NCBI RefSeq assembly: GCF_030406605.1
Contig: NZ_CP129104.1
Coordinates: 880,072-944,071 of the forward strand
Length of the DNA: 64,000 nucleotides
Reading direction: 5' to 3'
Source of the DNA: Curtobacterium sp. 458
GTDB taxonomy: Bacteria; Actinomycetota; Actinomycetes; Actinomycetales; Microbacteriaceae
Every line of letters begins with the position of its first letter. The stretch's first letter is position 1. Positions 1 to 64,000 of the stretch are shown piece after piece. The translations under genes were made by a program, and so were the position numbers. The notes below the pieces were generated by a model. The model saw only the letters and a list, made by a program, of their open reading frames with translations. It ran no database searches and was not told where the DNA came from.

Positions 1-671
1 TCACCTACCTGGGCTGCGTGAACGGCACCCGGGCGGCACTGTCCCGCATGGTCCCCCGCGATCGGGGCCAGGTGATCCAGGTCGGTTCGGCACTGGGCTT
101 CCGCGGGATCCCCCTGCAGGCCGCGTACTGCGGCGCCAAGCACGCGATCGTCGGGTTCACCGAGTCGGTCGTGTCCGAGCTCGAGGAGCAGGGCAGCAAG
201 GTCGCGATCTCCCGGGTCGACATGCCGGCACTCAACACGATCCAGTTCCAGTGGGTGAAGTCGAAGCTGCCGCACCAGGCGCAGCCCGTCGCGCCGATCT
301 ACCAGCCCGAGGTGGGCGCACGGGCGATCGCCACGACGGCCGAACGGCCCCGACGCCGCACGTGGGTGGGCGAGTCGACCGTCTACACGATCCTCGGCAA
401 CCGCATCAGCGGACGGTTCGCCGACTGGTACGCCGCGAAGACCCTGGTGTCCGGGCAGCAGGCACCGCAGAAGGACGGCGCCGCACTCGGTGTCAACCTC
501 TACGACCCGATCCCCGGTGACCACGGAGCACACGGCGTGTTCGACGACTCGGCGCACGCCTGGTCGCCGCAGACGTGGTGGGTCGAGCACCGCCGGCTCG
601 GCAACGGCATCCTCGGCGCCGCGCTCGGTGCCGTCGGGGTCATCGCGCTCGCGGCGGGGCGTCGGAAGTGA
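1..671 (+). CDS. SDR family NAD(P)-dependent oxidoreductase, 5' truncated by window edge
   Basis: The frame is open from base 3 and stops with TGA at 669-671; the start lies before the window. The visible part has the short-chain dehydrogenase active-site pattern: GSALGF, then YCGAK (YxxxK) about 13 residues later, so the catalytic Tyr and Lys are present. The N-terminal Rossmann glycine motif is missing only because the window cuts it. The C-terminal ~100 residues extend beyond a minimal SDR and end in a hydrophobic stretch (GILGAALGAVGVIALAAG) followed by RRK, a likely membrane anchor. This resembles the long SDRs of actinobacteria with a C-terminal tail. Substrate unknown. The next gene starts inside its stop codon, suggesting co-transcription. 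Confidence 0.85.
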   Translation, partial: TYLGCVNGTRAALSRMVPRDRGQVIQVGSALGFRGIPLQAAYCGAKHAIVGFTESVVSELEEQGSKVAISRVDMPALNTIQFQWVKSKLPHQAQPVAPIYQPEVGARAIATTAERPRRRTWVGESTVYTILGNRISGRFADWYAAKTLVSGQQAPQKDGAALGVNLYDPIPGDHGAHGVFDDSAHAWSPQTWWVEHRRLGNGILGAALGAVGVIALAAGRRK

Positions 672-991
672 GGACGGTCGAGGTCCTCCGGCTCGCGGTC
701 GCCGGTGGCCACGCGGTCCGGCTCGTCGGCCGGCGCGGGACACCGGTGCTCGACGCGGTGCTCGCGGTGCGGCAGACGGCGCAGGCGGTGCTCGTGTCGC
801 GGTCCGGTTCCCGGGACGCCCACACCGCGAGCGCCGTCGTGGACGTGCTGCACGGCGCGTCGATGGTCCCGGTCGCGCTGCTCGGTGGTCGTCTGCGCGG
901 GATCGCGGCCGTGCAGGTGCTCCTCGCGGCGGTCCTCACGGTCGCGGAGGTCGCCGCCGTCGGACACGGGCACGGTCGGCGCCACCGCTGA
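668..991 (+). CDS. small hydrophobic protein of unknown function
   Basis: The GTG at 668 overlaps the TGA of the upstream SDR (GTGA), the commonest coupling in this window. It gives 107 residues. Longer in-frame starts would lie wholly inside the SDR gene and read as arginine-rich shadow. Two or three moderately hydrophobic segments (around VLDAVLAVRQTAQAVLVS, ASMVPVALLGG and AAVQVLLAAVLTVAEVAAV) suggest a small integral membrane protein. The C-terminus is GHGHGRRHR. No family recognised with confidence; DUF4267-like small membrane proteins are a possibility. It probably works with the SDR, judging only by coupling. Confidence 0.65.
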   Translation: MRTVEVLRLAVAGGHAVRLVGRRGTPVLDAVLAVRQTAQAVLVSRSGSRDAHTASAVVDVLHGASMVPVALLGGRLRGIAAVQVLLAAVLTVAEVAAVGHGHGRRHR

Positions 992-1024
992 CGGTCTGTC
1001 GGCGGTGGTCGGTACCGTCCCGCC

Positions 1025-1561
1025 ATGAGCACGATCTACTCCGTCGCGTCGTCCCTCGACGGCTTCGTCGCCGCCCCCGGGGACGACCTCGACTGGCTCC
1101 TCCGGTTCGGGTTCGAGCCGTTCCAGGAGCACCACGACCGGTTCTTCGCCGACGTCGGCGTGCTCGTCATGGGAGCGACGACGTACGAGTGGCTCCTGGA
1201 GCACGACGACACGTGGGCGTACCCGGACCGCCCGACCTGGGTGTTCACGAGTCGCGAGCTCGCCGTCCCGTCCGGCGCGGACGTCCGGTTCGTCTCCGGT
1301 GACGTCACGGGGCACCAGGACGCGATCGTCGCGGCCGCCGCCGGTCGCGACGTCTGGGTGGTTGGCGGCGGGCTGCTCGCCGCCCAGTACCAGGAGGCCG
1401 GCCTCCTCGACGAACTACGCGTGACCGTCATGCCCGTCGCGCTCGGCGCGGGCACGCCGCTCCTGCCGGTCGCGGCCCCGACGTCCGTCTTCGACCTGGT
1501 CGGCACGACGACGTTCGAGGGCGGTGCGGTCGAACTGCACCACCGTCGCGGACGCGACTGA
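1025..1561 (+). CDS. dihydrofolate reductase-family protein (RibD C-terminal domain)
   Basis: 178 residues from ATG at 1025. The N-terminus STIYSVASSLDGFVA is the hallmark of the RibD_C / YwjB-YyaP reductase family. Later GATTYEW and WVVGGGLLA match the family's nucleotide-binding turns. Such proteins use the DHFR fold to bind NADPH, but their substrates are mostly unknown, and chromosomal folate DHFRs differ. Length is normal for the family. It stands alone, 33 bases after the previous gene. The downstream intergenic space carries tandem repeats running into the convergent phosphatase gene. Confidence 0.85.
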   Translation: MSTIYSVASSLDGFVAAPGDDLDWLLRFGFEPFQEHHDRFFADVGVLVMGATTYEWLLEHDDTWAYPDRPTWVFTSRELAVPSGADVRFVSGDVTGHQDAIVAAAAGRDVWVVGGGLLAAQYQEAGLLDELRVTVMPVALGAGTPLLPVAAPTSVFDLVGTTTFEGGAVELHHRRGRD

Positions 1562-1573
1562 CGGGAGGCACGG
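1562..1573 (+). repeat. copy 1 of recurrent intergenic 12-mer CGGGAGGCACGG
   Basis: This exact 12-mer directly follows the stop codon of the RibD_C gene. The same 12-mer occurs between genes at 39942-39953, 51886-51897 and 57532-57543, and on the other strand at 47566-47577. None of the five lies in a coding region. Function unknown. Confidence 0.6.
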
Positions 1574-1775
1574 GTCGCGTGACGCGCGCACGGCCCGCGG
1601 GCAGGGCCCCGGGACAGGTCGTCGGTCACGCGACGTGCGCGCGGAACGTGCGCCGGGCCTCCAGTCGGAGGGGTCGCGTCACGCGACGTGCGCACGGAAC
1701 GTGCGCAGGGCCTTCCGGCGGAGGGTCGCGTCACGCGACGTGCGCACGGAACGTGCGCAGGGCCTCCAGGCGGTC
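1573..1775. repeat. tandem repeat of about 52-53 bp derived from the 3' end of the phosphatase gene
   Basis: TCACGCGACG recurs at 1626, 1679 and 1731 (periods 53 and 52), each followed by TGCGC, a GGAACGTGCGC-like stretch and GGGCC. A degenerate fourth copy can be traced at about 1573-1610. The copy at 1731 is the real 3' end of the minus-strand phosphatase gene, including its TGA. The other copies lie downstream of that stop and each re-encodes a FRAHVA-stop-like end. Confidence 0.75.
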
Positions 1776-2459
1776 CGCGTCGAGACCCGACCGTTCGACG
1801 AAGCGGTCGACGTCGAACCCGTCGACCGCAGCGCGGAACGCGCCCGCGACGGTCGTGCCGTGCTCCGCGCAGAGCGCCTCGATCTTCCCCTCCGGGAGCG
1901 GCACGCCGATCGACTCGTACAAGGCGGGAGCGGTCTCGACGGTCACGAGGAAGTCGTCGACGACGGCGGAAGGCTGGACGCCCGCGATCGTGAGGAGCGC
2001 GAGGGCGACGATGCCGGTGCGGTCGCGGCCACCCGCGCAGTGGAAGAGCACCCCGCCCGGGGGCGCGTCCGCGATCGCGGCGAGTGCACGGCCGGTGCGC
2101 TCGGGCAGTTCCGCGAGGTGCGGCCCGTAGTACAGCGGCGTCCCGACCAGCCCGGACTCCCAGTAGGCCTCCCAGAACCCCGGGGCGTCGTCGAGCCCGT
2201 CGTGGTCGACGACCACCGTCGTGAGCCACTCCGGGCGGGGACCGGTGTCCTTCGCCCGCTCGGACGGTGCACGGAGGTCGACGACGGTCCGGATCCCGGC
2301 GTCGTGGAGCGTCCGCCAGCCCTCGGTGGTGACCCGGTCGACGCTCTCCGACCGGACGATCCTGCCGGGCGGGGTCGTCCCGCCGGCGCGGAGCGGGAGT
2401 CCGCCGAGGTCTCGGGCGTTGAACAGGCCCTCGACGTGGAGCGTGCGGTCGTCAGACAC
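1731..2459 (-). CDS. tyrosine-protein phosphatase (DSP/PTP-like, Y_phosphatase3 type)
   Basis: 242 residues. The P-loop HCAGGRDRTG holds the CX5R signature, nucleophile Cys141 and Arg147. The N-terminus GLFNARDLGG is the conserved opening of the bacterial Y_phosphatase3 / MptpB-like family. Such enzymes hydrolyse phosphotyrosine, and some take phosphoserine or phosphoinositides. The start overlaps the last 8 bases of putA, so it is probably translated from the putA transcript. The 3' end is tandemly duplicated downstream (separate entry). Role in proline use is not implied beyond co-transcription. Confidence 0.88.
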   Translation of the reverse strand: MSDDRTLHVEGLFNARDLGGLPLRAGGTTPPGRIVRSESVDRVTTEGWRTLHDAGIRTVVDLRAPSERAKDTGPRPEWLTTVVVDHDGLDDAPGFWEAYWESGLVGTPLYYGPHLAELPERTGRALAAIADAPPGGVLFHCAGGRDRTGIVALALLTIAGVQPSAVVDDFLVTVETAPALYESIGVPLPEGKIEALCAEHGTTVAGAFRAAVDGFDVDRFVERSGLDADRLEALRTFRAHVA

Positions 2460-5400
2460 GGAGCTCCTGGAAGTCGGGGTCGAGGTCGCCGAAGCGGTGC
2501 GCGGTGATCGACACGGACTGCTCGCGGAGGAACGGGAGCATCTCGATGACTCCGGACTCGACCACGGGTGCGTCGTGGATCGCGGTGTCCACGCTGACGC
2601 CGAGGGCTTCCTCGAGGGCGAGGGGGTCGCCGCCGAGCAGACGGATGCGGCTCCCCGGGCCGCCGAACGCGGTGTGGCGCGGTCGGTCGTCCGGCTGGGA
2701 GAGCACCTGGTCGAGGGCGTCCTGCTGCTCGTCGTCGGGGTCGCTCCACCGCTGGTCGAACACCGCGCCGGACGCCGCCCGCGCGAGGAACTCCTCGTCG
2801 CTCTCGACCACGTGGTCGACGACGTCGAGCGGGGACCGGGAGGACGCGAGCAACTGCGTGAGCGGTCCGGGCAGCGGACGGGACGTGCTCAGCATGAGGT
2901 GGGCGCGGGCGGCGGTCGCGGCGGCGAGCACCCGGACGAGGTCGCCCGTCGCCGAGTCCTCCGCGTGTCGGAGGATCACGGACTGCGGGCGGTAGCGGAG
3001 CACGTTGCGCTGCACGACGAGCCCGGAGTCGTCGTGCGAGCGGCCGTACCGTGATTCGCGGGCACGGACGTCGCTCAGTGCACCGGCACGGACCTGGTCG
3101 AACTCCTCGAACGACAGCCCGCTCCGTGCCGCCTCGATGAGGGCCGTCACCCGTGGCGGGAGCCCGTGCAGCTGGATGCTCTTGTGGACCGTCCGCTCGG
3201 TGCGCTCCCAGCGGCCGAGCGTCGCGACGTACAACGGCCCGCCGGCCTTGGTGCCGGTGCCGACCGACGACCGCTTCCAACCACCGAACGGCTGCCGACC
3301 GATGACCGCGCCGGTGATGCCCCGGTTGACGTACAGGTTGCCTGCCTGCACGGTGGCGAGCCAGTCCGCGACCTCGTCGACGTCGAGCGAGTGGATGCCC
3401 GCGGTGAGGCCGTAGTCGGTCCCGTTCTGGATCGCCACCGCCTGCTCGAGGGTCTCCGCCCGCACGATGCCGAGCACCGGGCCGAAGTACTCCGTCTGGT
3501 GGAAGTCGCTGCCGGGTCGGACGCCGTCGCGGATGCCGGGGGACCACAGCCGTCCGGAGTCGTCGAGGGGCTCCGGCTGCACGAGCCAGGACTCCCCCGG
3601 GCCGAGCTCGGTGAGTCCGGCGCGGAGCTTGCCCGTCGGCTCGGCGATCACCGGACCCACCTGCGCGCTCGGGTCGTCCGGCCAGGCCACCCGCAGCGTC
3701 CGGGTGGCGTCCACGAGCTGGCGTCGGAACCGCTCGCTCTCGCCGACGGAGCCGACGAGCACGACGAGCGACGCGGCGGAGCACTTCTGCCCGGCGTGCC
3801 CGAACGCCGACTGCACGACGTCCTGCACGGCGAGGTCGAGGTCGGCGCTCGGCGTCACGACGATCGCGTTCTTGCCGCTCGTCTCGGCGGTCAGCGGGAG
3901 GCCGGCGCGCCACCACCGGAAGGAGCGGGCGGTGTCGGCACTGCCGGTCAGCAGCACGCGGTCGACCGCGGGGTGGGCGACGAGCTCGCGGCCCAGGGCG
4001 TCCTCGTCGAGGTCGACCAGCTGGAGGAGCGAGTGCGGTACCCCGGCGTCCCAGAGCACGTCGGCGAGGAGCGCACCGCACCGCTTGGCCTCGGGCGCGG
4101 GCTTGAGCACGACCCCGCTGCCCGCGGCGAGCGCGGCGAGCACCCCACCGGCGGGGATGGCGACCGGGAAGTTCCACGGCGGGACGACGACGGTCAGCCG
4201 GGGCGGGACGAACCGGGCGCCGTCCCCGTCGAGCGCGGCCAACTGTCGGGCGCTCTCGGCGTAGTGGTGGGCGGCGTCGACGGCCTCGGTGACCTCGACG
4301 TCGGCCTCGCCGATGGTCTTGCCCGTCTCGGCGGCCATCACCTCGATGAGGTCGGCGCGGCGGGTCTCGAGCTCGTGCCCGATGAGGTCGAGGAGCTCGG
4401 CGCGGTCGGTCGGGTCCTGCCGTCCCCAGTTCACGCCGGCCTGGGCGGTCCGGGCGACGATCCGTTCGAGCGTCGACCGGTCGACGACCTTGGCCCCGCG
4501 GATGGTCTGCGCGCCCAGCTGGGACTTCGGGACACGTCGGAGGACGTCCAGCGCCCAGCTGCGGTTGGCGGCGATGGAGGGGTCGGTGTCGGGGGCGTTC
4601 CGGAAGGCGTCGCGGTGCTCGGGTTCACCGAGCGGGCGACGGCGGTCCTGCGTGCGGTTCGTCACGGGCACCGGCTCGTCGAGGGCGGCGACCGAGGCCA
4701 GGTACCGGCCGTGCTCGCGGTCGAAGACGCTGGCGTCGCGGTCGATGTCGAAGGCTCCGGAGATGAAGTTCTCGGGGCTCGCGCTCTCCTGCAGGCGTCG
4801 GGCGAGGTAGGCGATGGCGGAGTCGAACTCCTCCGGCTGCACGACGGGCGTGTAGAGCAGGATCCGGCCGACGTCGGCGCGCACCGCCTCGGCGTGCGTG
4901 GACGCCATGCCGAGCAGCATCTCGACGTCGACCGCGTCGGTGACCCCGCGGCGCTGCGCGAGCACCCACGCGGTGGCGAGGTCGAAGAGGTTGTGCCCGG
5001 CGACCCCGACCCGGACGGCGTCGGTGCGCTCCGGCGTCAGGGCGGTGTCGAGCATCCGGAGGTAGGCCGTGTCGGTCTCGCGCTTGCTGCCCCACGTCGC
5101 GAGCGGCCACTCGTGCAGGATCGCGTCGACGTGCTCCATCGCGAGGTTCGCACCCTTGACGAGCCGCACCTTGACCGGCGCTCCCCCTCGGGCCCGGCGT
5201 GCCTGTGCCCACGTGGTCAGCCGGTCGAGGGCCCCTGCGGCGTCGGGCAGGTACGCCTGCAGCACGATGCCGGCCTCGAGCCCCACGAACTCGTCGCGGT
5301 CGAGCAGCGTCGTGAACACCGCGAGCGTGACGTCGAGGTCGCGGTACTCCTCCATGTCGAGGTTGATGAACTTCGCCGGGCGACCCTCGGCGAGCGGAGC

Positions 5401-6027
5401 GGCGGCGAGGCGGTACAGCGGGACGAGCCGGTCGACCACCCGCTCGACCGTCTGGTCGAACGCCCACGCCGACATCTGCGGCACGACCGAGCTCACCTTG
5501 ATCGAGACGTAGTCGACGTCGTCGCGGGCGAGGAGGTCCGTCGTGCCCTGCAGTCGACGGTCGCTCTCGGCGGTGCCGAGCACGGCCTCGCCGAGCAGGT
5601 TGACGTTGAGTCGGGTGCCCGCGCCGCCGACCTTCGCGAGCGCCGGACCGAGCTTCGCCGCGGTTGCGTCGATCACGAGGTGCCCGGTCATCCGGCGCAG
5701 GATCCGCCGCGCGGTCGGGATCACGGCCCACGGCGCCATCGTCGCGAACCCGCCGCCGAGCGTGACCGCGCCGCGGAGGTACCAGGCGAGGAACTCGGGG
5801 ACGTCCTGGCTGAGCTTCTCGAGGTTGCGGGCGGCGACCCTGGGGTCCTCCGGTCGGATCACCCGGTCGACGAAGCCGCGGGTGAAGTCCAGCCCCTGCT
5901 CGTCGCGGAGCACCCCCGCCAGCCGTGCCGCACCCGGGTCCGGCTTGGTGCCCGCGGAGGCCGCCAGCCAGCGACGCACGAGGGCCACGGCGTCGTCGGT
6001 GCAGTCGGCGATGCTGGGGGTCGGCAT
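2452..6027 (-). CDS. putA: bifunctional proline dehydrogenase / L-glutamate gamma-semialdehyde dehydrogenase
   Basis: 1191 residues, oxidising proline to glutamate in two steps with FAD then NAD+. The proline dehydrogenase barrel fills roughly residues 80-470 (motifs NVNLLGEAVLG, VSIKVSSVVPQMSAW, KFINLDMEEYRDL). The P5C dehydrogenase fills about 510-1000, with ETSGKNAIV and the catalytic Cys749 in GHAGQKCSAA. A further ~190-residue C-terminal region is present, as in long PutAs. There is no N-terminal DNA-binding ribbon-helix-helix, so it is not a self-repressing PutA. I chose ATG at 6027 (MPTPSIADCTDD). An open frame continues to 6192 but runs into the divergent regulator gene and has no family resemblance. 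The divergent MarR is the likely local regulator. Confidence 0.95.
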   Translation of the reverse strand: MPTPSIADCTDDAVALVRRWLAASAGTKPDPGAARLAGVLRDEQGLDFTRGFVDRVIRPEDPRVAARNLEKLSQDVPEFLAWYLRGAVTLGGGFATMAPWAVIPTARRILRRMTGHLVIDATAAKLGPALAKVGGAGTRLNVNLLGEAVLGTAESDRRLQGTTDLLARDDVDYVSIKVSSVVPQMSAWAFDQTVERVVDRLVPLYRLAAAPLAEGRPAKFINLDMEEYRDLDVTLAVFTTLLDRDEFVGLEAGIVLQAYLPDAAGALDRLTTWAQARRARGGAPVKVRLVKGANLAMEHVDAILHEWPLATWGSKRETDTAYLRMLDTALTPERTDAVRVGVAGHNLFDLATAWVLAQRRGVTDAVDVEMLLGMASTHAEAVRADVGRILLYTPVVQPEEFDSAIAYLARRLQESASPENFISGAFDIDRDASVFDREHGRYLASVAALDEPVPVTNRTQDRRRPLGEPEHRDAFRNAPDTDPSIAANRSWALDVLRRVPKSQLGAQTIRGAKVVDRSTLERIVARTAQAGVNWGRQDPTDRAELLDLIGHELETRRADLIEVMAAETGKTIGEADVEVTEAVDAAHHYAESARQLAALDGDGARFVPPRLTVVVPPWNFPVAIPAGGVLAALAAGSGVVLKPAPEAKRCGALLADVLWDAGVPHSLLQLVDLDEDALGRELVAHPAVDRVLLTGSADTARSFRWWRAGLPLTAETSGKNAIVVTPSADLDLAVQDVVQSAFGHAGQKCSAASLVVLVGSVGESERFRRQLVDATRTLRVAWPDDPSAQVGPVIAEPTGKLRAGLTELGPGESWLVQPEPLDDSGRLWSPGIRDGVRPGSDFHQTEYFGPVLGIVRAETLEQAVAIQNGTDYGLTAGIHSLDVDEVADWLATVQAGNLYVNRGITGAVIGRQPFGGWKRSSVGTGTKAGGPLYVATLGRWERTERTVHKSIQLHGLPPRVTALIEAARSGLSFEEFDQVRAGALSDVRARESRYGRSHDDSGLVVQRNVLRYRPQSVILRHAEDSATGDLVRVLAAATAARAHLMLSTSRPLPGPLTQLLASSRSPLDVVDHVVESDEEFLARAASGAVFDQRWSDPDDEQQDALDQVLSQPDDRPRHTAFGGPGSRIRLLGGDPLALEEALGVSVDTAIHDAPVVESGVIEMLPFLREQSVSITAHRFGDLDPDFQELRV

Positions 6028-6088
6028 GTCCCGATCGTATGCCGCCGCACCGACGCTCCCTCGGAGCACGCCGTGCGTCGCCGGAGGG

Positions 6089-6104
6089 TCATCCGGACGG
6101 ATGA
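6089..6104. promoter_or_regulatory. palindrome between putA and the divergent MarR gene, probable operator
   Basis: TCATCCG-GA-CGGATGA is a perfect inverted repeat with 7-bp arms and a 2-bp spacer, the size and symmetry of MarR-family operators. A related half (GCATCCGTCGAT) follows at 6122-6133. It lies in the 118-base gap between putA (minus) and the MarR gene (plus), so one bound dimer could control both. Confidence 0.55.
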
Positions 6105-6145
6105 AACCGGCGTCGCTCCGGGCATCCGTCGATACGCTGTCGAGC

Positions 6146-6619
6146 ATGGTGACGCAGGACGACGAGGGGCACGACTGGGTCACGTGGGACACCTACCACG
6201 ACGCCTGGCGACGGCTGGACCGGGCGCTCGACCACGCCGTGCAGGAGGGGGCGGGCATCTCGATCCCGGAGTTCGAGATCCTCATCGGGCTGCACCGCGA
6301 CCCCGACCACCGGCTGCGCGTGCGGGACATCGCCGCGGGCATCGGCTGGGAGAAGTCCCGCGTCAGCCACCAGGTCACGCGCATGGTCGCGCGGGGTCTG
6401 GTCGAGCGGGCCGACTGTCCCACCGACGGCCGCGGCAGCTGGGTCTCGATGACCCCCGACGGCCGTCGCGCGGTGCTGTCCGGCATCCGTGCGCACACGG
6501 CCGCGTTGGAGGACCTGTTCTGGAGGCCCGTGGGGACCGACGCGGGCACGCTGCGGACCGTCAGCGCGCGCATCCACACCGCGATCGGTCCGGTGGACCT
6601 GGAAGCAGCGGACCGCTAG
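6146..6619 (+). CDS. MarR family transcriptional regulator
   Basis: 157 residues from ATG at 6146. The winged-helix core spans roughly residues 45-115: ISIPEFEILIGL, DIAAGIGWEKSRVSHQVTRMVARGLVER (recognition helix and start of wing), then a short wing ending in GSWVSMTPDGRRAV. It is divergent from putA, with a perfect 16-bp palindrome in the shared promoter gap, so regulation of putA and of itself is inferred. Its stop codon overlaps the convergent anti-sigma gene by sharing CTAG. Confidence 0.85.
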   Translation: MVTQDDEGHDWVTWDTYHDAWRRLDRALDHAVQEGAGISIPEFEILIGLHRDPDHRLRVRDIAAGIGWEKSRVSHQVTRMVARGLVERADCPTDGRGSWVSMTPDGRRAVLSGIRAHTAALEDLFWRPVGTDAGTLRTVSARIHTAIGPVDLEAADR

Positions 6620-7314
6620 AGGTCGACGTCCGCGAGGACGCGGTCGTCGCCGCGGAGCCGGACCTGCACGCTCGCGATGTCGCCTCGGGGCACGGTCGTC
6701 GAGGCCGACAGCCCGCGGGCGTCCTCCCCTGCCGCTGACCACGAGGCCACCGTCTCCGCCGTGCCGTCGTCACGCACCACGACGAGGTCGTACTGGACCG
6801 AGCCGTCCGACGCCCAGGACTTCCCGCCGTACGAGCAGCCCCAGTCGAAGCGCGTGCCCCACGGCTCGCCGCTGACGGCGAGGTCGACGTCGAGGCCACG
6901 GGCACCGACGAGCGAGTACCGGTCGGCAGCGCTCTGCGAGGCGGCCTGCACGGACGCCGGGTCGACCCGTGCGGTCCCGACCGCGAGCCCGCCGAGCACG
7001 GCTGCGAGCACGGCCGCCGCCGTGGTGGCGGCGACCCACACCCGACGACGGCGCCGACGGTGACGGACCCGGTGGGCCACGGAGGCGAGGGTGCCCTCGG
7101 AACCGGTGTCGGGCCTCCCGTCCGGCTCCGCGATCTCGACCGCCTGGTCGGCCGGGAGCTTCCCGAGCAGGCCGGGCAGTCCGACCAGCTCGGCGACGGC
7201 GGCCGCGCAGCGGTCGCACGTCTCGAGGTGACGCTCGTACTCGAGCCGCTCGTCCGCCGGCAGCGAGCCGAGCACGTAGGCGGCGTCCCACTCGGCGTAG
7301 CGGTCGTCGCTCAT
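6616..7314 (-). CDS. zinc-binding anti-sigma factor (RskA-like)
   Basis: 232 residues. The N-terminal ZAS motif His29-x3-Cys33-x2-Cys36 (HLETCDRC) marks an anti-sigma domain. One membrane span follows at about residues 100-122 (VWVAATTAAAVLAAVLGGLAVGTA region after an RRRRRR stretch), then an extracytoplasmic RskA-type domain. It should hold the adjacent ECF sigma factor inactive at the membrane. ATG at 7314 overlaps the sigma gene stop by ATGA, so the pair is translationally coupled. A longer upstream frame is only the shadow of the sigma gene. Confidence 0.9.
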   Translation of the reverse strand: MSDDRYAEWDAAYVLGSLPADERLEYERHLETCDRCAAAVAELVGLPGLLGKLPADQAVEIAEPDGRPDTGSEGTLASVAHRVRHRRRRRRVWVAATTAAAVLAAVLGGLAVGTARVDPASVQAASQSAADRYSLVGARGLDVDLAVSGEPWGTRFDWGCSYGGKSWASDGSVQYDLVVVRDDGTAETVASWSAAGEDARGLSASTTVPRGDIASVQVRLRGDDRVLADVDL

Positions 7315-7823
7315 CGGGTCACTCCTCGTTCCTGCAGTGCGAGCCGGAGGGCCCGCAGACCGTAGTGCAGCCGCGACTTCGCGGTGCCCTCCGGGATGTC
7401 GTGCCGCCGGGCGATCTCCGGCACGGTGTGGCCGAGCCAGTACGCGTCCACCACCACCCGACGGTGCTCCGGGCTGAGCGAGGCGAGCGCGTCCGCCACG
7501 ACGATGCGGTCGAGCACGGCGTCGGTGCGGTCGGCCTCGGCACGGTCGACCGGCTGCTCCGTGCCGTGCTCGTGTCGGTTCCGGGCCGACCGGGCGTCGT
7601 CCACGACGAGGTTCCGCGCGACCGTGAAGAGCCATGCCCGGACACTGTCGGGCGTCCGCTCGAGCACGGCCGGTCGCTGCCAGGCGCGCACCATCGTCTC
7701 CTGCACGACGTCCTCGACGGTGTGCCCGTCCCGCGTCAGGTGCCGGACGTACCGCGTGAGCGCGTCGCCGTGCTCCCGGTGGAGCGTGGCGAGCAGCTCG
7801 TCGGCGGAGCGTCCGGTGACCAT
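7311..7823 (-). CDS. ECF RNA polymerase sigma factor (SigK/ECF19-like)
   Basis: 170 residues with both ECF regions. Region 2: ALTRYVRHLTRDGHTVEDVVQETMVRAWQ and RAWLFTVARNLVVDDARS. Region 4: LSPEHRRVVVDAYWLGHTVPEIARRHDIPEGTAKSRLHYGLRAL, a helix-turn-helix for the -35 element. The start is ATG at 7823, whose last base is shared with the TGA of the upstream YceI gene (TGATG); a GTG one codon earlier is possible. Order yceI-sigma-antisigma suggests the sigma factor drives its own operon. Confidence 0.93.
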   Translation of the reverse strand: MVTGRSADELLATLHREHGDALTRYVRHLTRDGHTVEDVVQETMVRAWQRPAVLERTPDSVRAWLFTVARNLVVDDARSARNRHEHGTEQPVDRAEADRTDAVLDRIVVADALASLSPEHRRVVVDAYWLGHTVPEIARRHDIPEGTAKSRLHYGLRALRLALQERGVTR

Positions 7824-8521
7824 CACTTCTCCAGGTCGAGGGAGAACTCCACGGAGCCCTTCGGGTCCACCGTGACGAAGCCGAGCGACGGGGCCTGGAC
7901 GCCGTAGTCCTCGAACGTGATCGGGATGCTGCCGGCGACCTGCACCGTGCCGTCCGCCGCCACGGCGACCTGGGCGTCGGCGGTGACGGGCTTCTCGACG
8001 CCGTGCAGGTCCATGGTGCCGGTGAGGGTGACGTCCTGGGTGGAGCCGTCGAGCGCGCCGGATACGTCGACGGGCTTCGTCAGCGTGAAGGTCGCCGTGG
8101 GGTGCTGGTCGGTCTGCAGCGCGGTGTTCCGGAAGTACTCGTCGCGCGCGGACTCCGGCGTGCTGATCTTCGCGACCTGGACCGTGACGGTCGCCTTCGT
8201 GAGGGAGCCGCCGCTGACCTCGGCGGTGCCCTCGACGTCCTTCGTGCGTCCGACCACGTTCACATCCTGGCCCTGGAGCGTCTCGTGCACCCGGTAGCCG
8301 GCGAACGAGTCGCCAGTGGACTTCCAGCTGCCGTCCGCCTCGGACGCGGAGAGCTTCCCCGTGCCGCCGGACGGCGCGGCGCTGAGCGACGGAGCGGCCG
8401 CGGCCTGCCCGTTGACGGTGTTCGCGTAGATGACCGGGCCGGCGATCGCTGCGACGGCGCCGACGACCACGACGCCGGAGGCGATGCCGATGATGACCTT
8501 GGTGCGTGTGCGGAGTCCCAT
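7823..8521 (-). CDS. YceI family lipid-binding-like protein with N-terminal membrane anchor
   Basis: 232 residues. A signal-anchor occupies residues ~8-32 (TKVIIGIASGVVVVGAVAAIAGPVIYA). The YceI beta-barrel follows (GSWKSTGDSFAGYRVHE, then ESARDEYFRNTALQTDQHPTATFTL, a signature of the family, and GTMDLHGVEKPV). YceI proteins bind isoprenoid-like lipids in an extracytoplasmic lipocalin-like fold. It is first in an operon with an ECF sigma factor and its anti-sigma, an arrangement common in actinobacteria. ATG at 8521 was chosen; the upstream open frame has no homology-like content. Confidence 0.9.
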   Translation of the reverse strand: MGLRTRTKVIIGIASGVVVVGAVAAIAGPVIYANTVNGQAAAAPSLSAAPSGGTGKLSASEADGSWKSTGDSFAGYRVHETLQGQDVNVVGRTKDVEGTAEVSGGSLTKATVTVQVAKISTPESARDEYFRNTALQTDQHPTATFTLTKPVDVSGALDGSTQDVTLTGTMDLHGVEKPVTADAQVAVAADGTVQVAGSIPITFEDYGVQAPSLGFVTVDPKGSVEFSLDLEK

Positions 8522-8530
8522 ACCCTTCAC

Positions 8531-8556
8531 GACGAGACAGCGGACCGGATCGTTCA
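8531..8556 (-). promoter_or_regulatory. candidate ECF-type promoter of the yceI-sigma-antisigma operon
   Basis: Read on the minus strand, TGAAC (8556-8552) is followed after 17 bases by CGTC (8534-8531), the general -35 / -10 pattern of ECF promoters (GAAC...CGTC). The ATG of the YceI gene lies only about 10 bases after CGTC, so the mRNA would be leaderless or nearly so. Autoregulation by the encoded sigma factor is inferred. Confidence 0.4.
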
Positions 8557-8598
8557 CCGGGTCTCGATCGGCGTGTCGATCCGTGCCAGGCTGAGGGT

Positions 8599-9150
8599 GT
8601 GGGAGCGCAGTCACCGGTCGTCGTCGCCGTGGCCCGTGACGGGGGTCACCACTTCAGCAAGCCGCTCGTGGACGAGGTCGTGCTCGTCGCCGGGTGGGGC
8701 ATCGAGGGGGACGCCCACGCCGGCACCACCGTGCAGCACCGGTCCCGGGTGGCGCGGGACCCCTCGCAGCCGAACCTCCGCCAGGTGCACCTGCTGCACG
8801 CCGAGCTCTTCGACGAGGTCGCGGACGCCGGCTTCGAGGTCGCTCCGGGCGACATGGGCGAGAACGTCACGACGCGCGGCGTCGACCTGCTCGGGCTGCC
8901 GACCGGGACCGTCCTGCACCTCGGCGAGACCGCGAGCGTGCGGGTGACGGGCCTCCGGAACCCGTGCCAGCAGATCAACGGGTTCGAGCCGGGGTTGCTC
9001 AAGGCGGTGCTCGGCCGCGCCGAGGACGGGTCCGTGGAGCGGAAGGGCGGCGTGATGTCCGTCGTGCTCACGGGTGGGACCGTCCGACCGGGCGACACCG
9101 TCCGGGTCGAGCTGCCCGAGGGCGCCCCGGAGCCGCTGCAGCCCGTCTGA
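8599..9150 (+). CDS. MOSC domain-containing protein
   Basis: 183 residues from GTG at 8599. The MOSC domain covers most of the protein: GIEGDAHAG near residue 37, LRQVHLLHAELFDE, PGDMGENVTTRGVDLLGLPTGT, and the conserved cysteine in LRNPCQQIN. MOSC domains act in sulfur transfer or molybdenum-cofactor-dependent reduction, and stand-alone forms (YiiM-like) are linked to detoxifying N-hydroxylated bases. No molybdenum genes adjoin it. It is divergent from the YceI operon; a 70-bp repeat element lies just after it. Confidence 0.88.
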   Translation: MGAQSPVVVAVARDGGHHFSKPLVDEVVLVAGWGIEGDAHAGTTVQHRSRVARDPSQPNLRQVHLLHAELFDEVADAGFEVAPGDMGENVTTRGVDLLGLPTGTVLHLGETASVRVTGLRNPCQQINGFEPGLLKAVLGRAEDGSVERKGGVMSVVLTGGTVRPGDTVRVELPEGAPEPLQPV

Positions 9151-9165
9151 CCCGGTCTACGGCGC

Positions 9166-9235
9166 ACGAAACGCGCGCGTCCCGACGTCCCGCGCGTCGA
9201 TCGACACGTGCGTCGTCGAAACGCGCGCGTTTCGT
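9166..9235. repeat. 70-bp inverted-repeat element, copy 1
   Basis: It begins ACGAAACGCGCGCGT and ends ACGCGCGCGTTTCGT, which are inverted repeats of each other. The middle holds the palindrome GTCGATCGA(C). Two further copies of exactly the same length lie at 39852-39921 and 62425-62494. All three are between genes. This copy separates the MOSC gene from the epimerase gene. No coding potential. Confidence 0.85.
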
Positions 9236-9261
9236 CTGCCAACGCCTGGCACAGTGGACCT

Positions 9262-10119
9262 GTGCAGCACCACGGAACCGTCGTCGTCGCCGGCTGCGGC
9301 GACCTGGGGACCGAGGCCGGTCTCCGCTTCGCCGCGCTCGGCCACCACGTGATCGGCCTGCGTCGACGCGCCGAGCTCCTGCCGGCGCCCTTGGTCGGTC
9401 GGAGCACGGACCTCCGGAACGAGGTCCCGACGATTCCGGACGACACCGCGCTCGTGGTCGTCGCGACCGCAGCGGGCAGCAGGGACGTCGACGAGTACCG
9501 GGCGACCTACGTCGACGGACTCCGGAACGTCCTCGACGGCGTCGACGCATCCACCGCCGAACCGCGCATCGTCGTCGTGTCCTCGACCGCGGTGTACGAC
9601 GTGGACGACGGGAGCGAGGTCACCGAGGACACCCCGGTCCGTGGCAGCACCCCGACGGCCGCCGTGCTCGTCGAGGCCGAGGAGCTGCTCCGACGGCGCG
9701 CACCCGGTGCCGTGCTGCTCCGGCTGTCGGGGGTCTACGGTCCCGGTCGCGAGCGGTTGGTCGACCAGGTCCGCTCCGGCAGCGCCCGACTCGCGCCGGA
9801 CACCTCCCCGCACACGAACCGCATCCACCGGGACGACGCGGCCGCGGCGCTCGTGCACCTCGCGGCCGTGGAGGACCCGGCGCCGACCTACCTCGGGACC
9901 GACGACGAGCCGGTCCGCCTCGACGACGTGCTCCGGTTCCTCGCCGCCGAGCTCGGCGTCGACCAACCCGTCCGCGGTGACGGCGACGGGCGGCAGGCGG
10001 GCGGGGACAAGCGGCTCTCGAACGCGCTGCTCCGCTCGACGGGCTGGGCACCGCGGTACCCGACCTTCCGCGAGGGCTACCGAGCCGTCCTCGCCGGCGA
10101 GGGCACGCGGCACCCCTGA
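9262..10119 (+). CDS. NAD-dependent epimerase/dehydratase-like protein
   Basis: 285 residues from GTG at 9262. The N-terminus TVVVAGCGDLGTEAGLRF is a GxGxxG-type Rossmann motif. SSTAVYD carries the SDR serine; the later NRIHRDDAAAALVHLA matches the extended-SDR segment common to YeeZ-like NAD(P)-binding proteins. The canonical YxxxK is not obvious, as in that subgroup, so catalysis is uncertain. It lies between a 70-bp repeat and a terminator palindrome. The GTG start places the Rossmann motif at the very N-terminus; upstream frame is repeat sequence. Confidence 0.8.
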   Translation: MQHHGTVVVAGCGDLGTEAGLRFAALGHHVIGLRRRAELLPAPLVGRSTDLRNEVPTIPDDTALVVVATAAGSRDVDEYRATYVDGLRNVLDGVDASTAEPRIVVVSSTAVYDVDDGSEVTEDTPVRGSTPTAAVLVEAEELLRRRAPGAVLLRLSGVYGPGRERLVDQVRSGSARLAPDTSPHTNRIHRDDAAAALVHLAAVEDPAPTYLGTDDEPVRLDDVLRFLAAELGVDQPVRGDGDGRQAGGDKRLSNALLRSTGWAPRYPTFREGYRAVLAGEGTRHP

Positions 10120-10261
10120 CGTGCGGGTCGGTCGCGGTGCGCGTCCGTCGTGCGGTCGCGCAGCGCACGACGGAAGTCACGCGGAACCACCGGGAGCTGC
10201 GGTTCGAGGTGACCCGCGTCGTGCGCCGACACCGCGCGGCGGCAGCCCCCGACCAGGTCGC

Positions 10262-10303
10262 GGACGGGAGGCCCGTGGCGGCGCCGCCACGGGCCTCCCG
10301 TCC
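10262..10303. terminator. 42-bp perfect palindrome, bidirectional terminator
   Basis: The left arm GGACGGGAGGCCCGTGGCGG (continuing one base) is followed directly by its full reverse complement, ending GGGCCTCCCGTCC: two 21-bp arms with no loop. It sits between the epimerase gene (plus) and the His-rich gene (minus), which converge. GACGGGAGGC recurs in other terminators of this window. Confidence 0.75.
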
Positions 10304-10327
10304 GTCCTGTGGTCGCGTCAGCGACCG

Positions 10328-10516
10328 TCAGTGCTCGTCGTAGTGGTCATCGTGCCGAGCGTGGCGGTGGCCGTCGTGGACGAAGTCGACGTGGTCGCCG
10401 TGGTCGACGGTCTCGTGCTCGCCGCCGTCGTGCTCGTGGTCGTGCTCCGAGACGTCGTGCTCGGCGATGCGGTGCTCGTCGTCGCCGGGTGCCGGAGTGG
10501 GGTCGGTGTCGGTCAT
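10328..10516 (-). CDS. His/Asp/Glu-rich small protein, probable zinc-binding
   Basis: 62 residues, of which 14 are His and about a third are Asp or Glu, mostly as DH, EH and HD pairs after a short Pro-rich start. There is no signal peptide or membrane segment. Composition suggests a soluble divalent-metal (zinc) buffer or chaperone. A strong AGGAGG ribosome binding site stands 7 bases before ATG at 10516. A TGAGA-N5-TCTCA box overlaps it, like the boxes of zinc uptake regulators. Similar His-rich mini-proteins occur near zinc genes in actinobacteria, but no transporter is nearby here. Confidence 0.75.
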   Translation of the reverse strand: MTDTDPTPAPGDDEHRIAEHDVSEHDHEHDGGEHETVDHGDHVDFVHDGHRHARHDDHYDEH

Positions 10517-10520
10517 GATT

Positions 10521-10548
10521 CCTCCTGAGATCGGTTCTCAACAGGAGG
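10521..10548 (-). promoter_or_regulatory. Zur/Fur-like box nested in an SD-sequestering hairpin
   Basis: TGAGATCGGTTCTCA (10526-10540) has 5-bp arms and a 5-bp centre, like actinobacterial Zur boxes. On the mRNA the flanking CCTCCT (10548-10543) can pair with AGGAGG (10526-10521), the Shine-Dalgarno of the His-rich gene, extending the same stem. Either DNA binding by a metal regulator or RNA folding could control expression. Confidence 0.5.
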
Positions 10549-10590
10549 ATACGGGTGCGGACGGCGTGTGTCCGGCGACTGTGTCGACGC

Positions 10591-11580
10591 TCAGTGGTGC
10601 CGGTGGTCCTGGATCGTCATGCGCGGCCCGAACGACGGCTTCCGGAAGCCCGAGCCCCCGATGAGCCGCACGACCCGCTCCCGGTGACCGCGGTACGGCT
10701 CGAGCAGCTCGAGCATCCCGTCGTCGTCGACGGGACCGCCCGTCAGCGCCCACCCGACGAGGGCCGGCACGTGGTAGTCGCCCACGCTCGGAGCATCCGG
10801 ATCCCCGTGCGCCCGCTGGGCCGTCTCGGCGGCGGTCCACCTGCCGACACCGGGCACCGACTGCAGCCGGTCGGACACCACCGCGCCACCACGGCCGAGC
10901 GTCAGGGTGCGCTCGAGGGCCGGCGCGACCCGCATCGCGCGCATCACGGTGGCCGAACGCCCGGGCTCGATGCCGGCACGGTGCCACTCCCAGCTCGGGA
11001 TCGCCGCCCACCCGGACGCGGTCGGCTGCACCCACATGTCGGCCGGGGCCGGACCGGGCGCGGGCGTCCCGAAGCGCCGCAGGAGGTACCGCCACGCGCG
11101 CCACGCCTGTCGCGAGGTCACCTTCTGCTCCATGATCGCCGGCACGAGGGCCGCGACCACCGCGTTCGTCCGGAGCAGGCGCAGGCCTGGCTGCCGGTGC
11201 CGGGCGTCGACGAGGAACGGGTGCGAGGTCACGTCGAGGTCGGACCAGTCGTCACCGCGGCCGAGCATCTCGGGGGCGTGCGCCACCGCCCACTCGGCGC
11301 CGTCGCCCCACGCCGAGACGGCGATCGCGTCGGGTCCGGCCCGGCGGACGAGCACCGACGCCGGCCCCGCGGGCGTCCGGAGCGCGAGCCAGGTGTCCGC
11401 ACCGACCACACGGAAGGCGGGGTCACCGGAACCGCGCTGCAGGGGACGGAGCGTCGCGCGGACGTCCACCGCCCCGGTGGGTCGGTAGACCGTGTCGATC
11501 CGTCCGGCTGCGTGGTCGACGCAACCGACGGCGGTGGCGGACACAGCGAGGGACACCCCAGGATGGTAATGCGGAACCAC
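10591..11580 (-). CDS. DNA-3-methyladenine glycosylase family protein (HhH-GPD)
   Basis: 329 residues from GTG at 11580; a GTG at 11556 is an alternative start. The helix-hairpin-helix plus Gly/Pro-rich loop is LQSVPGVGRWTAAETAQRA, and the following SVGDYHV supplies the catalytic Asp of AlkA-type enzymes. The N-terminal half (to about residue 140) has the AlkA_N-like character. These enzymes excise alkylated purines for base excision repair in the cytoplasm. It is divergent from pfkA by 48 bases. The exact substrate range cannot be read from sequence. Confidence 0.85.
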   Translation of the reverse strand: MVPHYHPGVSLAVSATAVGCVDHAAGRIDTVYRPTGAVDVRATLRPLQRGSGDPAFRVVGADTWLALRTPAGPASVLVRRAGPDAIAVSAWGDGAEWAVAHAPEMLGRGDDWSDLDVTSHPFLVDARHRQPGLRLLRTNAVVAALVPAIMEQKVTSRQAWRAWRYLLRRFGTPAPGPAPADMWVQPTASGWAAIPSWEWHRAGIEPGRSATVMRAMRVAPALERTLTLGRGGAVVSDRLQSVPGVGRWTAAETAQRAHGDPDAPSVGDYHVPALVGWALTGGPVDDDGMLELLEPYRGHRERVVRLIGGSGFRKPSFGPRMTIQDHRHH

Positions 11581-11628
11581 CGTCAGTCATGATGGGCGTG
11601 TCCCACCACCACCGACGATGGAGTTCCC

Positions 11629-12657
11629 GTGCGCATCGGCATCCTCACCTCCGGCGGCGACTGCCCCGGCCTCAACGCGGTCATCCGCGCGATCGTGCTC
11701 AAGGGCATCGCGATCCACGGACACGAGTTCGTGGGCTTCCGCGACGGCTGGCGGGGCGTCGTCGACGGCGACATCGTCCCGCTCGGCCGCAAGGACATCC
11801 AGGGCATCGCGAAGCAGGGCGGCACGATCCTCGGGACGAGCCGCACGAACCCGTTCGAGGGCGAACGCGGCGGCGTGGAGAACATCGAGCGGACGCTGGA
11901 GCGGCACGGCATCGACGCCATCGTCGCGATCGGCGGCGAGGGCACCCTGGCGGCAGCGAAGCGGCTGACCGACGCGGGGCTCAAGATCGTCGGCGTCCCG
12001 AAGACCGTCGACAACGACCTCGGCGCCACCGACTACACCTTCGGCTTCGACACCGCCGTCGCGATCGCGACCGAGGCCATGGACCGCCTCCGGACCACGG
12101 GTGAGTCGCACTCGCGCTGCATGGTCGCCGAGGTCATGGGCCGCCACGTCGGCTGGATCGCCCTGCACTCCGGCATGGCCGCGGGCGCCCACGCGATCCT
12201 CATCCCCGAGCAGAAGACGAGCATGGAGCAGATCGCGCAGTGGGTGCGCGCCGCCTACGACCGCGGCCGTGCGCCGCTCGTCGTCGTCGCGGAGGGATTC
12301 GTCCCCGACCACGAGGACAACGCCCACACCGAGCGCGGACTCGACGCCTTCGGCCGGCCGCGGCTCGGCGGGATCGGGGAGCGGCTCGCGCCACTCATCG
12401 AGGAGATGACGGGCATCGAGACCCGTGCCACGACCCTCGGGCACATCCAGCGCGGCGGAACGCCGACGGCGTACGACCGGGTGCTCTCGACCCGGCTCGG
12501 GCTCGCGGCGATCGACTCGGTCGTCGAGGAGCGATGGGGTCGCATGGTCGCGCTCAAGGGGACCGACATCGTGCACGTCTCGTTCGACGAGGCGCTCGGC
12601 GAGCTCAAGACCGTTCCCCAGGATCGGTACGACGAAGCCGCCATCATGTTCGGCTGA
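11629..12657 (+). CDS. pfkA: ATP-dependent 6-phosphofructokinase
   Basis: 342 residues from GTG at 11629. The first committed step of glycolysis: fructose-6-phosphate to fructose-1,6-bisphosphate. The N-terminal GGDCPGLNAVIR and the active-site PKTVDND (Asp128 and Asp130) are present. At the position that decides the phosphate donor, GGEGT has Gly105, as in ATP enzymes rather than the Asp of PPi enzymes. The second position, Lys125 in PKTVDND, is the form usual in actinobacterial ATP-PFKs. IQRGGTPTAYDR near residue 275 binds substrate. The gene is alone, with no glycolytic partner nearby. Confidence 0.94.
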   Translation: MRIGILTSGGDCPGLNAVIRAIVLKGIAIHGHEFVGFRDGWRGVVDGDIVPLGRKDIQGIAKQGGTILGTSRTNPFEGERGGVENIERTLERHGIDAIVAIGGEGTLAAAKRLTDAGLKIVGVPKTVDNDLGATDYTFGFDTAVAIATEAMDRLRTTGESHSRCMVAEVMGRHVGWIALHSGMAAGAHAILIPEQKTSMEQIAQWVRAAYDRGRAPLVVVAEGFVPDHEDNAHTERGLDAFGRPRLGGIGERLAPLIEEMTGIETRATTLGHIQRGGTPTAYDRVLSTRLGLAAIDSVVEERWGRMVALKGTDIVHVSFDEALGELKTVPQDRYDEAAIMFG

Positions 12658-12724
12658 GTGCCGCCCGCGAGCCCGAGACTCGTGGTGACGACCCGGCCTG
12701 GAGGCACGGGGTAGCGTCCGACAG

Positions 12725-13705
12725 GTGACCCGCGCCGTCCTCGTCTCCCGTTCCGCCCCGCCCGCCCTCACGGAGGTCGACCTCCCGGACCCCGCCGAGG
12801 GCGAGGTCCTCGTCGACGTCACGACGTCGAGCGTCAACTACAAGGACGGCCTCGCCCTCGCCGGGAACCCCGGCGTGGCGCGGGTCGATCCCCTCGTGCC
12901 CGGCATCGACGTCGTCGGCACGGTGTCCGCCCTCGGCCCGGGCGTGCACGGCGTCGCGATCGGTGACCGGGTGACGTGCAACGGCGCCGGCCTCGGTGAG
13001 ACCCGGCACGGCGGGTGGGCGTCCCACACCGTGGTGCCCGCCGACGCCCTGGTGGTGCTGCCCGACGACATCGAGGACTCCTTCGCCGCCGCGATCGGCA
13101 CCGCGGGATTCACGGCGCAGCTCAGCGTCCTCGCACTGGAGCGGGTGGTCGCGCCCGACGACGGGCCGGTGCTCGTGACCGGTGCGTCCGGCGGGGTCGG
13201 GACCTTGGCGATCGCCCTGCTCGCGGCCCGCGGGTACTCGGTGACGGCGTCGACCGGGCGGGTGGCGAACGCCGACTCCCTGCGTCGGCTCGGCGCGACG
13301 GACGTGGTGGACCGGGCCGCGCTGTCGGACCTCGGCAAGCCCCTGCAGCGTGCGACGTGGGCGGGCGCGGTGGACAGCGTCGGGGGCGCGACCCTCGCCA
13401 ACGTGCTCGCCGCCACCCGGTGGGGCGGGGCGGTCACGGCGTGCGGACTCGCCCAGGACTCCGCGCTGCCGACGACCGTGATGCCCTTCATCCTGCGAGC
13501 GGTGTCGCTGCTCGGCGTCAACTCGGTCGAGGCGCCGCACGCGCTGCGGCAGCGGGCGTGGGACCGGCTCGCGACCGATCTCGACCCGGCGCTGCTCGCC
13601 GACGTCACCCGAACGGTGTCCCTGCCCGATGCGATCGGCGTCGGAGCGGAGGTCGTCGCGGGACGAGTACACGGTCGGACGGTCGTCGACGTGACGGCGA
13701 CGTGA
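12725..13705 (+). CDS. YhdH/AcuI-type MDR oxidoreductase (acrylyl-CoA reductase / quinone oxidoreductase family)
   Basis: 326 residues from GTG at 12725. A medium-chain dehydrogenase without zinc. TSSVNYKDGLALAG and PLVPGIDVVGTV are the N-terminal signature of the YhdH/YhfP branch, and the NADPH site is VLVTGASGGVGTLAIALLAARGY near residue 150. GVNSVEAP near the C-terminus is also typical. YhdH-like proteins reduce acryloyl-CoA in some bacteria; here the substrate is unproven. It precedes a short AT-rich promoter region belonging to the GntR gene. Confidence 0.88.
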   Translation: MTRAVLVSRSAPPALTEVDLPDPAEGEVLVDVTTSSVNYKDGLALAGNPGVARVDPLVPGIDVVGTVSALGPGVHGVAIGDRVTCNGAGLGETRHGGWASHTVVPADALVVLPDDIEDSFAAAIGTAGFTAQLSVLALERVVAPDDGPVLVTGASGGVGTLAIALLAARGYSVTASTGRVANADSLRRLGATDVVDRAALSDLGKPLQRATWAGAVDSVGGATLANVLAATRWGGAVTACGLAQDSALPTTVMPFILRAVSLLGVNSVEAPHALRQRAWDRLATDLDPALLADVTRTVSLPDAIGVGAEVVAGRVHGRTVVDVTAT

Positions 13706-13708
13706 AGA

Positions 13709-13790
13709 ACCGAAATACTGCTACGCCATCATTTCACAAACGCTTGCACATTGACACGTTAGGATTGGAGTACAACACGTCTGACCCGTG
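13709..13790 (+). promoter_or_regulatory. AT-richer promoter region upstream of the GntR gene
   Basis: This stretch is far richer in A+T than the rest of the window (e.g. AATACTGCTACGCCATCATT). It contains TTGACA at 13751-13756 and TACAAC at 13771-13776, but their 14-bp spacing is short for a sigma-70 promoter, so the exact -35/-10 pair is unresolved. AGGAG at 13791-13795 is the ribosome binding site for ATG at 13801. Confidence 0.45.
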
Positions 13791-13800
13791 AGGAGCACCG

Positions 13801-14475
13801 ATGCCGGTCCCGAAGTCCACCGTCGAGAACTCGCCGCGGAAGCTCCTGCGCGACGTGGTGCTCGAGAAGATGCTCGCCGCGATCCAGGACGGCACGCTGC
13901 AGGCCGGCGAACGACTCAACGACGACGAACTCGTCGCCTGGCTCGGTGTGAGTCGCACCCCCATCCGCGAGGCCATCGCGAAGCTCGTCGACTACGGCCT
14001 CGTCGAGATGGAGGCGAACCGCTACACACGTATCGCGACTCCCACAGGCAAGCAGGCCACGGACACGACGCAGGTCCTCGGCGGGTTCATGGAGATGGCC
14101 GCCCGCTGGGGCGTCCCGCAGCTCGACGACGACGCGGCGAAGGCCCTCGTGGACCACCTCGAGGCCGTCCGCAGCTACGCCGACGCGCACGACAAGCGCA
14201 TGGACGCCGAGATCGAGCAGGTCATGCTGCTCCTGATCCGCGCCGCCGACAACCAGCTCCTCGACAAGCTGTCCGAGTCGTTGCTGCCCCGCGCACGATT
14301 CCTCTCGCTGGCACAGGGCCCGTGGGAGTTCTGGGACTACCAGCACGCCGTCGAGCCGCTCCGCGCGGCGATCGCCAAGCGCGACGGTGACGGTGCAGCC
14401 GCGGCCATCCGTGCGCTGACCGCGACGGCGGAGCACCAGGCCGAGGAACTGCGGGCCGCCGGCGCGACGTCCTGA
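13801..14475 (+). CDS. GntR family transcriptional regulator (FCD/FadR-like)
   Basis: 224 residues. The N-terminal winged helix spans residues ~15-80: LRDVVLEKMLAAIQDGTLQAGERLNDDELVAWLGVSRTPIREAIAKL, the standard GntR signature. The C-terminal part is all-helical, compatible with an FCD effector domain, though its metal-binding histidines are not clear. The ABC ATPase gene starts 16 bases after its stop, so the two probably form an operon. Ligand unknown. ATG at 13801 has a good AGGAG. Confidence 0.87.
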   Translation: MPVPKSTVENSPRKLLRDVVLEKMLAAIQDGTLQAGERLNDDELVAWLGVSRTPIREAIAKLVDYGLVEMEANRYTRIATPTGKQATDTTQVLGGFMEMAARWGVPQLDDDAAKALVDHLEAVRSYADAHDKRMDAEIEQVMLLLIRAADNQLLDKLSESLLPRARFLSLAQGPWEFWDYQHAVEPLRAAIAKRDGDGAAAAIRALTATAEHQAEELRAAGATS

Positions 14476-14491
14476 CGACCGGCGCCGCGTC

Positions 14492-15277
14492 GTGACCGAC
14501 ACCCTCATCCAGGCCACCGGCGTCCGGGTGACGCGGTCCGGCCGCGACCTCCTGCACGACGTCGACCTGACCGTCCGGCAGGGCGAGCACTGGGCGCTCC
14601 TCGGGCCGAACGGTGCCGGCAAGTCCACGCTGCTCGCCGTGCTCGGCGCGACCGGACACCCCACGGCCGGCACCGTCGAGCTGCTCGGGCGCCGGCTCGG
14701 ACGGGTCGACGTGCGGGAACTCCGCGAGCGCATCGGCCACGTGGACCCTCGGCACCGCATGACCTCGCCGCTGACGGTGCTCGAGACCGTGCTCACGGGC
14801 GTCACCGGCACGACCGACCTCATGCTGCGCTGGACCCCGACGGCCGACCAGGTGGCCGCCGCCGAACAGCACGTCGCCGACGTCGGGCTCGCCGCACGCC
14901 GGGACGCCCGGTGGCCGGTGCTGTCGCAGGGCGAACGCGGTCGGGCACTCATCGCCCGTGCCCTCATGGCCGAACCGCGGCTGCTGCTGCTCGACGAACC
15001 CGCGACCGGACTCGACGTCGCCGCGCGCGAGCACCTGCTCGAGACCGTGGATGCGCTCCGGCACCGGCACCCCGAACTCGGCAGCGTGATGGTCACGCAC
15101 CACCTCGAGGACCTGCCGACCTCGACCTCGCACGCGATGCTGCTGCGCGACGGTCGTGCGGTCGCACAGGGCACCGCGGACGACGTGATCACCTCGTCCG
15201 CGGTGTCGCACGCCTTCGACTTCCCGCTCGCCATCGTGCGTGCGGAGGGGCGCTGGCACGCTCGCCGAGCGGTGTAG
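14492..15277 (+). CDS. ABC transporter ATP-binding protein
   Basis: 261 residues from GTG at 14492. Walker A GPNGAGKST (residues ~40-48), signature-like LSQGERGRALIARALM (LSQGE for LSGGQ), Walker B LLLLDEPATGLD and the H-loop MVTHH are all in order. A single nucleotide-binding domain. It resembles the YlmA/ModF-like iron or molybdate-type ATPases. No permease or binding protein adjoins, so either the partner is elsewhere or it acts alone. Likely co-transcribed with the GntR gene. Confidence 0.87.
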   Translation: MTDTLIQATGVRVTRSGRDLLHDVDLTVRQGEHWALLGPNGAGKSTLLAVLGATGHPTAGTVELLGRRLGRVDVRELRERIGHVDPRHRMTSPLTVLETVLTGVTGTTDLMLRWTPTADQVAAAEQHVADVGLAARRDARWPVLSQGERGRALIARALMAEPRLLLLDEPATGLDVAAREHLLETVDALRHRHPELGSVMVTHHLEDLPTSTSHAMLLRDGRAVAQGTADDVITSSAVSHAFDFPLAIVRAEGRWHARRAV

Positions 15278-15284
15278 GCGACCC

Positions 15285-15330
15285 GCGCCTCCCGGCCGGT
15301 CCCGCGGGGACCAGCCGCCGGCCGGGCGCG
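15285..15330. terminator. hairpin terminator between the ABC ATPase and hemL
   Basis: GCGCCTCCCGGCCGG (15285-15299) can pair with CCGGCCGGGCGCG (15318-15330), and GGTCCC-GCG-GGGACC nests inside the loop. The two flanking genes converge here, so it should work for both strands. There is no T-tract. Confidence 0.55.
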
Positions 15331-15333
15331 CCG

Positions 15334-16680
15334 CTAGGCCGTGGCGGCCGCCGCCGCGCGCGCCGCGGCGGGCAACGCGTCGAGGACCCGACCGACGGCA
15401 CGGTCGTCGTGCGCCGCCGTGACGAACCACGCCTCGAAGACGCTCGGCGGGAGCGTCACGCCCTGGTCGAGCATGCTGTGGAAGAACGGCGCGTACCGGA
15501 ACGCCTCCTGCGCACGGACGTCGTCGTAGTTCCGCGGCGCGGTCTCCGTGAACGCGAACGAGAACAGGTTCCCGGCGTGCTGCACGGTGTGGGCGACCCC
15601 GGCGGCGGACAGCGCCTCGCTCGTCGCGGTCGCGATCGTGGCAGCGGTGCGGTCGAGGTGCGCGTACACCTCCGACGTCGCGGCACGCAGGGTGGCGATG
15701 CCCGCCGCGACCGCGAGCGGGTTCCCGGAGAGGGTACCCGCCTGGTACACCGGGCCGAGCGGCGCGAGGAAGTCCATCACCTCGCGACGGCCACCCAACG
15801 CGGCGAGCGGCATCCCCCCGCCGATGACCTTGCCGAACGTCACGAGGTCGGGCTTCCAACCGGCACCGTCGGGCACGACCTTCGACGCCTCGAGGCCCCA
15901 CCACCCGGCGCTGCCGACACGGAAGCCGGTGAGGACCTCGTCGACGATGAGGAGCGCACCGTGCGACCTCGTGATCTGCGCCAGGGCGCGGTTGAACCCG
16001 CGCTCGGGGGCGAGGACGCCCATGTTCGCCGCGGCTGCCTCGACGATCACGCCGGCGATGCGTTCGGAGTGCTCGTCGAACGCGCGGCGCACGGCGTCGA
16101 GGTCGTTGTACGGCAGCACGAGCGTCTGCGCGGCGGTCTCGGCGGTGATCCCGGCGGACCCGGGCATCGCGAGCGTCGCGACACCGGACCCGGCCTCGGC
16201 GAGGAGCGAGTCGGAGTGCCCGTGGTAGTGCCCGGCGAACTTCACCAGGAGGTCACGGCCGGTGTACCCGCGGGCGAGTCGGATCGCCGTCATCGTCGCC
16301 TCGGTGCCCGTCGACACCATGCGGATCTTCTCGATCGGCCCGTCGCCGTCGACCGAGACCCGCTGCTTGACGAGCTCGGCGAGCTCGGTCTCGCCCGGCG
16401 TCGACGCACCGAACGAGAGCCCCCGTGAGGCCGCCTGCTGCACGGCCTCGACCGTGCCGGGGTGCGCGTGGCCGAGGATCGCCGGTCCCCACGACGCCAC
16501 GAGGTCGACGTACTCACGACCCTCGGCGTCGGTGACGTACGCGCCCTTCGCGGCGGTCAGGAACCGGGGCGTGCCACCGACCGAACCGTAGGCGCGCACC
16601 GGCGAGTTCACGCCTCCGGGGATGCTGTTCTTCGCACGCCCGAACAGCTGGTCGTTGGTGGTGGTCGTCGTGGTGGTCAT
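15334..16680 (-). CDS. hemL: glutamate-1-semialdehyde 2,1-aminomutase
   Basis: 448 residues. Converts glutamate-1-semialdehyde to 5-aminolevulinate with pyridoxal phosphate. [20 protein letters not shown] at the N-terminus, [16 protein letters not shown], and Lys284 in [14 protein letters not shown] (Schiff-base lysine) are all as in the family. The Thr-rich start MTTTTTTT is low-complexity and probably dispensable. ATG at 16680 overlaps the hemB stop by ATGA. The last gene of the minus-strand haem operon, followed by an alanine-rich C-terminus and a terminator. Confidence 0.96.
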
Positions 16681-17732
16681 TCGGGGGCCTTCCCGGTCGA
16701 GGCGACGCCGGACACCGCCGCGGTGCTGCCGGACGTGCGCAGGCCGGCCTCCTGGTTGAGCTTCCGCGCGACCTCGACCGCGAAGTAGGTGAGGATCGCG
16801 TCGGCACCGGCACGCTTGATGCCGACCAGTGCCTCCATCGCGGCGGCGTCGCGGTCGATCCAGCCGTTCTGGGCTGCTGCCGTGATCATCGCGTACTCAC
16901 CGCTGATCTGGTACGCCCACACGGGGACCTCGGAGACGTCCGCCGTCCGCGCGAGCACGTCGAGGTAGCTCATCGCGGGCTTCACCATGACGATGTCGGC
17001 GCCCTCCTCGATGTCGAGCAGCACCTCGCGGAGGCCCTGGCGCCCGTCCGCGGCGTCGATCTGGTACGTCCGACGGTCACCCTGCAGCGAGGACGCGACG
17101 GCTTCGCGGAACGGCCCGTAGAACGCGCTGGCGTACTTCGCCGAGTAGGCCAGCAGGGCGGTGCCGCTGTGCCCGGCGGTGTCGAGGGCGTCCCGTGCGG
17201 CGGCGATCTGGCCGTCCATCATGCCGCTCATGCAGACGAGCTCGGCGCCGGCCTCGGCCTGGGCGACCGCCATGTCCCGGTAGCGGAGCAGCGTCGCGTC
17301 GTTGTCGACCGAGCCGTCCGCCGCGAGGACACCGCAGTGCCCGTGGTCGGTGAACTCGTCGAGGCACAGGTCGGACTGCACGACGAGCGCGTCGCCCACC
17401 TCTTCGCGCGCGACGCGGATCGCCACGTTGAGGATGCCGTCCGGGTCGGTCGCACCGGTCCCCTCGGCGTCCTTCGACGTCGGGACGCCGAACAGGTTCA
17501 CGCCGCCGATCCCCTGCTCCGCCGCCTCGACGAGCGCGCGCCGGAACGAGTCGAGCGAGTGCTGCGACACACCGGGCATGCTCGAGATCGGCACGGCCTC
17601 GGTCGCGCCCTCGCGGATGAACATCGGCAGCACGAGTTCGGCCGGGTGCAGGCGCGTCTCGGCGACGAGGCGTCGCATGGCCGGGGTGGCGCGGAGCCGG
17701 CGGGGGCGGACCTGGGGGAACTGTCCGGTCAC
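16677..17732 (-). CDS. hemB: porphobilinogen synthase (delta-aminolevulinic acid dehydratase)
   Basis: 351 residues from GTG at 17732, which overlaps the hemD stop (GTGA). Condenses two aminolevulinates. Both catalytic lysines are visible: [12 protein letters not shown] and [11 protein letters not shown]. The metal segment reads [14 protein letters not shown]: two of the three zinc cysteines remain and the middle one is Asp, the usual actinobacterial pattern, so metal use is mixed or magnesium-assisted. The C-terminal ~20 residues after NQEAG are a low-complexity tail. Confidence 0.95.
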
Positions 17733-18568
17733 GATGACCTTCCTGATCGGGGTGGTTCTGGGGCTTCGGGTGCTTCGGGCGCTTCGGTTCGGAGTGCCTC
17801 GGCGACGGCGTCGAGCAGGGCGTCGGCGGAGCGGCTGCGTGCGACGACGTGCACGGGCAGACCGACCTCGCGCGCGGCCGCTGCGGTCCCGGGGCCGATG
17901 CACGCGATGCGCGTGCGCGGGTCGAGCGGGGTCATGCGGCGGGCGATCTCCGAGGCGACGCTGCCGCTCGTGACGAGCACCGCGTCGGGTGCCCGGTCGA
18001 GGCGGACCGGCTCGTCACCGGTCCCCACGGTACGGTACGCGACCACGTCCTCGACGTCGATCCCGCGGGCCCGCAGCCCCTCGACGAGCGTGGGTGCAGC
18101 CAGCTCGGAACGCGGGAAGAGGACACGTCCGGCGGGCTGCGGGAAGGCGGCGACGAGTCCGGCAGCGGACTCCGTGTCGGGCACCACGTCGACGGGCCAG
18201 CCCGCCTGCCGCGCGGCCCGCGCGGTCGCCTCGCCGACGCAGGCCACGCGCACCCCGGCCGGGAGGCGCGGCATGCGTCCGGCGACCATCCGCACGGCCG
18301 TCGCACTGGTCACCGCGAGCCAGGGGGCTGGCGACCCGGCCCCGCCGGGACCGGTTCCGACGGCGGACGGGGAGTCGTGCCTCCCGGCTTCCGCCGCCAG
18401 GCGCGCGAGCGCCGCGTCGAGGGCTGCCGGGTCCTCGGGGGGCGCGTCGGTGATGAGTGGCACCACGACGGCATCGAGTCCTCGTGCGCGCGCAGCCCCG
18501 GCGACCGTGGCACCCCACGCACCACCGCGCGGGACGAGCACGACCGGGGGCCGCGGCTCGTCCTGCAC
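17729..18568 (-). CDS. hemD: uroporphyrinogen-III synthase
   Basis: 279 residues from GTG at 18568. Cyclises hydroxymethylbilane with inversion of ring D. The family is poorly conserved; the fold-typical segments are [23 protein letters not shown] and [17 protein letters not shown] followed by [24 protein letters not shown]. The assignment is strengthened by its place between hemC and hemB. It begins 20 bases after hemC and overlaps hemB by 4 bases. Confidence 0.9.
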
Positions 18569-18588
18569 GGGAGTGTCGCCGTCCGTGG

Positions 18589-19707
18589 CTAGTCCGTGCT
18601 GGTCGCCGTGCCGGAGCCGGTGCTCGACGTCGCGTCGTCGGCGGGCTGCGCGGCGGCCGGGGTGGCCAGTCCGGGTCCGGCCGAGTGGTGACCGTCGGCC
18701 GGCGCGTCCGACACCGACGACGCCAGGTCGGCGAGTCCGGCCGCGCCGTTCTCGAGCAGTTCGGCGGCGACACGGCGGCCGACGTCGAGGGCCTCGTCGA
18801 GGCGTTCCTGCGCGGACCCGTCGAGGTGCGCCGCGTGCGACGCCGTGCGGTACTCAGAGCCGTCGGGGCGGTACACCGTCGCGCTGACGAGCAGGAGCTC
18901 GGCGTCGACGACCGCGGTCGCACCGATCGGCGCGGAGCACCCGGCCTCGAGCTTCGCCAGGACCTCGCGCTCGGCCGTCACCGTGAGGCGGGTCGGCGCG
19001 TGGTCGAGCTTCCGGAGTGCGGCGAGCAGGTTCCGGTCCGTCTCGTCCGACCGGATCTCGACCGCGAGCGCTCCCTGACCGGGGGCACTCGGCCAGAAGC
19101 CGAGGTCGAGGAGCTCCGTGGCGGCGCTCAGTCGGTCGATGCGCCCGAGTCCCGCGGCGGCGAGTACGACCGCGTCGAGGTCGTCCTCCACCCGGCCGAG
19201 GCGGGTGTCGATGTTGCCGCGGATGTCCACCACGTCGAGGTCCGGACGCTTGGCCTTGAGCTGCGCGACCCGGCGGGGCGACCCCGTGCCGACCTTCGCA
19301 CCCTCGGGCAGCGAGTCCACCGTGGCGCCGTTCCGGGCCACGAGGACGTCACGGGCGTCGGCACGCTTGGGCACCGCCGCGATCGTCAGCCCCGGGTACG
19401 GCGCGGTCGGGAGGTCCTTGAGGGAGTGCACGAGGACGTCGACCTCGCCCGCGACGAGTGCTTCGCGCAGAGCGCTGGCGAAGACCCCGGTGCCGCCGAG
19501 GCTGGCGAGCGATGCACGGTTCGTGTCGCCCTCGCTGGTCACCTCGACGAGTTCGACGGGACGGCCGGACGCCTTCGCGAGGCGGTCGGCGACGTCCTGC
19601 GACTGCGACATCGCGAGCCGGCTGGCCCGGGTGCCGAGACGGATCGGTGCCGGACCGGCCGGCGCCTGCTCGGCTGCCGGCCGCTCGGCTGCTGCCTGCT
19701 CGCTCAC
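18589..19707 (-). CDS. hemC: hydroxymethylbilane synthase (porphobilinogen deaminase)
   Basis: 372 residues from GTG at 19707, which overlaps the cpfC stop (GTGA). Polymerises four porphobilinogens. IRLGTRASRLAMSQSQ opens the domain after a 20-residue Ala-rich lead. VHSLKDLPT and GSPRRVAQL hold the substrate-binding Arg/Asp set, and the dipyrromethane-carrying cysteine is in LEAGCSAPIGA. The C-terminus has a ~50-residue Ala/Ser-rich tail absent from shorter homologues. Confidence 0.95.
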   Translation of the reverse strand: MSEQAAAERPAAEQAPAGPAPIRLGTRASRLAMSQSQDVADRLAKASGRPVELVEVTSEGDTNRASLASLGGTGVFASALREALVAGEVDVLVHSLKDLPTAPYPGLTIAAVPKRADARDVLVARNGATVDSLPEGAKVGTGSPRRVAQLKAKRPDLDVVDIRGNIDTRLGRVEDDLDAVVLAAAGLGRIDRLSAATELLDLGFWPSAPGQGALAVEIRSDETDRNLLAALRKLDHAPTRLTVTAEREVLAKLEAGCSAPIGATAVVDAELLLVSATVYRPDGSEYRTASHAAHLDGSAQERLDEALDVGRRVAAELLENGAAGLADLASSVSDAPADGHHSAGPGLATPAAAQPADDATSSTGSGTATSTD

Positions 19708-20942
19708 GGTGCCAGGCCGGCGGCGGCGGGCTTGAAGCCGGCGCGCACGTTCTCGCAGCAGCCCGGTCGGCAGACGTCGTACCAGGGGCCGAGGTCGGTC
19801 AGGTGCGGACGCTCCGACGTCGGGACGCCGTTGACGCGCTCGAGCACGAGGTCGATCAGCCCGGCGACGTACGCCGGGTCGACGCCGGGCGTCTGCGTCC
19901 GGACCGACCAGAAGCCGAGCTCCTGCGCGGTCTCGGTGGCTTCCTCGTCGAGGTCCCACATGACCTCCATGTGGTCGCTCACGAAGCCGAGCGGGACGAT
20001 GAGCACGGCGCGGGTCGGTCCGCCCTTGAGCTCCTCGTTCATGTAGTCGTTGATGTCCGGCTCGAGCCAGGGCTGCGTCGGGGGGCCCGAACGCGACTGG
20101 TAGACGAGCTTCCACGCGGGCTTCGACGTCCCGGCGAGGTGCGCGTGCTCGGGCTGCTCGACGAGCTCGTTCCACGCCTGCTCGAGGACGACCTCGGCGA
20201 CCGCGAGGTGCTGCGCCTCGTACGCGCCGTGCTCGTCGAAGCCGCGGAAGTCGGGCCCGGAGCGGGCGGCGTCGGCCGAGGGGATCGAGTGCGTCGAGAA
20301 CAGCACGTGCAACTCGGTGCCGAGGTCGAGGCCCTCGTTCTCCGCGATCGCCTTCGCGAGGCCGTCACGCACGCCGTCCACGAACGGCCGCACGAAGCCC
20401 GGGTGGTCGAAGAACTGCCGGACCTTGTCGATCTTGATCGTGTCGATGAGGCCAGTGGCGTCGAGCACGCGGGCGTAGTCCTCGCGGTACTGCCGGCAGC
20501 TCGAGAACGACGAGTAGGCGCTCGTCGCGATCGCGATGAGGTTCGTCAGCCCGCGGTCTGCGGCTTCCGTGAAGGCGTCCTCGAGGTAGGGGTCCCAGTT
20601 GCGGTTGCCCCACAGCACGGGCAGGTCGATGCCGCGCTCCGCCAGTTCGGCCTCGAGCGCCGCCTTCAGCGCGCGGTTCTGCGCGTTGATCGGGCTGACG
20701 CCGCCGAAGTGCCGGTAGTGGTGCGCGACCTCTTCGAGCCGCTCGTCCGGGATGCCGCGGCCACGGGTGACGTTGCGGAGGAACGGGATGACGTCGTCTT
20801 GGCCCTCCGGACCGCCGAACCCGGCGAGGAGGATCGCGTCGTACGCGGTCGGGACCTCGACGTGCTCGGGTCCGTCGACCGCGGCGGGCGTCGCGGCGAG
20901 GACGGCTCCGTGTCCGTTCGTGATCTGGCTGGTGTCGGTCAC
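19704..20942 (-). CDS. cpfC: coproporphyrin III ferrochelatase
   Basis: 412 residues from GTG at 20942. Inserts Fe2+ into coproporphyrin III in the actinobacterial/Firmicute route. ILLAGFGGPEGQDDVIPFLRN and HYRHFGGVSPINAQN are the N-terminal signatures; the catalytic His is in HVLFSTHSIP. The C-terminal DVCRPGCCEN supplies the closely spaced cysteines that bind a [2Fe-2S] cluster in actinobacterial ferrochelatases. It overlaps chdC and hemC by 4 bases each. Often labelled hemH. Confidence 0.94.
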   Translation of the reverse strand: MTDTSQITNGHGAVLAATPAAVDGPEHVEVPTAYDAILLAGFGGPEGQDDVIPFLRNVTRGRGIPDERLEEVAHHYRHFGGVSPINAQNRALKAALEAELAERGIDLPVLWGNRNWDPYLEDAFTEAADRGLTNLIAIATSAYSSFSSCRQYREDYARVLDATGLIDTIKIDKVRQFFDHPGFVRPFVDGVRDGLAKAIAENEGLDLGTELHVLFSTHSIPSADAARSGPDFRGFDEHGAYEAQHLAVAEVVLEQAWNELVEQPEHAHLAGTSKPAWKLVYQSRSGPPTQPWLEPDINDYMNEELKGGPTRAVLIVPLGFVSDHMEVMWDLDEEATETAQELGFWSVRTQTPGVDPAYVAGLIDLVLERVNGVPTSERPHLTDLGPWYDVCRPGCCENVRAGFKPAAAGLAP

Positions 20943-21670
20943 GACAGCACCTCCGGCAGCTCGGCGGTCGTCACGCGACGACCCGTGTAGAAGGGCACTT
21001 CCTCACGCACGTGGAGGCGTGCCTCGGTGTAGCGCAGGTCGCGCATGAGGTCGACGAGGTCCACCAGGTCGGGGCTCTCGAGCGGGAGGATCCACTCGTA
21101 GTCGCTCAGGGCGAACGTCGCGATGGTGTTCGTCAGCACACGGCGGTACTTCGCGCCGGCGACGCCGTGGTCGCGGAGCATCTTCGAGCGCTCGTCCTCC
21201 GGCAGGAGGTACCACTCGTAGGAGCGGACGAACGGGTACACCGTGATCCACGCCTCGGGGTCCTTGCCGCGGAGGAACGCGGGGGTGTGCCGCTTGTTGA
21301 ACTCGGCCTCGCGGTGCATGGCCATGGCGTGCCAGACCGGCTCGGCGTCTCGGAAGAGCGGGGTGCGACGGATCTCGCGGAGCACGGCCTGGATCGCCTG
21401 TGCGTCGTCGCCGTGGAGCCAGATCATGACGTCGGCGTCGGCACGGAAGCCGGAGACGTCGTAGAAGCCGCGGATCGTGACGCCGCGGTCGGCCGCGGCG
21501 GACACGACGCCGTCGAGCTCGGCGACACCGTCGTCACCGACCGGGGTCACCGCCCCGACCGGGCGGCGGACGACGGCCCACAGGGCGTAGGCCGTCAGGA
21601 GGTTCGGGTCGATGCCGGAGGCCGGGTCGGTCTCGTGTGCGTCGCCCGGAGCGGGCACGGTGGAACTCAT
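20939..21670 (-). CDS. chdC: coprohaem decarboxylase (HemQ, chlorite dismutase-like)
   Basis: 243 residues. Oxidatively decarboxylates coprohaem III to haem b using H2O2, the last step of the coproporphyrin-dependent route. FYDVSGFRADADVMIWLHG and NKRHTPAFLRG are family signatures. WITVYPFVRSYEWYLLP contains the catalytic Tyr, and LRDHGVAG carries the proximal His. Its presence with cpfC and cgoX fixes the pathway type. ATG at 21670 follows a 95-base gap after the DUF3618 gene. Confidence 0.95.
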   Translation of the reverse strand: MSSTVPAPGDAHETDPASGIDPNLLTAYALWAVVRRPVGAVTPVGDDGVAELDGVVSAAADRGVTIRGFYDVSGFRADADVMIWLHGDDAQAIQAVLREIRRTPLFRDAEPVWHAMAMHREAEFNKRHTPAFLRGKDPEAWITVYPFVRSYEWYLLPEDERSKMLRDHGVAGAKYRRVLTNTIATFALSDYEWILPLESPDLVDLVDLMRDLRYTEARLHVREEVPFYTGRRVTTAELPEVLS

Positions 21671-21765
21671 GGGTCCTTTGTCCTATCGGTTGCCAGGGAT
21701 TACCTCGGCCCCTGCCGAAGAGCGCCCGACGAGGAGGACCCGCGCGGCGGCGATGCGTCGGCCGG

Positions 21766-21996
21766 TCACCGCCGTCGGAGCACCGCTACGACGATACCCC
21801 CGACCACTGCCACGCCGGCTGCGAGCCCGGCCAGGTACGGCACGGGGTTCTCGTCCGCGCGCCGCTTCACCTTCGCGGCGGCGATGCCGAGCTGCTTCGG
21901 GACGTTGAGCTTGTCCTCGATGGCGTCGAGGGTGTCGAACAGCTGCGCGCGGGTCGCCGCGACGCGGTCGGCCAAGTCGTCGTGCTGGTCGGTCAC
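21766..21996 (-). CDS. DUF3618-like small membrane protein
   Basis: 76 residues from GTG at 21996, preceded by GGAGGA. The opening TDQHDDLADRVAATRAQLFDTLDAIEDKLNVPKQ is an amphipathic helix of the DUF3618 type, and one membrane span (YLAGLAAGVAVVGGIVVAVL) with a basic RRR end follows. Third gene of a YtxH-like / holin-like / DUF3618 trio that is common as a unit in actinobacteria. Function unknown, often thought to be envelope stress related. Confidence 0.8.
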   Translation of the reverse strand: MTDQHDDLADRVAATRAQLFDTLDAIEDKLNVPKQLGIAAAKVKRRADENPVPYLAGLAAGVAVVGGIVVAVLRRR

Positions 21997-22064
21997 GGTT
22001 CCTCCGTCGGTGGTGCTGGTGCTGGTGGCGTCTGCGCGACCTCGGTCGCTGCCTGGGGTCGGCG

Positions 22065-22523
22065 TCAGAACCGGCCGCCGACGTCGGGCTTGCGCGATCC
22101 GTACTGCGTCCCCGGGGTCGGCTTCTTGCCGAGGCCCTTCACCGCGTTGACGTCGTTCTTCACGCTGTCGATCGTGCGCTTCGGCGTGATCGGCAGCCCC
22201 TTCTTGAAGCGCTTCCACCCGATCAGCCCGAGGATCGCCGCGACGACGAGCATGACGACGGCGACGACCAGCGCGGCGAGCCACGCCGGCATCACGGTCG
22301 CGAGGCCCATCACGGCTGCCGTCAGGAGGACGCCGATCGCGTACAGCACGATGACGAGCGCCGCGATGAGGAGCCCGGCCGCGAGCGCGAAGATCTTGAC
22401 CTTCGCCAGCATCTCGGCCTTGAGCAGGTTGAGCTCACCGGTCACGAGCTCCTTGACGAGCTTCGGGACGTCGCCGACCAGACCGAACAGCGAACGCGGC
22501 TTGCGGTCGCGGGTGTCGGTCAT
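22065..22523 (-). CDS. phage holin family / DUF1469-like membrane protein
   Basis: 152 residues. An N-terminal amphipathic helix (SLFGLVGDVPKLVKELVTGELNLLKAEMLAKVK) is followed by two membrane spans (ALAAGLLIAALVIVLYAIGVLL and WLAALVVAVVMLVVAAILGLIGW). This is the actinobacterial Phage_holin_3_6/DUF1469 pattern; despite the name there is no prophage here. ATG at 22523 overlaps the stop of the upstream YtxH-like gene (ATGA). Confidence 0.85.
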   Translation of the reverse strand: MTDTRDRKPRSLFGLVGDVPKLVKELVTGELNLLKAEMLAKVKIFALAAGLLIAALVIVLYAIGVLLTAAVMGLATVMPAWLAALVVAVVMLVVAAILGLIGWKRFKKGLPITPKRTIDSVKNDVNAVKGLGKKPTPGTQYGSRKPDVGGRF

Positions 22524-22774
22524 GAGGTGTGAGCGTCCTTCTTCTGCCCGACCTTGCGGACGACCTTCTTGGTCTGCTCGCCGACGAACTCCGCGACGTC
22601 CGGGGTCTTGTCGGCGATGAACTCCTCAGCCGTGTGGACGCCCTTCTGGACGCCGTTGCTGTTCCAGATCTTGCCGCTGACGGTCTTGATCTGCTCGTAC
22701 CGCGCCCTTCCGGCTCGTGATCCCAGGACGTACCCGAGTGCTGCGCCGGCGACGAACAGGAGCTTGCCTCGCAT
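22520..22774 (-). CDS. YtxH-like small protein
   Basis: 84 residues. The N-terminus MRGKLLFVAGAALGYVLGSRAGRARYEQIK is a short glycine-rich membrane span followed by RAGRxRYEQ, typical of YtxH-like proteins. A charged helix then ends in KKVVRKVGQKK. It opens the three-gene trio inside the haem cluster, 105 bases after cgoX. GAGGAA stands close before ATG at 22774. Confidence 0.8.
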   Translation of the reverse strand: MRGKLLFVAGAALGYVLGSRAGRARYEQIKTVSGKIWNSNGVQKGVHTAEEFIADKTPDVAEFVGEQTKKVVRKVGQKKDAHTS

Positions 22775-22879
22775 GTGCGATTCCTCCGTTGGGTCAGTGT
22801 GCGGTGGTCATGCGCCGAGCGGTATACGTCCGGCGTCTCCCCAACAGTAGCCCTCGGGCACCGCTCGGTCCGCCCAGGT

Positions 22880-24202
22880 TCACAGGTCCGTGTCGTCCAG
22901 GATGCGTTCAGCGGCTGTCCGGGCGGACGCGACGATGCCCGACAGCCCGCGACCGCTCGAGGTCTCCCCGATGCCGATGACGCCCTCGGCGAGGCCGGCG
23001 GCGGTGGTGTCCGGGCCGTGCCACCGGACGCGTGCAGCGCCACGGACGCGGTCCGTCCCGAACCGCACGCCCAGCAGGGTGACGGCGTCGCGGACGGCGC
23101 GCACGCCGGCAGGGTCGGCCGGGTCGACCGGGAGGCTCGTGGCCACGTCCGACACGTCGGCGTGCGTCGCGTAGCTGAGGCGCAGGACGTGCGCACCGCC
23201 CGTCGCTTCGGCGAGCCAGGGCCACTTCACGGTGGCGTGCGTCAGGGCCTTGGCACCGACCCCCTCGGCGTCCGGGTGCACGAGCATGCCCGTCCCGCGC
23301 GGAGCGGCGTCGAGGGCGGGTTCGTCGACGACGAGCGTCACGAGCTCGATGCCGGTGCGGTCGGCCGCCGCCGTGCGCTGCGGGTCGGCCGTCGAGGAGA
23401 GGACGTGGTCGGCCACGAGCGTCTCGGTCTCGCCGTCCGCTCCGGTGACCTCGACGTGGTGTCCGGCAACGGCGGTCGCGCGCGTGCTGAGCCGGACGTC
23501 GACCCGGTAGGTCTCCATGTCCGCCACGAGTTCGTCGACCAGACGGACGATGCCGCCGCGGATGCCCTGGACGGCGGAGCCGGCAGCGGCACGGGAGCGG
23601 AGTGCGAGCACCGCTCGGCCGAGCGAGCCGTCCCGGAGCAGCGCGGCGCGCAGCCCCGGCGCCACACGGTCGGGGTCGAGGCGGTCGGGGTGCGTCGAGT
23701 GCACGCCGCCGGCGATCGGGACGACGAGGTCGTCGAGCACCCGCTCGCCCATCCGCTTCCGGACGAGCTCGCCGAGCGACGCCGCCTTCGCGCCGACGGG
23801 GGACGGCAGCAGGGAGTCCATCTGCGCCCGCAGTCCGGCCTTCTGCCCGATCACGGCGAGGACGTCGGCCGCCATCGGGGTGCTCGGGATGCCGAGGAGG
23901 CCCGTGGCGGGGATCGGCGCGGTGCGACCGTCGCGGGTCATCAGCCACGCGCCGCGCTGGTCCGGCGTCACGATGTCGTTGCCGAGTCCGAGTTCGATCG
24001 CGAGCCGGCTGATCGCGTCCGTCCTGGTGGCGAAGGAGTCCGCGGCCATGTCGAGGTCGATGCCGGCGACCGTGTGCCGACGGACCATGCCGCCGAGCAC
24101 GCCGGACGCCTCGACGAGCACCACGTGGGCACCCGCCTTGGCGAGGTCCCGCGCGGCGACGAGGCCGGCGACACCACCACCGACGACGACGACGTCGGTC
24201 AC
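22880..24202 (-). CDS. cgoX: coproporphyrinogen III oxidase (HemY-type FAD enzyme)
   Basis: 440 residues from GTG at 24202, overlapping the hemE stop (GTGA). The N-terminal FAD motif is VVVGGGVAGLVAARDLAKAG. The tail has GVIGIGETSSGRGLSGIVASARTAAERIL, the C-terminal FAD contact of the HemG/HemY family. In bacteria with chdC this enzyme oxidises coproporphyrinogen III to coproporphyrin III, so I use cgoX rather than protoporphyrinogen oxidase. Confidence 0.92.
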   Translation of the reverse strand: MTDVVVVGGGVAGLVAARDLAKAGAHVVLVEASGVLGGMVRRHTVAGIDLDMAADSFATRTDAISRLAIELGLGNDIVTPDQRGAWLMTRDGRTAPIPATGLLGIPSTPMAADVLAVIGQKAGLRAQMDSLLPSPVGAKAASLGELVRKRMGERVLDDLVVPIAGGVHSTHPDRLDPDRVAPGLRAALLRDGSLGRAVLALRSRAAAGSAVQGIRGGIVRLVDELVADMETYRVDVRLSTRATAVAGHHVEVTGADGETETLVADHVLSSTADPQRTAAADRTGIELVTLVVDEPALDAAPRGTGMLVHPDAEGVGAKALTHATVKWPWLAEATGGAHVLRLSYATHADVSDVATSLPVDPADPAGVRAVRDAVTLLGVRFGTDRVRGAARVRWHGPDTTAAGLAEGVIGIGETSSGRGLSGIVASARTAAERILDDTDL

Positions 24203-25317
24203 GCCGGCTCCCCCGCCGTCCGGCCGGAGCCCAGGGAGTGCACGAGCTCGACGACGCGGGTGATCACGGTCGGGTCCGTCTCGGGCGGGACGCCGTGCCC
24301 GAGGTTGACGACGTGCGCACGGGCCGATCCGCCGCGACGGACGACGTCGCGCACGTGGGCCTCGAGCACCGACCAGGGAGCGGAGAGCATCGCCGGGTCG
24401 ATGTTGCCCTGCACGGTGACGTCGGTGCCGACGCGGCGGACGGCCTCGTCGAGGGGGATGCGCCAGTCGACCCCGACGCCGTCGACCACGACGGAGTCAC
24501 CCCCGAGGGTGGTCATGTCGTGCAGGACCTCGCCGCTGCCGACGCCGAAGTGGATCCGTGGGACGCCGAGGTCCGCGACGTGCTCCAGCGCCCGGGCGGA
24601 GTGCGGCGCGACGGACGCGAGGTAGTCGGCACGCGGCAGCGATCCCACCCACGAGTCGAAGAGCTGCGCGGCCGAGGCTCCGGCGAGCACCTGCGCGCGG
24701 AGGAACGCCCCCGACACGTCCGCCGCCCAGGCGAGCAGGCGGGACCACGTCTCCGGGTCGGCGTGCATGAGCGTGCGGGCGCGGATGTGGTCCTTCGACG
24801 GACCGCCCTCGACCAGGTAGGCGGCGAGGGTGAAGGGCGCGCCGGCGAACCCGATGAGCGGCGTGCTCCCGAGCTCGGCGACCGTCCGCGCGACGGCCTC
24901 GGTGATCGGTGCGAGCGACGCCGGGTCGAGGGGCTGCAGGGCGTCCACGTCGGCCGCCGTGCGGATCGGGGAGCCGAGGACCGGACCGCGACCGGGGACG
25001 ATCTCGACGTCGACGCCCGCGAGCTTGATCGGCACGACGATGTCGCTGAAGAAGATCCCGGCGTCGACCCCGTGCCGACGGACCGGCTGGAGCGTGATCT
25101 CGGACGCCATCGCCGGGTCGAGGCAGGCGTCGAGCATCGCCGTGCCGACCCGCAGCTCGCGGTACTCCGGCAGCGAACGCCCGGCCTGCCGCATGAACCA
25201 CACGGGGAGCGTCTCAGGTCGGTCGCCACGGAGCGCACGGACGAGCGGGGAACCGCTGGTCAGGCCGGAGGTGAGGGGGTGCGTCCCGGGGAGGGCGGAG
25301 GCGGGGGCGTCGGTCAC
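24199..25317 (-). CDS. hemE: uroporphyrinogen decarboxylase
   Basis: 372 residues from GTG at 25317. Removes four carboxylates from uroporphyrinogen III to give coproporphyrinogen III. The signature PVWFMRQAGRSLPEYRELR, GIFFSDIVVP and the C-terminal VQGNIDPAML and VNLGHGVPPETDP are all present. First gene of the minus-strand haem run and divergent from hemA across 81 bases, so the two directions probably share control. A much longer open frame upstream is the hemA antisense shadow. Confidence 0.95.
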   Translation of the reverse strand: MTDAPASALPGTHPLTSGLTSGSPLVRALRGDRPETLPVWFMRQAGRSLPEYRELRVGTAMLDACLDPAMASEITLQPVRRHGVDAGIFFSDIVVPIKLAGVDVEIVPGRGPVLGSPIRTAADVDALQPLDPASLAPITEAVARTVAELGSTPLIGFAGAPFTLAAYLVEGGPSKDHIRARTLMHADPETWSRLLAWAADVSGAFLRAQVLAGASAAQLFDSWVGSLPRADYLASVAPHSARALEHVADLGVPRIHFGVGSGEVLHDMTTLGGDSVVVDGVGVDWRIPLDEAVRRVGTDVTVQGNIDPAMLSAPWSVLEAHVRDVVRRGGSARAHVVNLGHGVPPETDPTVITRVVELVHSLGSGRTAGEPA

Positions 25318-25398
25318 CGAACGATTCTCCCACCGGCTGTCCGGGTGGTTCCCGCACATCCGTGCAGCCAACCGCCGGCACACCGAGCGCGGGTTACC

Positions 25399-26727
25399 AT
25401 GGAACACGTGCTCATCTGTCTCACGGCGTCGCACCGCAACGCCAGCTTCGATCTCCTGGAGCGACTGAGCATCGGCGCACCGACCGCCGCGAGCCGTCTC
25501 GTGACCGACTCCGACGTGTTGGACGGAGCCGTCGTCCTCGCCACGTGCAACCGCTTCGAGGCCTACCTCGACATCGCGGGGGACGACCGTGACTCCGCCG
25601 TCTCGGCCACCGTCGACGCCGTCGCCACCGCCAGCGACCTCTCCCCGACCGAACTCCGCGACTCCGTCCGGGTGCTCGGCGGCAAGGACGTCGTGCAGCA
25701 CCTCTTCGCGGTGTCCAGCGGGCTCGAGTCCGTCGTCGTCGGGGAGACCGAGATCTCCGGACAGGTGCGTCGCTCCCTCGAGGACGCCCGCTCGAACGGC
25801 ACCACCACCTCGGACCTCGAGCGCCTCTTCCAAGAGGCCGCGCACACCTCCCGCGGCGTCAAGACCCGCACGCGCATCGGTGCCGCCGGACGGTCGCTCG
25901 TCCGCCTCGGCCTCCAGCTCGCGTCCTCCCGCGTGACCGACTGGGCGCAGACCCGCGTCCTCCTGATCGGCACCGGCAGCTACGCCGCGACGACCATCGC
26001 GGCGCTGCGCGACAAGGGCGCCGCGAACATCCAGGTGTTCTCGCCCTCTGGTCGTGCGTCCTGGTTCGCGGCGAAGCACGACCTCGTCGCCGCGCGTGAC
26101 CTCCGCCAGGCCATCGGGTCGAGCGACGTCGTCATCACCTGCACCTCGAGCGAGGTCCCGGTCGTCGCACCGGCGGACCTCGACGACGGCGTCCGTCGGA
26201 TCGTCATCGACCTCGGGCTCCCCCGCAACGTCGACCCCGCCGCGGCCGGTGTCGACGGCGTCGAGCTGCTCGACCTCGAGACCATCAGCATCCACGCGCC
26301 GATCAACGAGCTGAACGCCGAGTCCGAGGCCCGCGCGATGGTCGACGACGCCGTGTCGCGCTTCCGCGCACAGGCGCTCGAGCAGTCGACCACCCCCGCA
26401 CTCGTCGCCTTCCGCAAGCACGTGTTCGACATCCTCGACGACGAGATCGACCGGGCGAAGCGTCGCGACGGCGACCCCGAGTCCGTCGAGCAGACCGAGC
26501 GTGCCCTCCGCCACCTCGTGGGCGTGCTGCTGCACCGGCCCTCGGTCCGAGCACGGGAGCTCGGTCGCGCCGGTCGTGGCGAGGAGTTCGTCGGCGCGCT
26601 CGACGCGCTCTTCGGCGTGCAGCCCGCCCCCGAGACCGAGGTGCCGAGCCCGGTCGTGCCGCTCGCGGAGCGCACCGCGCCCGCCCGTGACGACGCGGAC
26701 CGCACCGACGAGGCGGACGCGAGCTGA
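25399..26727 (+). CDS. hemA: glutamyl-tRNA reductase
   Basis: 442 residues from ATG at 25399; a GTG three codons later (VLICLTASHRN) is equally usual in relatives. Reduces glutamyl-tRNA to glutamate-1-semialdehyde. The nucleophile is Cys50 in LATCNRFEAY, followed by FAVSSGLESVVVGETEI and the NADPH site VLLIGTGSYAATTIAALRDKG. The C-terminal dimerisation helix runs from about residue 310. The tail (EVPSPVVPLAERTAPARDD...) is low-complexity. Divergent from hemE. Confidence 0.95.
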   Translation: MEHVLICLTASHRNASFDLLERLSIGAPTAASRLVTDSDVLDGAVVLATCNRFEAYLDIAGDDRDSAVSATVDAVATASDLSPTELRDSVRVLGGKDVVQHLFAVSSGLESVVVGETEISGQVRRSLEDARSNGTTTSDLERLFQEAAHTSRGVKTRTRIGAAGRSLVRLGLQLASSRVTDWAQTRVLLIGTGSYAATTIAALRDKGAANIQVFSPSGRASWFAAKHDLVAARDLRQAIGSSDVVITCTSSEVPVVAPADLDDGVRRIVIDLGLPRNVDPAAAGVDGVELLDLETISIHAPINELNAESEARAMVDDAVSRFRAQALEQSTTPALVAFRKHVFDILDDEIDRAKRRDGDPESVEQTERALRHLVGVLLHRPSVRARELGRAGRGEEFVGALDALFGVQPAPETEVPSPVVPLAERTAPARDDADRTDEADAS

Positions 26728-26792
26728 GCCGCCCCACGCCCACGGCCGCCACGCCGCTCCGCAAGCTCCGCAGCGCGGCGGAACCGGGGCGC

Positions 26793-27221
26793 GTGGGCCC
26801 TCCGGCCGTCCCCACGCTGCGCGTGAGCGCGCTGCTCCTCGTGCGCGACCGGCGGGTCCTGATGGTACGTGCGCGGGGGCGCGACGTCCTCTACCTGCCC
26901 GGCGGCAAGGCCGAGCCGCGCGAGACCGACGTCGAGGCGGTGCTCCGCGAGGCGTACGAGGAGACCGGACTGCGCCTGACGGCACAGGACGTCGAGCCGT
27001 TCGGGACGGTCACGGAACCCGCGCACGGGCAGGCGCCCGGCACGATGGTCGCGATGGCGCTGTTCACGGTCCGGCCTGGAGGCACGCTCGACTCCGCCAC
27101 GCCCATCGCCTCGGCAGAGGTGGACGAGGTGGAGTGGGTCACCTCCGCGGACGCGGACCGGTGCCCGCCCGCCGGTGTCGAGACGCTCCGGCGGCTCGTC
27201 GCCGCGGACCTCGTCGACTGA
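26793..27221 (+). CDS. NUDIX hydrolase
   Basis: 142 residues from GTG at 26793. The Nudix box is complete: GGKAEPRETDVEAVLREAYEETGL (Gx5Ex7REUxEExG), split by residues ~41-63, giving the Mg2+-binding glutamates. Nudix enzymes cleave nucleoside diphosphates linked to another moiety; substrate unknown. 65 bases after hemA on the same strand. A start further upstream inside the 65-base gap is not supported by a canonical codon. Confidence 0.85.
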   Translation: MGPPAVPTLRVSALLLVRDRRVLMVRARGRDVLYLPGGKAEPRETDVEAVLREAYEETGLRLTAQDVEPFGTVTEPAHGQAPGTMVAMALFTVRPGGTLDSATPIASAEVDEVEWVTSADADRCPPAGVETLRRLVAADLVD

Positions 27222-27236
27222 CGGGCACGACCCGGG

Positions 27237-27509
27237 CTACTCGTCCTTGTCGGTGTAGTGGCCGACTCCCTCGGTGCCGGTCGGCTCCGGCTCGCCGGGG
27301 ATGTCGCTCTCGACGTACTCACCCTGCTCGCCGTCCGGCGTCGGACGACCCTCGCCCGGGATGTCGCTCGACACGAACTCCCCGACCGGCTCGGTGCTCG
27401 CGACGTGCTGCTCGCCCGGGATCTCGCTGTCGGTGAAGGCTCCGGCGCGGGGTTCGACGCCGTCCGCGCGACCCTCGTCGCCGCGTGCCTGCTCGTGCTT
27501 GTCCGTCAT
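27237..27509 (-). CDS. small acidic protein with internal repeats
   Basis: 90 residues, strongly acidic, no signal peptide and no membrane span. Four repeats of about 20 residues centre on G-x-[FY]-x-[DES]-SEIPGE-like cores: GAFTDSEIPGE, GEFVSSDIPGE, GEYVESDIPGE, and a truncated last GHYTDKDE. Probably disordered, with short linear motifs. ATG at 27509 (MTDKHEQ) was chosen over one eight codons upstream. Family not recognised; similar small proteins are seen in Microbacteriaceae. It converges with the Nudix gene, 15 bases apart. Confidence 0.65.
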   Translation of the reverse strand: MTDKHEQARGDEGRADGVEPRAGAFTDSEIPGEQHVASTEPVGEFVSSDIPGEGRPTPDGEQGEYVESDIPGEPEPTGTEGVGHYTDKDE

Positions 27510-27622
27510 GGCGGTCTCCGTCGTCCGTGGCACGGGCCCTCCCGTGCCGGTGACCGCGAGTGTGCTCGCGGAGGCTGGACACCGCCCGAGTCCGGGTCGC
27601 TCGACGGTGGTTGCGTGGGTCC

Positions 27623-28273
27623 ATGCAACGCAGCACCGTCCCCAGGGTCCTGTCCGTCGCCGTCGGGCTGATCGCCGTCGGCGTCCTCGCCGGGTGTGCC
27701 GGCGGAGGTGCGGCGACGCCGAGCGCCACGGCGACGGCCACCGAGACCGTGACGGCCACGCCGACGCCGTCCTCCACGCCGTCGTCGTCCGCGTCGGGGT
27801 CGTCGGGCACCGGGTCGTCGTCCGGCGGGGTCGCCCGGTGTGCCGCGTCGTCGTTGTCGCTCACCGAGCAGCCGGGCAGCGGCGGCGCCGCCGGGAGCAC
27901 GATCATCCACCTCGCGTTCACGAACACGGGTTCGTCGACGTGCACGCTGCAGGGCTGGCCGGGCGTCTCGTTCGTCGGTGGCGGCGACGGCCAGCAGATC
28001 GGTGCCGCGGCGTCCCTCGACCGCTCGTCGCCGCACCCGACCGTGACGCTCCGCCCCGGACAGGTCGCGGTCGCGCCGCTGAAGATCGGGCAGGCCGGCA
28101 ACTACTCCGCCGCGGACTGCTCCCCGGTGACGCCCGACGGCTACCGGGTCTACCCGCCCGGGTCGAAGACGTCGCTGTTCCTCAAGGACGAGGGGCGCCA
28201 GGCGTGCCGGTCGTCGGACGCGCCGCTGCTCAGCGTGCAGGCGCTCGTGCCGGAGGGTCAGGCGACCGACTGA
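27623..28273 (+). CDS. DUF4232 domain-containing lipoprotein
   Basis: 216 residues. The signal peptide (SVAVGLIAVGVLAGC) ends in a lipobox LAGC, so it is lipid-anchored outside the membrane. A Thr/Ser/Pro/Ala-rich linker (~40 residues) precedes the globular domain with CAASSLSLTEQ, FTNTGSSTCTLQGWPGVSFV and late cysteines in ADCSP and RQACR, the DUF4232 pattern with disulfides. Function of DUF4232 is unknown. ATG at 27623 puts the charged n-region in place. Confidence 0.88.
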   Translation: MQRSTVPRVLSVAVGLIAVGVLAGCAGGGAATPSATATATETVTATPTPSSTPSSSASGSSGTGSSSGGVARCAASSLSLTEQPGSGGAAGSTIIHLAFTNTGSSTCTLQGWPGVSFVGGGDGQQIGAAASLDRSSPHPTVTLRPGQVAVAPLKIGQAGNYSAADCSPVTPDGYRVYPPGSKTSLFLKDEGRQACRSSDAPLLSVQALVPEGQATD

Positions 28274-28292
28274 GGCCTGCCACGATGGGCGC

Positions 28293-28706
28293 ATGGTGAC
28301 CATCGCGACGGACGTGCCGACCTCGGACGAACTGATCGGCCTTTACACATCGGTCGGCTGGTCGGCCTACACCCGTGATCCCGACCTGCTCGAGGCCGCG
28401 GTGTCGGGTGCGCACCTCGTGGTGACCGCCCGCGTGGACGGCGTGCTGGTGGGGCTCGTGCGCACGGTGTCGGACGGGGCGACGATCGCGTACGTGCAGG
28501 ACGTCCTCGTGCGCCCCGAGCACCAGCGGACCGGGGTCGGCCGGGCGTTGCTCGCCGAGGTGCTCCGCCGGTACGACCACGTGCGCCAGACGGTGCTGCT
28601 CACCGACGCCGAACCCGGGCAGCGGGCGTTCTACGAGTCACTCGGGTTCGTCGAGGCGCACGACGTCGAGCCCGCTCCGCTGCGGTCGTTCGTGCTGCTG
28701 CGCTGA
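28293..28706 (+). CDS. GNAT family N-acetyltransferase
   Basis: 137 residues. The acetyl-CoA-binding segment is IAYVQDVLVRPEHQRTGVGRALLAEVLRR, with the V-x-x-x-x-R/Q-x-x-G-x-G/A pattern (RTGVGRALL). AFYESLGF near the C-terminus is also typical. Length is normal. Substrate unknown. 19 bases after the lipoprotein gene and ends just before a strong hairpin terminator. Confidence 0.88.
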   Translation: MVTIATDVPTSDELIGLYTSVGWSAYTRDPDLLEAAVSGAHLVVTARVDGVLVGLVRTVSDGATIAYVQDVLVRPEHQRTGVGRALLAEVLRRYDHVRQTVLLTDAEPGQRAFYESLGFVEAHDVEPAPLRSFVLLR

Positions 28707-28715
28707 ACACACGAG

Positions 28716-28746
28716 AGCGCCGCCCCCGTGGTCCGGGGGCGGCGCT
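28716..28746. terminator. hairpin terminator between convergent genes
   Basis: AGCGCCGCCCCCG and CGGGGGCGGCGCT form a 13-bp stem with a 5-base loop. It lies between the acetyltransferase (plus) and the secreted protein (minus), 10-22 bases from each stop. Confidence 0.75.
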
Positions 28747-28767
28747 GCTGCGTGGTGGTGCGGGGTG

Positions 28768-29448
28768 TTACTTGATCTTGGCGGTGATGGTCGCGGTGCC
28801 CACGAGCAGGCCGCGCTTGACCGCGTCGGTGCCGAACGTCTTGTTCAGCAGACCCGCGGCGTCCTCGGAGACGTGGACCGTGGTACCGGTCAGGATCGCG
28901 TTGTCGCCCTCGAGCTGCAGCGGCTTGAGGGTGCCGCCCCAGAGCTCGAACAGGTACGCGTTCGCCGCGGCGACCTTGCCGTTGACCAGCACGTCACCGT
29001 AGAGCTTGGACGACCCCGGGTTCACCACGAAGTTCTCCAGCGTCACCGTCGTGTCACCGGCCTTGAGCGTCAGCCCCGAGTCGTCGTGGTTGAGCAGCCC
29101 CTGCACGTACGGACGGTACGAGCCGTCCGGGTTCCAGTACGTCACCGAACCGGCCGTGATCGGGAACGACACCGACCCGTCCTCGAGCTTGGCGTTGCCC
29201 GACACCCCGGGGGTGAGCTTCAGCGCGGTCAGCGCGTCGGTGAAGCCCGAGTCGAGCTTCACCGCGGTCGTGCCACCGAGGACCTCGGGCACCGACGCGA
29301 CCGGCGCCGGGATCTTCGACGAGCTGGAGGAGACGGTGTGCACCGACGGGGTCGACGCGTTCGCGGCGCCGACACCGAACGCGGCGCCACCGAGGACGAG
29401 CGCGCCGGTCGTGGCGAGGGTGATCGTGGTCTTCAGGCTCTTGCGCAT
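28768..29448 (-). CDS. secreted protein of unrecognised family
   Basis: 226 residues. A clear Sec signal peptide (MRKSLKTTITLATTGALVLGG...) with likely cleavage after ANA at about residue 32. The mature part is beta-rich, with no cysteine, and includes GSVTYWNPDGSYRPYVQG and LENFVVNPGSSKLYGDVLVNG. The run L-x-N-x-V-x-N-P-x-x-x-x-L-Y-x-D-V recalls the HtaA haem-binding domain, but the match is too weak to assign. GC content is slightly below its neighbours. Alone between a terminator and a divergent phosphotransferase. Confidence 0.7.
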   Translation of the reverse strand: MRKSLKTTITLATTGALVLGGAAFGVGAANASTPSVHTVSSSSSKIPAPVASVPEVLGGTTAVKLDSGFTDALTALKLTPGVSGNAKLEDGSVSFPITAGSVTYWNPDGSYRPYVQGLLNHDDSGLTLKAGDTTVTLENFVVNPGSSKLYGDVLVNGKVAAANAYLFELWGGTLKPLQLEGDNAILTGTTVHVSEDAAGLLNKTFGTDAVKRGLLVGTATITAKIK

Positions 29449-29662
29449 GATGTTCTGTCCTTTGCTGTGTCGCGCTCGGCGCGGCGTTCGATGGCGCGCC
29501 GAACCGACCCGTCGACGGGTCGAGAACCAGCGATCTGCGGCTGGTGAGCGCTCCGGGTGGTTCCCGGTCTGTGCAGGGGATTCGACGCCCTGCCCGGAGT
29601 GGATTGGGACGACTTCTCGCCGTTACCGTTCCGTGACATCGGGCGCTCGCTACCCTTGCCCG

Positions 29663-30508
29663 GTGACCGCTACGAGCCAGCAGGAACGCGTCGTCGAGCA
29701 AGCCGTCGTCGACCGCGGCAGCGCACTGGTCGGACGGCCGCTGCACGCCGTGCGCGTACTCACCGGCGGACAGCACGCCCGCACCGTCCTGGCCGACGAC
29801 GGCGAGCAGCACGTCGTCGTACGGACCTTCCCACGCGGCGACGACGCCGTCCTCCGCGAGGCCGCGGTGCTCGCACGACTGGAGCCCCTCGGCGTCCTCG
29901 CGCCCCGCCTCCTCGCGCACGGCACCGTCGACGGGCTGCCGACCGTCGTCACCTCGGCCCTGCCCGGCTCCGTGCCGCCCGCCGACCTCGACCTCGGATC
30001 CGCCGCCGACCAGCTCGGCGCCGCACTCGCACGGGTGCACGAGCTCGATCCGACCGGGCTGCCCGACGACGGACGGGCACCGAAGCGCGTCGCGGGCCGT
30101 CTGGCCGGTGCTGCGCGCGCCGTCTGGCCGACGACCGACCAGGCTCGCGTGCTCACCCACGGCGACTTCTGGAGCGGGAACGCCGTGTGGCAGGACGACC
30201 GTCTCAGCGGGATCGTGGACTGGTCGGGTGCGATGTCGGCTCCTCGTGGCGTCGACGTGGCGTGGTGCCGACAGGACCTCGTGCTGCTGGGCTCGACCGA
30301 CGCCGCCGACCGGTTCCTCGCCGCGTACGAGCGCGCCGGCGGTGTGCGGGTCCTCGACGTGCACGCCTGGGACGTCCTGGCCGCGGCACGCGCCGACCCG
30401 TACGTGGAGACGTGGGCGCCCAACTACGCCGGGATCGGTCGGGAGGACATCACGGCGCGGGTCATCCGGCAGCGGTTCGACGCGTGGGTCCGGCGCCTCC
30501 TCGACTGA
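29663..30508 (+). CDS. aminoglycoside phosphotransferase-family protein
   Basis: 281 residues from GTG at 29663. The catalytic loop VLTHGDFWSGNAVW and the magnesium motif GIVDWSGAMSAP are the APH signature; VVVRTFPRGDDAVLREAAVLARL is the N-lobe lysine region. APH-fold enzymes phosphorylate small molecules such as choline, homoserine, macrolides or aminoglycosides; no specific substrate can be read. It stands alone, 11 bases before the convergent beta-lactamase-like gene. Confidence 0.87.
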   Translation: MTATSQQERVVEQAVVDRGSALVGRPLHAVRVLTGGQHARTVLADDGEQHVVVRTFPRGDDAVLREAAVLARLEPLGVLAPRLLAHGTVDGLPTVVTSALPGSVPPADLDLGSAADQLGAALARVHELDPTGLPDDGRAPKRVAGRLAGAARAVWPTTDQARVLTHGDFWSGNAVWQDDRLSGIVDWSGAMSAPRGVDVAWCRQDLVLLGSTDAADRFLAAYERAGGVRVLDVHAWDVLAAARADPYVETWAPNYAGIGREDITARVIRQRFDAWVRRLLD

Positions 30509-30519
30509 GACGGTGCCGG

Positions 30520-31479
30520 TCAGCGGCGAGCGGGCAGGTGCACGGCCTCGAGCACCTCGGTGCCCATCGTGCGCAGGGCATCCACGACCGCCAGTCGCCG
30601 CTGCAGGGTGGCGTCGTCGAACGTCACCGTGACCGCGTAGCTCACGGAGGACGCCGGACCGCGGAGGATCCCCGCCTCGGCACGGACCCCGAGCGACGAA
30701 CCCGTGATCGACACGACCTGCAACCCGTGGTCGAGCGACCGGTGGGCCAGCGGGTCGAGCGCGAAGGAGCCCGCCACGAGGGAGAGGTCGCTCGACAGGG
30801 AGAGCCACCCGAGCACCCGGTTCGAGACGGCCTCGTCGACGACCTCCCCGAGTGCCAGCCCGCGGAAGAGCCAGCTCAGCTCCCCGGTCGCCGCCACCGA
30901 GGCATCAGGAGCGTCGTCCGGGCCCCGGCGGTCCCGGATGCGGTCGATGAGGGCCGTCCGCTCGATGCCGAGCGACTCGGCGCGCTCGCGGACGGCGTCG
31001 ATGCCGACGGTCGAGAGCAGGGCGTTCATGGCCCAGGCGTCCGCGGCGGCGCCGACCAGGGTCGCGAGGTCCGACACCTGCATGGTGGACTCCTGCAGGA
31101 ACTGCCACAGGCCGGCGCCCGTCGCGGTGTCCCGGGCCATCCGCTGCAGGCGGTCGCCGTGCAGACCACCGTCCTCGAGCAGTGCAGCGACCTCGATGAG
31201 CAGCAGCACCCGCCCGAGGCTCGCGACCGGTTGGACCAAGGTGTCGTCGACCGCGAGCAGCGCCTTGCCGGTCGACGTGTCGATGACGGAGGCACTGACC
31301 CCCGCACCGTCCCTCGCCAACGCACCGAGTGCCTCCAGGGTGGCTCCGAAGCGCTCGTCGGCACCGCCACGGTGCCGGCCGTGCGCACGGCCGCCGCTGC
31401 CGCCGCGCGATCGGTCGCCGTCGCCGGCCGACCCCTGACGGCGTCGCCGGGACGGCAGAGCCGCGTCCGGCTCGACCAT
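30520..31479 (-). CDS. beta-lactamase-like serine hydrolase homologue with degenerate active site
   Basis: 319 residues from ATG at 31479, sharing one base with the M13 peptidase stop (TGATG). After a ~40-residue basic, disordered start, the class A beta-lactamase / DUF-serine-hydrolase fold begins (VSASVIDTSTGKALLAVDD). The SxxK motif reads S87-L-G-R90, the SDN triad position reads A-D-A (146-148), and the KTG position reads ITG. So all three catalytic motifs are altered, suggesting a non-catalytic protein. It is co-transcribed with the peptidase. A true hydrolase with an unusual motif set is less likely. Confidence 0.7.
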   Translation of the reverse strand: MVEPDAALPSRRRRQGSAGDGDRSRGGSGGRAHGRHRGGADERFGATLEALGALARDGAGVSASVIDTSTGKALLAVDDTLVQPVASLGRVLLLIEVAALLEDGGLHGDRLQRMARDTATGAGLWQFLQESTMQVSDLATLVGAAADAWAMNALLSTVGIDAVRERAESLGIERTALIDRIRDRRGPDDAPDASVAATGELSWLFRGLALGEVVDEAVSNRVLGWLSLSSDLSLVAGSFALDPLAHRSLDHGLQVVSITGSSLGVRAEAGILRGPASSVSYAVTVTFDDATLQRRLAVVDALRTMGTEVLEAVHLPARR

Positions 31480-33443
31480 CACCAGATGGCGACGCGCTCG
31501 GCCGGGTCGAGGTACATCGAGTCGCCCTCCGTCACGCCGAACGTGTCGTAGAAGCCGTCGATGTTGCGCACGACCTGGTTGCACCGGAACTCGTTCGGGG
31601 AGTGCGGGTCGATGCTGAGCAGGCGCGCGGCCTCCTCCGGACGGATCGCCATCCTCCAGGCCTGCGCCCAGCTGAGGAAGAAGCGCTCTGCGCCGCTGAG
31701 CCCGTCGACCACCGGCGGCTCCTGACCGTCGAGGGACAGCAGGTACGCCTTCCACGCGATCGAGAGGCCACCGAGATCGCCGATGTTCTCACCGATCGTC
31801 AGCGCGCCGTTGACGTGACCGTCGGGGACCTCGGTCGGGACGAGGGCGTCGTACTGCGCGATGAGGGCCTTCGTGCGCTCCTCGAACGCGGCGCGGTCGG
31901 CCTCGGTCCACCAGTTCTGCAGGCGACCGTCGCCGTCGTACTGCGACCCCTGGTCGTCGAAGCCGTGACCGATCTCGTGGCCGATCACGGCGCCGATCGC
32001 GCCGTAGTTCGCGGCGGGGTCGCGTCCGGCGTCGAAGAACGGGAACTGCAGGATCGCGGCGGGGAACACGATCTCGTTGAAGCCGGGGTTGTAGTACGCG
32101 TTGATCGTCTGCGGGGTCATGAACCACTCGTCGCGGTCGATCGGCTTGCCGATCTTGCCGAGCTCACGGTCGACCTGGAAGCTCGCGACGGCGCGGACGT
32201 TGCCGATGAGGTCGTCGGCGGAGACCTGCAGCGCCGAGTAGTCGCGCCACTTCACCGGGTAGCCGATCTTCGGCGTGAACTTGTCGAGCTTGTCGAGGGC
32301 CCGCGCGCGGGTCTCGTCGGTCATCCAGTCGAGACCCGTGATGCTCTGGCGGTAGGCCTCGACGAGGTTCGCGACGAGCTCGTCCATCTCGGCCTTGGAG
32401 GTCTCGTCGAAGTGCTCCTGCACGTAGATGCGACCGATCGCCTCGCCCATGGCGCCCTCGACCAGGGAGACGCCGCGCTTCCACCGCTCGCGCTGCTTGG
32501 GCGCTCCGGTCAGTGCGGTGCCGTAGAACGAGAAGTTCGTCGCGGAGAACGCGCTCGTCAGGTAGGCCGCCGAGCCGCGGACGACCTGCCAGCGGAGCCA
32601 GTCCTTCCACGCTGCGAGCGGCTCGGTGCGCAGCAGTCGCGCGAGCCCGGTGATGAACGACGGCTCGCGGACGACGACGGTCTCGAAGGCACCGGCCGGG
32701 GCGTCGATGGCCTCCCACCACTGCCGCAGGTCGATGCCCTCGGCGAGCGCCGCGACCTCGGCCCACGGAAGCTTGTTGTAGGTCTTCTGGCTGTCGCGCG
32801 TGGTGACGTTGTCCCAGTGCTCGGCGGCGAGGGCGGTCTCCAGCCCGATGACGTTGTCGCTGCGGTCGCCCGCGTCGTCGAAGCCGGCGAGCGGGAACAT
32901 CGCGGCGACGAACTCGCGGTACTTGGTGCGGATGTCGGCGAAGCGGTCCTCACGGTAGTACGACTCGTCGGGCAGACCGAGGCCGCTCTGCTCGAGGAAC
33001 ACCACGTACGAATCGGGGTCGCCCGGGTCGTTGTCGACGAAGAGCTGGAGGAAGCTCGGCAGGCCGAGGCGCTCGAAACGACCGACCATGCGGACGAGGT
33101 CCTCGACGGAGTCGACCGTGTCGACCTCGGCGAGCAAGGGCTCGATCGGGCCGGTGCCCAGCTCCTCGAGGCGCGTCTCGTCGACGAACGCCGTGTAGAG
33201 GTCGCCGACCTTGCGCTCCTCCGTGCCCGGGGCTGCCTGCTGGGAGCGCTCGACGATCTCGCGGACGGCGAGCTCAGCCGCCTCGGCGAGGACGGTGAAC
33301 GACCCGTACCGCGCCTTGTCGTCGGGGATCGGGGTGGCGGCGACCCATGTGCCGTTGACGTGCCGGTAGAGGTCGTCCTGTGGGCGCACACCGGCGTCGA
33401 GCTCGTCGGTGTGGATGCCGGAGGTGCTTGCGACGTCGGTCAT
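31479..33443 (-). CDS. M13 family metallopeptidase (neprilysin/PepO-like)
   Basis: 654 residues. Zinc site His489-Glu-x-x-His493 in GHEIGHGFDDQG, and the third ligand Glu in ENIGDLGGLSIA (ExxxD). The N-terminal PQDDLYRHVNGTW is the standard M13 opening. No signal peptide, so it is a cytoplasmic oligopeptidase, as in other bacterial PepO forms. GFNEIVFPAAILQ is also family typical. ATG at 33443 was preferred over one six codons upstream. The downstream beta-lactamase-like gene is translationally coupled. Confidence 0.94.
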   Translation of the reverse strand: MTDVASTSGIHTDELDAGVRPQDDLYRHVNGTWVAATPIPDDKARYGSFTVLAEAAELAVREIVERSQQAAPGTEERKVGDLYTAFVDETRLEELGTGPIEPLLAEVDTVDSVEDLVRMVGRFERLGLPSFLQLFVDNDPGDPDSYVVFLEQSGLGLPDESYYREDRFADIRTKYREFVAAMFPLAGFDDAGDRSDNVIGLETALAAEHWDNVTTRDSQKTYNKLPWAEVAALAEGIDLRQWWEAIDAPAGAFETVVVREPSFITGLARLLRTEPLAAWKDWLRWQVVRGSAAYLTSAFSATNFSFYGTALTGAPKQRERWKRGVSLVEGAMGEAIGRIYVQEHFDETSKAEMDELVANLVEAYRQSITGLDWMTDETRARALDKLDKFTPKIGYPVKWRDYSALQVSADDLIGNVRAVASFQVDRELGKIGKPIDRDEWFMTPQTINAYYNPGFNEIVFPAAILQFPFFDAGRDPAANYGAIGAVIGHEIGHGFDDQGSQYDGDGRLQNWWTEADRAAFEERTKALIAQYDALVPTEVPDGHVNGALTIGENIGDLGGLSIAWKAYLLSLDGQEPPVVDGLSGAERFFLSWAQAWRMAIRPEEAARLLSIDPHSPNEFRCNQVVRNIDGFYDTFGVTEGDSMYLDPAERVAIW

Positions 33444-33568
33444 GCCGTCCACGATAGCCACCGTTGCCCTGTGCGCGGGCGGCCAGCCCGAGCGGTCACC
33501 AGCGGCACTCGTCCACAGATCGGTTCGGTCCTCGTCACGGGCCTCGCGGTGCCACTACCGTTTCCCGC

Positions 33569-34906
33569 ATGGGACTCCCTTGGAAGCTGCACGGCGACGG
33601 CCGCACCGTCTCGGCTACGACGATCGTGGCCCCCGACGAGCGCCTCGGCTGGGGACGGACCGTCGGCCTCGGCGTGCAGCACGTCGTGGCGATGTTCGGC
33701 GCGACCTTCCTCGTCCCGCTCATCACCGGTTTCCCGCCGTCGACGACCCTGCTGTTCAGCGGCATCGGGACGATCCTGTTCCTGCTCATCACCGGCAACC
33801 GCCTACCGAGCTACCTCGGTTCGTCGTTCGCGTTCCTCGCACCGATCGGCGCCGCCACGAAGATCGGCGGCATCCCGCTCGCCCTGTCGGGGATCATCGT
33901 CGTCGGGGCGCTGCTCGCGGTCGTCGGACTCGTGGTGCACCTCGCCGGCGCCGGGTGGATCGACCGGGTGATGCCGCCGGTGGTGTCCGGTGCGATCGTC
34001 GCCCTCATCGGGTTCAACCTCGCGCCCGCCGCACGCGACAACTTCGTCAAGGCGCCGGTCATCGCGCTGATCACCCTGCTCGCCATCATCCTCGTGACCG
34101 TCCTGTTCAAGGGGCTCATCGGGCGGCTCTCGATCGTCATCGGCGTCGTCGTCGGCTACGTCGCGGCGGTCATCGCGGGCGAGGTCGACTTCTCGAAGGT
34201 GGCGGCGGCGCCGTGGATCGGTCTGCCGACGTTCACCGCCCCGGCCTTCGACGCCGGCCAGCTCGCGATCTACCTCGGCTTCGTGCCGGTCGTCCTGGCA
34301 CTGGTCGCCGAGAACGTCGGCCACGTGAAGGGCGTGGGACAGCTCACCGGCCGCGACCTCACCCCGCTCACCGGGCGTGCGCTGTTCGCGGACGGGGTGT
34401 CGACGGTCCTCGCGGGCATCGGCGGCGGATCCGCGACGACGACCTACGGCGAGAACATCGGCGTGATGGCCGCCACCCGCGTGTTCTCGACCGCGGCGTA
34501 CTGGGTCGCGGCGATCGTCGCGGTCCTGCTCGGACTCTCCCCGAAGATCGGTGTCCTGATCTCGTCGGTCCCCGCGGGGGTGCTCGGCGGAGCGACGACC
34601 GCGCTCTACGGCCTCATCGGGATCATCGGCATCCGGATCTGGGTCGAGAACAAGGTCGACTTCGCGAAGCCGAAGAATCAGCTCACGGCGGGGATCGCGC
34701 TCATCATGGGCATCGCGGACTTCACGTTCTCGTTCGGCAGCGCGACGTTCGGCGGGATCATCGTCGGCACGGTCGCTGCGATCGTGGTGTACCACGTGAT
34801 GGACCTCATCGGCCGGGCCCGCGGGACGGACCCGGCGACGCCTGCGGCGTCGGACGCGGCCCACGCCGCGACCGGCGCGGTCCCCGCGGAGCCGCGCGCC
34901 GACTGA
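33569..34906 (+). CDS. uracil-xanthine permease family transporter (NCS2/NAT)
   Basis: 445 residues, about 12-14 membrane spans. Motifs: LGVQHVVAMFGATFLVPLITGFPPSTTLLFSGIGTILF at the N-terminus, PVVLALVAENVGHVKGVGQLTGRDL in TM8, and TTYGENIGVMAATRVFS in TM10, which together mark the UraA-like branch (uracil/H+ symport). The first ~30 residues are cytosolic. ATG at 33569; the longer frame upstream is not conserved. Divergent from the M13 gene by about 125 bases. Terminator follows. Confidence 0.92.
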   Translation: MGLPWKLHGDGRTVSATTIVAPDERLGWGRTVGLGVQHVVAMFGATFLVPLITGFPPSTTLLFSGIGTILFLLITGNRLPSYLGSSFAFLAPIGAATKIGGIPLALSGIIVVGALLAVVGLVVHLAGAGWIDRVMPPVVSGAIVALIGFNLAPAARDNFVKAPVIALITLLAIILVTVLFKGLIGRLSIVIGVVVGYVAAVIAGEVDFSKVAAAPWIGLPTFTAPAFDAGQLAIYLGFVPVVLALVAENVGHVKGVGQLTGRDLTPLTGRALFADGVSTVLAGIGGGSATTTYGENIGVMAATRVFSTAAYWVAAIVAVLLGLSPKIGVLISSVPAGVLGGATTALYGLIGIIGIRIWVENKVDFAKPKNQLTAGIALIMGIADFTFSFGSATFGGIIVGTVAAIVVYHVMDLIGRARGTDPATPAASDAAHAATGAVPAEPRAD

Positions 34907-34915
34907 GACGCCGCC

Positions 34916-34972
34916 ACGGGACGGACGGGAGGCTCGTGGCCGGCCCGCGCCCGAGCCTCCCGTCCGTCCCGT
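34916..34972. terminator. long hairpin terminator after the permease gene
   Basis: The left arm begins ACGGGACGGACGGGAGGCTC and the right arm ends GAGCCTCCCGTCCGTCCCGT; 21 perfect base pairs enclose a 15-base loop (34937-34951). It shares GACGGGAGGC with the palindrome at 10262-10303 and the hairpin at 62364-62410. Confidence 0.75.
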
Positions 34973-35011
34973 GCGCGCCGCGCGAGCCGCGCGACCCGTC
35001 AAGATGGTCCG

Positions 35012-36328
35012 GTGCACCTGAGGACCGAGACCCGTCGAGTCGACCGGGACATCGTCCGGCTCGCCGTGCCCGCGCTCGGCGCGCTCGTCGTCGAACCGCT
35101 GTTCCTGCTCACCGACACCGCCCTCGTCGGGCACCTCGGCCAGACGCCGCTCGCAGCGGTCGGTCTGGCGAGTGCCGTCCTCCAGACCGTCACGGGGCTG
35201 CTCGTCTTCCTCGCGTACTCGACCACCCCTGCGGTCGCGCGGGCCCTCGGCGCCGGTGACCGACGCGGAGCCGTGCACGCGGGCATCGACGGCATGTGGC
35301 TCGCCCTCGTGCTCGGGGTCGTGCTCGCCCTGGTCGGGTGGCCCCTCGCGGCACCGTTCGTCGATGCGTTCGGCGCCGCGCCGGAGGTCTCGGCAGCAGC
35401 GACGGCGTACCTCACGCTGTCGCTCGTCGGGCTGCCGGGGATCCTCGTGGTGACGGCGTCCACCGGGCTCCTGCGCGGACTGCAGGACACGCGGACCCCC
35501 CTCGTGGTCGCGACCGTCGGGTTCGTCGCGAACGGGCTGCTCAACGCGGTCCTCATCTACGGCGCGGGCTGGGGCGTCGAGGGTTCGGCGGCCGGGACGG
35601 TCGTCGTGCAGTGGGCGATGGCCGCCGTCTACGTGGTGATCGCGGTGCGGGCAGCCCGGGCGTCCGGTGCCCCGCTGCGCCCCGGCGCCTCGGGGGTGGC
35701 ACGCGCGCTCCGGTCGGGGGCGTGGCTGTTCCTCCGCACCGCCTCGCTCCGGATCGCCATGCTCGCGACGGTGTCGGTGTCGGCGGGACTCGGCACCACG
35801 GGGCTCGCCACGACGCAGGTCGGGCTCACCGTGTTCTCGACGCTGGCGTTCGCGCTCGACGCCCTCGCGATCGCAGGGCAGGCCCTCGTCGGCCACGGAC
35901 TCGGAGCGCGCGATCCCGACCGGGTGCGGCTCGTGACCGGCCGGCTGGTGCTGCTCGGGATCGTGGGCGGCGTCGTGCTCGGACTCCTGACCGCGGCTGT
36001 GAGCGGCGTGCTCGGGCCGGTGTTCTCGGGCTCGAGCGCGGTGCAGCAGGCACTCCCCCTGGTGCTGGTGATCGTCGCGGTGGGGATGCCGGTCGCCGGG
36101 TACGTGTTCGTGCTGGACGGGGTGCTCATCGGCGCCGGGGACGCGCGGTACCTGGCACTCGCGGGCGGCGTGAACCTCGTCGTGTACCTGCCGCTGCTGT
36201 GGTGGGCGGGCGGGACGCTCGCAGGGCTCTGGGCTGCGTTCGCGCTCGGGTACATCGGCGTGCGCGCGGTGACGCTCGGGGTGCGGGCGCACCGGCGGGG
36301 CTGGATCGAGGTGGCGCTGGCCCGTTGA
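35012..36328 (+). CDS. MATE family efflux transporter (DinF-like)
   Basis: 438 residues from GTG at 35012, 12 membrane spans in two MatE repeats. Opening VRLAVPALGALVVEPLFLLTDTALVGHLG and the second-half GVEGSAAGTVVVQW / GLATTQVGLTVFSTLAFALDALAIAGQALVGHGLGA are as in DinF-type MATE exporters, which use H+ or Na+ to expel cationic compounds. Substrate unknown. It is alone; its 3' side carries two palindromes before the LacI gene. Confidence 0.92.
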   Translation: MHLRTETRRVDRDIVRLAVPALGALVVEPLFLLTDTALVGHLGQTPLAAVGLASAVLQTVTGLLVFLAYSTTPAVARALGAGDRRGAVHAGIDGMWLALVLGVVLALVGWPLAAPFVDAFGAAPEVSAAATAYLTLSLVGLPGILVVTASTGLLRGLQDTRTPLVVATVGFVANGLLNAVLIYGAGWGVEGSAAGTVVVQWAMAAVYVVIAVRAARASGAPLRPGASGVARALRSGAWLFLRTASLRIAMLATVSVSAGLGTTGLATTQVGLTVFSTLAFALDALAIAGQALVGHGLGARDPDRVRLVTGRLVLLGIVGGVVLGLLTAAVSGVLGPVFSGSSAVQQALPLVLVIVAVGMPVAGYVFVLDGVLIGAGDARYLALAGGVNLVVYLPLLWWAGGTLAGLWAAFALGYIGVRAVTLGVRAHRRGWIEVALAR

Positions 36329-36390
36329 GCGGCGGCATCCGCGCGCCCTGGTGAGGGCGCGCGGGTGCCGTGACAGCGACAGATGTGCCG

Positions 36391-36460
36391 TGTCGCTCTC
36401 GCGAGAGCGACAAGAACCGTGCGGATCCCCGCGGCAGACTGTCGCTTTCGCGAAAACGAC
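36391..36460. repeat. pair of related palindromes between converging genes
   Basis: TGTCGCTCTCG-CGAGAGCGACA (36391-36412) is a perfect 22-bp palindrome. GTCGCTTTCG-CGAAAACGAC (36441-36460) is a near-perfect relative (one mismatch per arm pair), 49 bp further on. A half-like CAGCGACAG precedes at 36373-36381. They lie between the 3' ends of the MATE and LacI genes. No T-tract; function unknown. Confidence 0.6.
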
Positions 36461-36487
36461 GATCGCCGGCGCGTTCCGCGCACCGCG

Positions 36488-37609
36488 TCAGCGCGCGGGC
36501 GGCGGGGCCGTCGTGTCGCCGATGCGGAGCTCGGAGCGGAAGGCAGCGGGCTGGGCCGGAGCCCCCTCGAGCATGGCGATCGCCGCCCGGGCCGCGGCCT
36601 GGCCCTTCTGCACGAACGGCTGCACGAGCGTGGTCAGCTGCCGGATCGGGGTGCGGTGGAACAGGCTGTCGTCGACGGGGATGCCGTCGAACCCCACGAC
36701 GCTGACGTCCTCGGGCACGCGGAGTCCGGCATCGAGCGCCGCCGAGATCACCCCGACCGCGAGGACGTCGCTCTGCACGACCACCGCGGTGGGCCGAGGC
36801 CCGTCGGGGGCGAAGAGGGCGGCCCCGACGATGCGGCCCTCCTCGACCGAGCTCCCGGCCGCCTCGTGCGCCAGCGCGGACGGGAAGACCCCGCGGACCC
36901 CGCGCAGGCGTTCGAGCGAAGTGTGCGCGATGCCCTCGGCCTCACGTCCGGGGCTGATCGGCCCGCGTCGGTGGGTGCCGTCGAGCGGCAGCGTCACGAC
37001 GAGGACGTCGGTGTGGCCGAGGTCGCGGAGGAAGGCAGCGGCGCGGCGCGAGGCCTCCCGGTTGTCGAGCTGCACGGGGACCGCGCCCTCGATGTCGTCC
37101 GCCTCGATGGCGACGACGGGGATGTTCCGACGGCGGAGGACGGCGACCGCTGGATCGATCCGGACGTTGCACCCGATGAGCACCACCGCGTCCACCGGGG
37201 CGTCGACGAGCGGTCCCACCAACCCGGCGTCGTCGAGCGGGCTGCGGACGAGGAGCAGGGAGGTCCCCGCCTCGCCGGCGACCTCGGCGATGCCGTCGAG
37301 CGTGAGGACGTTCACCGGGTCACGGAAGGCGTCGCTCAGCCGCTCGTCCATCACCACGCCGATGACCCCGGACCGACCTCGGCGGAGGGAGCGCGCACGT
37401 GGGTCGGGGCCGCCGTAGCCGAGTTCCGCGGCGGCCGCGAGCACGCGCTCGCGGGCTTCGTCCGAGACCGGGCCGGCACCGCTGAACGCGAGCGACGCGG
37501 TCGAGGGTGCCACGCCGGCGGCCCGTGCGACCGCGGCCAGGGTCGGGCGCGCGACACGACTGCCCGTCGTGGGTCGCGCCGCGCCGTTCGCGGTTGCCGG
37601 TTCGTCCAT
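36488..37609 (-). CDS. LacI family transcriptional regulator
   Basis: 373 residues. N-terminal helix-turn-helix PTLAAVARAAGVAPSTASLAFSGAGPVSDEARERVLAAAAELGYGG at residues ~22-68, after a 20-residue lead, then the hinge RSLRRGRSGVIGVVM and a periplasmic-binding-protein-like effector domain to the end (VSVVGFDGIPVDDSLFHRTPIRQLTTLVQP). Divergent from an MFS transporter gene; a perfect LacI-type operator lies between them, so it should repress the transporter and itself. The inducer is unknown, probably a sugar-like solute carried by that transporter. Confidence 0.92.
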   Translation of the reverse strand: MDEPATANGAARPTTGSRVARPTLAAVARAAGVAPSTASLAFSGAGPVSDEARERVLAAAAELGYGGPDPRARSLRRGRSGVIGVVMDERLSDAFRDPVNVLTLDGIAEVAGEAGTSLLLVRSPLDDAGLVGPLVDAPVDAVVLIGCNVRIDPAVAVLRRRNIPVVAIEADDIEGAVPVQLDNREASRRAAAFLRDLGHTDVLVVTLPLDGTHRRGPISPGREAEGIAHTSLERLRGVRGVFPSALAHEAAGSSVEEGRIVGAALFAPDGPRPTAVVVQSDVLAVGVISAALDAGLRVPEDVSVVGFDGIPVDDSLFHRTPIRQLTTLVQPFVQKGQAAARAAIAMLEGAPAQPAAFRSELRIGDTTAPPPAR

Positions 37610-37635
37610 CGCCCGTTAGCGTAATCGTCAACGGC

Positions 37636-37653
37636 GGTCGAATCGATTCGACC
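37636..37653. promoter_or_regulatory. LacI-type operator between the regulator and MFS genes
   Basis: GGTCGAATC-GATTCGACC is a perfect 18-bp palindrome with the central CG and AA/TT flanks of LacI-family operators. It is 27 bases before the LacI start and about 60 before the MFS start, so one site can control both promoters. Confidence 0.75.
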
Positions 37654-37713
37654 AGCGGCCCGACACGCAAGACGACGCGGGACCCCACCCAGCACGAGAC
37701 CCGGAAGAGCACC

Positions 37714-39120
37714 ATGACGACGACGTCCGCACGCACCGCACCGACCACCCGGGCGTGGATCACCGCCGTGTTCGTGGCCTTCACGATGTCCGGCCTCGCG
37801 ATCGCCACGTGGCTCGGTCGGATCCCGAGCGTCCGCGACTCCCTCGGCGCGACCACCTTCGAGATGGGCCTGCTCGTGCTCGGCATGGCGGTGGGCTCGA
37901 TCGGCGGCCTCACGTTCGCCGGGCACATCGTCGCCAAGGTCGGCGCCCGTCGGGGTGTGCAGGTCGCGTCGGTCTGCCTCGCGGCCGGGATCGTCTTCGC
38001 CGGGTTCGCCGTCACCTTCGGCTGGGGCTTCGCCGCGATCTGGATCGGCCTCGTCGCCTTCGGCTTCGGCAACGGCCTCGTGGACGTCTCGATGAACGTC
38101 TCCGGCGCAGCCGCCGAGAAGGCCGGTGGCCGCACGATCATGCCGCTCTTCCACGCCGCGTTCAGCGTCGGGACGCTCGCTGGTGCCGGCATCGGCGCCC
38201 TGACCGAGGCGCTCGACGTGCCGGTGGTCTTGCACTTCGCGGTCCTCGGTGTGGTGACCTGCCTCGTCATGCTCGCCGCCGCCTCGCGCTTCGGCGACGA
38301 GCACCGGTACGAGGAGCACGAAGGCACCGAGACCAGCCCGACCCCGGTGCAGCTCACCCGCTGGCAGGTGTGGGCGCAGCCGTCCACGCTCCTCATCGGC
38401 GTGATCGTGCTCGGCATGGCCCTGGCCGAGGGGTCCGCGAACGACTGGCTGCCCCTCGCCATGATCGACGGCCACGGCCTCGACAACGCCGCCGGTTCCG
38501 CGGTGCTCACGGTGTTCCTCGCTGCGATGACCGCCGGGCGCATCGCCGGCAGCCCGCTCATCGACCGGTTCGGCCGTGTCCCCGTGCTCCGGGTGAGCGC
38601 CGCCGTCGCCGTCGTCGGACTCGGCCTGCTCATCTTCGTCGACGTCATCCCGATCGCGATCGTCGGCGTGGTCCTGTGGGGCCTCGGGGCGAGCCTCGGC
38701 TTCCCGATGGGCATGTCCGCCGCCGCCGACGACCCCCGTTCCGCAGCGCTCAAGGTCAGCGCCGTCGCGACGATCGGGTACGTGGCCTTCCTCGCCGGCC
38801 CGCCGCTGATCGGCTTCCTCGGCGAGCACATCGGGCTGCTCGGCGCCCTGCTCGTGGTGTTCGTCTTCATCATCGCCGCGGGCCTGGCGTCCGGTGCCGC
38901 CCGCGAGACCGGCGCGGCCGCCGAGACCCTCCGGAAGCGGCGCGCACGTGACGGCGACCACGGCACCACCGACTCCCGCGGGGCAGCACGCGACCAGCAG
39001 GCGGACGCGACGCAGCGCGGCGGAGGCGAGCCGCGCCTCCAGGCCGACCATCCGGACCACGCGACGGACGACACGATGGCGGACCCGGCGTCGTCGGGCG
39101 GTGCACGCACCGACCGTTAG
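37714..39120 (+). CDS. MFS transporter with long hydrophilic C-terminal tail
   Basis: 468 residues. About 12 membrane spans fill residues ~15-395: TTRAWITAVFVAFTMSGLAIATWLGRIPSVRD, GLVAFGFGNGLVDVSMNVSGAAAEK, IMPLFHAAFSVGTLAGAG. This matches the FucP/YbjJ-like branch with the VSMNV motif. The last ~70 residues are charged and disordered (RKRRARDGDHGTT...). Divergent from the LacI regulator, so expression is probably induced by its substrate. ATG at 37714. Confidence 0.9.
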   Translation: MTTTSARTAPTTRAWITAVFVAFTMSGLAIATWLGRIPSVRDSLGATTFEMGLLVLGMAVGSIGGLTFAGHIVAKVGARRGVQVASVCLAAGIVFAGFAVTFGWGFAAIWIGLVAFGFGNGLVDVSMNVSGAAAEKAGGRTIMPLFHAAFSVGTLAGAGIGALTEALDVPVVLHFAVLGVVTCLVMLAAASRFGDEHRYEEHEGTETSPTPVQLTRWQVWAQPSTLLIGVIVLGMALAEGSANDWLPLAMIDGHGLDNAAGSAVLTVFLAAMTAGRIAGSPLIDRFGRVPVLRVSAAVAVVGLGLLIFVDVIPIAIVGVVLWGLGASLGFPMGMSAAADDPRSAALKVSAVATIGYVAFLAGPPLIGFLGEHIGLLGALLVVFVFIIAAGLASGAARETGAAAETLRKRRARDGDHGTTDSRGAARDQQADATQRGGGEPRLQADHPDHATDDTMADPASSGGARTDR

Positions 39121-39129
39121 GATCGCCGG

Positions 39130-39825
39130 GTGCGTCTCGTCATCGCCCGCTGCTCCGTCGACTACGCGGGGCGACTCTCGGCCCACCTCCCCCTCGCCAC
39201 GCGCCTGCTCATGCTCAAGGCGGACGGCTCGCTGCTCGTCCACTCCGACGGCGGCAGCTACAAGCCGCTGAACTGGATGAGCCCGCCCTGCTCGATCGAG
39301 ATGGGCGAGCCGAGCGAGGAGCAGGCCGAGGCCGGCATCACGCAGGTCTGGACGGTGACGCAGAAGAAGACGCAGGACAAGCTCGTCGTCAGCCTGTACG
39401 AGGTCATCGCGGACGAGACCCACGACCTCGGCGTCGACCCTGGTCTCGTGAAGGACGGCGTCGAGGCCCACCTGCAGCAGCTCCTCGCGGAGCAGATCGA
39501 GCTCCTGGGCGACGGGCACACCCTCGTCCGCCGCGAGTACATGACCGCGATCGGGCCGGTCGACATCCTGGCGCGCGACGACGCGGGGGCGAGCGTCGCG
39601 GTCGAGATGAAGCGGAACGCGAACATCGACGCGGTCGAGCAGCTGACCCGGTACCTCGAGCTGATGAACCGCGACCCGCTGCTCCGTCCGGTGCAGGGCG
39701 TCCTCGCGGCGCAGACGGTGGCGCCGCAGGCCCGAACCCTGGCCGAGGACCGCGGGATCCGCGTCCTCGTCCTCGACTACGACGCGATGCGCGGCATCGA
39801 GGGCGGGCACACCCGCCTGTTCTGA
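39130..39825 (+). CDS. nucS: endonuclease NucS (mismatch-specific EndoMS)
   Basis: 231 residues from GTG at 39130. Opening [20 protein letters not shown] and [19 protein letters not shown] form the N-terminal DNA-binding/dimer domain. The C-terminal RecB-like nuclease has [36 protein letters not shown], supplying the Asp and E-x-K catalytic residues. NucS replaces MutS/MutL mismatch repair in most actinobacteria by cutting both strands at G-T, G-G and T-T mismatches with the beta clamp. The C-terminal ...HTRLF resembles a clamp-binding end. It closely follows the MFS gene. Confidence 0.95.
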
Positions 39826-39851
39826 CGCGTGGGTCTGCCGGCAACAGGGTC

Positions 39852-39921
39852 GCGAAACGCGCGCGTTCCGACATCGCGCGCGTCGATCGACGGGTGCAAC
39901 GTCGAAGCGCGCGCGTTTCGT
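39852..39921. repeat. 70-bp inverted-repeat element, copy 2
   Basis: Begins GCGAAACGCGCGCGTTCC and ends GCGCGCGTTTCGT, with GTCGATCGAC in the middle. Same length and order as copies at 9166-9235 and 62425-62494. It lies between nucS and the HAD gene, 26 bases after the nucS stop. Confidence 0.85.
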
Positions 39922-39941
39922 GGACCCCGCTCACCCGCAGC

Positions 39942-39953
39942 CGGGAGGCACGG
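39942..39953 (+). repeat. copy 2 of recurrent 12-mer CGGGAGGCACGG
   Basis: Exact copy, 20 bases after the 70-bp element and 70 bases before the HAD gene. Confidence 0.6.
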
Positions 39954-40023
39954 TGCGGGTCCGCCCCGTCGCCGACGGCGGCCGCGTGGTCGTCTCCACG
40001 GCCCCGGCTAGGCTGGGTGGGAC

Positions 40024-40680
40024 ATGACGCGCCCGTTCACCGCCATCCTCTTCGACCTCGACGGCACCATCAGCGACTCCGCTCCGGGCATCCTCGAGAG
40101 CATGACGCACACCTTCACCACCGTGGGCGTCCCCGTGCCGGACCACGCGACGCTCATGTCGTTCGTGGGACCGCCGATCCTCGACACCTTCCACGACGCG
40201 ATGGGCATGGACGCCGCGCAGGCCGAGCACACCCTCGCCGTGTACCGCGAGCACTACCTCTCGCACGGCGCCCTCGACTCGGCGATGTTCCCGGGCATCG
40301 ACGTCGTGCTCCACACGCTGCACGAGGCCGGGTTGCCGATCTCGACCGCGACGAGCAAGCCGGAGACCCCGGCGACGTACATCCTCGAGCACTACGGCCT
40401 GACCGGGGACATCGACATCATCACCGGCGCGAGCGACGACGAGGTCCGCAGCTCCAAGGCCGACGTCGTCGCGGAGGCGCTGCGCCGACTCGACGCCCGC
40501 GGGTTCGACGTCAGCCGTCCCGTGTTGATCGGCGACCGCAAGCACGACGTCGAGGGCGCAGCGGTCCACGGCGTGCCGACGATCTTCGCGGAGTGGGGCT
40601 ACGGCTCGCCGGAGGAGGCCGAGGGCACCGTCGCCCGGGCCGCGACCCCGCTCGACCTCCTGCCGATCCTGCTCCCGTGA
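40024..40680 (+). CDS. HAD family hydrolase (phosphoglycolate phosphatase-like)
   Basis: 218 residues. HAD motif I is FDLDGTISDS (nucleophile and acid Asp), motif II STATSKPE, motif III the Lys in SSKADV, motif IV VLIGDRKHDVEGA. Together these mark the Gph/YcjU-like HAD phosphatases with a C1 helical cap. Likely substrates are small phosphate esters such as phosphoglycolate; not decidable here. Its stop overlaps the start of the MFS gene by GTGA. Confidence 0.9.
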   Translation: MTRPFTAILFDLDGTISDSAPGILESMTHTFTTVGVPVPDHATLMSFVGPPILDTFHDAMGMDAAQAEHTLAVYREHYLSHGALDSAMFPGIDVVLHTLHEAGLPISTATSKPETPATYILEHYGLTGDIDIITGASDDEVRSSKADVVAEALRRLDARGFDVSRPVLIGDRKHDVEGAAVHGVPTIFAEWGYGSPEEAEGTVARAATPLDLLPILLP

Positions 40681-41930
40681 CGGGCGCCGTCCGCACCGGG
40701 CTCCGCGGGGCCGCGTGGCTGCTCCCCGCCGCCGTCGTCCTCATCGCCCTGAACTTCCGCGGGCCGATCGTCGCGACCGCCCCGGTCATCGGGGACGTGC
40801 GCGCCGACCTCGGGCTGACCGCGAGCATCGCCGGTCTCCTGACGACCATCCCCGTGCTCTGCTTCGCACTCGCGACACCGTTCGCGAGCTGGGTGATCGC
40901 GAAGGCGGATCCCGAGCGCGCGGTGTCGCTCTCGCTCGTGGTCGTCCTCGTCGGCACGGTCGTCCGGTCGCTGCCCTCGTCGGTGGCACTGCTCGTCGGC
41001 ACCGCGGTGATCGGCATCGGCATCACGATCGGGAACGTCGTGATCCCGGTGGTCATCCGGCGGGACACCTCCCCGGAGCGGGTCGGACTCGTCACGGGCG
41101 TGTACACCTCGGCGCTCAACGTCGGGTCGATGATCACCTCGCTCGGGACGGCGCCGATCGCCGCGGTCTGGGGCTGGCCCGTCGCGATCGCGATCTGGGG
41201 TGTGCTCGCAGTCCTCGCCGGCATCGGCTGGACGTACACCGTCGGGGCTCGGGCGGCCTGGCGTCGGCCGGTCGCGGTCGAGCCCGTCGTGGAGACCGGA
41301 CCGATCGACCAGGTGCTCGGCACGGGGTCGATCCGGACCGTCGACGGCGGTGCGGGAACGACCCCCGTCCGTCCGGCTCGGCGACTCATCACCTGGGGGC
41401 TCACGCTGGCGTTCGGCGGGCAGGCGTTCTCGTACTACGCCCTCACCGCCTGGATCCCGACGCTGCTGCACGACGAGATCGGCTTCTCGAAGGAGTCCTC
41501 GGGCGCGAGCTCGTCGGTCTTCCAGATCCTCGCCGTCGTCGGGGCGCTCGGCGTCCCGCTGCTCGCGACCCGGTGGCGTCCACGGGCGATCATCGCGCTC
41601 GTCGCGTTCCTCTGGCTCGCGATGCCGCTCGGGCTGCTGTTCGCGCCGCAGCTCTGGTTGCTCTGGTCGGTCCTCGGCGGTGCGGCGCAGGGCGGCGGCA
41701 TCACGGTCATCTTCATCGTCATCGTCCGGATCGTGTCGAGTGACGCCGATGCCCGGCGGATGTCGGCATTCGTGCAGGGCGGCGGGTACCTCCTCGGGAG
41801 CGCCGGACCGCTCGTGGCCGGGTCCCTGCACGGAGCCACGGGCGACTGGACGGCGCCGCTGCTCGTCGTCCTCGTGGCCGTGCTGACCCTCGGCGTCGCG
41901 GGCACGATCTCGGCGCGTCGGGTCGACTGA
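40677..41930 (+). CDS. MFS transporter (CynX/NimT-like)
   Basis: 417 residues from GTG at 40677, coupled to the HAD gene. About 12 spans. LIALNFRGPIVATAPVIGDVRADLGLTASIAGLLTTIPVLCFA is the classic N-terminus of the CynX/NimT branch (cyanate, nitroimidazole). A central loop of ~45 polar residues (VEPVVETGPIDQVLGTGSIRTV...) separates the halves, longer than usual. GQAFSYYALTAWIPTLL begins the second half. Substrate unknown. Confidence 0.9.
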   Translation: MTGAVRTGLRGAAWLLPAAVVLIALNFRGPIVATAPVIGDVRADLGLTASIAGLLTTIPVLCFALATPFASWVIAKADPERAVSLSLVVVLVGTVVRSLPSSVALLVGTAVIGIGITIGNVVIPVVIRRDTSPERVGLVTGVYTSALNVGSMITSLGTAPIAAVWGWPVAIAIWGVLAVLAGIGWTYTVGARAAWRRPVAVEPVVETGPIDQVLGTGSIRTVDGGAGTTPVRPARRLITWGLTLAFGGQAFSYYALTAWIPTLLHDEIGFSKESSGASSSVFQILAVVGALGVPLLATRWRPRAIIALVAFLWLAMPLGLLFAPQLWLLWSVLGGAAQGGGITVIFIVIVRIVSSDADARRMSAFVQGGGYLLGSAGPLVAGSLHGATGDWTAPLLVVLVAVLTLGVAGTISARRVD

Positions 41931-42037
41931 CCGGTCCTCGGCGTCGGCTGAGCTTCCGGTCAGTCGAGGCCGCACGCGGGCTGGACGTTCCCCGGACGAA
42001 CCGCACGTCGGCTCAGCGCAGGCTCCGGCTTCGCGGC

Positions 42038-44182
42038 ATGCTGGCGGCAGCGTCGCGGCACACCGTCACCCGGCAGCGCGAGGGTCCAGGGGTGGACACC
42101 CGACGTCCGGCCCGGTGGGCCGACCAACACCCCGCGGCGCGGGTCGCACTGCTCCTCGTCCTGACCGGGTCCACGGTGCTGCTCGGGTGGAACCTCGCCC
42201 GCGGCGGCGATGCGCCCTTCTACGCGGCGGCCGCCCGCTCGATGTCCGGATCGTGGCACGCGCTGTGGTCCGGGTCCTTCGACCCCTCGGGGACGGTGAC
42301 GCTCGACAAGCTCAGCGGGTTCCTCGTCCCGCAGGCACTGAGCATCCGGCTGTTCGGCGACTCCACCTCGGCCCTCGCGCTGCCGCAGGTCGTCGAGGGA
42401 CTCGTCACGGTGTGGGCGTGCTCGGTCGTCGGCCTCCGCTGGGCCGGTGCCGGGACGGGACTCGTCGCCGCCCTCGCCGCCGCCAGCACGCCGATCTTCG
42501 TGTCCGTGTTCGCGCACCCGATGGAGGACGCACTCGTCACGGCCGCACTCGCCGTCGCCCTGCTCTGTTGGCAGCGTGCCGCGATCACCGGGACGTGGTG
42601 GCCGCTCGTGGCATCCGGCCTCGCGGTCGGGGTGGGGTTCCAGGCGAAGATGCTGCAGGCGTGGTTCATCCTGCCCGCACTGGTGCTCGGCGCACTGCTC
42701 GCGGACGCCCGGCCCGACGGACGACGGTGGAGCGTGTGGATGCGGCTCGGGCGGTCCGCGGTGCTCGGTACCGTCGCCGTCGCGGCCTCGCTCGTGTGGA
42801 TCGTCTGGCTCGCCGCGACGCCCGCCGGGGCACGGCCCGTCGTGGACGGCTCGACGGACGACGACCCGTGGGCGATGGTGTTCGGCTACAACGGGCTCGA
42901 CCGCTTCCGACCGGGGACGTTCCCGGGGTCGGTCGCCGTGCACCCCTCGGCCACGCCGGCGCCGTCCGGTGACCCGGGCGGGCTGACGAAGCTGCTCGAG
43001 CCGCACCTCGGCTCGCAGGTGTCGTGGCTGCTGCCGGCAGCGCTCTTCGCCGTCCTCGTCGGAGCCGTCGTGGTGTGCATCCGACGGCACGACCGGGCCG
43101 CGCTGGTCCTCGGCGGCGCGCTCGACACCCGCGCCGGTGCCGTCACGCTCGTCGTCGTGACGGTCTGGCTCGCGACCGCGGCCGCCGTGCTCTCGGTGGC
43201 CCGGATCCCGCACACCGCCTACGTCGCCGCGGTCGGCGTCCAGCTCGCGGTCCTCGCCGCCGTCGGCTGGTGCGGGGCGGTCGGCCTGGCGCGCTCCCGG
43301 TCCGCATGGCTGCGCGCCCTCCCGCTCGTCCTCGCCGTCGGGCAGGAGGCTTGGTGGCTCTTCCTCGCGCACGGCGCCGGTGAGCCGACCGTCCTCGCCC
43401 ACGCGGCGCACGTCGTCGCGAACGCGAGCGTCGTCGCGGCGGTCGTGGCACTGCTCTGGCGGCCACGGCAGGTCGCGGGGGGACCGTCGGGGCTGCACCG
43501 TGCCTCCCGTGCGGTGATCGCGACCGCCACCGGACTGGCCCTCGTGGCGGGGCCGGCCGCCTTCTCGCTCCAGGCGCTCGACGCGGCACGCGACGGCAGT
43601 GGACTCGACGCGTCGGTGGGGCGCACGGCCGACGCGGCGGAGCGCTTCCGTGTCTCGTCGCCGGACTGGCGCGGCGGCGAGCCGACCGCCTACCCGGTCG
43701 CGCTCCGCCGGCTCGTCGCGCTCTCGGAGCGCATCGACGGCCCCCGCCACGGCATGCCGCTGTTCCTCACGGACACGTGGCGGCTGTCCTCCCGCGTCAT
43801 CTCGGCGACGGGGCTGCCGGTCCTGACCGACGGCGGCTTCTCCGGGACCGTCGCGGTGTTCACGACGCACCAGATCCGGGAGCGGATCGACCACGGACTC
43901 CGCGTGGTCGTCGTGCGGGAGGGCACCCGTCTCGGCGACCCGGTGCTCCGCGCGGTGCTGCTCGGCGGGTGCCGGACCGTCGGGGACGTCCTCCCGGGCA
44001 GGCACCACACCCGCGGGCGCTGGGCCATCGCCGGACTGCGGTGGTCGGTGTGGCGCTGCGGGCTGTCGGGACCCTCGGTCGGCAGCGTGCTCGTGCACCC
44101 GGCCGACGGCCACGGCCGGGTCGAGCTGCTCGTCAGGCCTGCTCGAGCACCTCGTGCAGGGACATCGGCCGGCGCCCGGTGA
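42038..44182 (+). CDS. GT39/PMT-like membrane glycosyltransferase
   Basis: 714 residues, about 12-14 hydrophobic spans. NLARGGDAPFYAAAARSM contains the early acidic residue, and TLDKLSGFLVPQALSIRLFG the D-K-x motif of bacterial PMT_2/ArnT-like C-type enzymes that use polyprenyl-phosphate sugars at the outer face of the membrane. The C-terminal ~200 residues are a soluble extracytoplasmic domain. ATG at 42038 is used; GTG at 42092 (VDTRRPARW) is a shorter option. Its 3' end overlaps the convergent NmrA gene by 50 bases. Confidence 0.82.
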   Translation: MLAAASRHTVTRQREGPGVDTRRPARWADQHPAARVALLLVLTGSTVLLGWNLARGGDAPFYAAAARSMSGSWHALWSGSFDPSGTVTLDKLSGFLVPQALSIRLFGDSTSALALPQVVEGLVTVWACSVVGLRWAGAGTGLVAALAAASTPIFVSVFAHPMEDALVTAALAVALLCWQRAAITGTWWPLVASGLAVGVGFQAKMLQAWFILPALVLGALLADARPDGRRWSVWMRLGRSAVLGTVAVAASLVWIVWLAATPAGARPVVDGSTDDDPWAMVFGYNGLDRFRPGTFPGSVAVHPSATPAPSGDPGGLTKLLEPHLGSQVSWLLPAALFAVLVGAVVVCIRRHDRAALVLGGALDTRAGAVTLVVVTVWLATAAAVLSVARIPHTAYVAAVGVQLAVLAAVGWCGAVGLARSRSAWLRALPLVLAVGQEAWWLFLAHGAGEPTVLAHAAHVVANASVVAAVVALLWRPRQVAGGPSGLHRASRAVIATATGLALVAGPAAFSLQALDAARDGSGLDASVGRTADAAERFRVSSPDWRGGEPTAYPVALRRLVALSERIDGPRHGMPLFLTDTWRLSSRVISATGLPVLTDGGFSGTVAVFTTHQIRERIDHGLRVVVVREGTRLGDPVLRAVLLGGCRTVGDVLPGRHHTRGRWAIAGLRWSVWRCGLSGPSVGSVLVHPADGHGRVELLVRPARAPRAGTSAGAR

Positions 44183-44966
44183 CGCGCTCGACGTCGCCCG
44201 AGACGTGTGCAAGCGCCCCCTCGGCGATCGCCGTGTAGGTGCTCACCCAGGCATCGGCCTGCCACGGCGCCGGTTCCCACCGAGCGCGGGAGGCGTACGC
44301 CTCGTCGAGGGTCTCCGAGTGGTACGTCACGGTGCGCCCGCGGACCTCCGACACCGTCGCCGCGGCCTGCGCGAGGGTGATCGCGGCCGGTCCCGTCAGT
44401 TCGTACGTCCGGTCGAGGTGCGACGTCGGCGCCTGCAGCACGGCCGTCGCGACGCGAGCGACGTCGGCGCGCGCGACCGCGGCCATCGCGCCGTCCGCCG
44501 CCGGCCCGCGGATCACGCCGTCCTCGCCGACGAGGTCCTCGACGAAGTCGAGGTAGAACGAGTCACGGAGGAACGTGTGCGCCATCGAGGTCGCCCGGAT
44601 CGCCTGCTCCGTCGCCCAGTGGTCGCGGCCGAGCGTGAACGTCGCGTCCGCCGCCGCACCGACGAACGAGGTGTAGACGACGTGGCGCACCCCGGCCGTC
44701 GCGGCGGCGCCGACGAAGGTGCGGTGCTGCGCGAGGCGGTCCTCGGCCTCGGCACCGGACACCATGAGCAGCAGGTCCACGCCCTCGAGCGCGGCGCGTG
44801 CGGCCCCGGCGTCGTCGTAGGAGGCGACCGCGACCTCGGTGCCGGGGAGCCGCGGCGCACGGGAGGCGTCCCGCACGATCATGCGGAAGGGCACGTCGGC
44901 CGCGGCGAGCGCGTGGGCGACGGCGCCGCCGATGTTGCCGGTGGCCCCGGTGACGGCGATGGTCAT
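44133..44966 (-). CDS. NmrA-like NAD(P)-binding protein (QOR2/YtfG type)
   Basis: 277 residues from ATG at 44966. TIAVTGATGNIGGAVAHALAAADVPFRMIVRDASRA is the Rossmann site with GxxGxxG and a basic loop favouring NADPH. FVGAAATAGVRHVVYTSFVGA and THTFLRDSFYLDF-like segments match quinone oxidoreductase 2 / NmrA proteins. A longer frame to 45110 exists but consists of an 11-residue repeat (33-bp tandem array), so it is left out. The 3' end overlaps the glycosyltransferase gene by 50 bases. Confidence 0.85.
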   Translation of the reverse strand: MTIAVTGATGNIGGAVAHALAAADVPFRMIVRDASRAPRLPGTEVAVASYDDAGAARAALEGVDLLLMVSGAEAEDRLAQHRTFVGAAATAGVRHVVYTSFVGAAADATFTLGRDHWATEQAIRATSMAHTFLRDSFYLDFVEDLVGEDGVIRGPAADGAMAAVARADVARVATAVLQAPTSHLDRTYELTGPAAITLAQAAATVSEVRGRTVTYHSETLDEAYASRARWEPAPWQADAWVSTYTAIAEGALAHVSGDVERVTGRRPMSLHEVLEQA

Positions 44967-44983
44967 GGTCGGTCCTCTCGTGG

Positions 44984-45082
44984 GGTGCGGGGCCGGCCGG
45001 CGCGCGTCGGTCGGGTGGTGCGGGGCTGGCCGGCCAGCGTCGGTCGGGTGGTGCGGGGCCGGCCGGCCCCCGTCGGTCGGAC
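44984..45082. repeat. 33-bp tandem repeat, three copies
   Basis: GGTGCGGGGC-GGCCGG... repeats start at 44984, 45017 and 45050, an exact period of 33 bp, with a few substitutions per copy (CGTCGGTCGG is constant). It fills the gap between the NmrA gene start and the kinase gene stop on the minus strand. The period is a multiple of three, so the reading frame through it stays open. Confidence 0.75.
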
Positions 45083-45084
45083 GG

Positions 45085-45726
45085 TCACGTCCGGACCGTC
45101 CTGGAGGCACGGCTCACCGTTGCAGCGACCCGTGCGGCGTTCACGCCGTCCACCTCCACCGCCCACGCGCGCGCTGCGTCGTGGTCGCGCCCGTGCCGCA
45201 TGTGGCGACCGACCAGGCGGTCGACGCGGACCGCGTCGTCGACGACGCAGGCCCACGTCTCGGTGAGGAGCTCCGGCAGCGCGGTCCACGGCGCCTCGGT
45301 GTCGAGGAGGTAGTTCCCCTCGGTCACCACGAGTCGGGTCGCACGCGGGACGGCGATGCTGCCCGCGACGGGTTCGTCGATCCGGCGGTCGAAGTCCGGG
45401 GCCCAGACGACCGGTTCGTCCGCGGTCGCCAGTCGACGGGCGAGCGCGACGTACCCGGCGGCGTCGAAGGTGTCGACCGCTCCCTTGCGGTCGTGCCGGC
45501 CGAGGGCGTCGAGCGCCGCGTTCGCCAGGTGGAACCCGTCCATCGGCACCTGCACGGCCGTCCCCGCGCCGAGCCGTTCGTCGACCGCGGTCACGATGCG
45601 TCGGGCGAGCGTGGACTTCCCCGCGCCCGGAGCGCCGGCGATGCCGAGGACCACCCGGTCCGCGCCCCGTGCCAGTTCCACGGCTCGCTCGACGGCCTCG
45701 TCGACGGACATCTCCTGCTGCGGCAC
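45085..45726 (-). CDS. P-loop nucleoside/nucleotide kinase family protein
   Basis: 213 residues from GTG at 45726 (VPQQEMSVDEAV). Walker A is GIAGAPGAGKSTLARR near residue 35. VPMDGFHLANAALDALGRHDRKGAVDTFDAAGY is the uridine kinase/pantothenate kinase-like substrate region (PMDGFH), and RLVVTEGNYLLDTE the Walker B-like strand. Relatives are often annotated as fructose transport or uridine kinase-like; substrate unknown. ATG at 45711 is possible but has poorly placed ribosome-binding sequence. Divergent from the VOC gene by 37 bases. Confidence 0.83.
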   Translation of the reverse strand: MPQQEMSVDEAVERAVELARGADRVVLGIAGAPGAGKSTLARRIVTAVDERLGAGTAVQVPMDGFHLANAALDALGRHDRKGAVDTFDAAGYVALARRLATADEPVVWAPDFDRRIDEPVAGSIAVPRATRLVVTEGNYLLDTEAPWTALPELLTETWACVVDDAVRVDRLVGRHMRHGRDHDAARAWAVEVDGVNAARVAATVSRASRTVRT

Positions 45727-45763
45727 GGTGTCATCCTCGCAGGCGCGGTGGTTCACTGGCCGC

Positions 45764-46129
45764 ATGGTCGATGCGACGAAGGCGTTCAGCGGGTTCTCGG
45801 TGCGCGACGTCCCGGAGGCGAGGGCGTTCTACGAGGGGGTGCTCGGCGTCCCCGTGACGGAGGAGTACGGCATGCTCTCCCTGCAGGTCGGCGGGACCCA
45901 CGTGCTGGTCTACCCGAAGGGTCCCGCGCACGAGCCGGCGTCCTTCACCGTCCTGAACTTCCCGGTGCCCGACATCGATGCCGCGGTCGACGAGCTCACC
46001 GATGCCGGGGTCGTGTTCCTGCACTACGACGGTGTCACGGACGCGCGGGGCGTGAACCGGCAGGGCGGTCCGCTGATCGCGTGGTTCACCGACCCGTCGG
46101 GCAACGTGCTCAGCGTCCTCGAGGAGTAG
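45764..46129 (+). CDS. VOC family protein (glyoxalase/bleomycin-resistance fold)
   Basis: 121 residues. FSGFSVRDVPEARAFYEGVLGVPVTEEYG opens the first beta-alpha-beta-beta-beta unit, and TVLNFPVPDIDAAVDELTDAGVVFL the second; IAWFTDPSGNVLSVLE is the C-terminal signature (DPSGN). Metal ligands are incomplete, so enzyme, resistance or binding role cannot be decided. ATG at 45764. A set of alternating hairpins starts right after its stop. Confidence 0.87.
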   Translation: MVDATKAFSGFSVRDVPEARAFYEGVLGVPVTEEYGMLSLQVGGTHVLVYPKGPAHEPASFTVLNFPVPDIDAAVDELTDAGVVFLHYDGVTDARGVNRQGGPLIAWFTDPSGNVLSVLEE

Positions 46130-46130
46130 T

Positions 46131-46167
46131 CGGGATGTCGTATCCCGAGGATTGCGGTCCTCGGGAT
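46131..46167 (+). promoter_or_regulatory. mutually exclusive hairpins before an unknown gene pair
   Basis: Segment 1 CGGGAT (46131-46136), segment 2 ATCCCGAGGA (46142-46151) and segment 3 TCCTCGGGAT (46158-46167). Segment 2 can pair with 1 (6 bp) or with 3 (perfect 10 bp, 6-base loop). This could be the VOC terminator, an attenuator for the next genes, or a palindromic operator. The small gene starts 45 bases later. Confidence 0.55.
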
Positions 46168-46211
46168 GGACCTCCGTACGGTCTTCTCCACACGAGCGGG
46201 AGGACACATCG

Positions 46212-46403
46212 ATGGTCATCTGGGTGACGACGACGAAGGAAGGGCTCCTCGCCGAACGCGCGGCGATCCTGACGCGGTTCGGGTTGGACGAGCGGGGCTT
46301 CGAGCCGATCGAGGCTTGGCGGGACCTCGACGTCGACGAGTTCCGCGCCAAGCAGCACCTGCTCAACATCGACTGGTCGATGCGGAACCACGAGCATGCG
46401 TGA
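46212..46403 (+). CDS. small protein of unknown function, first of a two-gene unit
   Basis: 63 residues from ATG at 46212 with GGGAGGA 12 bases upstream. Soluble and alpha-helical in appearance: MVIWVTTTKEGLLAERAAIL, then ERGFEPIEAWRDLDVDEF and HLLNIDWSMRN. Many Trp and acidic residues; no known DNA-binding or metal motif. It overlaps the next gene by 8 bases, so the two are coupled. Size and coupling recall antitoxin-toxin order, but no family match supports that. Confidence 0.65.
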   Translation: MVIWVTTTKEGLLAERAAILTRFGLDERGFEPIEAWRDLDVDEFRAKQHLLNIDWSMRNHEHA

Positions 46404-47085
46404 CATCGACTCGGCGGTCGAGGACATGCAGGCGCTCGTCAATGCGTCCTTGCCCCACCACGGTGCACAGTTCGTGGCCAGCGTCGGTGCCGACGACTAC
46501 CGATGGGTGCAGCTCGACGGCTCCGTCCCGTCCGCGCTGACCCTGCTGGCCGACGGCGCGGTACTCGGCTCAGCAGAGATCTGGTTCCGATTCCGACCCG
46601 GCCCCTCCTCGTCGGAGGCGGTCGTCGACGCGTCCACGTTCGCACTGTTCCTCGACGGTGAGCGCCAGCCGCTGCTCCGGTTCGAGTACCAGGAGGCCCT
46701 GACGTCGACACCACCGGCCCACTTCCACGTCCACGCCGAACGTGGCGCATTCAGTGCGATGCTCACGAAGGCGCACGGCAGGACCTCCGGCCCTCGGAGC
46801 GCCGCACGGTTGTCGTCGCTGCACCTGCCGCTCGGCGGCCCGCACTTCCGGACCGGGCTCGCCGACTTCGTCGAGTTCCTCATCGAGGAGTGCGGCGTGG
46901 ACGCACGACCCGGCTGGCGGAGCGCGGTGCACGAGTACCGGCGGGACTGGCGTCGGGACGAGGCCGCTGCGACGGCACGCCAGTTCCCCGCAGAGACGGC
47001 CGAGGCCCTCCGCGCGCTCGGCTGGACGGTCGACGCGCCCTTCGTCGACTGGGAGCAGCGGTCCGCTCGGGCCGTCAGCGTGTGA
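46396..47085 (+). CDS. protein of unknown function, second of the two-gene unit
   Basis: 229 residues from ATG at 46396, inside the end of the small gene. No signal peptide or membrane span. The middle has PPAHFHVHAERGAF (three closely spaced His) and RLSSLHLPLGGPHFRTGLADFVEFLIEECGVD, which looks like a conserved core; the C-terminal third is helical (EYRRDWRRDEAAATARQFP...). A family with this LSSLHLPxGGxxFRP-like core seems widespread in actinobacteria but I cannot name it. Its 3' end overlaps the convergent Nudix gene by 11 bases. Confidence 0.7.
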   Translation: MRDIDSAVEDMQALVNASLPHHGAQFVASVGADDYRWVQLDGSVPSALTLLADGAVLGSAEIWFRFRPGPSSSEAVVDASTFALFLDGERQPLLRFEYQEALTSTPPAHFHVHAERGAFSAMLTKAHGRTSGPRSAARLSSLHLPLGGPHFRTGLADFVEFLIEECGVDARPGWRSAVHEYRRDWRRDEAAATARQFPAETAEALRALGWTVDAPFVDWEQRSARAVSV

Positions 47086-47521
47086 GCGCGCCCGCCCACG
47101 CGAGGGCGATCGGGACGAGGAGCCCGTGTCGGTGGTGGGGCAGCTCGGCGATCGGGATCCACCGGGCCTCGTCGGTGGATCCGTCGAGCTCGTCGCGGAG
47201 CACCCCACCGGTGACGGTGGCGCGGAACACCACCTGCACGGCCTTCATCGGGCGGCCCTTCGCTCCGGCGTGCATGCGCCGCTCCCCCGGGACCACGTGG
47301 TGCCGGATGCCGAGCAGCGGCCCGACCATGGCGTCCAGCCCGGTCTCCTCCTGCACCTCGCGCACGACGGCCTGCTCCACGGTCTCGTCGAACTCGACTC
47401 CCCCGCCCGGCAGCGTCCACGTCCCGGCCTCGGGGAACCGGAGCTTCGCGAGGAGCACCCGGTCGCCCTCGGTGATCACGGCGTACGCCGCGAGCCGGGT
47501 GTCGTAGTCCGTGTACTCCAT
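47075..47521 (-). CDS. NUDIX hydrolase
   Basis: 148 residues from ATG at 47521. Nudix box GGGVEFDETVEQAVVREVQEETGL with all consensus positions (residues ~39-61; shown in part). LAAYAVITEGDRVLLAKLRFP precedes it as the first strands. Substrate unknown. Convergent with the unknown 229-residue gene, overlapping its last 11 bases. Confidence 0.88.
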   Translation of the reverse strand: MEYTDYDTRLAAYAVITEGDRVLLAKLRFPEAGTWTLPGGGVEFDETVEQAVVREVQEETGLDAMVGPLLGIRHHVVPGERRMHAGAKGRPMKAVQVVFRATVTGGVLRDELDGSTDEARWIPIAELPHHRHGLLVPIALAWAGALTR

Positions 47522-47565
47522 GACCCGACCATGCCAGGAACGCGAGTGCGACTCGTTCAGCCGCG

Positions 47566-47577
47566 CCGTGCCTCCCG
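47566..47577 (-). repeat. copy 3 of recurrent 12-mer CGGGAGGCACGG (reverse strand)
   Basis: CCGTGCCTCCCG on the plus strand, between the Nudix start and the TetR stop, both minus-strand genes. Confidence 0.6.
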
Positions 47578-47629
47578 GCTGATGCGGCGGGACGACCGCG
47601 CGCCGCCGCTCACAGCGGTGTGACGGTGC

Positions 47630-48217
47630 TCACGCCGTCGCGACCGTGCTCCACCCGACCCGGAGCCGAGCGACCGCCCGGTCGAACGCCCCCAGCACCT
47701 CGGTGTCGTCGCGGAGCATGGCCTGCAGCTGCAGGCCCTCGTACAGCGCGACGAGCTGCTCGGCGGCGTGCCGTGGGGACGCGCCCCGCGACTCGCGCCC
47801 GGCGACGACGTCGCGGGTCAGTCCGAGCGTGATGTCCTCGAACGAGTGGGCGTACTGGGCGCGGAACCAGCCCTCGGCCGGGTGACCCGGCGTGGACGCG
47901 GCGCTGAGGAGGGCGATCCGCAGCCGGACGAGCGACGGCTCGTCGAGGCCGGCCTGCAACCGGGCACGGAGGTAGGCGACCACGCCGTCCTGCTCGGCGA
48001 TGCTCCACAGCGCCCGGCGGCTCCCGTTGTTCCAACGGTCCATGACGGCCACGATCAGGAGGTCCCAGATCGGGTAGGCGCGGCACACGTCGTCCTCCGT
48101 GAGGCCGGCCGCGCCGGCGATCTCGGCGTGACCCACGCTGTGGAAGTCACCGGACCGGTAGGCCTCGACGGCACCGGTGACCACACGGGACCGGAGGTCG
48201 GCGTCGGAATCGGGCAT
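47630..48217 (-). CDS. TetR family transcriptional regulator
   Basis: 195 residues. The N-terminal helix-turn-helix reads SRVVTGAVEAYRSGDFHSVGHAEIAGAAGLTEDDVCRAYPIWDLLIVAVMDRW, a TetR layout with some unusual residues in the recognition helix. The C-terminal domain is TetR_C_6-like (PSLVRLRIALLSAASTPGHPAEGWFRAQYA...). It stands alone after the esterase region on the same strand; target unknown. Confidence 0.8.
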   Translation of the reverse strand: MPDSDADLRSRVVTGAVEAYRSGDFHSVGHAEIAGAAGLTEDDVCRAYPIWDLLIVAVMDRWNNGSRRALWSIAEQDGVVAYLRARLQAGLDEPSLVRLRIALLSAASTPGHPAEGWFRAQYAHSFEDITLGLTRDVVAGRESRGASPRHAAEQLVALYEGLQLQAMLRDDTEVLGAFDRAVARLRVGWSTVATA

Positions 48218-48332
48218 GCCGTCGATCCTGTCCCGACCGGCGGGTGCGGAGCATCGCCCAGTTCAGGGGGTCAGTCCGGGGCGCCGGGGTGCCCCGCCGG
48301 TCATGCGGCCACCCGCCAGCCGGTCCCGCCCG

Positions 48333-48380
48333 CGCGTCAGCGCGTCAGCGCGTCAGCGCGTCAGCGCGTCAGCGCGTCAG
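48333..48380. repeat. 8-bp tandem repeat CGCGTCAG, six copies, spanning the esterase stop codon
   Basis: CGCGTCAG is repeated six times without change. The last unit contains the TGA stop of the minus-strand esterase (48377-48379), so each unit downstream repeats the stop codon on that strand (CTGACGCG). A second case in this window of a stop codon caught in a tandem repeat. Confidence 0.9.
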
Positions 48381-49693
48381 CCGCGGTCGAACGCGATCGT
48401 CTCGTCGTCCGGCTCCTCGACCCGTCCGGTCCGCGCGAAGTCGGCCCACACCTTCCGGATCCGGCGACCACGCTCATCGACCGCCGCCCAGTCCCGCTCG
48501 GGCACGAACGCCGACCCGGCCCACGCCGCACGCCCCCCGAGCAGCATCGGCAGGTCGCTCATGTGCACCGCGCCGGTGGGGCGGGCCGTGGTGCCCCGGA
48601 GCAGGCGGTACGAGGTCGCCCGCCCGCCGGCTGCTCGGTGCCGGTCGCGGAAGCGCCGGACGTCCCGTCCGTAGATGGCCTCGGACAGGGGCCGGACGAG
48701 CCACCATCGCACGAGGGAGCGCAGTGGGCGGATCCGGGTCACGGCTGCGAGCGCGGGGACGGCCCGGACGAACATCGCCGCCTCGTCGACCGCGGAGCCG
48801 ATGAGCACGTCGATCCTCGGCGCCACCGCGCGCCAGGCGTCGGCCGCCCGGCGCTCGGTCGGCAGCGGATCGTGCCCGTACTGCGTGCCGAAGGGCATGC
48901 CGCCGCGGAGGCCGAACGGTGCGCCCGCCCGGGTGCCGGCCAGCTGCCGCTCGAGGACGTCGTCGAGCGGTGTGGTCGCGCCCACGACACCGACGGCCCG
49001 GAGCACCGCGCGTGACATCCGCGCTCGCCGTCGGGAGATGCCGAGCGGAGCGCTCTGGACGATCACGCGACGGAACAGCCCCTCGGTGCCGTCGCTGATC
49101 ATGAGGTGCGCGATCGCGTCGCCACCGGCCGACTGCCCGAACAGCGTCACGGCGTCCGGGTCGCCCCCGAAGGACTGGATGTTCCCGTGCACCCACCGCA
49201 GCGCCTCGACGAGGTCGAGCAGTCCGAGGTTCGCCGGCACGCGCTCCCCGTCGCCGAGGAACCCGAGGACGCCGAGCCGGTAGGTCACCGACACGACGAC
49301 GACCCGCTGCTCGACCACGAGGTCGTGCGCATCGTGGATGGGCAGGTCGCCGCCGCCGATGACGTACGAGCCGCCGTGGACCCAGACCATGACGGGGAGC
49401 TGCTCGTCCGGACGCACGTCGGCGGGGAGCGTGATGGTCAGGCGCTGGCAGTCCTCGGCGACGGCGAGGTGCTGCATCGGGGGCAGCAACTCGTCCACGA
49501 ACGCTGCTGGCGGCTGCGGCGCGACCGGGGCGGGGGTGACGGCGGCGAACGGTGCACCGAACGCGGGTGCGGGTCGGGGCCGGCCGAAGCGCTCGGCGAC
49601 GGCGTAGGGGATCCCCTGCGCCCGGACGACGTCCCCGTCGACGCGGGCCTGGACGGTGCCGACCGGGGTGTCGAAGGCGCGCAGATCGGTCAC
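48377..49693 (-). CDS. type B carboxylesterase family protein
   Basis: 438 residues from GTG at 49693. Oxyanion hole region VMVWVHGGSYVIGGG and nucleophile elbow TLFGQSAGGDAIA (GxSxG) are as in COesterase enzymes; EDCQRLTI and LGLLDLVEALRWVHGNIQSFGGDP are further signatures. The acid and His lie in the C-terminal half (HMSDLPMLLGG carries a candidate His). Cytoplasmic. Divergent from the sugar isomerase across a palindrome at 49733-49755. Its stop codon sits in an 8-bp tandem repeat. Confidence 0.88.
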   Translation of the reverse strand: MTDLRAFDTPVGTVQARVDGDVVRAQGIPYAVAERFGRPRPAPAFGAPFAAVTPAPVAPQPPAAFVDELLPPMQHLAVAEDCQRLTITLPADVRPDEQLPVMVWVHGGSYVIGGGDLPIHDAHDLVVEQRVVVVSVTYRLGVLGFLGDGERVPANLGLLDLVEALRWVHGNIQSFGGDPDAVTLFGQSAGGDAIAHLMISDGTEGLFRRVIVQSAPLGISRRRARMSRAVLRAVGVVGATTPLDDVLERQLAGTRAGAPFGLRGGMPFGTQYGHDPLPTERRAADAWRAVAPRIDVLIGSAVDEAAMFVRAVPALAAVTRIRPLRSLVRWWLVRPLSEAIYGRDVRRFRDRHRAAGGRATSYRLLRGTTARPTGAVHMSDLPMLLGGRAAWAGSAFVPERDWAAVDERGRRIRKVWADFARTGRVEEPDDETIAFDRG

Positions 49694-49732
49694 GCCCTCC
49701 ACGCTAGCGCCGACGCCCGCAACACGGCGTCG

Positions 49733-49755
49733 AAAACTACCCACCGGGTGGTTTT
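49733..49755. promoter_or_regulatory. candidate TetR operator between the esterase and isomerase genes
   Basis: AAAACTACCC-ACC-GGGTGGTTTT has 10-bp arms with one mismatch and a 3-bp centre. A related site with the same 10-3-10 layout (CCAACTTACC-GCT-GGAAGGTTTT) lies just before the TetR gene, at 54011-54033. Confidence 0.5.
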
Positions 49756-49884
49756 TCCGGTAGCGTCGTCCTCGATCTCGCCGTGGAGCATCGCTCCTCT
49801 GCGGGCTGCGACGACCAGGGCCGCGACGACACCGTCACGGCGACCAGTGCCGCGACACCAGTCAGGACCGAAGGAGCCTCTGCA

Positions 49885-50700
49885 ATGCCCACCACCTCTG
49901 TGCAGCTCTACTCGCTGCGCGACGCCATCGCCGAAGACCTCGACAAGGCCATCGCCCGGGTCCGCGAGATCGGCTACGAGAACGTCGAGCCGTACGCCTT
50001 CGTCGAGCGCGTCGACGACCTCGAGCGGGCACTGCAGGCCAACGGCCTCTCGGCACCCTCGGGCCACGTCGCGGTGATCGACGCCGAGGACACCGCCCCG
50101 ATCTGGGACGCCGCGAAGCGCCTCGGCATCCAGACCGTCATCGACCCGTTCATCCCGACCGACCGCTGGCAGACCGCCGACGACGTCAAGAAGATCGCGG
50201 ACCGGGTCAACGAGCTGACCGCCGAGGCCGCCGGGCACGGCCTGCAGTTCGGGTACCACAACCACCAGTGGGAGTTCACGAACAAGGTCGACGGGCGCAC
50301 CGTCTACGACCTGTTCGTCGAGCAGCTCGCACCGGAGACCGTGCTCGAGGTCGACACCTTCTGGGCGACCGTCGGCGGCGCGGACGCCCCCGCCGTGCTC
50401 CGCTCCCTCGGTGACCGCGTCGTCGCGATCCACGTGAAGGACGGCAAGGTCGACGGTGACATCCTCACCGCCCTCCCCTCCGCCGAGAGCGCCCTCATCG
50501 TCCCGGAGGCGCTCCAGCGCGCGTTCGAGAACCAGAAGCCCGCCGGTCAGGGCGACGTCGACGTCGCAGGCATCCTCGCCGCCGCTCCGCAGGCCATCCG
50601 CGTCGTCGAGTTCGACGCCTACGCCGGTGACGTCTTCGAGGGCATCACCGAGTCGCTGCAGTGGCTGCGCGAGAACGACACCGCCGGGAGCGCCGCGTGA
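49885..50700 (+). CDS. sugar phosphate isomerase/epimerase (AP endonuclease 2-like TIM barrel)
   Basis: 271 residues from ATG at 49885 with AAGGAG 9 bases before. TSVQLYSLRDAIAEDLDKAIARVREIGYENVEPYAF is the family opening; FGYHNHQWEF, VLEVDTFWA and VVAIHVKDGK hold the metal-binding His, Glu and Asp. Xylose isomerase-like TIM-barrel enzymes of this type act on sugars or inositols. Coupled by GTGA to the Gfo/Idh/MocA gene: a two-enzyme polyol or inositol-like catabolic step. Confidence 0.9.
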   Translation: MPTTSVQLYSLRDAIAEDLDKAIARVREIGYENVEPYAFVERVDDLERALQANGLSAPSGHVAVIDAEDTAPIWDAAKRLGIQTVIDPFIPTDRWQTADDVKKIADRVNELTAEAAGHGLQFGYHNHQWEFTNKVDGRTVYDLFVEQLAPETVLEVDTFWATVGGADAPAVLRSLGDRVVAIHVKDGKVDGDILTALPSAESALIVPEALQRAFENQKPAGQGDVDVAGILAAAPQAIRVVEFDAYAGDVFEGITESLQWLRENDTAGSAA

Positions 50701-51812
50701 CCCGCGTCGGCGTCGGCATCATCGGTGCCGGCAACATCTCCGACCAGTACCTGACGAACCTGACGCAGTTCGCCGACGTCGAGGTCCTGTTCGTCGCCGA
50801 CCTCATCCAGGAGCGCGCGAAGTCCCAGGCCGAGAAGTACGGCGTCCCGTCGTACGGCTCGGTCGAGGAGCTCCTCGCCCGCGACGACATCTCGATCGTG
50901 GTGAACATCACGATCCCGGCCGAGCACGCCAAGGTCGGCCAGCAGATCATCGCCGCCGGCAAGCACACCTGGAGCGAGAAGCCGGTCGCCACCACGGCCG
51001 AGGACGCGCAGGCGCTCCTCGCCGCGGCCGAGGCTGCCGGGGTCCGCTACGCCACGGCGCCGGACACCGTGCTCGGTGCGGGCATCCAGACCGCGATCCG
51101 CGCCATCGCCCGCGGGGACATCGGCACGCCGCTCACCGCGACGACGATGTTCCACGTGCCCGGCCCGGACCAGTGGCACCCGGACCCCGAGTTCCTGTAC
51201 GCGCAGGGCGCCGGTCCGCTGTTCGACATCGGCCCGTACTACGTCACGACGCTGCTCCACGCGTTCGGCTCCGCCTCGCGCGTGCAGGCCGTGTCGTCGA
51301 AGTCGCGCGAGACCCGCGTGATCGGTTCGGGTCCCCGTGCCGGCACCGAGTTCCCGGTCGAGGTGCCCACGCACCACGCCGCGCTCATCTCGTTCGCCGA
51401 CGGGCAGTCCGCGCAGACGACGCTGTCGTTCCAGCACGCCCTGCCGCGCAACGGCTTCGTCGAGATCAACGGCTCCGAGGGCACGATCGTGCTGCCGGAC
51501 CCGAACGTCTTCGACGGTGACAGCACGCTGTGGACGCTCGGCAAGGACGAGCCGACGACGCTGGCGCACAAGGGTTCCACCTGGGGTCGTGGCACGGGCG
51601 TCGTCGAGATGGCCCGCGCGATCGCCGAGGGCCGCCCCGAGCGGGCCTCCGGTGCTGTCGCGTCGCACGCGCTCGACGTCATGCTCGGCATCCGCGACGC
51701 GGCCGAGTCCGGCCAGGCCGTCGAGATCGCCTCGCGCATCGCGAAGCCGGAGCCGTTGCCCGAGGACTTCGACCCGGCAGCCGCGGTCCTCGCCGAGGGC
51801 GTCAACGCCTAG
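50697..51812 (+). CDS. Gfo/Idh/MocA family oxidoreductase
   Basis: 371 residues from GTG at 50697. Rossmann opening VGVGIIGAGNISDQYLTNL, the conserved SEKPVATT (EKP motif, catalytic Lys) near residue 95, and GAGPLFDIGPYYVTTLLHAFG in the C-terminal domain with the His/Asp pair. Oxidises sugar or inositol hydroxyls with NAD(P). Works with the preceding isomerase. A hairpin terminator follows. No transporter gene adjoins. Confidence 0.92.
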   Translation: MTRVGVGIIGAGNISDQYLTNLTQFADVEVLFVADLIQERAKSQAEKYGVPSYGSVEELLARDDISIVVNITIPAEHAKVGQQIIAAGKHTWSEKPVATTAEDAQALLAAAEAAGVRYATAPDTVLGAGIQTAIRAIARGDIGTPLTATTMFHVPGPDQWHPDPEFLYAQGAGPLFDIGPYYVTTLLHAFGSASRVQAVSSKSRETRVIGSGPRAGTEFPVEVPTHHAALISFADGQSAQTTLSFQHALPRNGFVEINGSEGTIVLPDPNVFDGDSTLWTLGKDEPTTLAHKGSTWGRGTGVVEMARAIAEGRPERASGAVASHALDVMLGIRDAAESGQAVEIASRIAKPEPLPEDFDPAAAVLAEGVNA

Positions 51813-51828
51813 TCGCACCGCACGAGGA

Positions 51829-51856
51829 GGGGCCGGTTCCGTCAGGGACCGGCCCC
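51829..51856 (+). terminator. hairpin terminator after the isomerase-dehydrogenase pair
   Basis: GGGGCCGGTTCC pairs with GGGACCGGCCCC (one G-T wobble) around a 4-base loop, followed by CTTCG. 17 bases after the stop codon. Confidence 0.75.
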
Positions 51857-51885
51857 CTTCGTGTCCGCCGTCCGGCGTCGTCGGC

Positions 51886-51897
51886 CGGGAGGCACGG
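51886..51897 (+). repeat. copy 4 of recurrent 12-mer CGGGAGGCACGG
   Basis: Exact copy between the terminator and the DUF1801 gene. Confidence 0.6.
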
Positions 51898-51981
51898 GTC
51901 GCGCCCGCCCCGCGGGCACCGGTCGCGCCGCGCGGGTCGATCCGGGACACCGCACCCGTCCGGCTGGGGTAGCGTCGCCCC

Positions 51982-52398
51982 GTGGCGAAGACCCCTGCGA
52001 TGACACCGACGCCGACGCCCCTCGCCGACGTGCTCGACCGCGCCACCGGTGCCCGTCGCGCCGAGGTCGACGATCTGGTGACGCTCCACCGCGACCTGAG
52101 CGGGGCGGAGCCGGTGGTGTGGGCGGGTCGCATCCTCGGGTTCGGTGCGGTCGAGTACCGGCACGACTCCGGCCGTTCGGGCACCGTGCCCCTGCTCGCG
52201 TTCGCCCCAGGTCCGAAGCACCACACGGTCTACCTCGCCTCGGGGTTCGCGGAACGGTGGCCGGACCTGCTCGAGCAGCTCGGAGCGCACCGGGCGAGCA
52301 CCGCCTGCCTCTACCTGACCCGACTCGAGGCGGTCGATCGGTCGGTGCTCCGTGAGCTGCTGGTCCGGACCCGAGACGACGCGCTGGCGAACGGCTGA
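51982..52398 (+). CDS. DUF1801 domain-containing protein
   Basis: 138 residues from GTG at 51982; ATG at 52000 is an alternative. LADVLDRATGARRAEVDDLVTLHRDLSGAEPVVWAGRILGFGAVEY and LLAFAPGPKHHTVYL are the DUF1801/YdhG-like pattern, small cytoplasmic proteins with a ferritin-unlike alpha/beta fold and no known activity. Not clearly part of an operon; 114 bases before the next gene. Confidence 0.82.
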   Translation: MAKTPAMTPTPTPLADVLDRATGARRAEVDDLVTLHRDLSGAEPVVWAGRILGFGAVEYRHDSGRSGTVPLLAFAPGPKHHTVYLASGFAERWPDLLEQLGAHRASTACLYLTRLEAVDRSVLRELLVRTRDDALANG

Positions 52399-52512
52399 TC
52401 CCGCCCCGGTCCACGAGACCCGCGCGGTCGGCCCGCCTCCGACGGGTCGTTCGGCGTCCGCGCCAAGATGGGTGGACGCCGTCGACCGGCGGACGAGCAG
52501 GAGGGCGCGACC

Positions 52513-53385
52513 ATGGCAGCACCGACGACCGACACCGAGGTCTCCTACCCCGCGGGCGCCCTGACGAGCGAGGGGACGGTCCTGCAGGTCGAGCCCGCGG
52601 GCGACGACCGGTGGGCCGTGTTCCTCGACCGCACCGCGGCGCACCCGGTCGACACCGCCTGGCCGGACCAGCCAGCCGACCGGGTTGCCCTCCGGGGGCC
52701 CGACGACGCGTACGAGGTGGCGGAGGTGCGGGTCGCCGGCTTCCACGACGGGAGCGTGCTCCTCGGGGACGCCCTGCCCGTGCGGACCGGCACGCCAGGG
52801 TGGGTGTTCGGTGTCGCGCACGTGGTCGCAGGGACCCCACCACGGGTCGGCGAGACCGTCACGGTCACCGTCGACGCGGCGTACCGCGCGGCGCTGAGCG
52901 TCGCGCACAGTGCCTGCCACCTCGCCGCCCTCGCCCTCGACGCAGCGCTCGCGGACCACTGGTCGAAGGCCGTGCCGGAGGACGCCCTCGGCCGTCCGGC
53001 CTTCGACGCGCTGGCCGTCACCCGGTCCTCGATCCACGAGTACCGGTCCGAGGACGTCTACCGGATCGGGAAGTCGCTCCGGAAGAAGGGCTTCGACCCG
53101 AGCGCGTTCGACGACCCCGACGCGATCGCTGCCCGGGTGACGGAGCAGCTCCGCGCCTGGACCGCCGCCGGGGGCTCGATCCACGTCGACGCCGAGGGTC
53201 CCGGCCTCTCCGCACGGCGGCAGTGGACGTGCGCGCTGCCCGAGGGCACCGCCGCGATCCCCTGCGGCGGCACGCACGCCGAGTCCCTCGCCGACCTGGT
53301 CGACCCCGCGGTCACGATCAGCGTCGAGGACGTCCCCGGCGCGCGGCTCGTCACGATGACGACGAGGGTCACCGCGCCCCGCTGA
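52513..53385 (+). CDS. alanyl-tRNA editing (AlaX)-like protein
   Basis: 290 residues from ATG at 52513, with an AGGA upstream. VAHSACHLAALALDAAL corresponds to the HxxxH metal motif of AlaRS/AlaX editing domains, and IPCGGTHAESLADL to the second motif CxxxH. These hydrolyse mischarged Ser- or Gly-tRNA-Ala. An N-terminal ~100-residue beta domain (VLQVEPAGDDRWAVFLDRTAAHP...) matches the AlaX-N layout. The first motif has HSACH instead of the common HTAxH. Not near alaS. Tentative in exact substrate. Confidence 0.72.
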   Translation: MAAPTTDTEVSYPAGALTSEGTVLQVEPAGDDRWAVFLDRTAAHPVDTAWPDQPADRVALRGPDDAYEVAEVRVAGFHDGSVLLGDALPVRTGTPGWVFGVAHVVAGTPPRVGETVTVTVDAAYRAALSVAHSACHLAALALDAALADHWSKAVPEDALGRPAFDALAVTRSSIHEYRSEDVYRIGKSLRKKGFDPSAFDDPDAIAARVTEQLRAWTAAGGSIHVDAEGPGLSARRQWTCALPEGTAAIPCGGTHAESLADLVDPAVTISVEDVPGARLVTMTTRVTAPR

Positions 53386-53397
53386 GCCGCGGTCGCG

Positions 53398-54006
53398 TCA
53401 GGGCGCCGGGGGCAGGAGCCGCTCGAGCATGCGGAGCACGCGCTCCCCGTCGACGGCGTCCGGGTCGAGCAGCCACTGCACCTGCAGGCCGTCCGACGCC
53501 GCGATGCCGAGGCTCGCCAGGTCCACCGGGTCGAGGTCGTCGCGGATGCGCCCGGCGGCCTGGTCGGCCCGGATCCACTCGGCGAGCTCGGCGCGCAGTG
53601 CGGCGAAGCGCTCGCGCATGAACTCCCGGGTCGCCGGGTGCCCCTCCTGCACCGCGTCGGCCGACAGCGTCGTGTAGAGCTGCACGAGGCCGGGGACCGC
53701 TCGGTTCCGCACGGCACTGTCCCGCATGTCGCCGATCGCCGACTTGACGCGCTCCGGATCGGCCTGCGACCGGACCTCGTGCTCGTGGTAGACCGCGAGC
53801 AGCAGTTCGTCGCGGCTCGGGAAGTAGTGCCGGAGCGCTGCGTGGGTGATGCCGAGCGCGTCGGCGACCGACCGGAGCGACGACGCGTCGACGCCCTGCG
53901 CCGCGACCATGCGGATCATCTCGTCGAGGATCTGCGCCCGGCGCTCGGCGCCCTTGCGGTACCCGCGTCGTCGCGGGACCGCGTCGTCGTCGGCCGGGGA
54001 GGTCAC
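53398..54006 (-). CDS. TetR family transcriptional regulator
   Basis: 202 residues from GTG at 54006. HTH at residues ~20-65: RRAQILDEMIRMVAAQGVDASSLRSVADALGITHAALRHYFPSRDELLLAV. The C-terminal domain is of the TetR_C_6 type (KSAIGDMRDSAVRNRAVPGLVQLYTTLSADAVQ...). A palindromic site just before its start resembles one in the esterase-isomerase gap at 49733-49755, so it may control the sugar isomerase operon 4 kb away. Converges with the AlaX-like gene. Confidence 0.85.
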   Translation of the reverse strand: MTSPADDDAVPRRRGYRKGAERRAQILDEMIRMVAAQGVDASSLRSVADALGITHAALRHYFPSRDELLLAVYHEHEVRSQADPERVKSAIGDMRDSAVRNRAVPGLVQLYTTLSADAVQEGHPATREFMRERFAALRAELAEWIRADQAAGRIRDDLDPVDLASLGIAASDGLQVQWLLDPDAVDGERVLRMLERLLPPAP

Positions 54007-54010
54007 CCCG

Positions 54011-54033
54011 CCAACTTACCGCTGGAAGGTTTT
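54011..54033. promoter_or_regulatory. candidate autoregulatory operator of the TetR gene
   Basis: CCAACTTACC-GCT-GGAAGGTTTT; 6 of 10 arm positions are symmetric, and its AAC...GG-GGTTTT parts match the site at 49733-49755. It begins 5 bases before the GTG on the minus strand. Confidence 0.4.
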
Positions 54034-54096
54034 CCGCGCGACCGGTCGTGGGCACGGGCCGGCGCACGATCGCGCGCCGCACCACGGCATGGTCGC

Positions 54097-54636
54097 TCAG
54101 TCTGCGTCGGCGGGGACCGTGTACTCGTCGACCGGCACGGGCGATCCCTCCGCGAGCGCGTCCACGATCGCCGAGAGCGTCCGCGTGAGCACCTCGTTGT
54201 CGTCGTCCGACAGCCCGTCCAGCACGCCCACCACGGCCTCGTGGAACGAGGCGTAGGAGACACCGATCTTCGCCGCCGCCTCGTCGGTCGGCTCGAGGAC
54301 CTGCTGTCGACGGTCCGTCGGGTGCGCGGCCCGCACGAGGTCGCCCGACGCGACGAGCCCGTCGACGAGCTTGGTGACGGACGCGTTGGACACCGACAGC
54401 ATCACCGCGAGGTCCTTCGGTCTCATCGGCCGGTCGTCGCGGTGCGCCTGGAGCAGGTACCGGAGCGCGAGCGACTCGTTCTTCGTCAGCCCGGTCTCGA
54501 CACGTGCGGCCTCGATCTGCTGCTCCTCGGCGTGCTGCAGGCGGAGCAGTGCGTCGACCGCGGTCTTGGCGGCGGCCGAGCGGGGCTGGCGGGCGTAGAG
54601 GTGGGCGTGCTCGCGGCGGACGACGGTCAACGGCAT
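54097..54636 (-). CDS. MarR family transcriptional regulator
   Basis: 179 residues. A helical start (AAAKTAVDALLRLQHAEEQQIEAARVETGLTKNESLALRYLL) leads into the winged helix: MRPKDLAVMLSVSNASVTKLVDGLVASGDLVRAAHPTDRRQQVLEPTDEA, with the DRR wing turn. It lies 18 bases after a 60-residue gene, forming a two-gene unit with repeats in the promoter region. Target not known. Confidence 0.85.
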   Translation of the reverse strand: MPLTVVRREHAHLYARQPRSAAAKTAVDALLRLQHAEEQQIEAARVETGLTKNESLALRYLLQAHRDDRPMRPKDLAVMLSVSNASVTKLVDGLVASGDLVRAAHPTDRRQQVLEPTDEAAAKIGVSYASFHEAVVGVLDGLSDDDNEVLTRTLSAIVDALAEGSPVPVDEYTVPADAD

Positions 54637-54654
54637 GCGGTCATGCGCTCCTGG

Positions 54655-54837
54655 TCAGACGAGGGTTGCCGAGAAGAAGTCGGCGTAGGACGGTTCGGTC
54701 TGCTTCGCGAGCAGCGACGGATCCTCGATCCGACGCTGGACGAAGGCGTCGATCACTGCCTGGTCGGTCAGGCCGACCCGGGGGTGGCTCCGTCCGCTGG
54801 CTGCGAGTCGCGGCATCCCCGTGTACGTGCTGCGCAT
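54655..54837 (-). CDS. small protein of unknown function upstream of MarR
   Basis: 60 residues from ATG at 54837, with GGAAGG upstream. No signal or membrane segment. The second half VGLTDQAVIDAFVQRRIEDPSLLAKQTEPSYADFFSATLV looks folded, with a basic first half. No family recognised. Its position directly before MarR suggests a ligand-binding or accessory role for that regulator, or an independent small protein. Real coding is supported by the ribosome binding site and the tight spacing only. Confidence 0.5.
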   Translation of the reverse strand: MRSTYTGMPRLAASGRSHPRVGLTDQAVIDAFVQRRIEDPSLLAKQTEPSYADFFSATLV

Positions 54838-54870
54838 GTCTGATCCCGCCTTCCTGCTGTGGTCGAGGTG

Positions 54871-54960
54871 TCCGTCGTGGACGATCCAGACTCTTTCACG
54901 AGGTGAACGGTTTGCGCAACGAACAGTTTCCGTCCTGGACGATTCGCGCACTGAACCGTT
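54871..54960. repeat. two direct-repeat modules in the promoter region of the small gene-MarR unit
   Basis: TCCGTCGTGGACGAT (54871-54885) and TCCGTCCTGGACGAT (54929-54943) differ at one base. Each is followed by TGAACGGTT (54904-54912) or TGAACCGTT (54952-54960). TTGCGCAA (54912-54919) lies between. The layout suggests a regulator site. Confidence 0.55.
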
Positions 54961-54972
54961 CGGACAGTGCCG

Positions 54973-55533
54973 TCAGGAGAGCATGCCGACGGCCATGACC
55001 ACGACCGCCGTCCCCATCGTCACGGTCTCGAGCAGCGGGAGCATGCCCGCCCGGCGCCGGCCTCGCTCCTGTGCCCGTTCCCGTTCCCGTTCCCGGAGGC
55101 AGCCGCGGACCTCCGCGACCGTCAGGACGAGGTACCCGGCGGTCAGCCCGGCGAGCACGGCCGCCCACGTCGCGGCGACCGGTCCGCCGTGGTCGTGCAT
55201 GCCGGGCATCGAGCCGTCGTGCGACATCCCGACGCCCATCGCGCCCATCACCAGCAACCCGAGCGCCGCGTGCAGCCGCGCGGACGGGTCCGCACGCGCG
55301 CCGTTCCGCTGCGACCGGTCGACCGCGGCGAGCGCCACCGCCAGGACGACCAGGACCAGGAACCAGGCGGCTCCGGGGAGGACGCGGGGCGTCAGGAGGC
55401 CGTCTGCCATCGCGGCGACCATCGTGATCGCCGCGACGACGTCGACCGCACGGCCGGGGCGCCACGCCCCGACCGTGCAGCACGCTCCGGCGGACGCCGG
55501 CAGGACGGCGACCAGCCCGAGGACGTCCGTCAC
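54973..55533 (-). CDS. DUF5134-like membrane protein with Met/His-rich loop
   Basis: 186 residues from GTG at 55533, about 5-6 membrane spans (VDVVAAITMVAAMADGLL; AAWFLVLVVLAVALAAV; AALGLLVMGAMGVGM; AATWAAVLAGLTAGYLVLTV; LLETVTMGTAVVVMAVGML). One loop reads MSHDGSMPGMHDHGG, a dense Met/His set of the kind that binds copper. It starts one base after the stop of the copper amine oxidase, so copper delivery to that enzyme is a reasonable inference. The family is seen near copper genes in actinobacteria. Confidence 0.72.
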   Translation of the reverse strand: MTDVLGLVAVLPASAGACCTVGAWRPGRAVDVVAAITMVAAMADGLLTPRVLPGAAWFLVLVVLAVALAAVDRSQRNGARADPSARLHAALGLLVMGAMGVGMSHDGSMPGMHDHGGPVAATWAAVLAGLTAGYLVLTVAEVRGCLRERERERAQERGRRRAGMLPLLETVTMGTAVVVMAVGMLS

Positions 55534-55534
55534 G

Positions 55535-57508
55535 TCAGTGCCCGGTGTGGTGCGTGCAGTGCGCGTCCGTGGCGGCCGACACCGCGGCCGGCACGTTCAG
55601 GGCGGGGTTGCGCGGGAAGAACCCGTACGGCTTCAGGGTGAACTTCGCGTAGTCGACGGGCATCACGGGCCAGTCCTCCGGGCGGGGGAAGTGCGTCGGA
55701 CCGAAGGTGTGCCAGAGCACGATGTCCTCACCGTCGAGCGACCGGTCGGCTTGCACGTACCGCGCGACGCCGTCCCCGCCCGGGTTCTGGTGCACGAAGT
55801 CACCCGCCGCGTACTGCTCGGCGGGGTCGTACTGCGTGACGTAGAGGTGCTTGCGGGCGAACTCGGCGCGCGACGCGACCGAGGACGAGTCGTCGGCGAG
55901 CAGCACCGGGGCGTCCTGCGGGTACAGCACGTAGCCGGTCGGCCGGCCGAGGTGGTTGCGCTCCTCGGTGTTCGAGATGAACCAGGTCCGGCCACGGGAC
56001 GCGTCCGCGAGCCGCCCCGACATCGACTCCGAGGCGATGCGCGTCGCCCGCTTCGTGAACGCGTTCCCGTGCTCGTTGCCGGGTCCGACCGGCACCCGGA
56101 CCGCGTCGATCTCGTCCACGGCGTTGGTGAGCCCGTCCACGGTCATGTCGAGCCGCGCGGAGAACAGGTGCTGGTGGTACGGCGCACCCAGCCCGGGGGC
56201 GACCTCGGACGCGAACCCGTAGTCCGATCCGTCGGCGTCCCGGCCGGGGTAGGACGAGGTGAACAGGACGCCGGTGAGCTTCGCCTCGCACTCGATCGTG
56301 CCGTCGAGGTAGAGGTACCAGTAGAAGCCGTAGTCGTAGTTGCCGACGGTCGTGAAGAAGGAGATCACGAGGCGGCGGGACCGGCGGACCTCGTGCGAGC
56401 CGGTGTAGATGTCCTCGTGCTTCCAGAGCGTGCCGAAGTCCTCCTCGTGCATGCAGATCCCGTTCGTGATGGTCTGCGGGTTGCCGAGCTCGTCGGCGAG
56501 GACGGCGTCGAAGTAGCGGATCTCGCCGACGCAGTCACAGCCGAGCTCGAGGGAGTTCGTGAAGCGGCCGAAGAGGTACTCGCCGGTGTCGAAGTAGTTC
56601 TGCCAGAACCGCACGGGCGAGGGGTCCCCGTAGGGCACGAGCATCTCGTCGATCGACGCGCGGTACACGATCGGGCGCAGCCGGTCGCCGTCCTGCCAGG
56701 AGAGCTGGCGGAGCACCAGTCCCTCGCGTGGGTCGAACCCGACCTGGAACCGCCAGTTCGCCCACTCGACGAACTCACCGTCGACCGTGAAGGACGGCCC
56801 CTCGGGCTGGGTGATGACGATCGGCTTGAGGTCGAGCGGCTCGCCCTGGAGCTCCGGGTCGTCGAAGTTGCCCGAGGTCGCGGGGACGGGCATGTCGGCG
56901 GCGTCGACGATCCGGGTGACGGTGCGGTTCGCCGCGTCGACGTACACCGAGAGCCCGTCGACGGGGTGTGCCCACACGTGGTCGGCGGGGTGGTCCTGCC
57001 GGAAGGCGAGCACGCGGAGGATGCGTCGGCCCTCCTCCTCGGGGAGGTCGTAGTACCCGGCCGACAGTGGGACGCACTTGACCTCCTCGACGGTGAGCCC
57101 GCGTGCCGCGAGGGCGGCCACCCACCGCTCGTCGGCCGCCGCGATCTCGCCGACGGCGTCGAACTCCTCGATGAGCACCGGGAGCTGACCGCGCGAGCCG
57201 TCCAGGACGTCGGTGCGCAGGACCGTACCGCCGTCGATCGACACGACGTTGTCGGTCGAGCGGCCCGTCGCCATGTCGAGCAGCATCACGCGGGCGCACC
57301 GTTCCGGGACTGCGCCGGTCCCGGCCTGCCATGCCAGGACGTCGCGCTTGTGCGGCTCCGCGAGACCGACGTAGGCGAACCGGGTGGTGTCGGTCCAGTC
57401 CGGCTGCGCCGTCACGACGTCGCGGATCCGGGTGATCTCCGGGGCGGTGAGGCTCGCCAGCGGGTGGGTGGTCGAGGTGGCGGGGACGGTCGGTTCGGTG
57501 ATGGTCAT
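55535..57508 (-). CDS. primary-amine oxidase (copper- and topaquinone-dependent)
   Basis: 657 residues from ATG at 57508. Oxidises primary amines (tyramine, phenylethylamine, histamine) to aldehyde, NH3 and H2O2. TVGNYDY holds Tyr391, the precursor of topaquinone (N-Y-D/E-Y). The base Asp is in YFDTGEYLFG, copper histidines in APYHQHLFSARLD and near the C-terminus (LWHTFGPTHFPRPEDWPVMP). No signal peptide, so it is cytoplasmic, as in Arthrobacter. The end DAHCTHHTGH is His-rich. Permeases and an IclR regulator surround it. Confidence 0.95.
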   Translation of the reverse strand: MTITEPTVPATSTTHPLASLTAPEITRIRDVVTAQPDWTDTTRFAYVGLAEPHKRDVLAWQAGTGAVPERCARVMLLDMATGRSTDNVVSIDGGTVLRTDVLDGSRGQLPVLIEEFDAVGEIAAADERWVAALAARGLTVEEVKCVPLSAGYYDLPEEEGRRILRVLAFRQDHPADHVWAHPVDGLSVYVDAANRTVTRIVDAADMPVPATSGNFDDPELQGEPLDLKPIVITQPEGPSFTVDGEFVEWANWRFQVGFDPREGLVLRQLSWQDGDRLRPIVYRASIDEMLVPYGDPSPVRFWQNYFDTGEYLFGRFTNSLELGCDCVGEIRYFDAVLADELGNPQTITNGICMHEEDFGTLWKHEDIYTGSHEVRRSRRLVISFFTTVGNYDYGFYWYLYLDGTIECEAKLTGVLFTSSYPGRDADGSDYGFASEVAPGLGAPYHQHLFSARLDMTVDGLTNAVDEIDAVRVPVGPGNEHGNAFTKRATRIASESMSGRLADASRGRTWFISNTEERNHLGRPTGYVLYPQDAPVLLADDSSSVASRAEFARKHLYVTQYDPAEQYAAGDFVHQNPGGDGVARYVQADRSLDGEDIVLWHTFGPTHFPRPEDWPVMPVDYAKFTLKPYGFFPRNPALNVPAAVSAATDAHCTHHTGH

Positions 57509-57531
57509 GCGCGTGGTTCCTTGCGTTCGGT

Positions 57532-57543
57532 CGGGAGGCACGG
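57532..57543 (+). repeat. copy 5 of recurrent 12-mer CGGGAGGCACGG
   Basis: Exact copy between the amine oxidase and the APC permease gene. Confidence 0.6.
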
Positions 57544-57629
57544 TGTGGGTCGGTGGGTCGGCTCACGCCGACTGGGTGGTCGGTGCTGTCGGTCGGTCCT
57601 GCTGGCGGGACGCCGCCGGTCGGTGCCGC

Positions 57630-59126
57630 TCACTGCTCCGCTTCGAGGCGGTCGAGCATCAGCTCGTAGCGGTCGCGTCGTCGCCGGCGCAGCACCAGGG
57701 CCTGGACGGTCCCGACGGCGGGGACGACCACCACGAGGCCGGTGAGCACGGTGCTCACGACGCCGAAGACGCTGTGCCCGGCTGCGTCCACGTCGCCGAC
57801 GAGGGTCGGGAAGTTCGCCCAGATCAGGACGGCCGACGCGACCAGCCCCGCGAAGCCGAGCAGGGGCGCGACGACGGTGTTCCAGACGCGGAGGTCGGCT
57901 CGGTTGCGGCGGAAGTAGACGACGACGGCGAGGCTCGTGGCCGCCATGAGCACGGCGATGCCGAGCGTGGCGACGCCGGAGAACCAGCTGAAGACCTGCA
58001 GGACGGGGTCGAGGCCGAGGACGGCGAACAGCGCGGTGAGCACGACGGCGGTGACGGTCTGGACGACGCTCGAGGTGTGCGGGGAGGCGTGTCGTCGGTG
58101 CACGAGGCCGAGGCGACCGGGGAGCAGTGCGGCGTTCGCCATCGCGTGCTGGTAGCGGGTGATGACGTTGTGGAACGAGAGGACGCAGGCGAACATGCTC
58201 GTCAGCAGCAGGACGTTGAGGACCGCTTCGCCGACACCGCCGATGTACCGGGCCGCCGTGGTGAGGATGAGCGACCCCGGGTCCTCCGCCGCCTCGGCCA
58301 GCACCCCGTCCGGTCCCCAGGCCATCACGAGGGCCCACGACGCGAGGGTGTAGAAGACCCCGATGCCGATCACGGCCGCGTAGGTCGCGCGGGGGATCGT
58401 GCGGTCGGGGTCCTTCGCCTCGTCGCGGAAGATCGCGGTGGCCTCGAAGCCGATGAACGCCGCGATCGCGAACATCAGTCCGACACCGGGCGAGCCGGAC
58501 ACGACCTGCGACGGCGCGAACGGCGCGAGCGACAGCCCGTCGGCGCCGCCCCGGAACACCACGGCGGCGACGAGGACGAGCACGATGCCGACCTCGGCGA
58601 CGAGCAGGACCCCGAGGACCTTGCTCGACAGGTCGATGTGCCGGTAGCCGAGGACGCCGACGAGCACGACCACGGCGAGCGACCAGACGTACCAGGGCAC
58701 GTCCGGCGCGCCGAGGCCCGCGACGGTGACGCCGAGCAGGTACCCCATGTACGCGTGCACGGCCACCTGGATCGTCGTGTACGTCAGGAGGGCGAGCGTC
58801 GCGGCCCCCGCGCCGGCCGGACGTCCGAGTCCGTGCCCGACGAACGTGAAGAAGGCGCCGGGCCGCGGCAGGTGACGGGTCATCGCGGCGAGCCCGACGG
58901 AGAACAGCAGGAGCACCACGGCCGAGACGGCGTAGAGCGCCGGGAACCCGACGCCGTTGCCGAGCAGCATGCCGAGCGGGGCTGCGCCGCCGACGACGGT
59001 GAGCGGTGCGGCGGCCGCGACGACCATGAAGACGATCGCGGTGACGCCGAGGGAGCCGTGCATGGCCCGGCCGTGCGGGGCGGGGAGCGCTCCGAGTGAC
59101 GCGGGGTCCTTCGTGATGCTGGACAT
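57630..59126 (-). CDS. APC family amino acid/amine permease
   Basis: 498 residues from ATG at 59126, 12 membrane spans. GSLGVTAIVFMVVAAAAPLTVVGGAAPLG opens the APC fold; AIAAFIGFEATAIFRDEAKDPDRTIPRATYAAV is the TM6-7 signature (GFE-T). It ends with basic RRRRRDRYEL. Position directly upstream of the amine oxidase on the same strand makes import of its amine or amino-acid substrate likely. A longer frame to 59288 is not conserved. Confidence 0.92.
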   Translation of the reverse strand: MSSITKDPASLGALPAPHGRAMHGSLGVTAIVFMVVAAAAPLTVVGGAAPLGMLLGNGVGFPALYAVSAVVLLLFSVGLAAMTRHLPRPGAFFTFVGHGLGRPAGAGAATLALLTYTTIQVAVHAYMGYLLGVTVAGLGAPDVPWYVWSLAVVVLVGVLGYRHIDLSSKVLGVLLVAEVGIVLVLVAAVVFRGGADGLSLAPFAPSQVVSGSPGVGLMFAIAAFIGFEATAIFRDEAKDPDRTIPRATYAAVIGIGVFYTLASWALVMAWGPDGVLAEAAEDPGSLILTTAARYIGGVGEAVLNVLLLTSMFACVLSFHNVITRYQHAMANAALLPGRLGLVHRRHASPHTSSVVQTVTAVVLTALFAVLGLDPVLQVFSWFSGVATLGIAVLMAATSLAVVVYFRRNRADLRVWNTVVAPLLGFAGLVASAVLIWANFPTLVGDVDAAGHSVFGVVSTVLTGLVVVVPAVGTVQALVLRRRRRDRYELMLDRLEAEQ

Positions 59127-59319
59127 CGTGGCCTTCCGGTTCGGGTGGCTTCGGGGGTCGGCACCACGGTCCCGCGCCGCCGTTGCGGCCACGTACCGCC
59201 GAGGTGAAACCCGGTCGCACCCGAACGGGACACCTTCGTCGCCGGCGTCCCGTTCCGCCGGTACCTGCCCGAAACACGGCCGCCACACCGGGGCAACGCG
59301 CGGGCCCTACCGTGGCCGG

Positions 59320-60846
59320 GTGACCGCCCTCGACCGTGCGATAGCCCACCCGCCCCGGGTGCCGGGCGTCGGTGCGGGTTCGCCCGTCGACGGACTCTCG
59401 CGACGCAGTGTCGGGCCGGTCGACGTGCTCGCGCAGTCGGTCTCCGCGGTGGCCCCGTCCGCCGCCGCGACCACGATCCCGGTGCTCGTCGCGTCCGTCG
59501 CCGGCAGCGGTGCGACGTGGTCGCTGCTGGCGGCGATGGCGCTCTCGTTCCTGGTCGGACGCACCGTGAACGAGTTCGTCCGCCGCGTCGCGGGCCCGGG
59601 CTCCCTCTACACGTACGTGTCCCTCGGCCTCGGACCGGTCGCGGGCGTGGTGTGCGGTGCAGCGCTGCTCCTCGGCTCGGGGTGCATCGCGGTGTTCTCG
59701 CTGACGGGGACCGGCTACTACCTCGAGTACGTGCTGTCGCGATTCGTCCCGCTCGGGAACGGCGGTGTGCTCGTCACCGTGCTCGTGGTCCTCGTCACGG
59801 GGGCCGTCGTGTTCGCCGTGACGGCCGTCGGCGTCCGGCTGTCGACCCGTCTGACGCTGCTCGTCGAGACCGTCTCGGTGGCGGTGATCGCGGTGCTCGT
59901 CATCGCCCTGCTGGCCCGCAGCGGACCGCCGAACCTCGGGGCGGTCGCACTCGGCCCCGTCATGCCGGCGCCGTTCTCCGTCGGGACCGCACTCGCCGTC
60001 ACCGCGTTCGTCGGCTTCGAGAGCGCGTCGGTGCTCGGCGTCGAGGCCCGCCGCCCGTTCGCCACGATCCCGCGCGCGATCTCGTGGACCGTCCTGCTCG
60101 CCGGCGTCCTCTACCTCGGCAGCGCCGTGGCCCAGCAGTCCGGTTTCGCGGCGGTGGGAGCAGAACTCGCGACGAGCGCCTCGCCGGTGAACGAGCTCGC
60201 CGTCGCCTCGGGTGTGGGCTGGGTCGGGTGGGTGCTCGACCTCGCGATCGCGGCCTCGTTCGCGGCGTGCGCGATCGCGTCGACGACCGCGCTCGTCCGG
60301 GTGCTCTTCGCGATGGGCCGCGAGGGCGTGCTCCCCCGTGTGTTCGGTCGGACGTCCCCGCGCTTCCGGACGCCGTTCGTCGCGGGGATCGTGGCGAGCG
60401 TCGTCCTGACCGCGGTCCCGGTCGCAGGACTGACCGCGGGCGTCGCGACGTGGACGCTCATGGAGACCGAACTCGCCGTCGCCGCACTCGGGTACCTCGT
60501 CGCCTACGCGCTCACCTGCGTCGCCGCGCCGGTGTTCCTCCGTCGGATCGGCGAGCTGACCGCCCGGGTCGCGACCGTCGCGGTCGTGACGGCGGCGCTC
60601 CTGACGGGAGTCCTCGTGGTCTACGCCGGGGTCGAGGCGACGAGCGACCGGTGGCCCGCCGTCGCGCTGGTCGTCGGAGTGGTCGCCGTCGTCCTGCTCG
60701 CCTTCGCGGTCGTGACCCGACGGCGTCCGTGGCGGCGCGCGAGGAGCCGGGCCGTGTGGGACGTGCCCGTCGAGACGGACCTCCTGGGTGCCTCCCGGCT
60801 GCGCCCCGACGACCCCGACCGGACCGGCCGAGGCGACCGGCCGTGA
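59320..60846 (+). CDS. APC family amino acid/amine permease, second copy
   Basis: 508 residues from GTG at 59320, about 12 spans. SRRSVGPVDVLAQSVSAVAPSAAATTIPVLV, AVTAFVGFESASVLGVEARRPFATIPRAISWTVLLAGVLY and RVLFAMGREGVLPRVFGR match the APC family, another branch than the permease at 57.6 kb. Divergent from that permease; its stop overlaps the IclR start (GTGA). Probably transports an amine or amino acid for the same pathway. Confidence 0.9.
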   Translation: MTALDRAIAHPPRVPGVGAGSPVDGLSRRSVGPVDVLAQSVSAVAPSAAATTIPVLVASVAGSGATWSLLAAMALSFLVGRTVNEFVRRVAGPGSLYTYVSLGLGPVAGVVCGAALLLGSGCIAVFSLTGTGYYLEYVLSRFVPLGNGGVLVTVLVVLVTGAVVFAVTAVGVRLSTRLTLLVETVSVAVIAVLVIALLARSGPPNLGAVALGPVMPAPFSVGTALAVTAFVGFESASVLGVEARRPFATIPRAISWTVLLAGVLYLGSAVAQQSGFAAVGAELATSASPVNELAVASGVGWVGWVLDLAIAASFAACAIASTTALVRVLFAMGREGVLPRVFGRTSPRFRTPFVAGIVASVVLTAVPVAGLTAGVATWTLMETELAVAALGYLVAYALTCVAAPVFLRRIGELTARVATVAVVTAALLTGVLVVYAGVEATSDRWPAVALVVGVVAVVLLAFAVVTRRRPWRRARSRAVWDVPVETDLLGASRLRPDDPDRTGRGDRP

Positions 60847-61493
60847 GCGACCCCGGCCTGCGCGCACGCCAGCCGAAGGCGATCCAGAACGCCTTCGCCG
60901 TGCTCGAGGCCGTCGCCGCATCGGGACCGGGGACCACCGCGCAGCAGGTGTCCGAGGCACTCGGCATGCCACGGGCGACGACCTACCGGCTCATCACGCT
61001 CCTCGTCGAGGACGAGTACCTGGTCCGCCTGTCCGACCTGCGGGGCTTCGCCCTCGGGCACAAGGTCGCCGAGCTGGCCGGGCTCGGGGCAGCGCCGTCC
61101 CTCCCGCCGCTGTCACGCGCGGTGCGGTCCGTCCTCGCCGAGGTCCGGTCGAGCGTCCGCGCCGGCGTGCACCTCGCCCGGTACGACGCCTCCGGGCTGG
61201 CCGACGTCGACGTGGACCCCGACTTCCCGCTCCTCGACGAGCGGGGGCTCCGCGCAGACCCCGGGGCGAGCGCGATGGGGCGACTGCACGCGCACGGCGG
61301 CACCGAGGTCGTCCGGCAGGTCGGCGCGTTCCGGTCCGGCTTCGGGTGCCTCGCGGTCCCGGTCCTCGACGAGCACGGTCTGCTGGTCGCCGGACTCACG
61401 CTGTCCGCCGCGGCGCCCCGGATCGACTCCCCCGGCGACCTCCTGCCGCTCCTGCAGCGTGGAGCCGACCGCCTCGAGCCGCTCCTCGCCTGA
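60843..61493 (+). CDS. IclR family transcriptional regulator, short effector domain
   Basis: 216 residues from GTG at 60843. HTH_IclR: AIQNAFAVLEAVAASGPGTTAQQVSEALGMPRATTYRLITLLVEDEYLVR at residues ~10-60. The effector domain is present (SSVRAGVHLARY ... GFGCLAVPVLDEHGLLVAGLTLSA) but about 35 residues shorter than the usual ~250. The missing part is around the GRLHA segment. Coupled to the second APC permease, so it likely controls the amine-use locus on both sides. Confidence 0.85.
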   Translation: MSDPGLRARQPKAIQNAFAVLEAVAASGPGTTAQQVSEALGMPRATTYRLITLLVEDEYLVRLSDLRGFALGHKVAELAGLGAAPSLPPLSRAVRSVLAEVRSSVRAGVHLARYDASGLADVDVDPDFPLLDERGLRADPGASAMGRLHAHGGTEVVRQVGAFRSGFGCLAVPVLDEHGLLVAGLTLSAAAPRIDSPGDLLPLLQRGADRLEPLLA

Positions 61494-61518
61494 CCCTCAG
61501 CGTCCTCGGAGCGCACTG

Positions 61519-61545
61519 TTGGCACTCTCTGGGTTCGAGTGCTAG
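61519..61545. promoter_or_regulatory. CIRCE element (HrcA operator)
   Basis: TTGGCACTC-N9-GAGTGCTAG matches the CIRCE consensus TTAGCACTC-N9-GAGTGCTAA at 16 of 18 positions. It overlaps a likely promoter, TTGGCA (61519-61524) and TAGAAC (61543-61548) with 18-bp spacing. Confidence 0.85.
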
Positions 61546-61556
61546 AACGGATGGCA

Positions 61557-61577
61557 GTTGAGTCGAGGGGACTCAAC
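61557..61577. promoter_or_regulatory. HAIR element (HspR operator)
   Basis: GTTGAGT-N7-ACTCAAC matches the HAIR consensus CTTGAGT-N7-ACTCAAG at every position but the outermost pair. It lies 12 bases after the CIRCE box, 28 bases before the hsp20 start. Confidence 0.85.
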
Positions 61578-61604
61578 GAGGATCACGTGAAGGAGTTGAC
61601 GACG

Positions 61605-62045
61605 ATGACGATGAACTTCGACCCGTTCCGCGAGCTCGACCGCCTCGCCGGATCCCTGCTCGGGAGCGCCGGCGGACCGCGTTCGATGCCGATGGACCTG
61701 TACCGCACCGGGGACCACTACGTCCTCGACGTCGACCTGCCGGGCATCGACCCGGGCAGCGTCGACGTCGACGTGGACGGCTCGGTCCTCACGATCCGCG
61801 CCGAGCGCACCCTCGGCGCCCCGGAGGGCTCGCAGTGGATCACGCGCGAGCGGCAGCCCGGCACGTTCGTCCGCCAGCTGACGCTCGGCGACCACCTCGA
61901 CGCCGGACGCATCACCGCGACCTACGACAACGGTGTGCTGAGCATCACGATCCCGGTCAAGGAGTCGGCGAAGCCGCGCAAGATCGAGGTCGCGGTGGGC
62001 AGCGGGTCCCAGCAGCTCGCCGTCGGCGGCGGGGCCTCCGAGTAG
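61605..62045 (+). CDS. Hsp20/alpha-crystallin family small heat-shock protein
   Basis: 146 residues from ATG at 61605 with AAGGAG 9 bases before. FDPFRELDRLAGSLL is the typical N-terminus; the alpha-crystallin domain spans residues ~30-125 (MDLYRTGDHYVLDVDLPGIDPGSVDVDVDGSVLTIRAER; FVRQLTLGDHLDAGRITATYDNGVLSITIPV). The C-terminal IxI-like anchor is weak (VAVGSGSQQLAV). An ATP-independent holdase in the cytosol. Expression should be repressed by HrcA and HspR at ordinary temperature. Confidence 0.95.
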   Translation: MTMNFDPFRELDRLAGSLLGSAGGPRSMPMDLYRTGDHYVLDVDLPGIDPGSVDVDVDGSVLTIRAERTLGAPEGSQWITRERQPGTFVRQLTLGDHLDAGRITATYDNGVLSITIPVKESAKPRKIEVAVGSGSQQLAVGGGASE

Positions 62046-62057
62046 GTCGGAGGCGCG

Positions 62058-62357
62058 ATGGCAGCACTCCTGAACGCGCTGCTCGCGATCGGGGCCGTGA
62101 CCGTCGCGCTCACCGCGACGAGTCTGGAGAGGCGGGTCGCCCTGGTGCTCGGGGCGACCGGCAGCACGGTCGGCGCGTTCCTCGCGTGGGTGGTCGCGCC
62201 GAGCGCGTTCTCCGGGTTCGTGCCGTGGGTCGCCGCCGTCCTCGGGACGGCGGCGCTCACGGCCGGCTGGAGCGTCGTCCGGCTCTACGACGGCGTCTTC
62301 GCCCCGCCGCCGGAACCGGCGGACGAGACCGGGACGATCGCGACGACCGCGCGGTGA
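62058..62357 (+). CDS. small membrane protein of unknown function
   Basis: 99 residues from ATG at 62058, 12 bases after the hsp20 stop with GGAGG nearby. Three hydrophobic spans (LLNALLAIGAVTVALTAT; RVALVLGATGSTVGAFLAWVV; WVAAVLGTAALTAGWSVVRL) and a short polar end. Likely co-transcribed with hsp20, so possibly heat-induced. No family recognised. Confidence 0.7.
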   Translation: MAALLNALLAIGAVTVALTATSLERRVALVLGATGSTVGAFLAWVVAPSAFSGFVPWVAAVLGTAALTAGWSVVRLYDGVFAPPPEPADETGTIATTAR

Positions 62358-62363
62358 CCGCAT

Positions 62364-62410
62364 GACGGACGGGCGCGCCCCGCTCAGCGGCACCGCGCCT
62401 CCCGTCCGTC
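62364..62410. terminator. hairpin with GACGGACGGG arms
   Basis: GACGGACGGGCGCG (62364-62377) pairs with CGCGCCTCCCGTCCGTC (62394-62410), leaving a 3-base bulge. It begins 7 bases after the membrane-protein stop and precedes the third 70-bp element. The arms match the other terminators in the window. Confidence 0.6.
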
Positions 62411-62424
62411 CGCCCCATCAGTCA

Positions 62425-62494
62425 ACGAAACGCGCGCGTTCCGACATCGCACCGGTCGATCGACGGGTGCCACGTCGGAACGCGCGCGTTTCGT
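62425..62494. repeat. 70-bp inverted-repeat element, copy 3
   Basis: Perfect 18-bp terminal inverted repeats ACGAAACGCGCGCGTTCC / GGAACGCGCGCGTTTCGT, with GGTCGATCGACGGG in the middle. It ends 9 bases before the manganese catalase stop. Copies 1 and 2 are at 9166-9235 and 39852-39921. Confidence 0.88.
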
Positions 62495-62502
62495 TCCGCG
62501 GA

Positions 62503-63384
62503 CTACTCCTTGTTGAGCTTGTCCTGCACCGTGCCGGCCGTCTTCTCGACGACGTTCGGGAGCTCGGTCGTGCCGTAGAACCGGACGTCCGGATGCGTGG
62601 GCGGCGGCATCGGCGACGAGGTCGTCGGACCGTCGTGGTACGTGTACTCGCCCTTGCCGTCGAACGAGGGGCCGCTCGCCCACGGGCCGTTCGCCGCCTC
62701 CTTGCCGTCGGAGAAGTTGAGGTACTGGTAGTTGACCTCCTGGTTCTCCTTCGCCTGCGGGAAGTTGCTCGGCACCGGGAAGTCCTCGATGCCCTTCTCG
62801 CGGAGCTCCGCGGCGGCCGTCGCCCACATGTTCTGGTGCATGGTGTCGCGCGCGAGCAGGAACGACAGGAGGTCCCGGACCCCGGCGTCGTCGGTCTGGT
62901 GGTAGAGCCGCGCGACCTGCACGCGGCCCTGCATCTCGGCGTTCGCGTTCGCCGTGAAGTCGGCGAGCAGGTTGCCGCTCGCGGTGATGAACGACCCCTG
63001 CCAGGGGTTGCCGTTGCTGTCGACCGGACGTGCGCCGGCTCCGGCGACGATGCCCTGCTGGACGTCCGTGCCACCGACGATCGCCGCGACGGTCGGGTCG
63101 TCCTGCACGGCGTCCTCGGTGATGCCGAGCGGGCTCTTCTCGAGCAGCTGCGCGATCATCGTCGCGAGCATCTCGACGTGGCCCATCTCCTCCGCGCCGA
63201 TGCCGAACACCAGGTCGCGGTACTTGCCGGGCATGTGCATGTTCCACGCCTGGAACTGGTACTGCAGGGCGACGGTGATCTCGCCGTACTGACCGCCGAG
63301 CACCTCCTGCAGCTTGCGCGCGTAGACGGCGTCGGGCTTGTCGGGCGTGGACTTGAACTGGAGTTCCTGCTTGTGGAAGTACAA
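62503..63384 (-). CDS. manganese catalase family protein
   Basis: 293 residues from TTG at 63384 (LYFHKQELQF), with AGGAG 6-7 bases upstream; no ATG or GTG gives the correct N-terminus. Breaks down H2O2 with a di-manganese site. Ligand segments: GGQYGEITVALQYQFQAWN, GIGAEEMGHVEMLATMI and LLARDTMHQNMWA. The C-terminal ~90 residues are a family-typical extension. Probably in an operon with the SDR upstream (32 bases). Confidence 0.92.
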   Translation of the reverse strand: MYFHKQELQFKSTPDKPDAVYARKLQEVLGGQYGEITVALQYQFQAWNMHMPGKYRDLVFGIGAEEMGHVEMLATMIAQLLEKSPLGITEDAVQDDPTVAAIVGGTDVQQGIVAGAGARPVDSNGNPWQGSFITASGNLLADFTANANAEMQGRVQVARLYHQTDDAGVRDLLSFLLARDTMHQNMWATAAAELREKGIEDFPVPSNFPQAKENQEVNYQYLNFSDGKEAANGPWASGPSFDGKGEYTYHDGPTTSSPMPPPTHPDVRFYGTTELPNVVEKTAGTVQDKLNKE

Positions 63385-63416
63385 ATCGTGCTCCTGTCTT
63401 CGTTCGGTGGTGCGGT

Positions 63417-64000
63417 TCAGAGGATCGGGGTACCGCCGGTGACGGCGACGCGCGCACCGGAGACGTAGCTGCCGTCGTCGCTCGCGAGCAGCACGTACAC
63501 CGGGGCGAGCTCCGCGGGCTGTCCGGGACGGCCGAGCGGGGTCTGCTTCCCGAACTGCTCGACCTCCTCCGGAGGCATGGTCGAGGGGATCAGCGGCGTC
63601 CAGATCGGCCCGGGCGCGACGCTGTTGACGCGGATGCCACGCGGGCCGAGCAGCTGCGCCAGCGCTGCCGAGAGGTTCGCGACGCCCGCCTTCGTGACGT
63701 CGTACGGCGCGAGGTCGGGCTTCGGGTTGTCCGAGTTCACCGAGCTCGACCCGATGATCGCCGAGCCGGGGCCGAGGTGCGGCAGCGCGGCCTTGACGAG
63801 GTGGAAGTAGGCGCTGAGGTTGGTCGCGAGGGTGTGGTCCCACTCCGCGTCGCTGATCTCCTCGATCGTCTCGTGCGTCATCTGGTACGCCGCGTTGTTC
63901 ACGAGGACGTCGAGCCCGCCGAGTTGCTCCACCGCGGTGGCGACGACGGACCGGCAGTACGCGGGGTCGCTGACGTCGCCGGGCAGCAGGACCGCCGCCC
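63417..64000 (-). CDS. SDR family oxidoreductase (glucose 1-dehydrogenase-like), 5' truncated by window edge
   Basis: The stop is at 63417 and the frame is open to 64000; the start is outside the window. LDVLVNNAAYQMTHETIEEISDAEWDHTLATNL (NNAA motif), SSSVNSDNPKPDLAPYDVTKAGV (catalytic Ser, YxxxK) and RVNSVAPGPIWTPLI are classical SDR. Relatives near manganese catalase in actinobacteria are of the GsiB/YhxC-like general-stress SDR group. Precedes the catalase on the same strand; stress operon inferred. Confidence 0.88.
   Translation of the reverse strand, partial: AAVLLPGDVSDPAYCRSVVATAVEQLGGLDVLVNNAAYQMTHETIEEISDAEWDHTLATNLSAYFHLVKAALPHLGPGSAIIGSSSVNSDNPKPDLAPYDVTKAGVANLSAALAQLLGPRGIRVNSVAPGPIWTPLIPSTMPPEEVEQFGKQTPLGRPGQPAELAPVYVLLASDDGSYVSGARVAVTGGTPIL

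What the first reader, a model, noticed from the sequence alone, without database searches (positions are those of the whole stretch)
9166..9235. Three copies of an exactly 70-bp intergenic inverted-repeat element (also 39852-39921 and 62425-62494)
The three elements have the same length, the same 17-18-bp terminal inverted repeats (ACGAAACGCGCGCGTTCC type) and the same central GTCGATCGAC palindrome, while the spacers between vary a little. All are between genes: after MOSC, after nucS and before the manganese catalase stop. Fixed length with drifting inner bases fits a mobile MITE-like or REP/BIME-like element, or a site bound by a chromosome-organising protein. I do not recognise it as a described family. 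Mobility is inference.
Basis: partly seen in the sequence, partly recalled or inferred. Interest (0 to 1): 0.78.

Follow-up and report, generated by a model that had tools for sequence, protein, structure and literature searches.

The report
Genus-wide palindromic repeats at gene ends
The three 70-base palindromes belong to a large family of short DNA signs, which I have not found described, that sit behind genes in most Curtobacterium genomes looked at, keep four tiny words at fixed distances while the letters between drift, and may mark places where an unknown protein acts.

Summary
In detail: three 70-bp inverted-repeat elements, and about 30 related sites in this 3.68-Mb Curtobacterium genome. 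Each is a capped form of a 36-bp dyad with the grammar CGAC-N9-GTCG-NN-CGAC-N9-GTCG. Exact matches: 61 in this genome, 1-108 in 57 of 66 Curtobacterium genomes, 1-3 in 27 of 292 other Microbacteriaceae genomes. Two interior families exist (centre GTCGATCGAC or GTCGTACGAC); dyads are often doubled at 71-73 bp. Of 31 own sites 18 are convergent, 12 co-directional, 1 divergent. In 19 orthologous dyad comparisons boxes changed at 5 of 304 positions, interiors at 69 of 342, and arm pairing is mostly not kept: the boxes, more than the fold, look selected. No target-site duplication in 18 monomers; no Y1/RAYT transposase in 66 genomes. Still, elements come and go: element 3 is absent from 28 of 28 other usable genomes, and another convergent gap holds different families in different species. 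Best reading: REP/BIME-like DNA sites at transcription-unit ends, read by an unknown protein and spread by an unknown agent. Selfish elements and RNA terminators remain strong rivals. Eight literature searches found no description.

The parts
9166..9235 (.). Element 1 (cap-dyad-cap), between MOSC-domain gene and epimerase-family gene, co-directional
9167..9184 (.). left 18-bp palindromic cap of element 1
9183..9218 (.). 36-bp CGAC-N9-GTCG-NN-CGAC-N9-GTCG dyad of element 1 (exact boxes)
9217..9234 (.). right cap of element 1
39852..39921 (.). Element 2, 26 bp after the nucS stop, before a HAD hydrolase gene, co-directional
39853..39870 (.). left cap of element 2
39869..39904 (.). 36-bp dyad of element 2 (exact boxes)
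39903..39920 (.). right cap of element 2
62425..62494 (.). Element 3, convergent gap, 8 bp beyond the Mn-catalase stop
62426..62443 (.). left cap of element 3
62442..62477 (.). 36-bp dyad of element 3 (exact boxes)
62476..62493 (.). right cap of element 3

Best explanation
The 70-mers are a capped form, found in part of the genus, of a Curtobacterium-wide family of modular palindromic repeats. SHOWN: a 36-bp dyad with four boxes (CGAC, GTCG, CGAC, GTCG) at fixed spacing, often doubled at 71-73 bp, sits behind stop codons, in this genome mostly between convergent genes; boxes differ far less between orthologous copies than interiors; gaps gain, lose and exchange elements. INFERRED: the boxes are read as double-stranded DNA by a sequence-specific dimeric or tetrameric protein acting where transcription units end (on topology, termination or insulation between facing genes), as is held for BIMEs (recalled). 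Elements are now and then copied into new 3'-end gaps by an unidentified agent that leaves no target-site duplication, and are kept where the site is useful.
For: Grammar: 61 exact dyads in the own genome, 57 of 66 Curtobacterium genomes with 1-108, reversed-pattern control 0 in all 66; 27 of 292 genomes of other Microbacteriaceae with 1-3, control 1 genome; 18 of 395 other genomes of the phylum draw with one each, control 3 genomes. Box constraint: 5 of 304 box versus 69 of 342 interior substitutions in 19 hand-picked one-to-one orthologous pairs from 15 own dyads, p 2.5e-15; 3 compensated pair changes against 19 one-sided breaks. Own arms covary at most marginally. Place: 18 of 31 own sites convergent versus 5 of 87 element-free gaps of at least 70 bp (p 4.5e-9), 1 of 31 divergent versus 32 of 87; 11 of 12 co-directional sites nearer the upstream stop. 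Spacing 71-73 bp over differing spacers, with exceptions of 65 and 80 bp. One convergent gap: dyads in 10 of 26 usable genomes, own included, of different families.
Against: No binding protein was found. The orthologous loci were fetched because a model of the element matched there, and partners were chosen by identity, so box conservation is partly a matter of ascertainment. 11 of 74 second-family dyads are perfect palindromes and pooled data show excess arm pairing, also in the first family (61.5% versus 56.3%, p 0.00075); own dyads have somewhat more two-sided changes than shuffles (33 versus 24.1, reached by 15 of 500). Nine of 66 genomes have no exact dyad, so the site is dispensable. Element 3 looks like a recent gain. 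Placement behind genes can also come from tolerance; in other genomes it is weaker (20 of 32 co-directional nearer the stop).
Confidence: 0.42

Rival explanations
1. Selfish non-autonomous elements (MITE-like) with no host function, moved by an unidentified enzyme; boxes are its recognition sites and the gene-end location is the place where insertions are tolerated.
For: Cap type found in part of the genus; element 3 absent from the orthologous gap in 28 of 28 other usable genomes at up to 1 box mismatch, with 93-95% identical flanks in G004, so most simply a gain here; element 1 present in G031 but absent in G027 and G053; one gap holding different families in different species; some own copies 93-94% alike.
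Against: No target-site duplication in 18 monomers; no Y1 transposase in 66 genomes; no recurring neighbour gene among 166 predicted proteins. Orthologous copies keep their boxes (with the ascertainment caveat), which dead insertions should lose. Own 70-mers are in the median 81% alike, within the 64-90% range of 8 orthologous comparisons, so there was no recent burst.
Confidence: 0.28
2. Bidirectional transcription terminators or 3'-UTR stabilisers acting as RNA hairpins without a U-tract, for both genes of a convergent pair.
For: Very stable hairpins: the three window elements fold at -47.8, -49.9 and -57.0 kcal/mol, z -4.9 to -8.5; behind stop codons, in this genome mostly convergent; excess arm pairing in pooled data, above all in the second family.
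Against: Within the own genome pairing hardly exceeds shuffles (82.4% versus 81.4%; 84.7% versus 85.2% in the 17 monomers). Orthologous changes break pairing 19 times and compensate 3 times while box letters stay. Several gaps also hold a separate GCCTCCCGTCC-type hairpin (by eye).
Confidence: 0.25
3. Ordinary or chance: GC-rich palindromes expected in a high-GC genome, or ordinary terminators shared by descent.
For: High GC and many GC-rich hairpins at gene ends in the genus. With 3 box mismatches allowed the grammar does match by chance (10 of 29 loci), so only near-exact matches count.
Against: 0 in 100 shuffles; reversed-pattern control 0 in all 66 Curtobacterium genomes; near absence in other genera.
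Confidence: 0.02

Closest known systems
REP sequences / BIMEs (GTAG- and CGTC-tagged families; PMC3733652: abstract, outline, the sections 'CGTC families' and 'Genome distribution of REP sequences' read)
   Same: Short palindromic intergenic repeats, mostly between convergent or unidirectional genes and close to 3' ends, often in dimers, diverse sequence.
   Different: No GTAG or CGTC tag; outer boxes are CGAC/GTCG; four-box grammar with 71-73 bp doubling; no Y1/RAYT gene in 66 genomes. A word search of that main text for actinobacter-, Curtobacterium, Clavibacter, Leifsonia, Streptomyces, mycobacteri- gave 0.
REPINs (PMC3116915, seen in the search listing only)
   Same: Small mobile units of paired short repeats (detail recalled).
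   Different: REPINs depend on RAYTs (recalled); no Y1 transposase here.
MITEs
   Same: Small, non-coding, terminal inverted repeats, patchy presence, gaps without the element in relatives.
   Different: No target-site duplication, no parent transposon found, many positions shared across species with conserved boxes.
Macrodomain or partition sites such as matS or parS (recalled, no call)
   Same: Short dyads dispersed over the chromosome.
   Different: Recalled consensus sequences differ; here placement follows gene ends, and the own sites examined run from 0.2 to 3.35 Mb of the record.

Membership tests
REP (GTAG/CGTC superfamilies) | 20-40 bp palindromic unit, many copies, intergenic | tested here: met
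   36-bp dyads, 61 exact in own genome; 0 of 31 own sites inside a predicted gene; 3 of 73 clusters in other genomes inside ORF calls
REP (GTAG/CGTC superfamilies) | GTAG or CGTC tetranucleotide at one end | tested here: not met
   outer tetranucleotides are CGAC (40 of 40 left) and GTCG (38 of 40 right) in the dyad alignment; definition from PMC3733652
REP (GTAG superfamily) | RAYT / Y1 transposase in the genome | tested here: not met
   PF01797 in 0 of 66 genomes; the control genomes rang in 5 of 14. CGTC REPs lack a dedicated transposase according to PMC3733652, so this bears on GTAG REPs only
REP/BIME | placement between convergent or unidirectional genes near 3' ends | tested here: met
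   18 convergent, 12 co-directional, 1 divergent of 31; 11 of 12 co-directional nearer the stop
BIME | bound by gyrase, IHF or Pol I (recalled) | not testable with these tools
   needs a binding assay
MITE | terminal inverted repeats, no coding capacity | tested here: met
MITE | target-site duplication | tested here: not met
   0 of 18 monomers with an exact flanking repeat of 3 to 9 bp, five boundary placements tried
MITE | related autonomous transposon | tested here: inconclusive
   no recurring gene in the own loci around the sites; whole genome not screened for all transposases
MITE | empty orthologous sites | tested here: met
   element 3: absent in 28 of 28 other usable genomes at up to 1 box mismatch, flanks 93-95% identical in G004; another gap: none in 16 of 26. 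Gain is inferred by parsimony, not on a genome tree
Intrinsic terminator | stable GC-rich hairpin | tested here: met
Intrinsic terminator | U-tract behind the hairpin | tested here: not met
   no T-run on either side of the three elements, by eye; U-less terminators are claimed for Actinobacteria (recalled)

The most novel reading that the evidence does not exclude
Curtobacterium carries a genus-specific four-box DNA code at the ends of transcription units, read by an undescribed sequence-specific protein whose recognition has split into at least two dialects (centres GTCGATCGAC and GTCGTACGAC), so that the same gap between facing genes is filled with one dialect in one species and the other in its neighbour.
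Probability: 0.3. Interest if true: 0.75.

Novelty: new variant of a known kind. Interest (0 to 1): 0.58.

Why it matters
It shows a REP/BIME-like system in high-GC Gram-positive bacteria without the Y1 enzyme held to spread GTAG REPs, with a fixed grammar and a measurable contrast between conserved boxes and drifting interiors. That makes an old question testable: do such repeats have a host function, or are they parasites tolerated behind genes? The genus offers rich, poor and element-free species for comparison.

Tried and rejected
Chance or simple GC-rich palindromes: rejected by shuffles and the reversed-pattern control. RAYT mobilisation: rejected for Y1 enzymes. Known RNA family: Rfam gave 0 matches at gathering thresholds on 12 own loci of 73,312 bases. 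Carriage by phages or plasmids: no match to element 3 in either collection. Hairpin selection by covariation: at most marginal in own dyads, none in the 17 monomers, partial in pooled data. A gene travelling with the elements: 166 predicted proteins in 29 own loci gave only scattered paralogues by BLASTP; no Pfam screen of them was made. The 1.8-kb stretch beside an element in G027 holds ordinary regulator- and transporter-like genes, judged by eye. Element-free genomes as one lineage: 5 of the 9 zero-count genomes were in the 30-row catalase tree and fall in one clade with support 100/100, but a genome with 65 dyads (G041) also falls inside it on that single gene. Literature: words and literal motifs, 8 searches, no description found among the listed papers; most subscription papers and preprints are not held.

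Limits: genes were called with my own codon-usage caller, trained on 31 window ORFs. The 31 own sites are a hand-curated list of first-family elements from BLAST and pattern hits, not all of the 61 exact dyads; weak BLAST hits were left out, and second-family sites are not in the placement count. One of the 18 monomers was dropped from the model and from one pair count because of an indel; one of 41 dyads was left out of the other. The pooled pairing test used 115 dyads from 8 genomes, from lists that the tool cuts (22 of 25 listed for G015, dropping two overlapping dyads and one duplicate). The relatives' loci were fetched because they hold elements, so occupancy is biased upwards; 34 own sites were tried, 18 had a usable gap. 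The first orthologue count (box 20 of 608, interior 189 of 684) included pairs that were not one-to-one; the 19 were picked by hand from it. One search used 30 loci although 62 of 66 genomes matched. Background for other genomes' placement: 49 convergent of 178 gaps, element gaps included, against 34 of 73 clusters.

Full report
OBSERVATION. Ends are 18-bp near-palindromes CGAAACGCGCGCGTTYCG ('caps') overlapping by 2 bp a 36-bp dyad centred on GTCGATCGAC. The cap-cap pattern is found at these three places only in the window and in none of 100 shuffles. Neighbours are MOSC / epimerase family, NucS / HAD hydrolase, and a small ORF without Pfam match facing Mn-catalase.

ORGANISM AND COPIES. The closest records are mostly named Curtobacterium; the window is 64 kb of a 3.68-Mb single-contig genome. 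BLAST and pattern searches led to a curated list of 31 own first-family sites. Eighteen are cap-dyad-cap monomers. Others are doubled: dyad, 35-36 bp spacer, dyad, with a cap at one end, both ends or neither, at 71 or 72 bp from start to start.

GRAMMAR. Aligned own dyads show nearly invariant CGAC and GTCG boxes with variable interiors. The pattern CGAC-N9-GTCG-NN-CGAC-N9-GTCG has 61 exact matches in this genome and 1 to 108 in 57 of 66 Curtobacterium genomes, median 39 over all 66; the reversed control has 0 in each of the 66. In the family draw, 27 of 292 genomes of other genera have 1-3, control 1 genome. In the phylum draw, 18 of 395 other genomes have one, control 3 genomes. One other-genus genome (G198) has three, two of which were fetched and are long perfect or near-perfect palindromes. 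Within Curtobacterium there is a second interior family with centre GTCGTACGAC, mostly doubled at 72-73 bp; single pairs at 65 and 80 bp were also seen. Spacers often hold two TGC-N4-GCA-like small palindromes (by eye). Caps are a subtype: exact or one-mismatch caps occur in 9 of 60 genomes drawn and are numerous here and, less so, in G004; more diverged caps were seen in G037 and G028.

PLACE. With a simple gene caller, 18 of 31 own sites are convergent, 12 co-directional, 1 divergent, none inside genes. Element-free gaps of at least 70 bp in the window and the fetched own loci are 5 convergent, 50 co-directional, 32 divergent of 87. Of the 12 co-directional sites, 11 are nearer the upstream stop than the downstream start. 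In other Curtobacterium genomes 73 element clusters gave 34 convergent, 32 co-directional, 3 divergent, 3 inside ORF calls, 1 at a locus edge, against 49 convergent of 178 gaps with element gaps included; of the 32 co-directional, 20 were nearer the stop, a weaker bias than here.

EVOLUTION. Of 34 own sites tried, 18 had a usable orthologous gap in the fetched relatives and 16 of these were occupied in at least one relative, sometimes by the other interior family (loci chosen because they hold elements). Element 1 is shared with G031 but no dyad with up to 1 box mismatch is in the gap of G027 or G053. Element 3: no dyad with up to 1 box mismatch within 300 bp before the catalase end in 28 of 28 other usable loci, with 93-95% identical flanks in G004; most simply a gain in this lineage. 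With up to 3 mismatches 10 of 29 other loci give hits, so that threshold is not informative. The nucS gap has no element in the nine closest of the 80 loci; C. luteum keeps a short stretch resembling an element end. A convergent pair next to own site 3155840 is conserved across the genus: of 30 loci, 26 usable, 10 have dyads, own included and each with at least one at 0 or 1 box mismatch (capped first family here; second-family arrays in G004, G053, G031; second family in G002, G011, G057; uncapped first family in G006, G010, G003; family by eye), and 16 have none, one of them (G008) with a truncated remnant seen by eye. So the same slot is filled by different families in different species.

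WHAT IS CONSTRAINED. In 19 one-to-one orthologous dyad pairs from 15 own dyads, box positions changed at 5 of 304 and interiors at 69 of 342 (p 2.5e-15). Changes broke arm pairing 19 times and compensated 3 times. The caveat is ascertainment: the loci were found with a model of the element. Own dyads show little covariation beyond shuffles: 82.4% paired versus 81.4% (68 of 500 shuffles reach it), but two-sided changes 33 versus 24.1 (15 of 500); the 17 monomers show none. In pooled genus data the second family pairs more than shuffled arms (60.0% versus 48.8%) and the first a little more (61.5% versus 56.3%, own dyads included); the second family mixes perfect palindromes (11 of 74) with unmatched arms. 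I read this as selection mainly on the boxes, with palindromes arising or being restored now and then; a role of the fold is not excluded. Hairpins are strong when folded as RNA.

MOBILITY. No target-site duplication, no Y1 transposase in 66 genomes, no recurring neighbour gene, no phage or plasmid match, no recent burst: own 70-mers are at most 94% and in the median 81% alike. How they spread is unknown, but element 3 and the slot at 3155840 show that they do.

VERDICT. A real, genus-wide, REP/BIME-like repeat system with its own grammar, failing the REP tag and RAYT tests and the MITE duplication test. Function as a protein-read DNA site at transcription-unit ends is my best inference, not shown. 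I found no published description in the eight searches made; of papers I read the abstract and two sections of PMC3733652 and saw the others as listings only.

Noticed in passing
window 7113, 10262-10303, 34923-34965, 62397: A separate GCCTCCCGTCC/GGACGGGAGGC hairpin family (6 exact 11-mers, 0.36 expected), also seen by eye before the catalase end in many Curtobacterium genomes; probably the ordinary terminators.
   Followed up: partly
L086, gap behind nucS: A different palindromic array built on GCCGTTTCGCGCGTAGG sits in the same gap in strain PS02333, so the slot behind nucS is used by another repeat family there.
   Followed up: no
own genome, second-family dyads near 206044, 488544, 746785: Second-family dyad pairs at 73-bp spacing coexist with the first family in this genome.
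   Followed up: partly
G198 C1:1856278 and 2419259 (L272, L271): Another Microbacteriaceae genus has a few long palindromes (about 60 bp) with a dyad core of the second-family kind.
   Followed up: no
window 1567-1773: Four near-tandem copies of a 51-bp repeat, 69-96% identical to the reference copy.
   Followed up: no
window 44978-45085: Three 42-nt direct repeats at 33-bp spacing.
   Followed up: no
L084 6001-6868: The NucS match in C. luteum JCM 1480 spans 868 instead of 693 bases, with an N-terminal part matched twice: a local duplication or assembly error.
   Followed up: no
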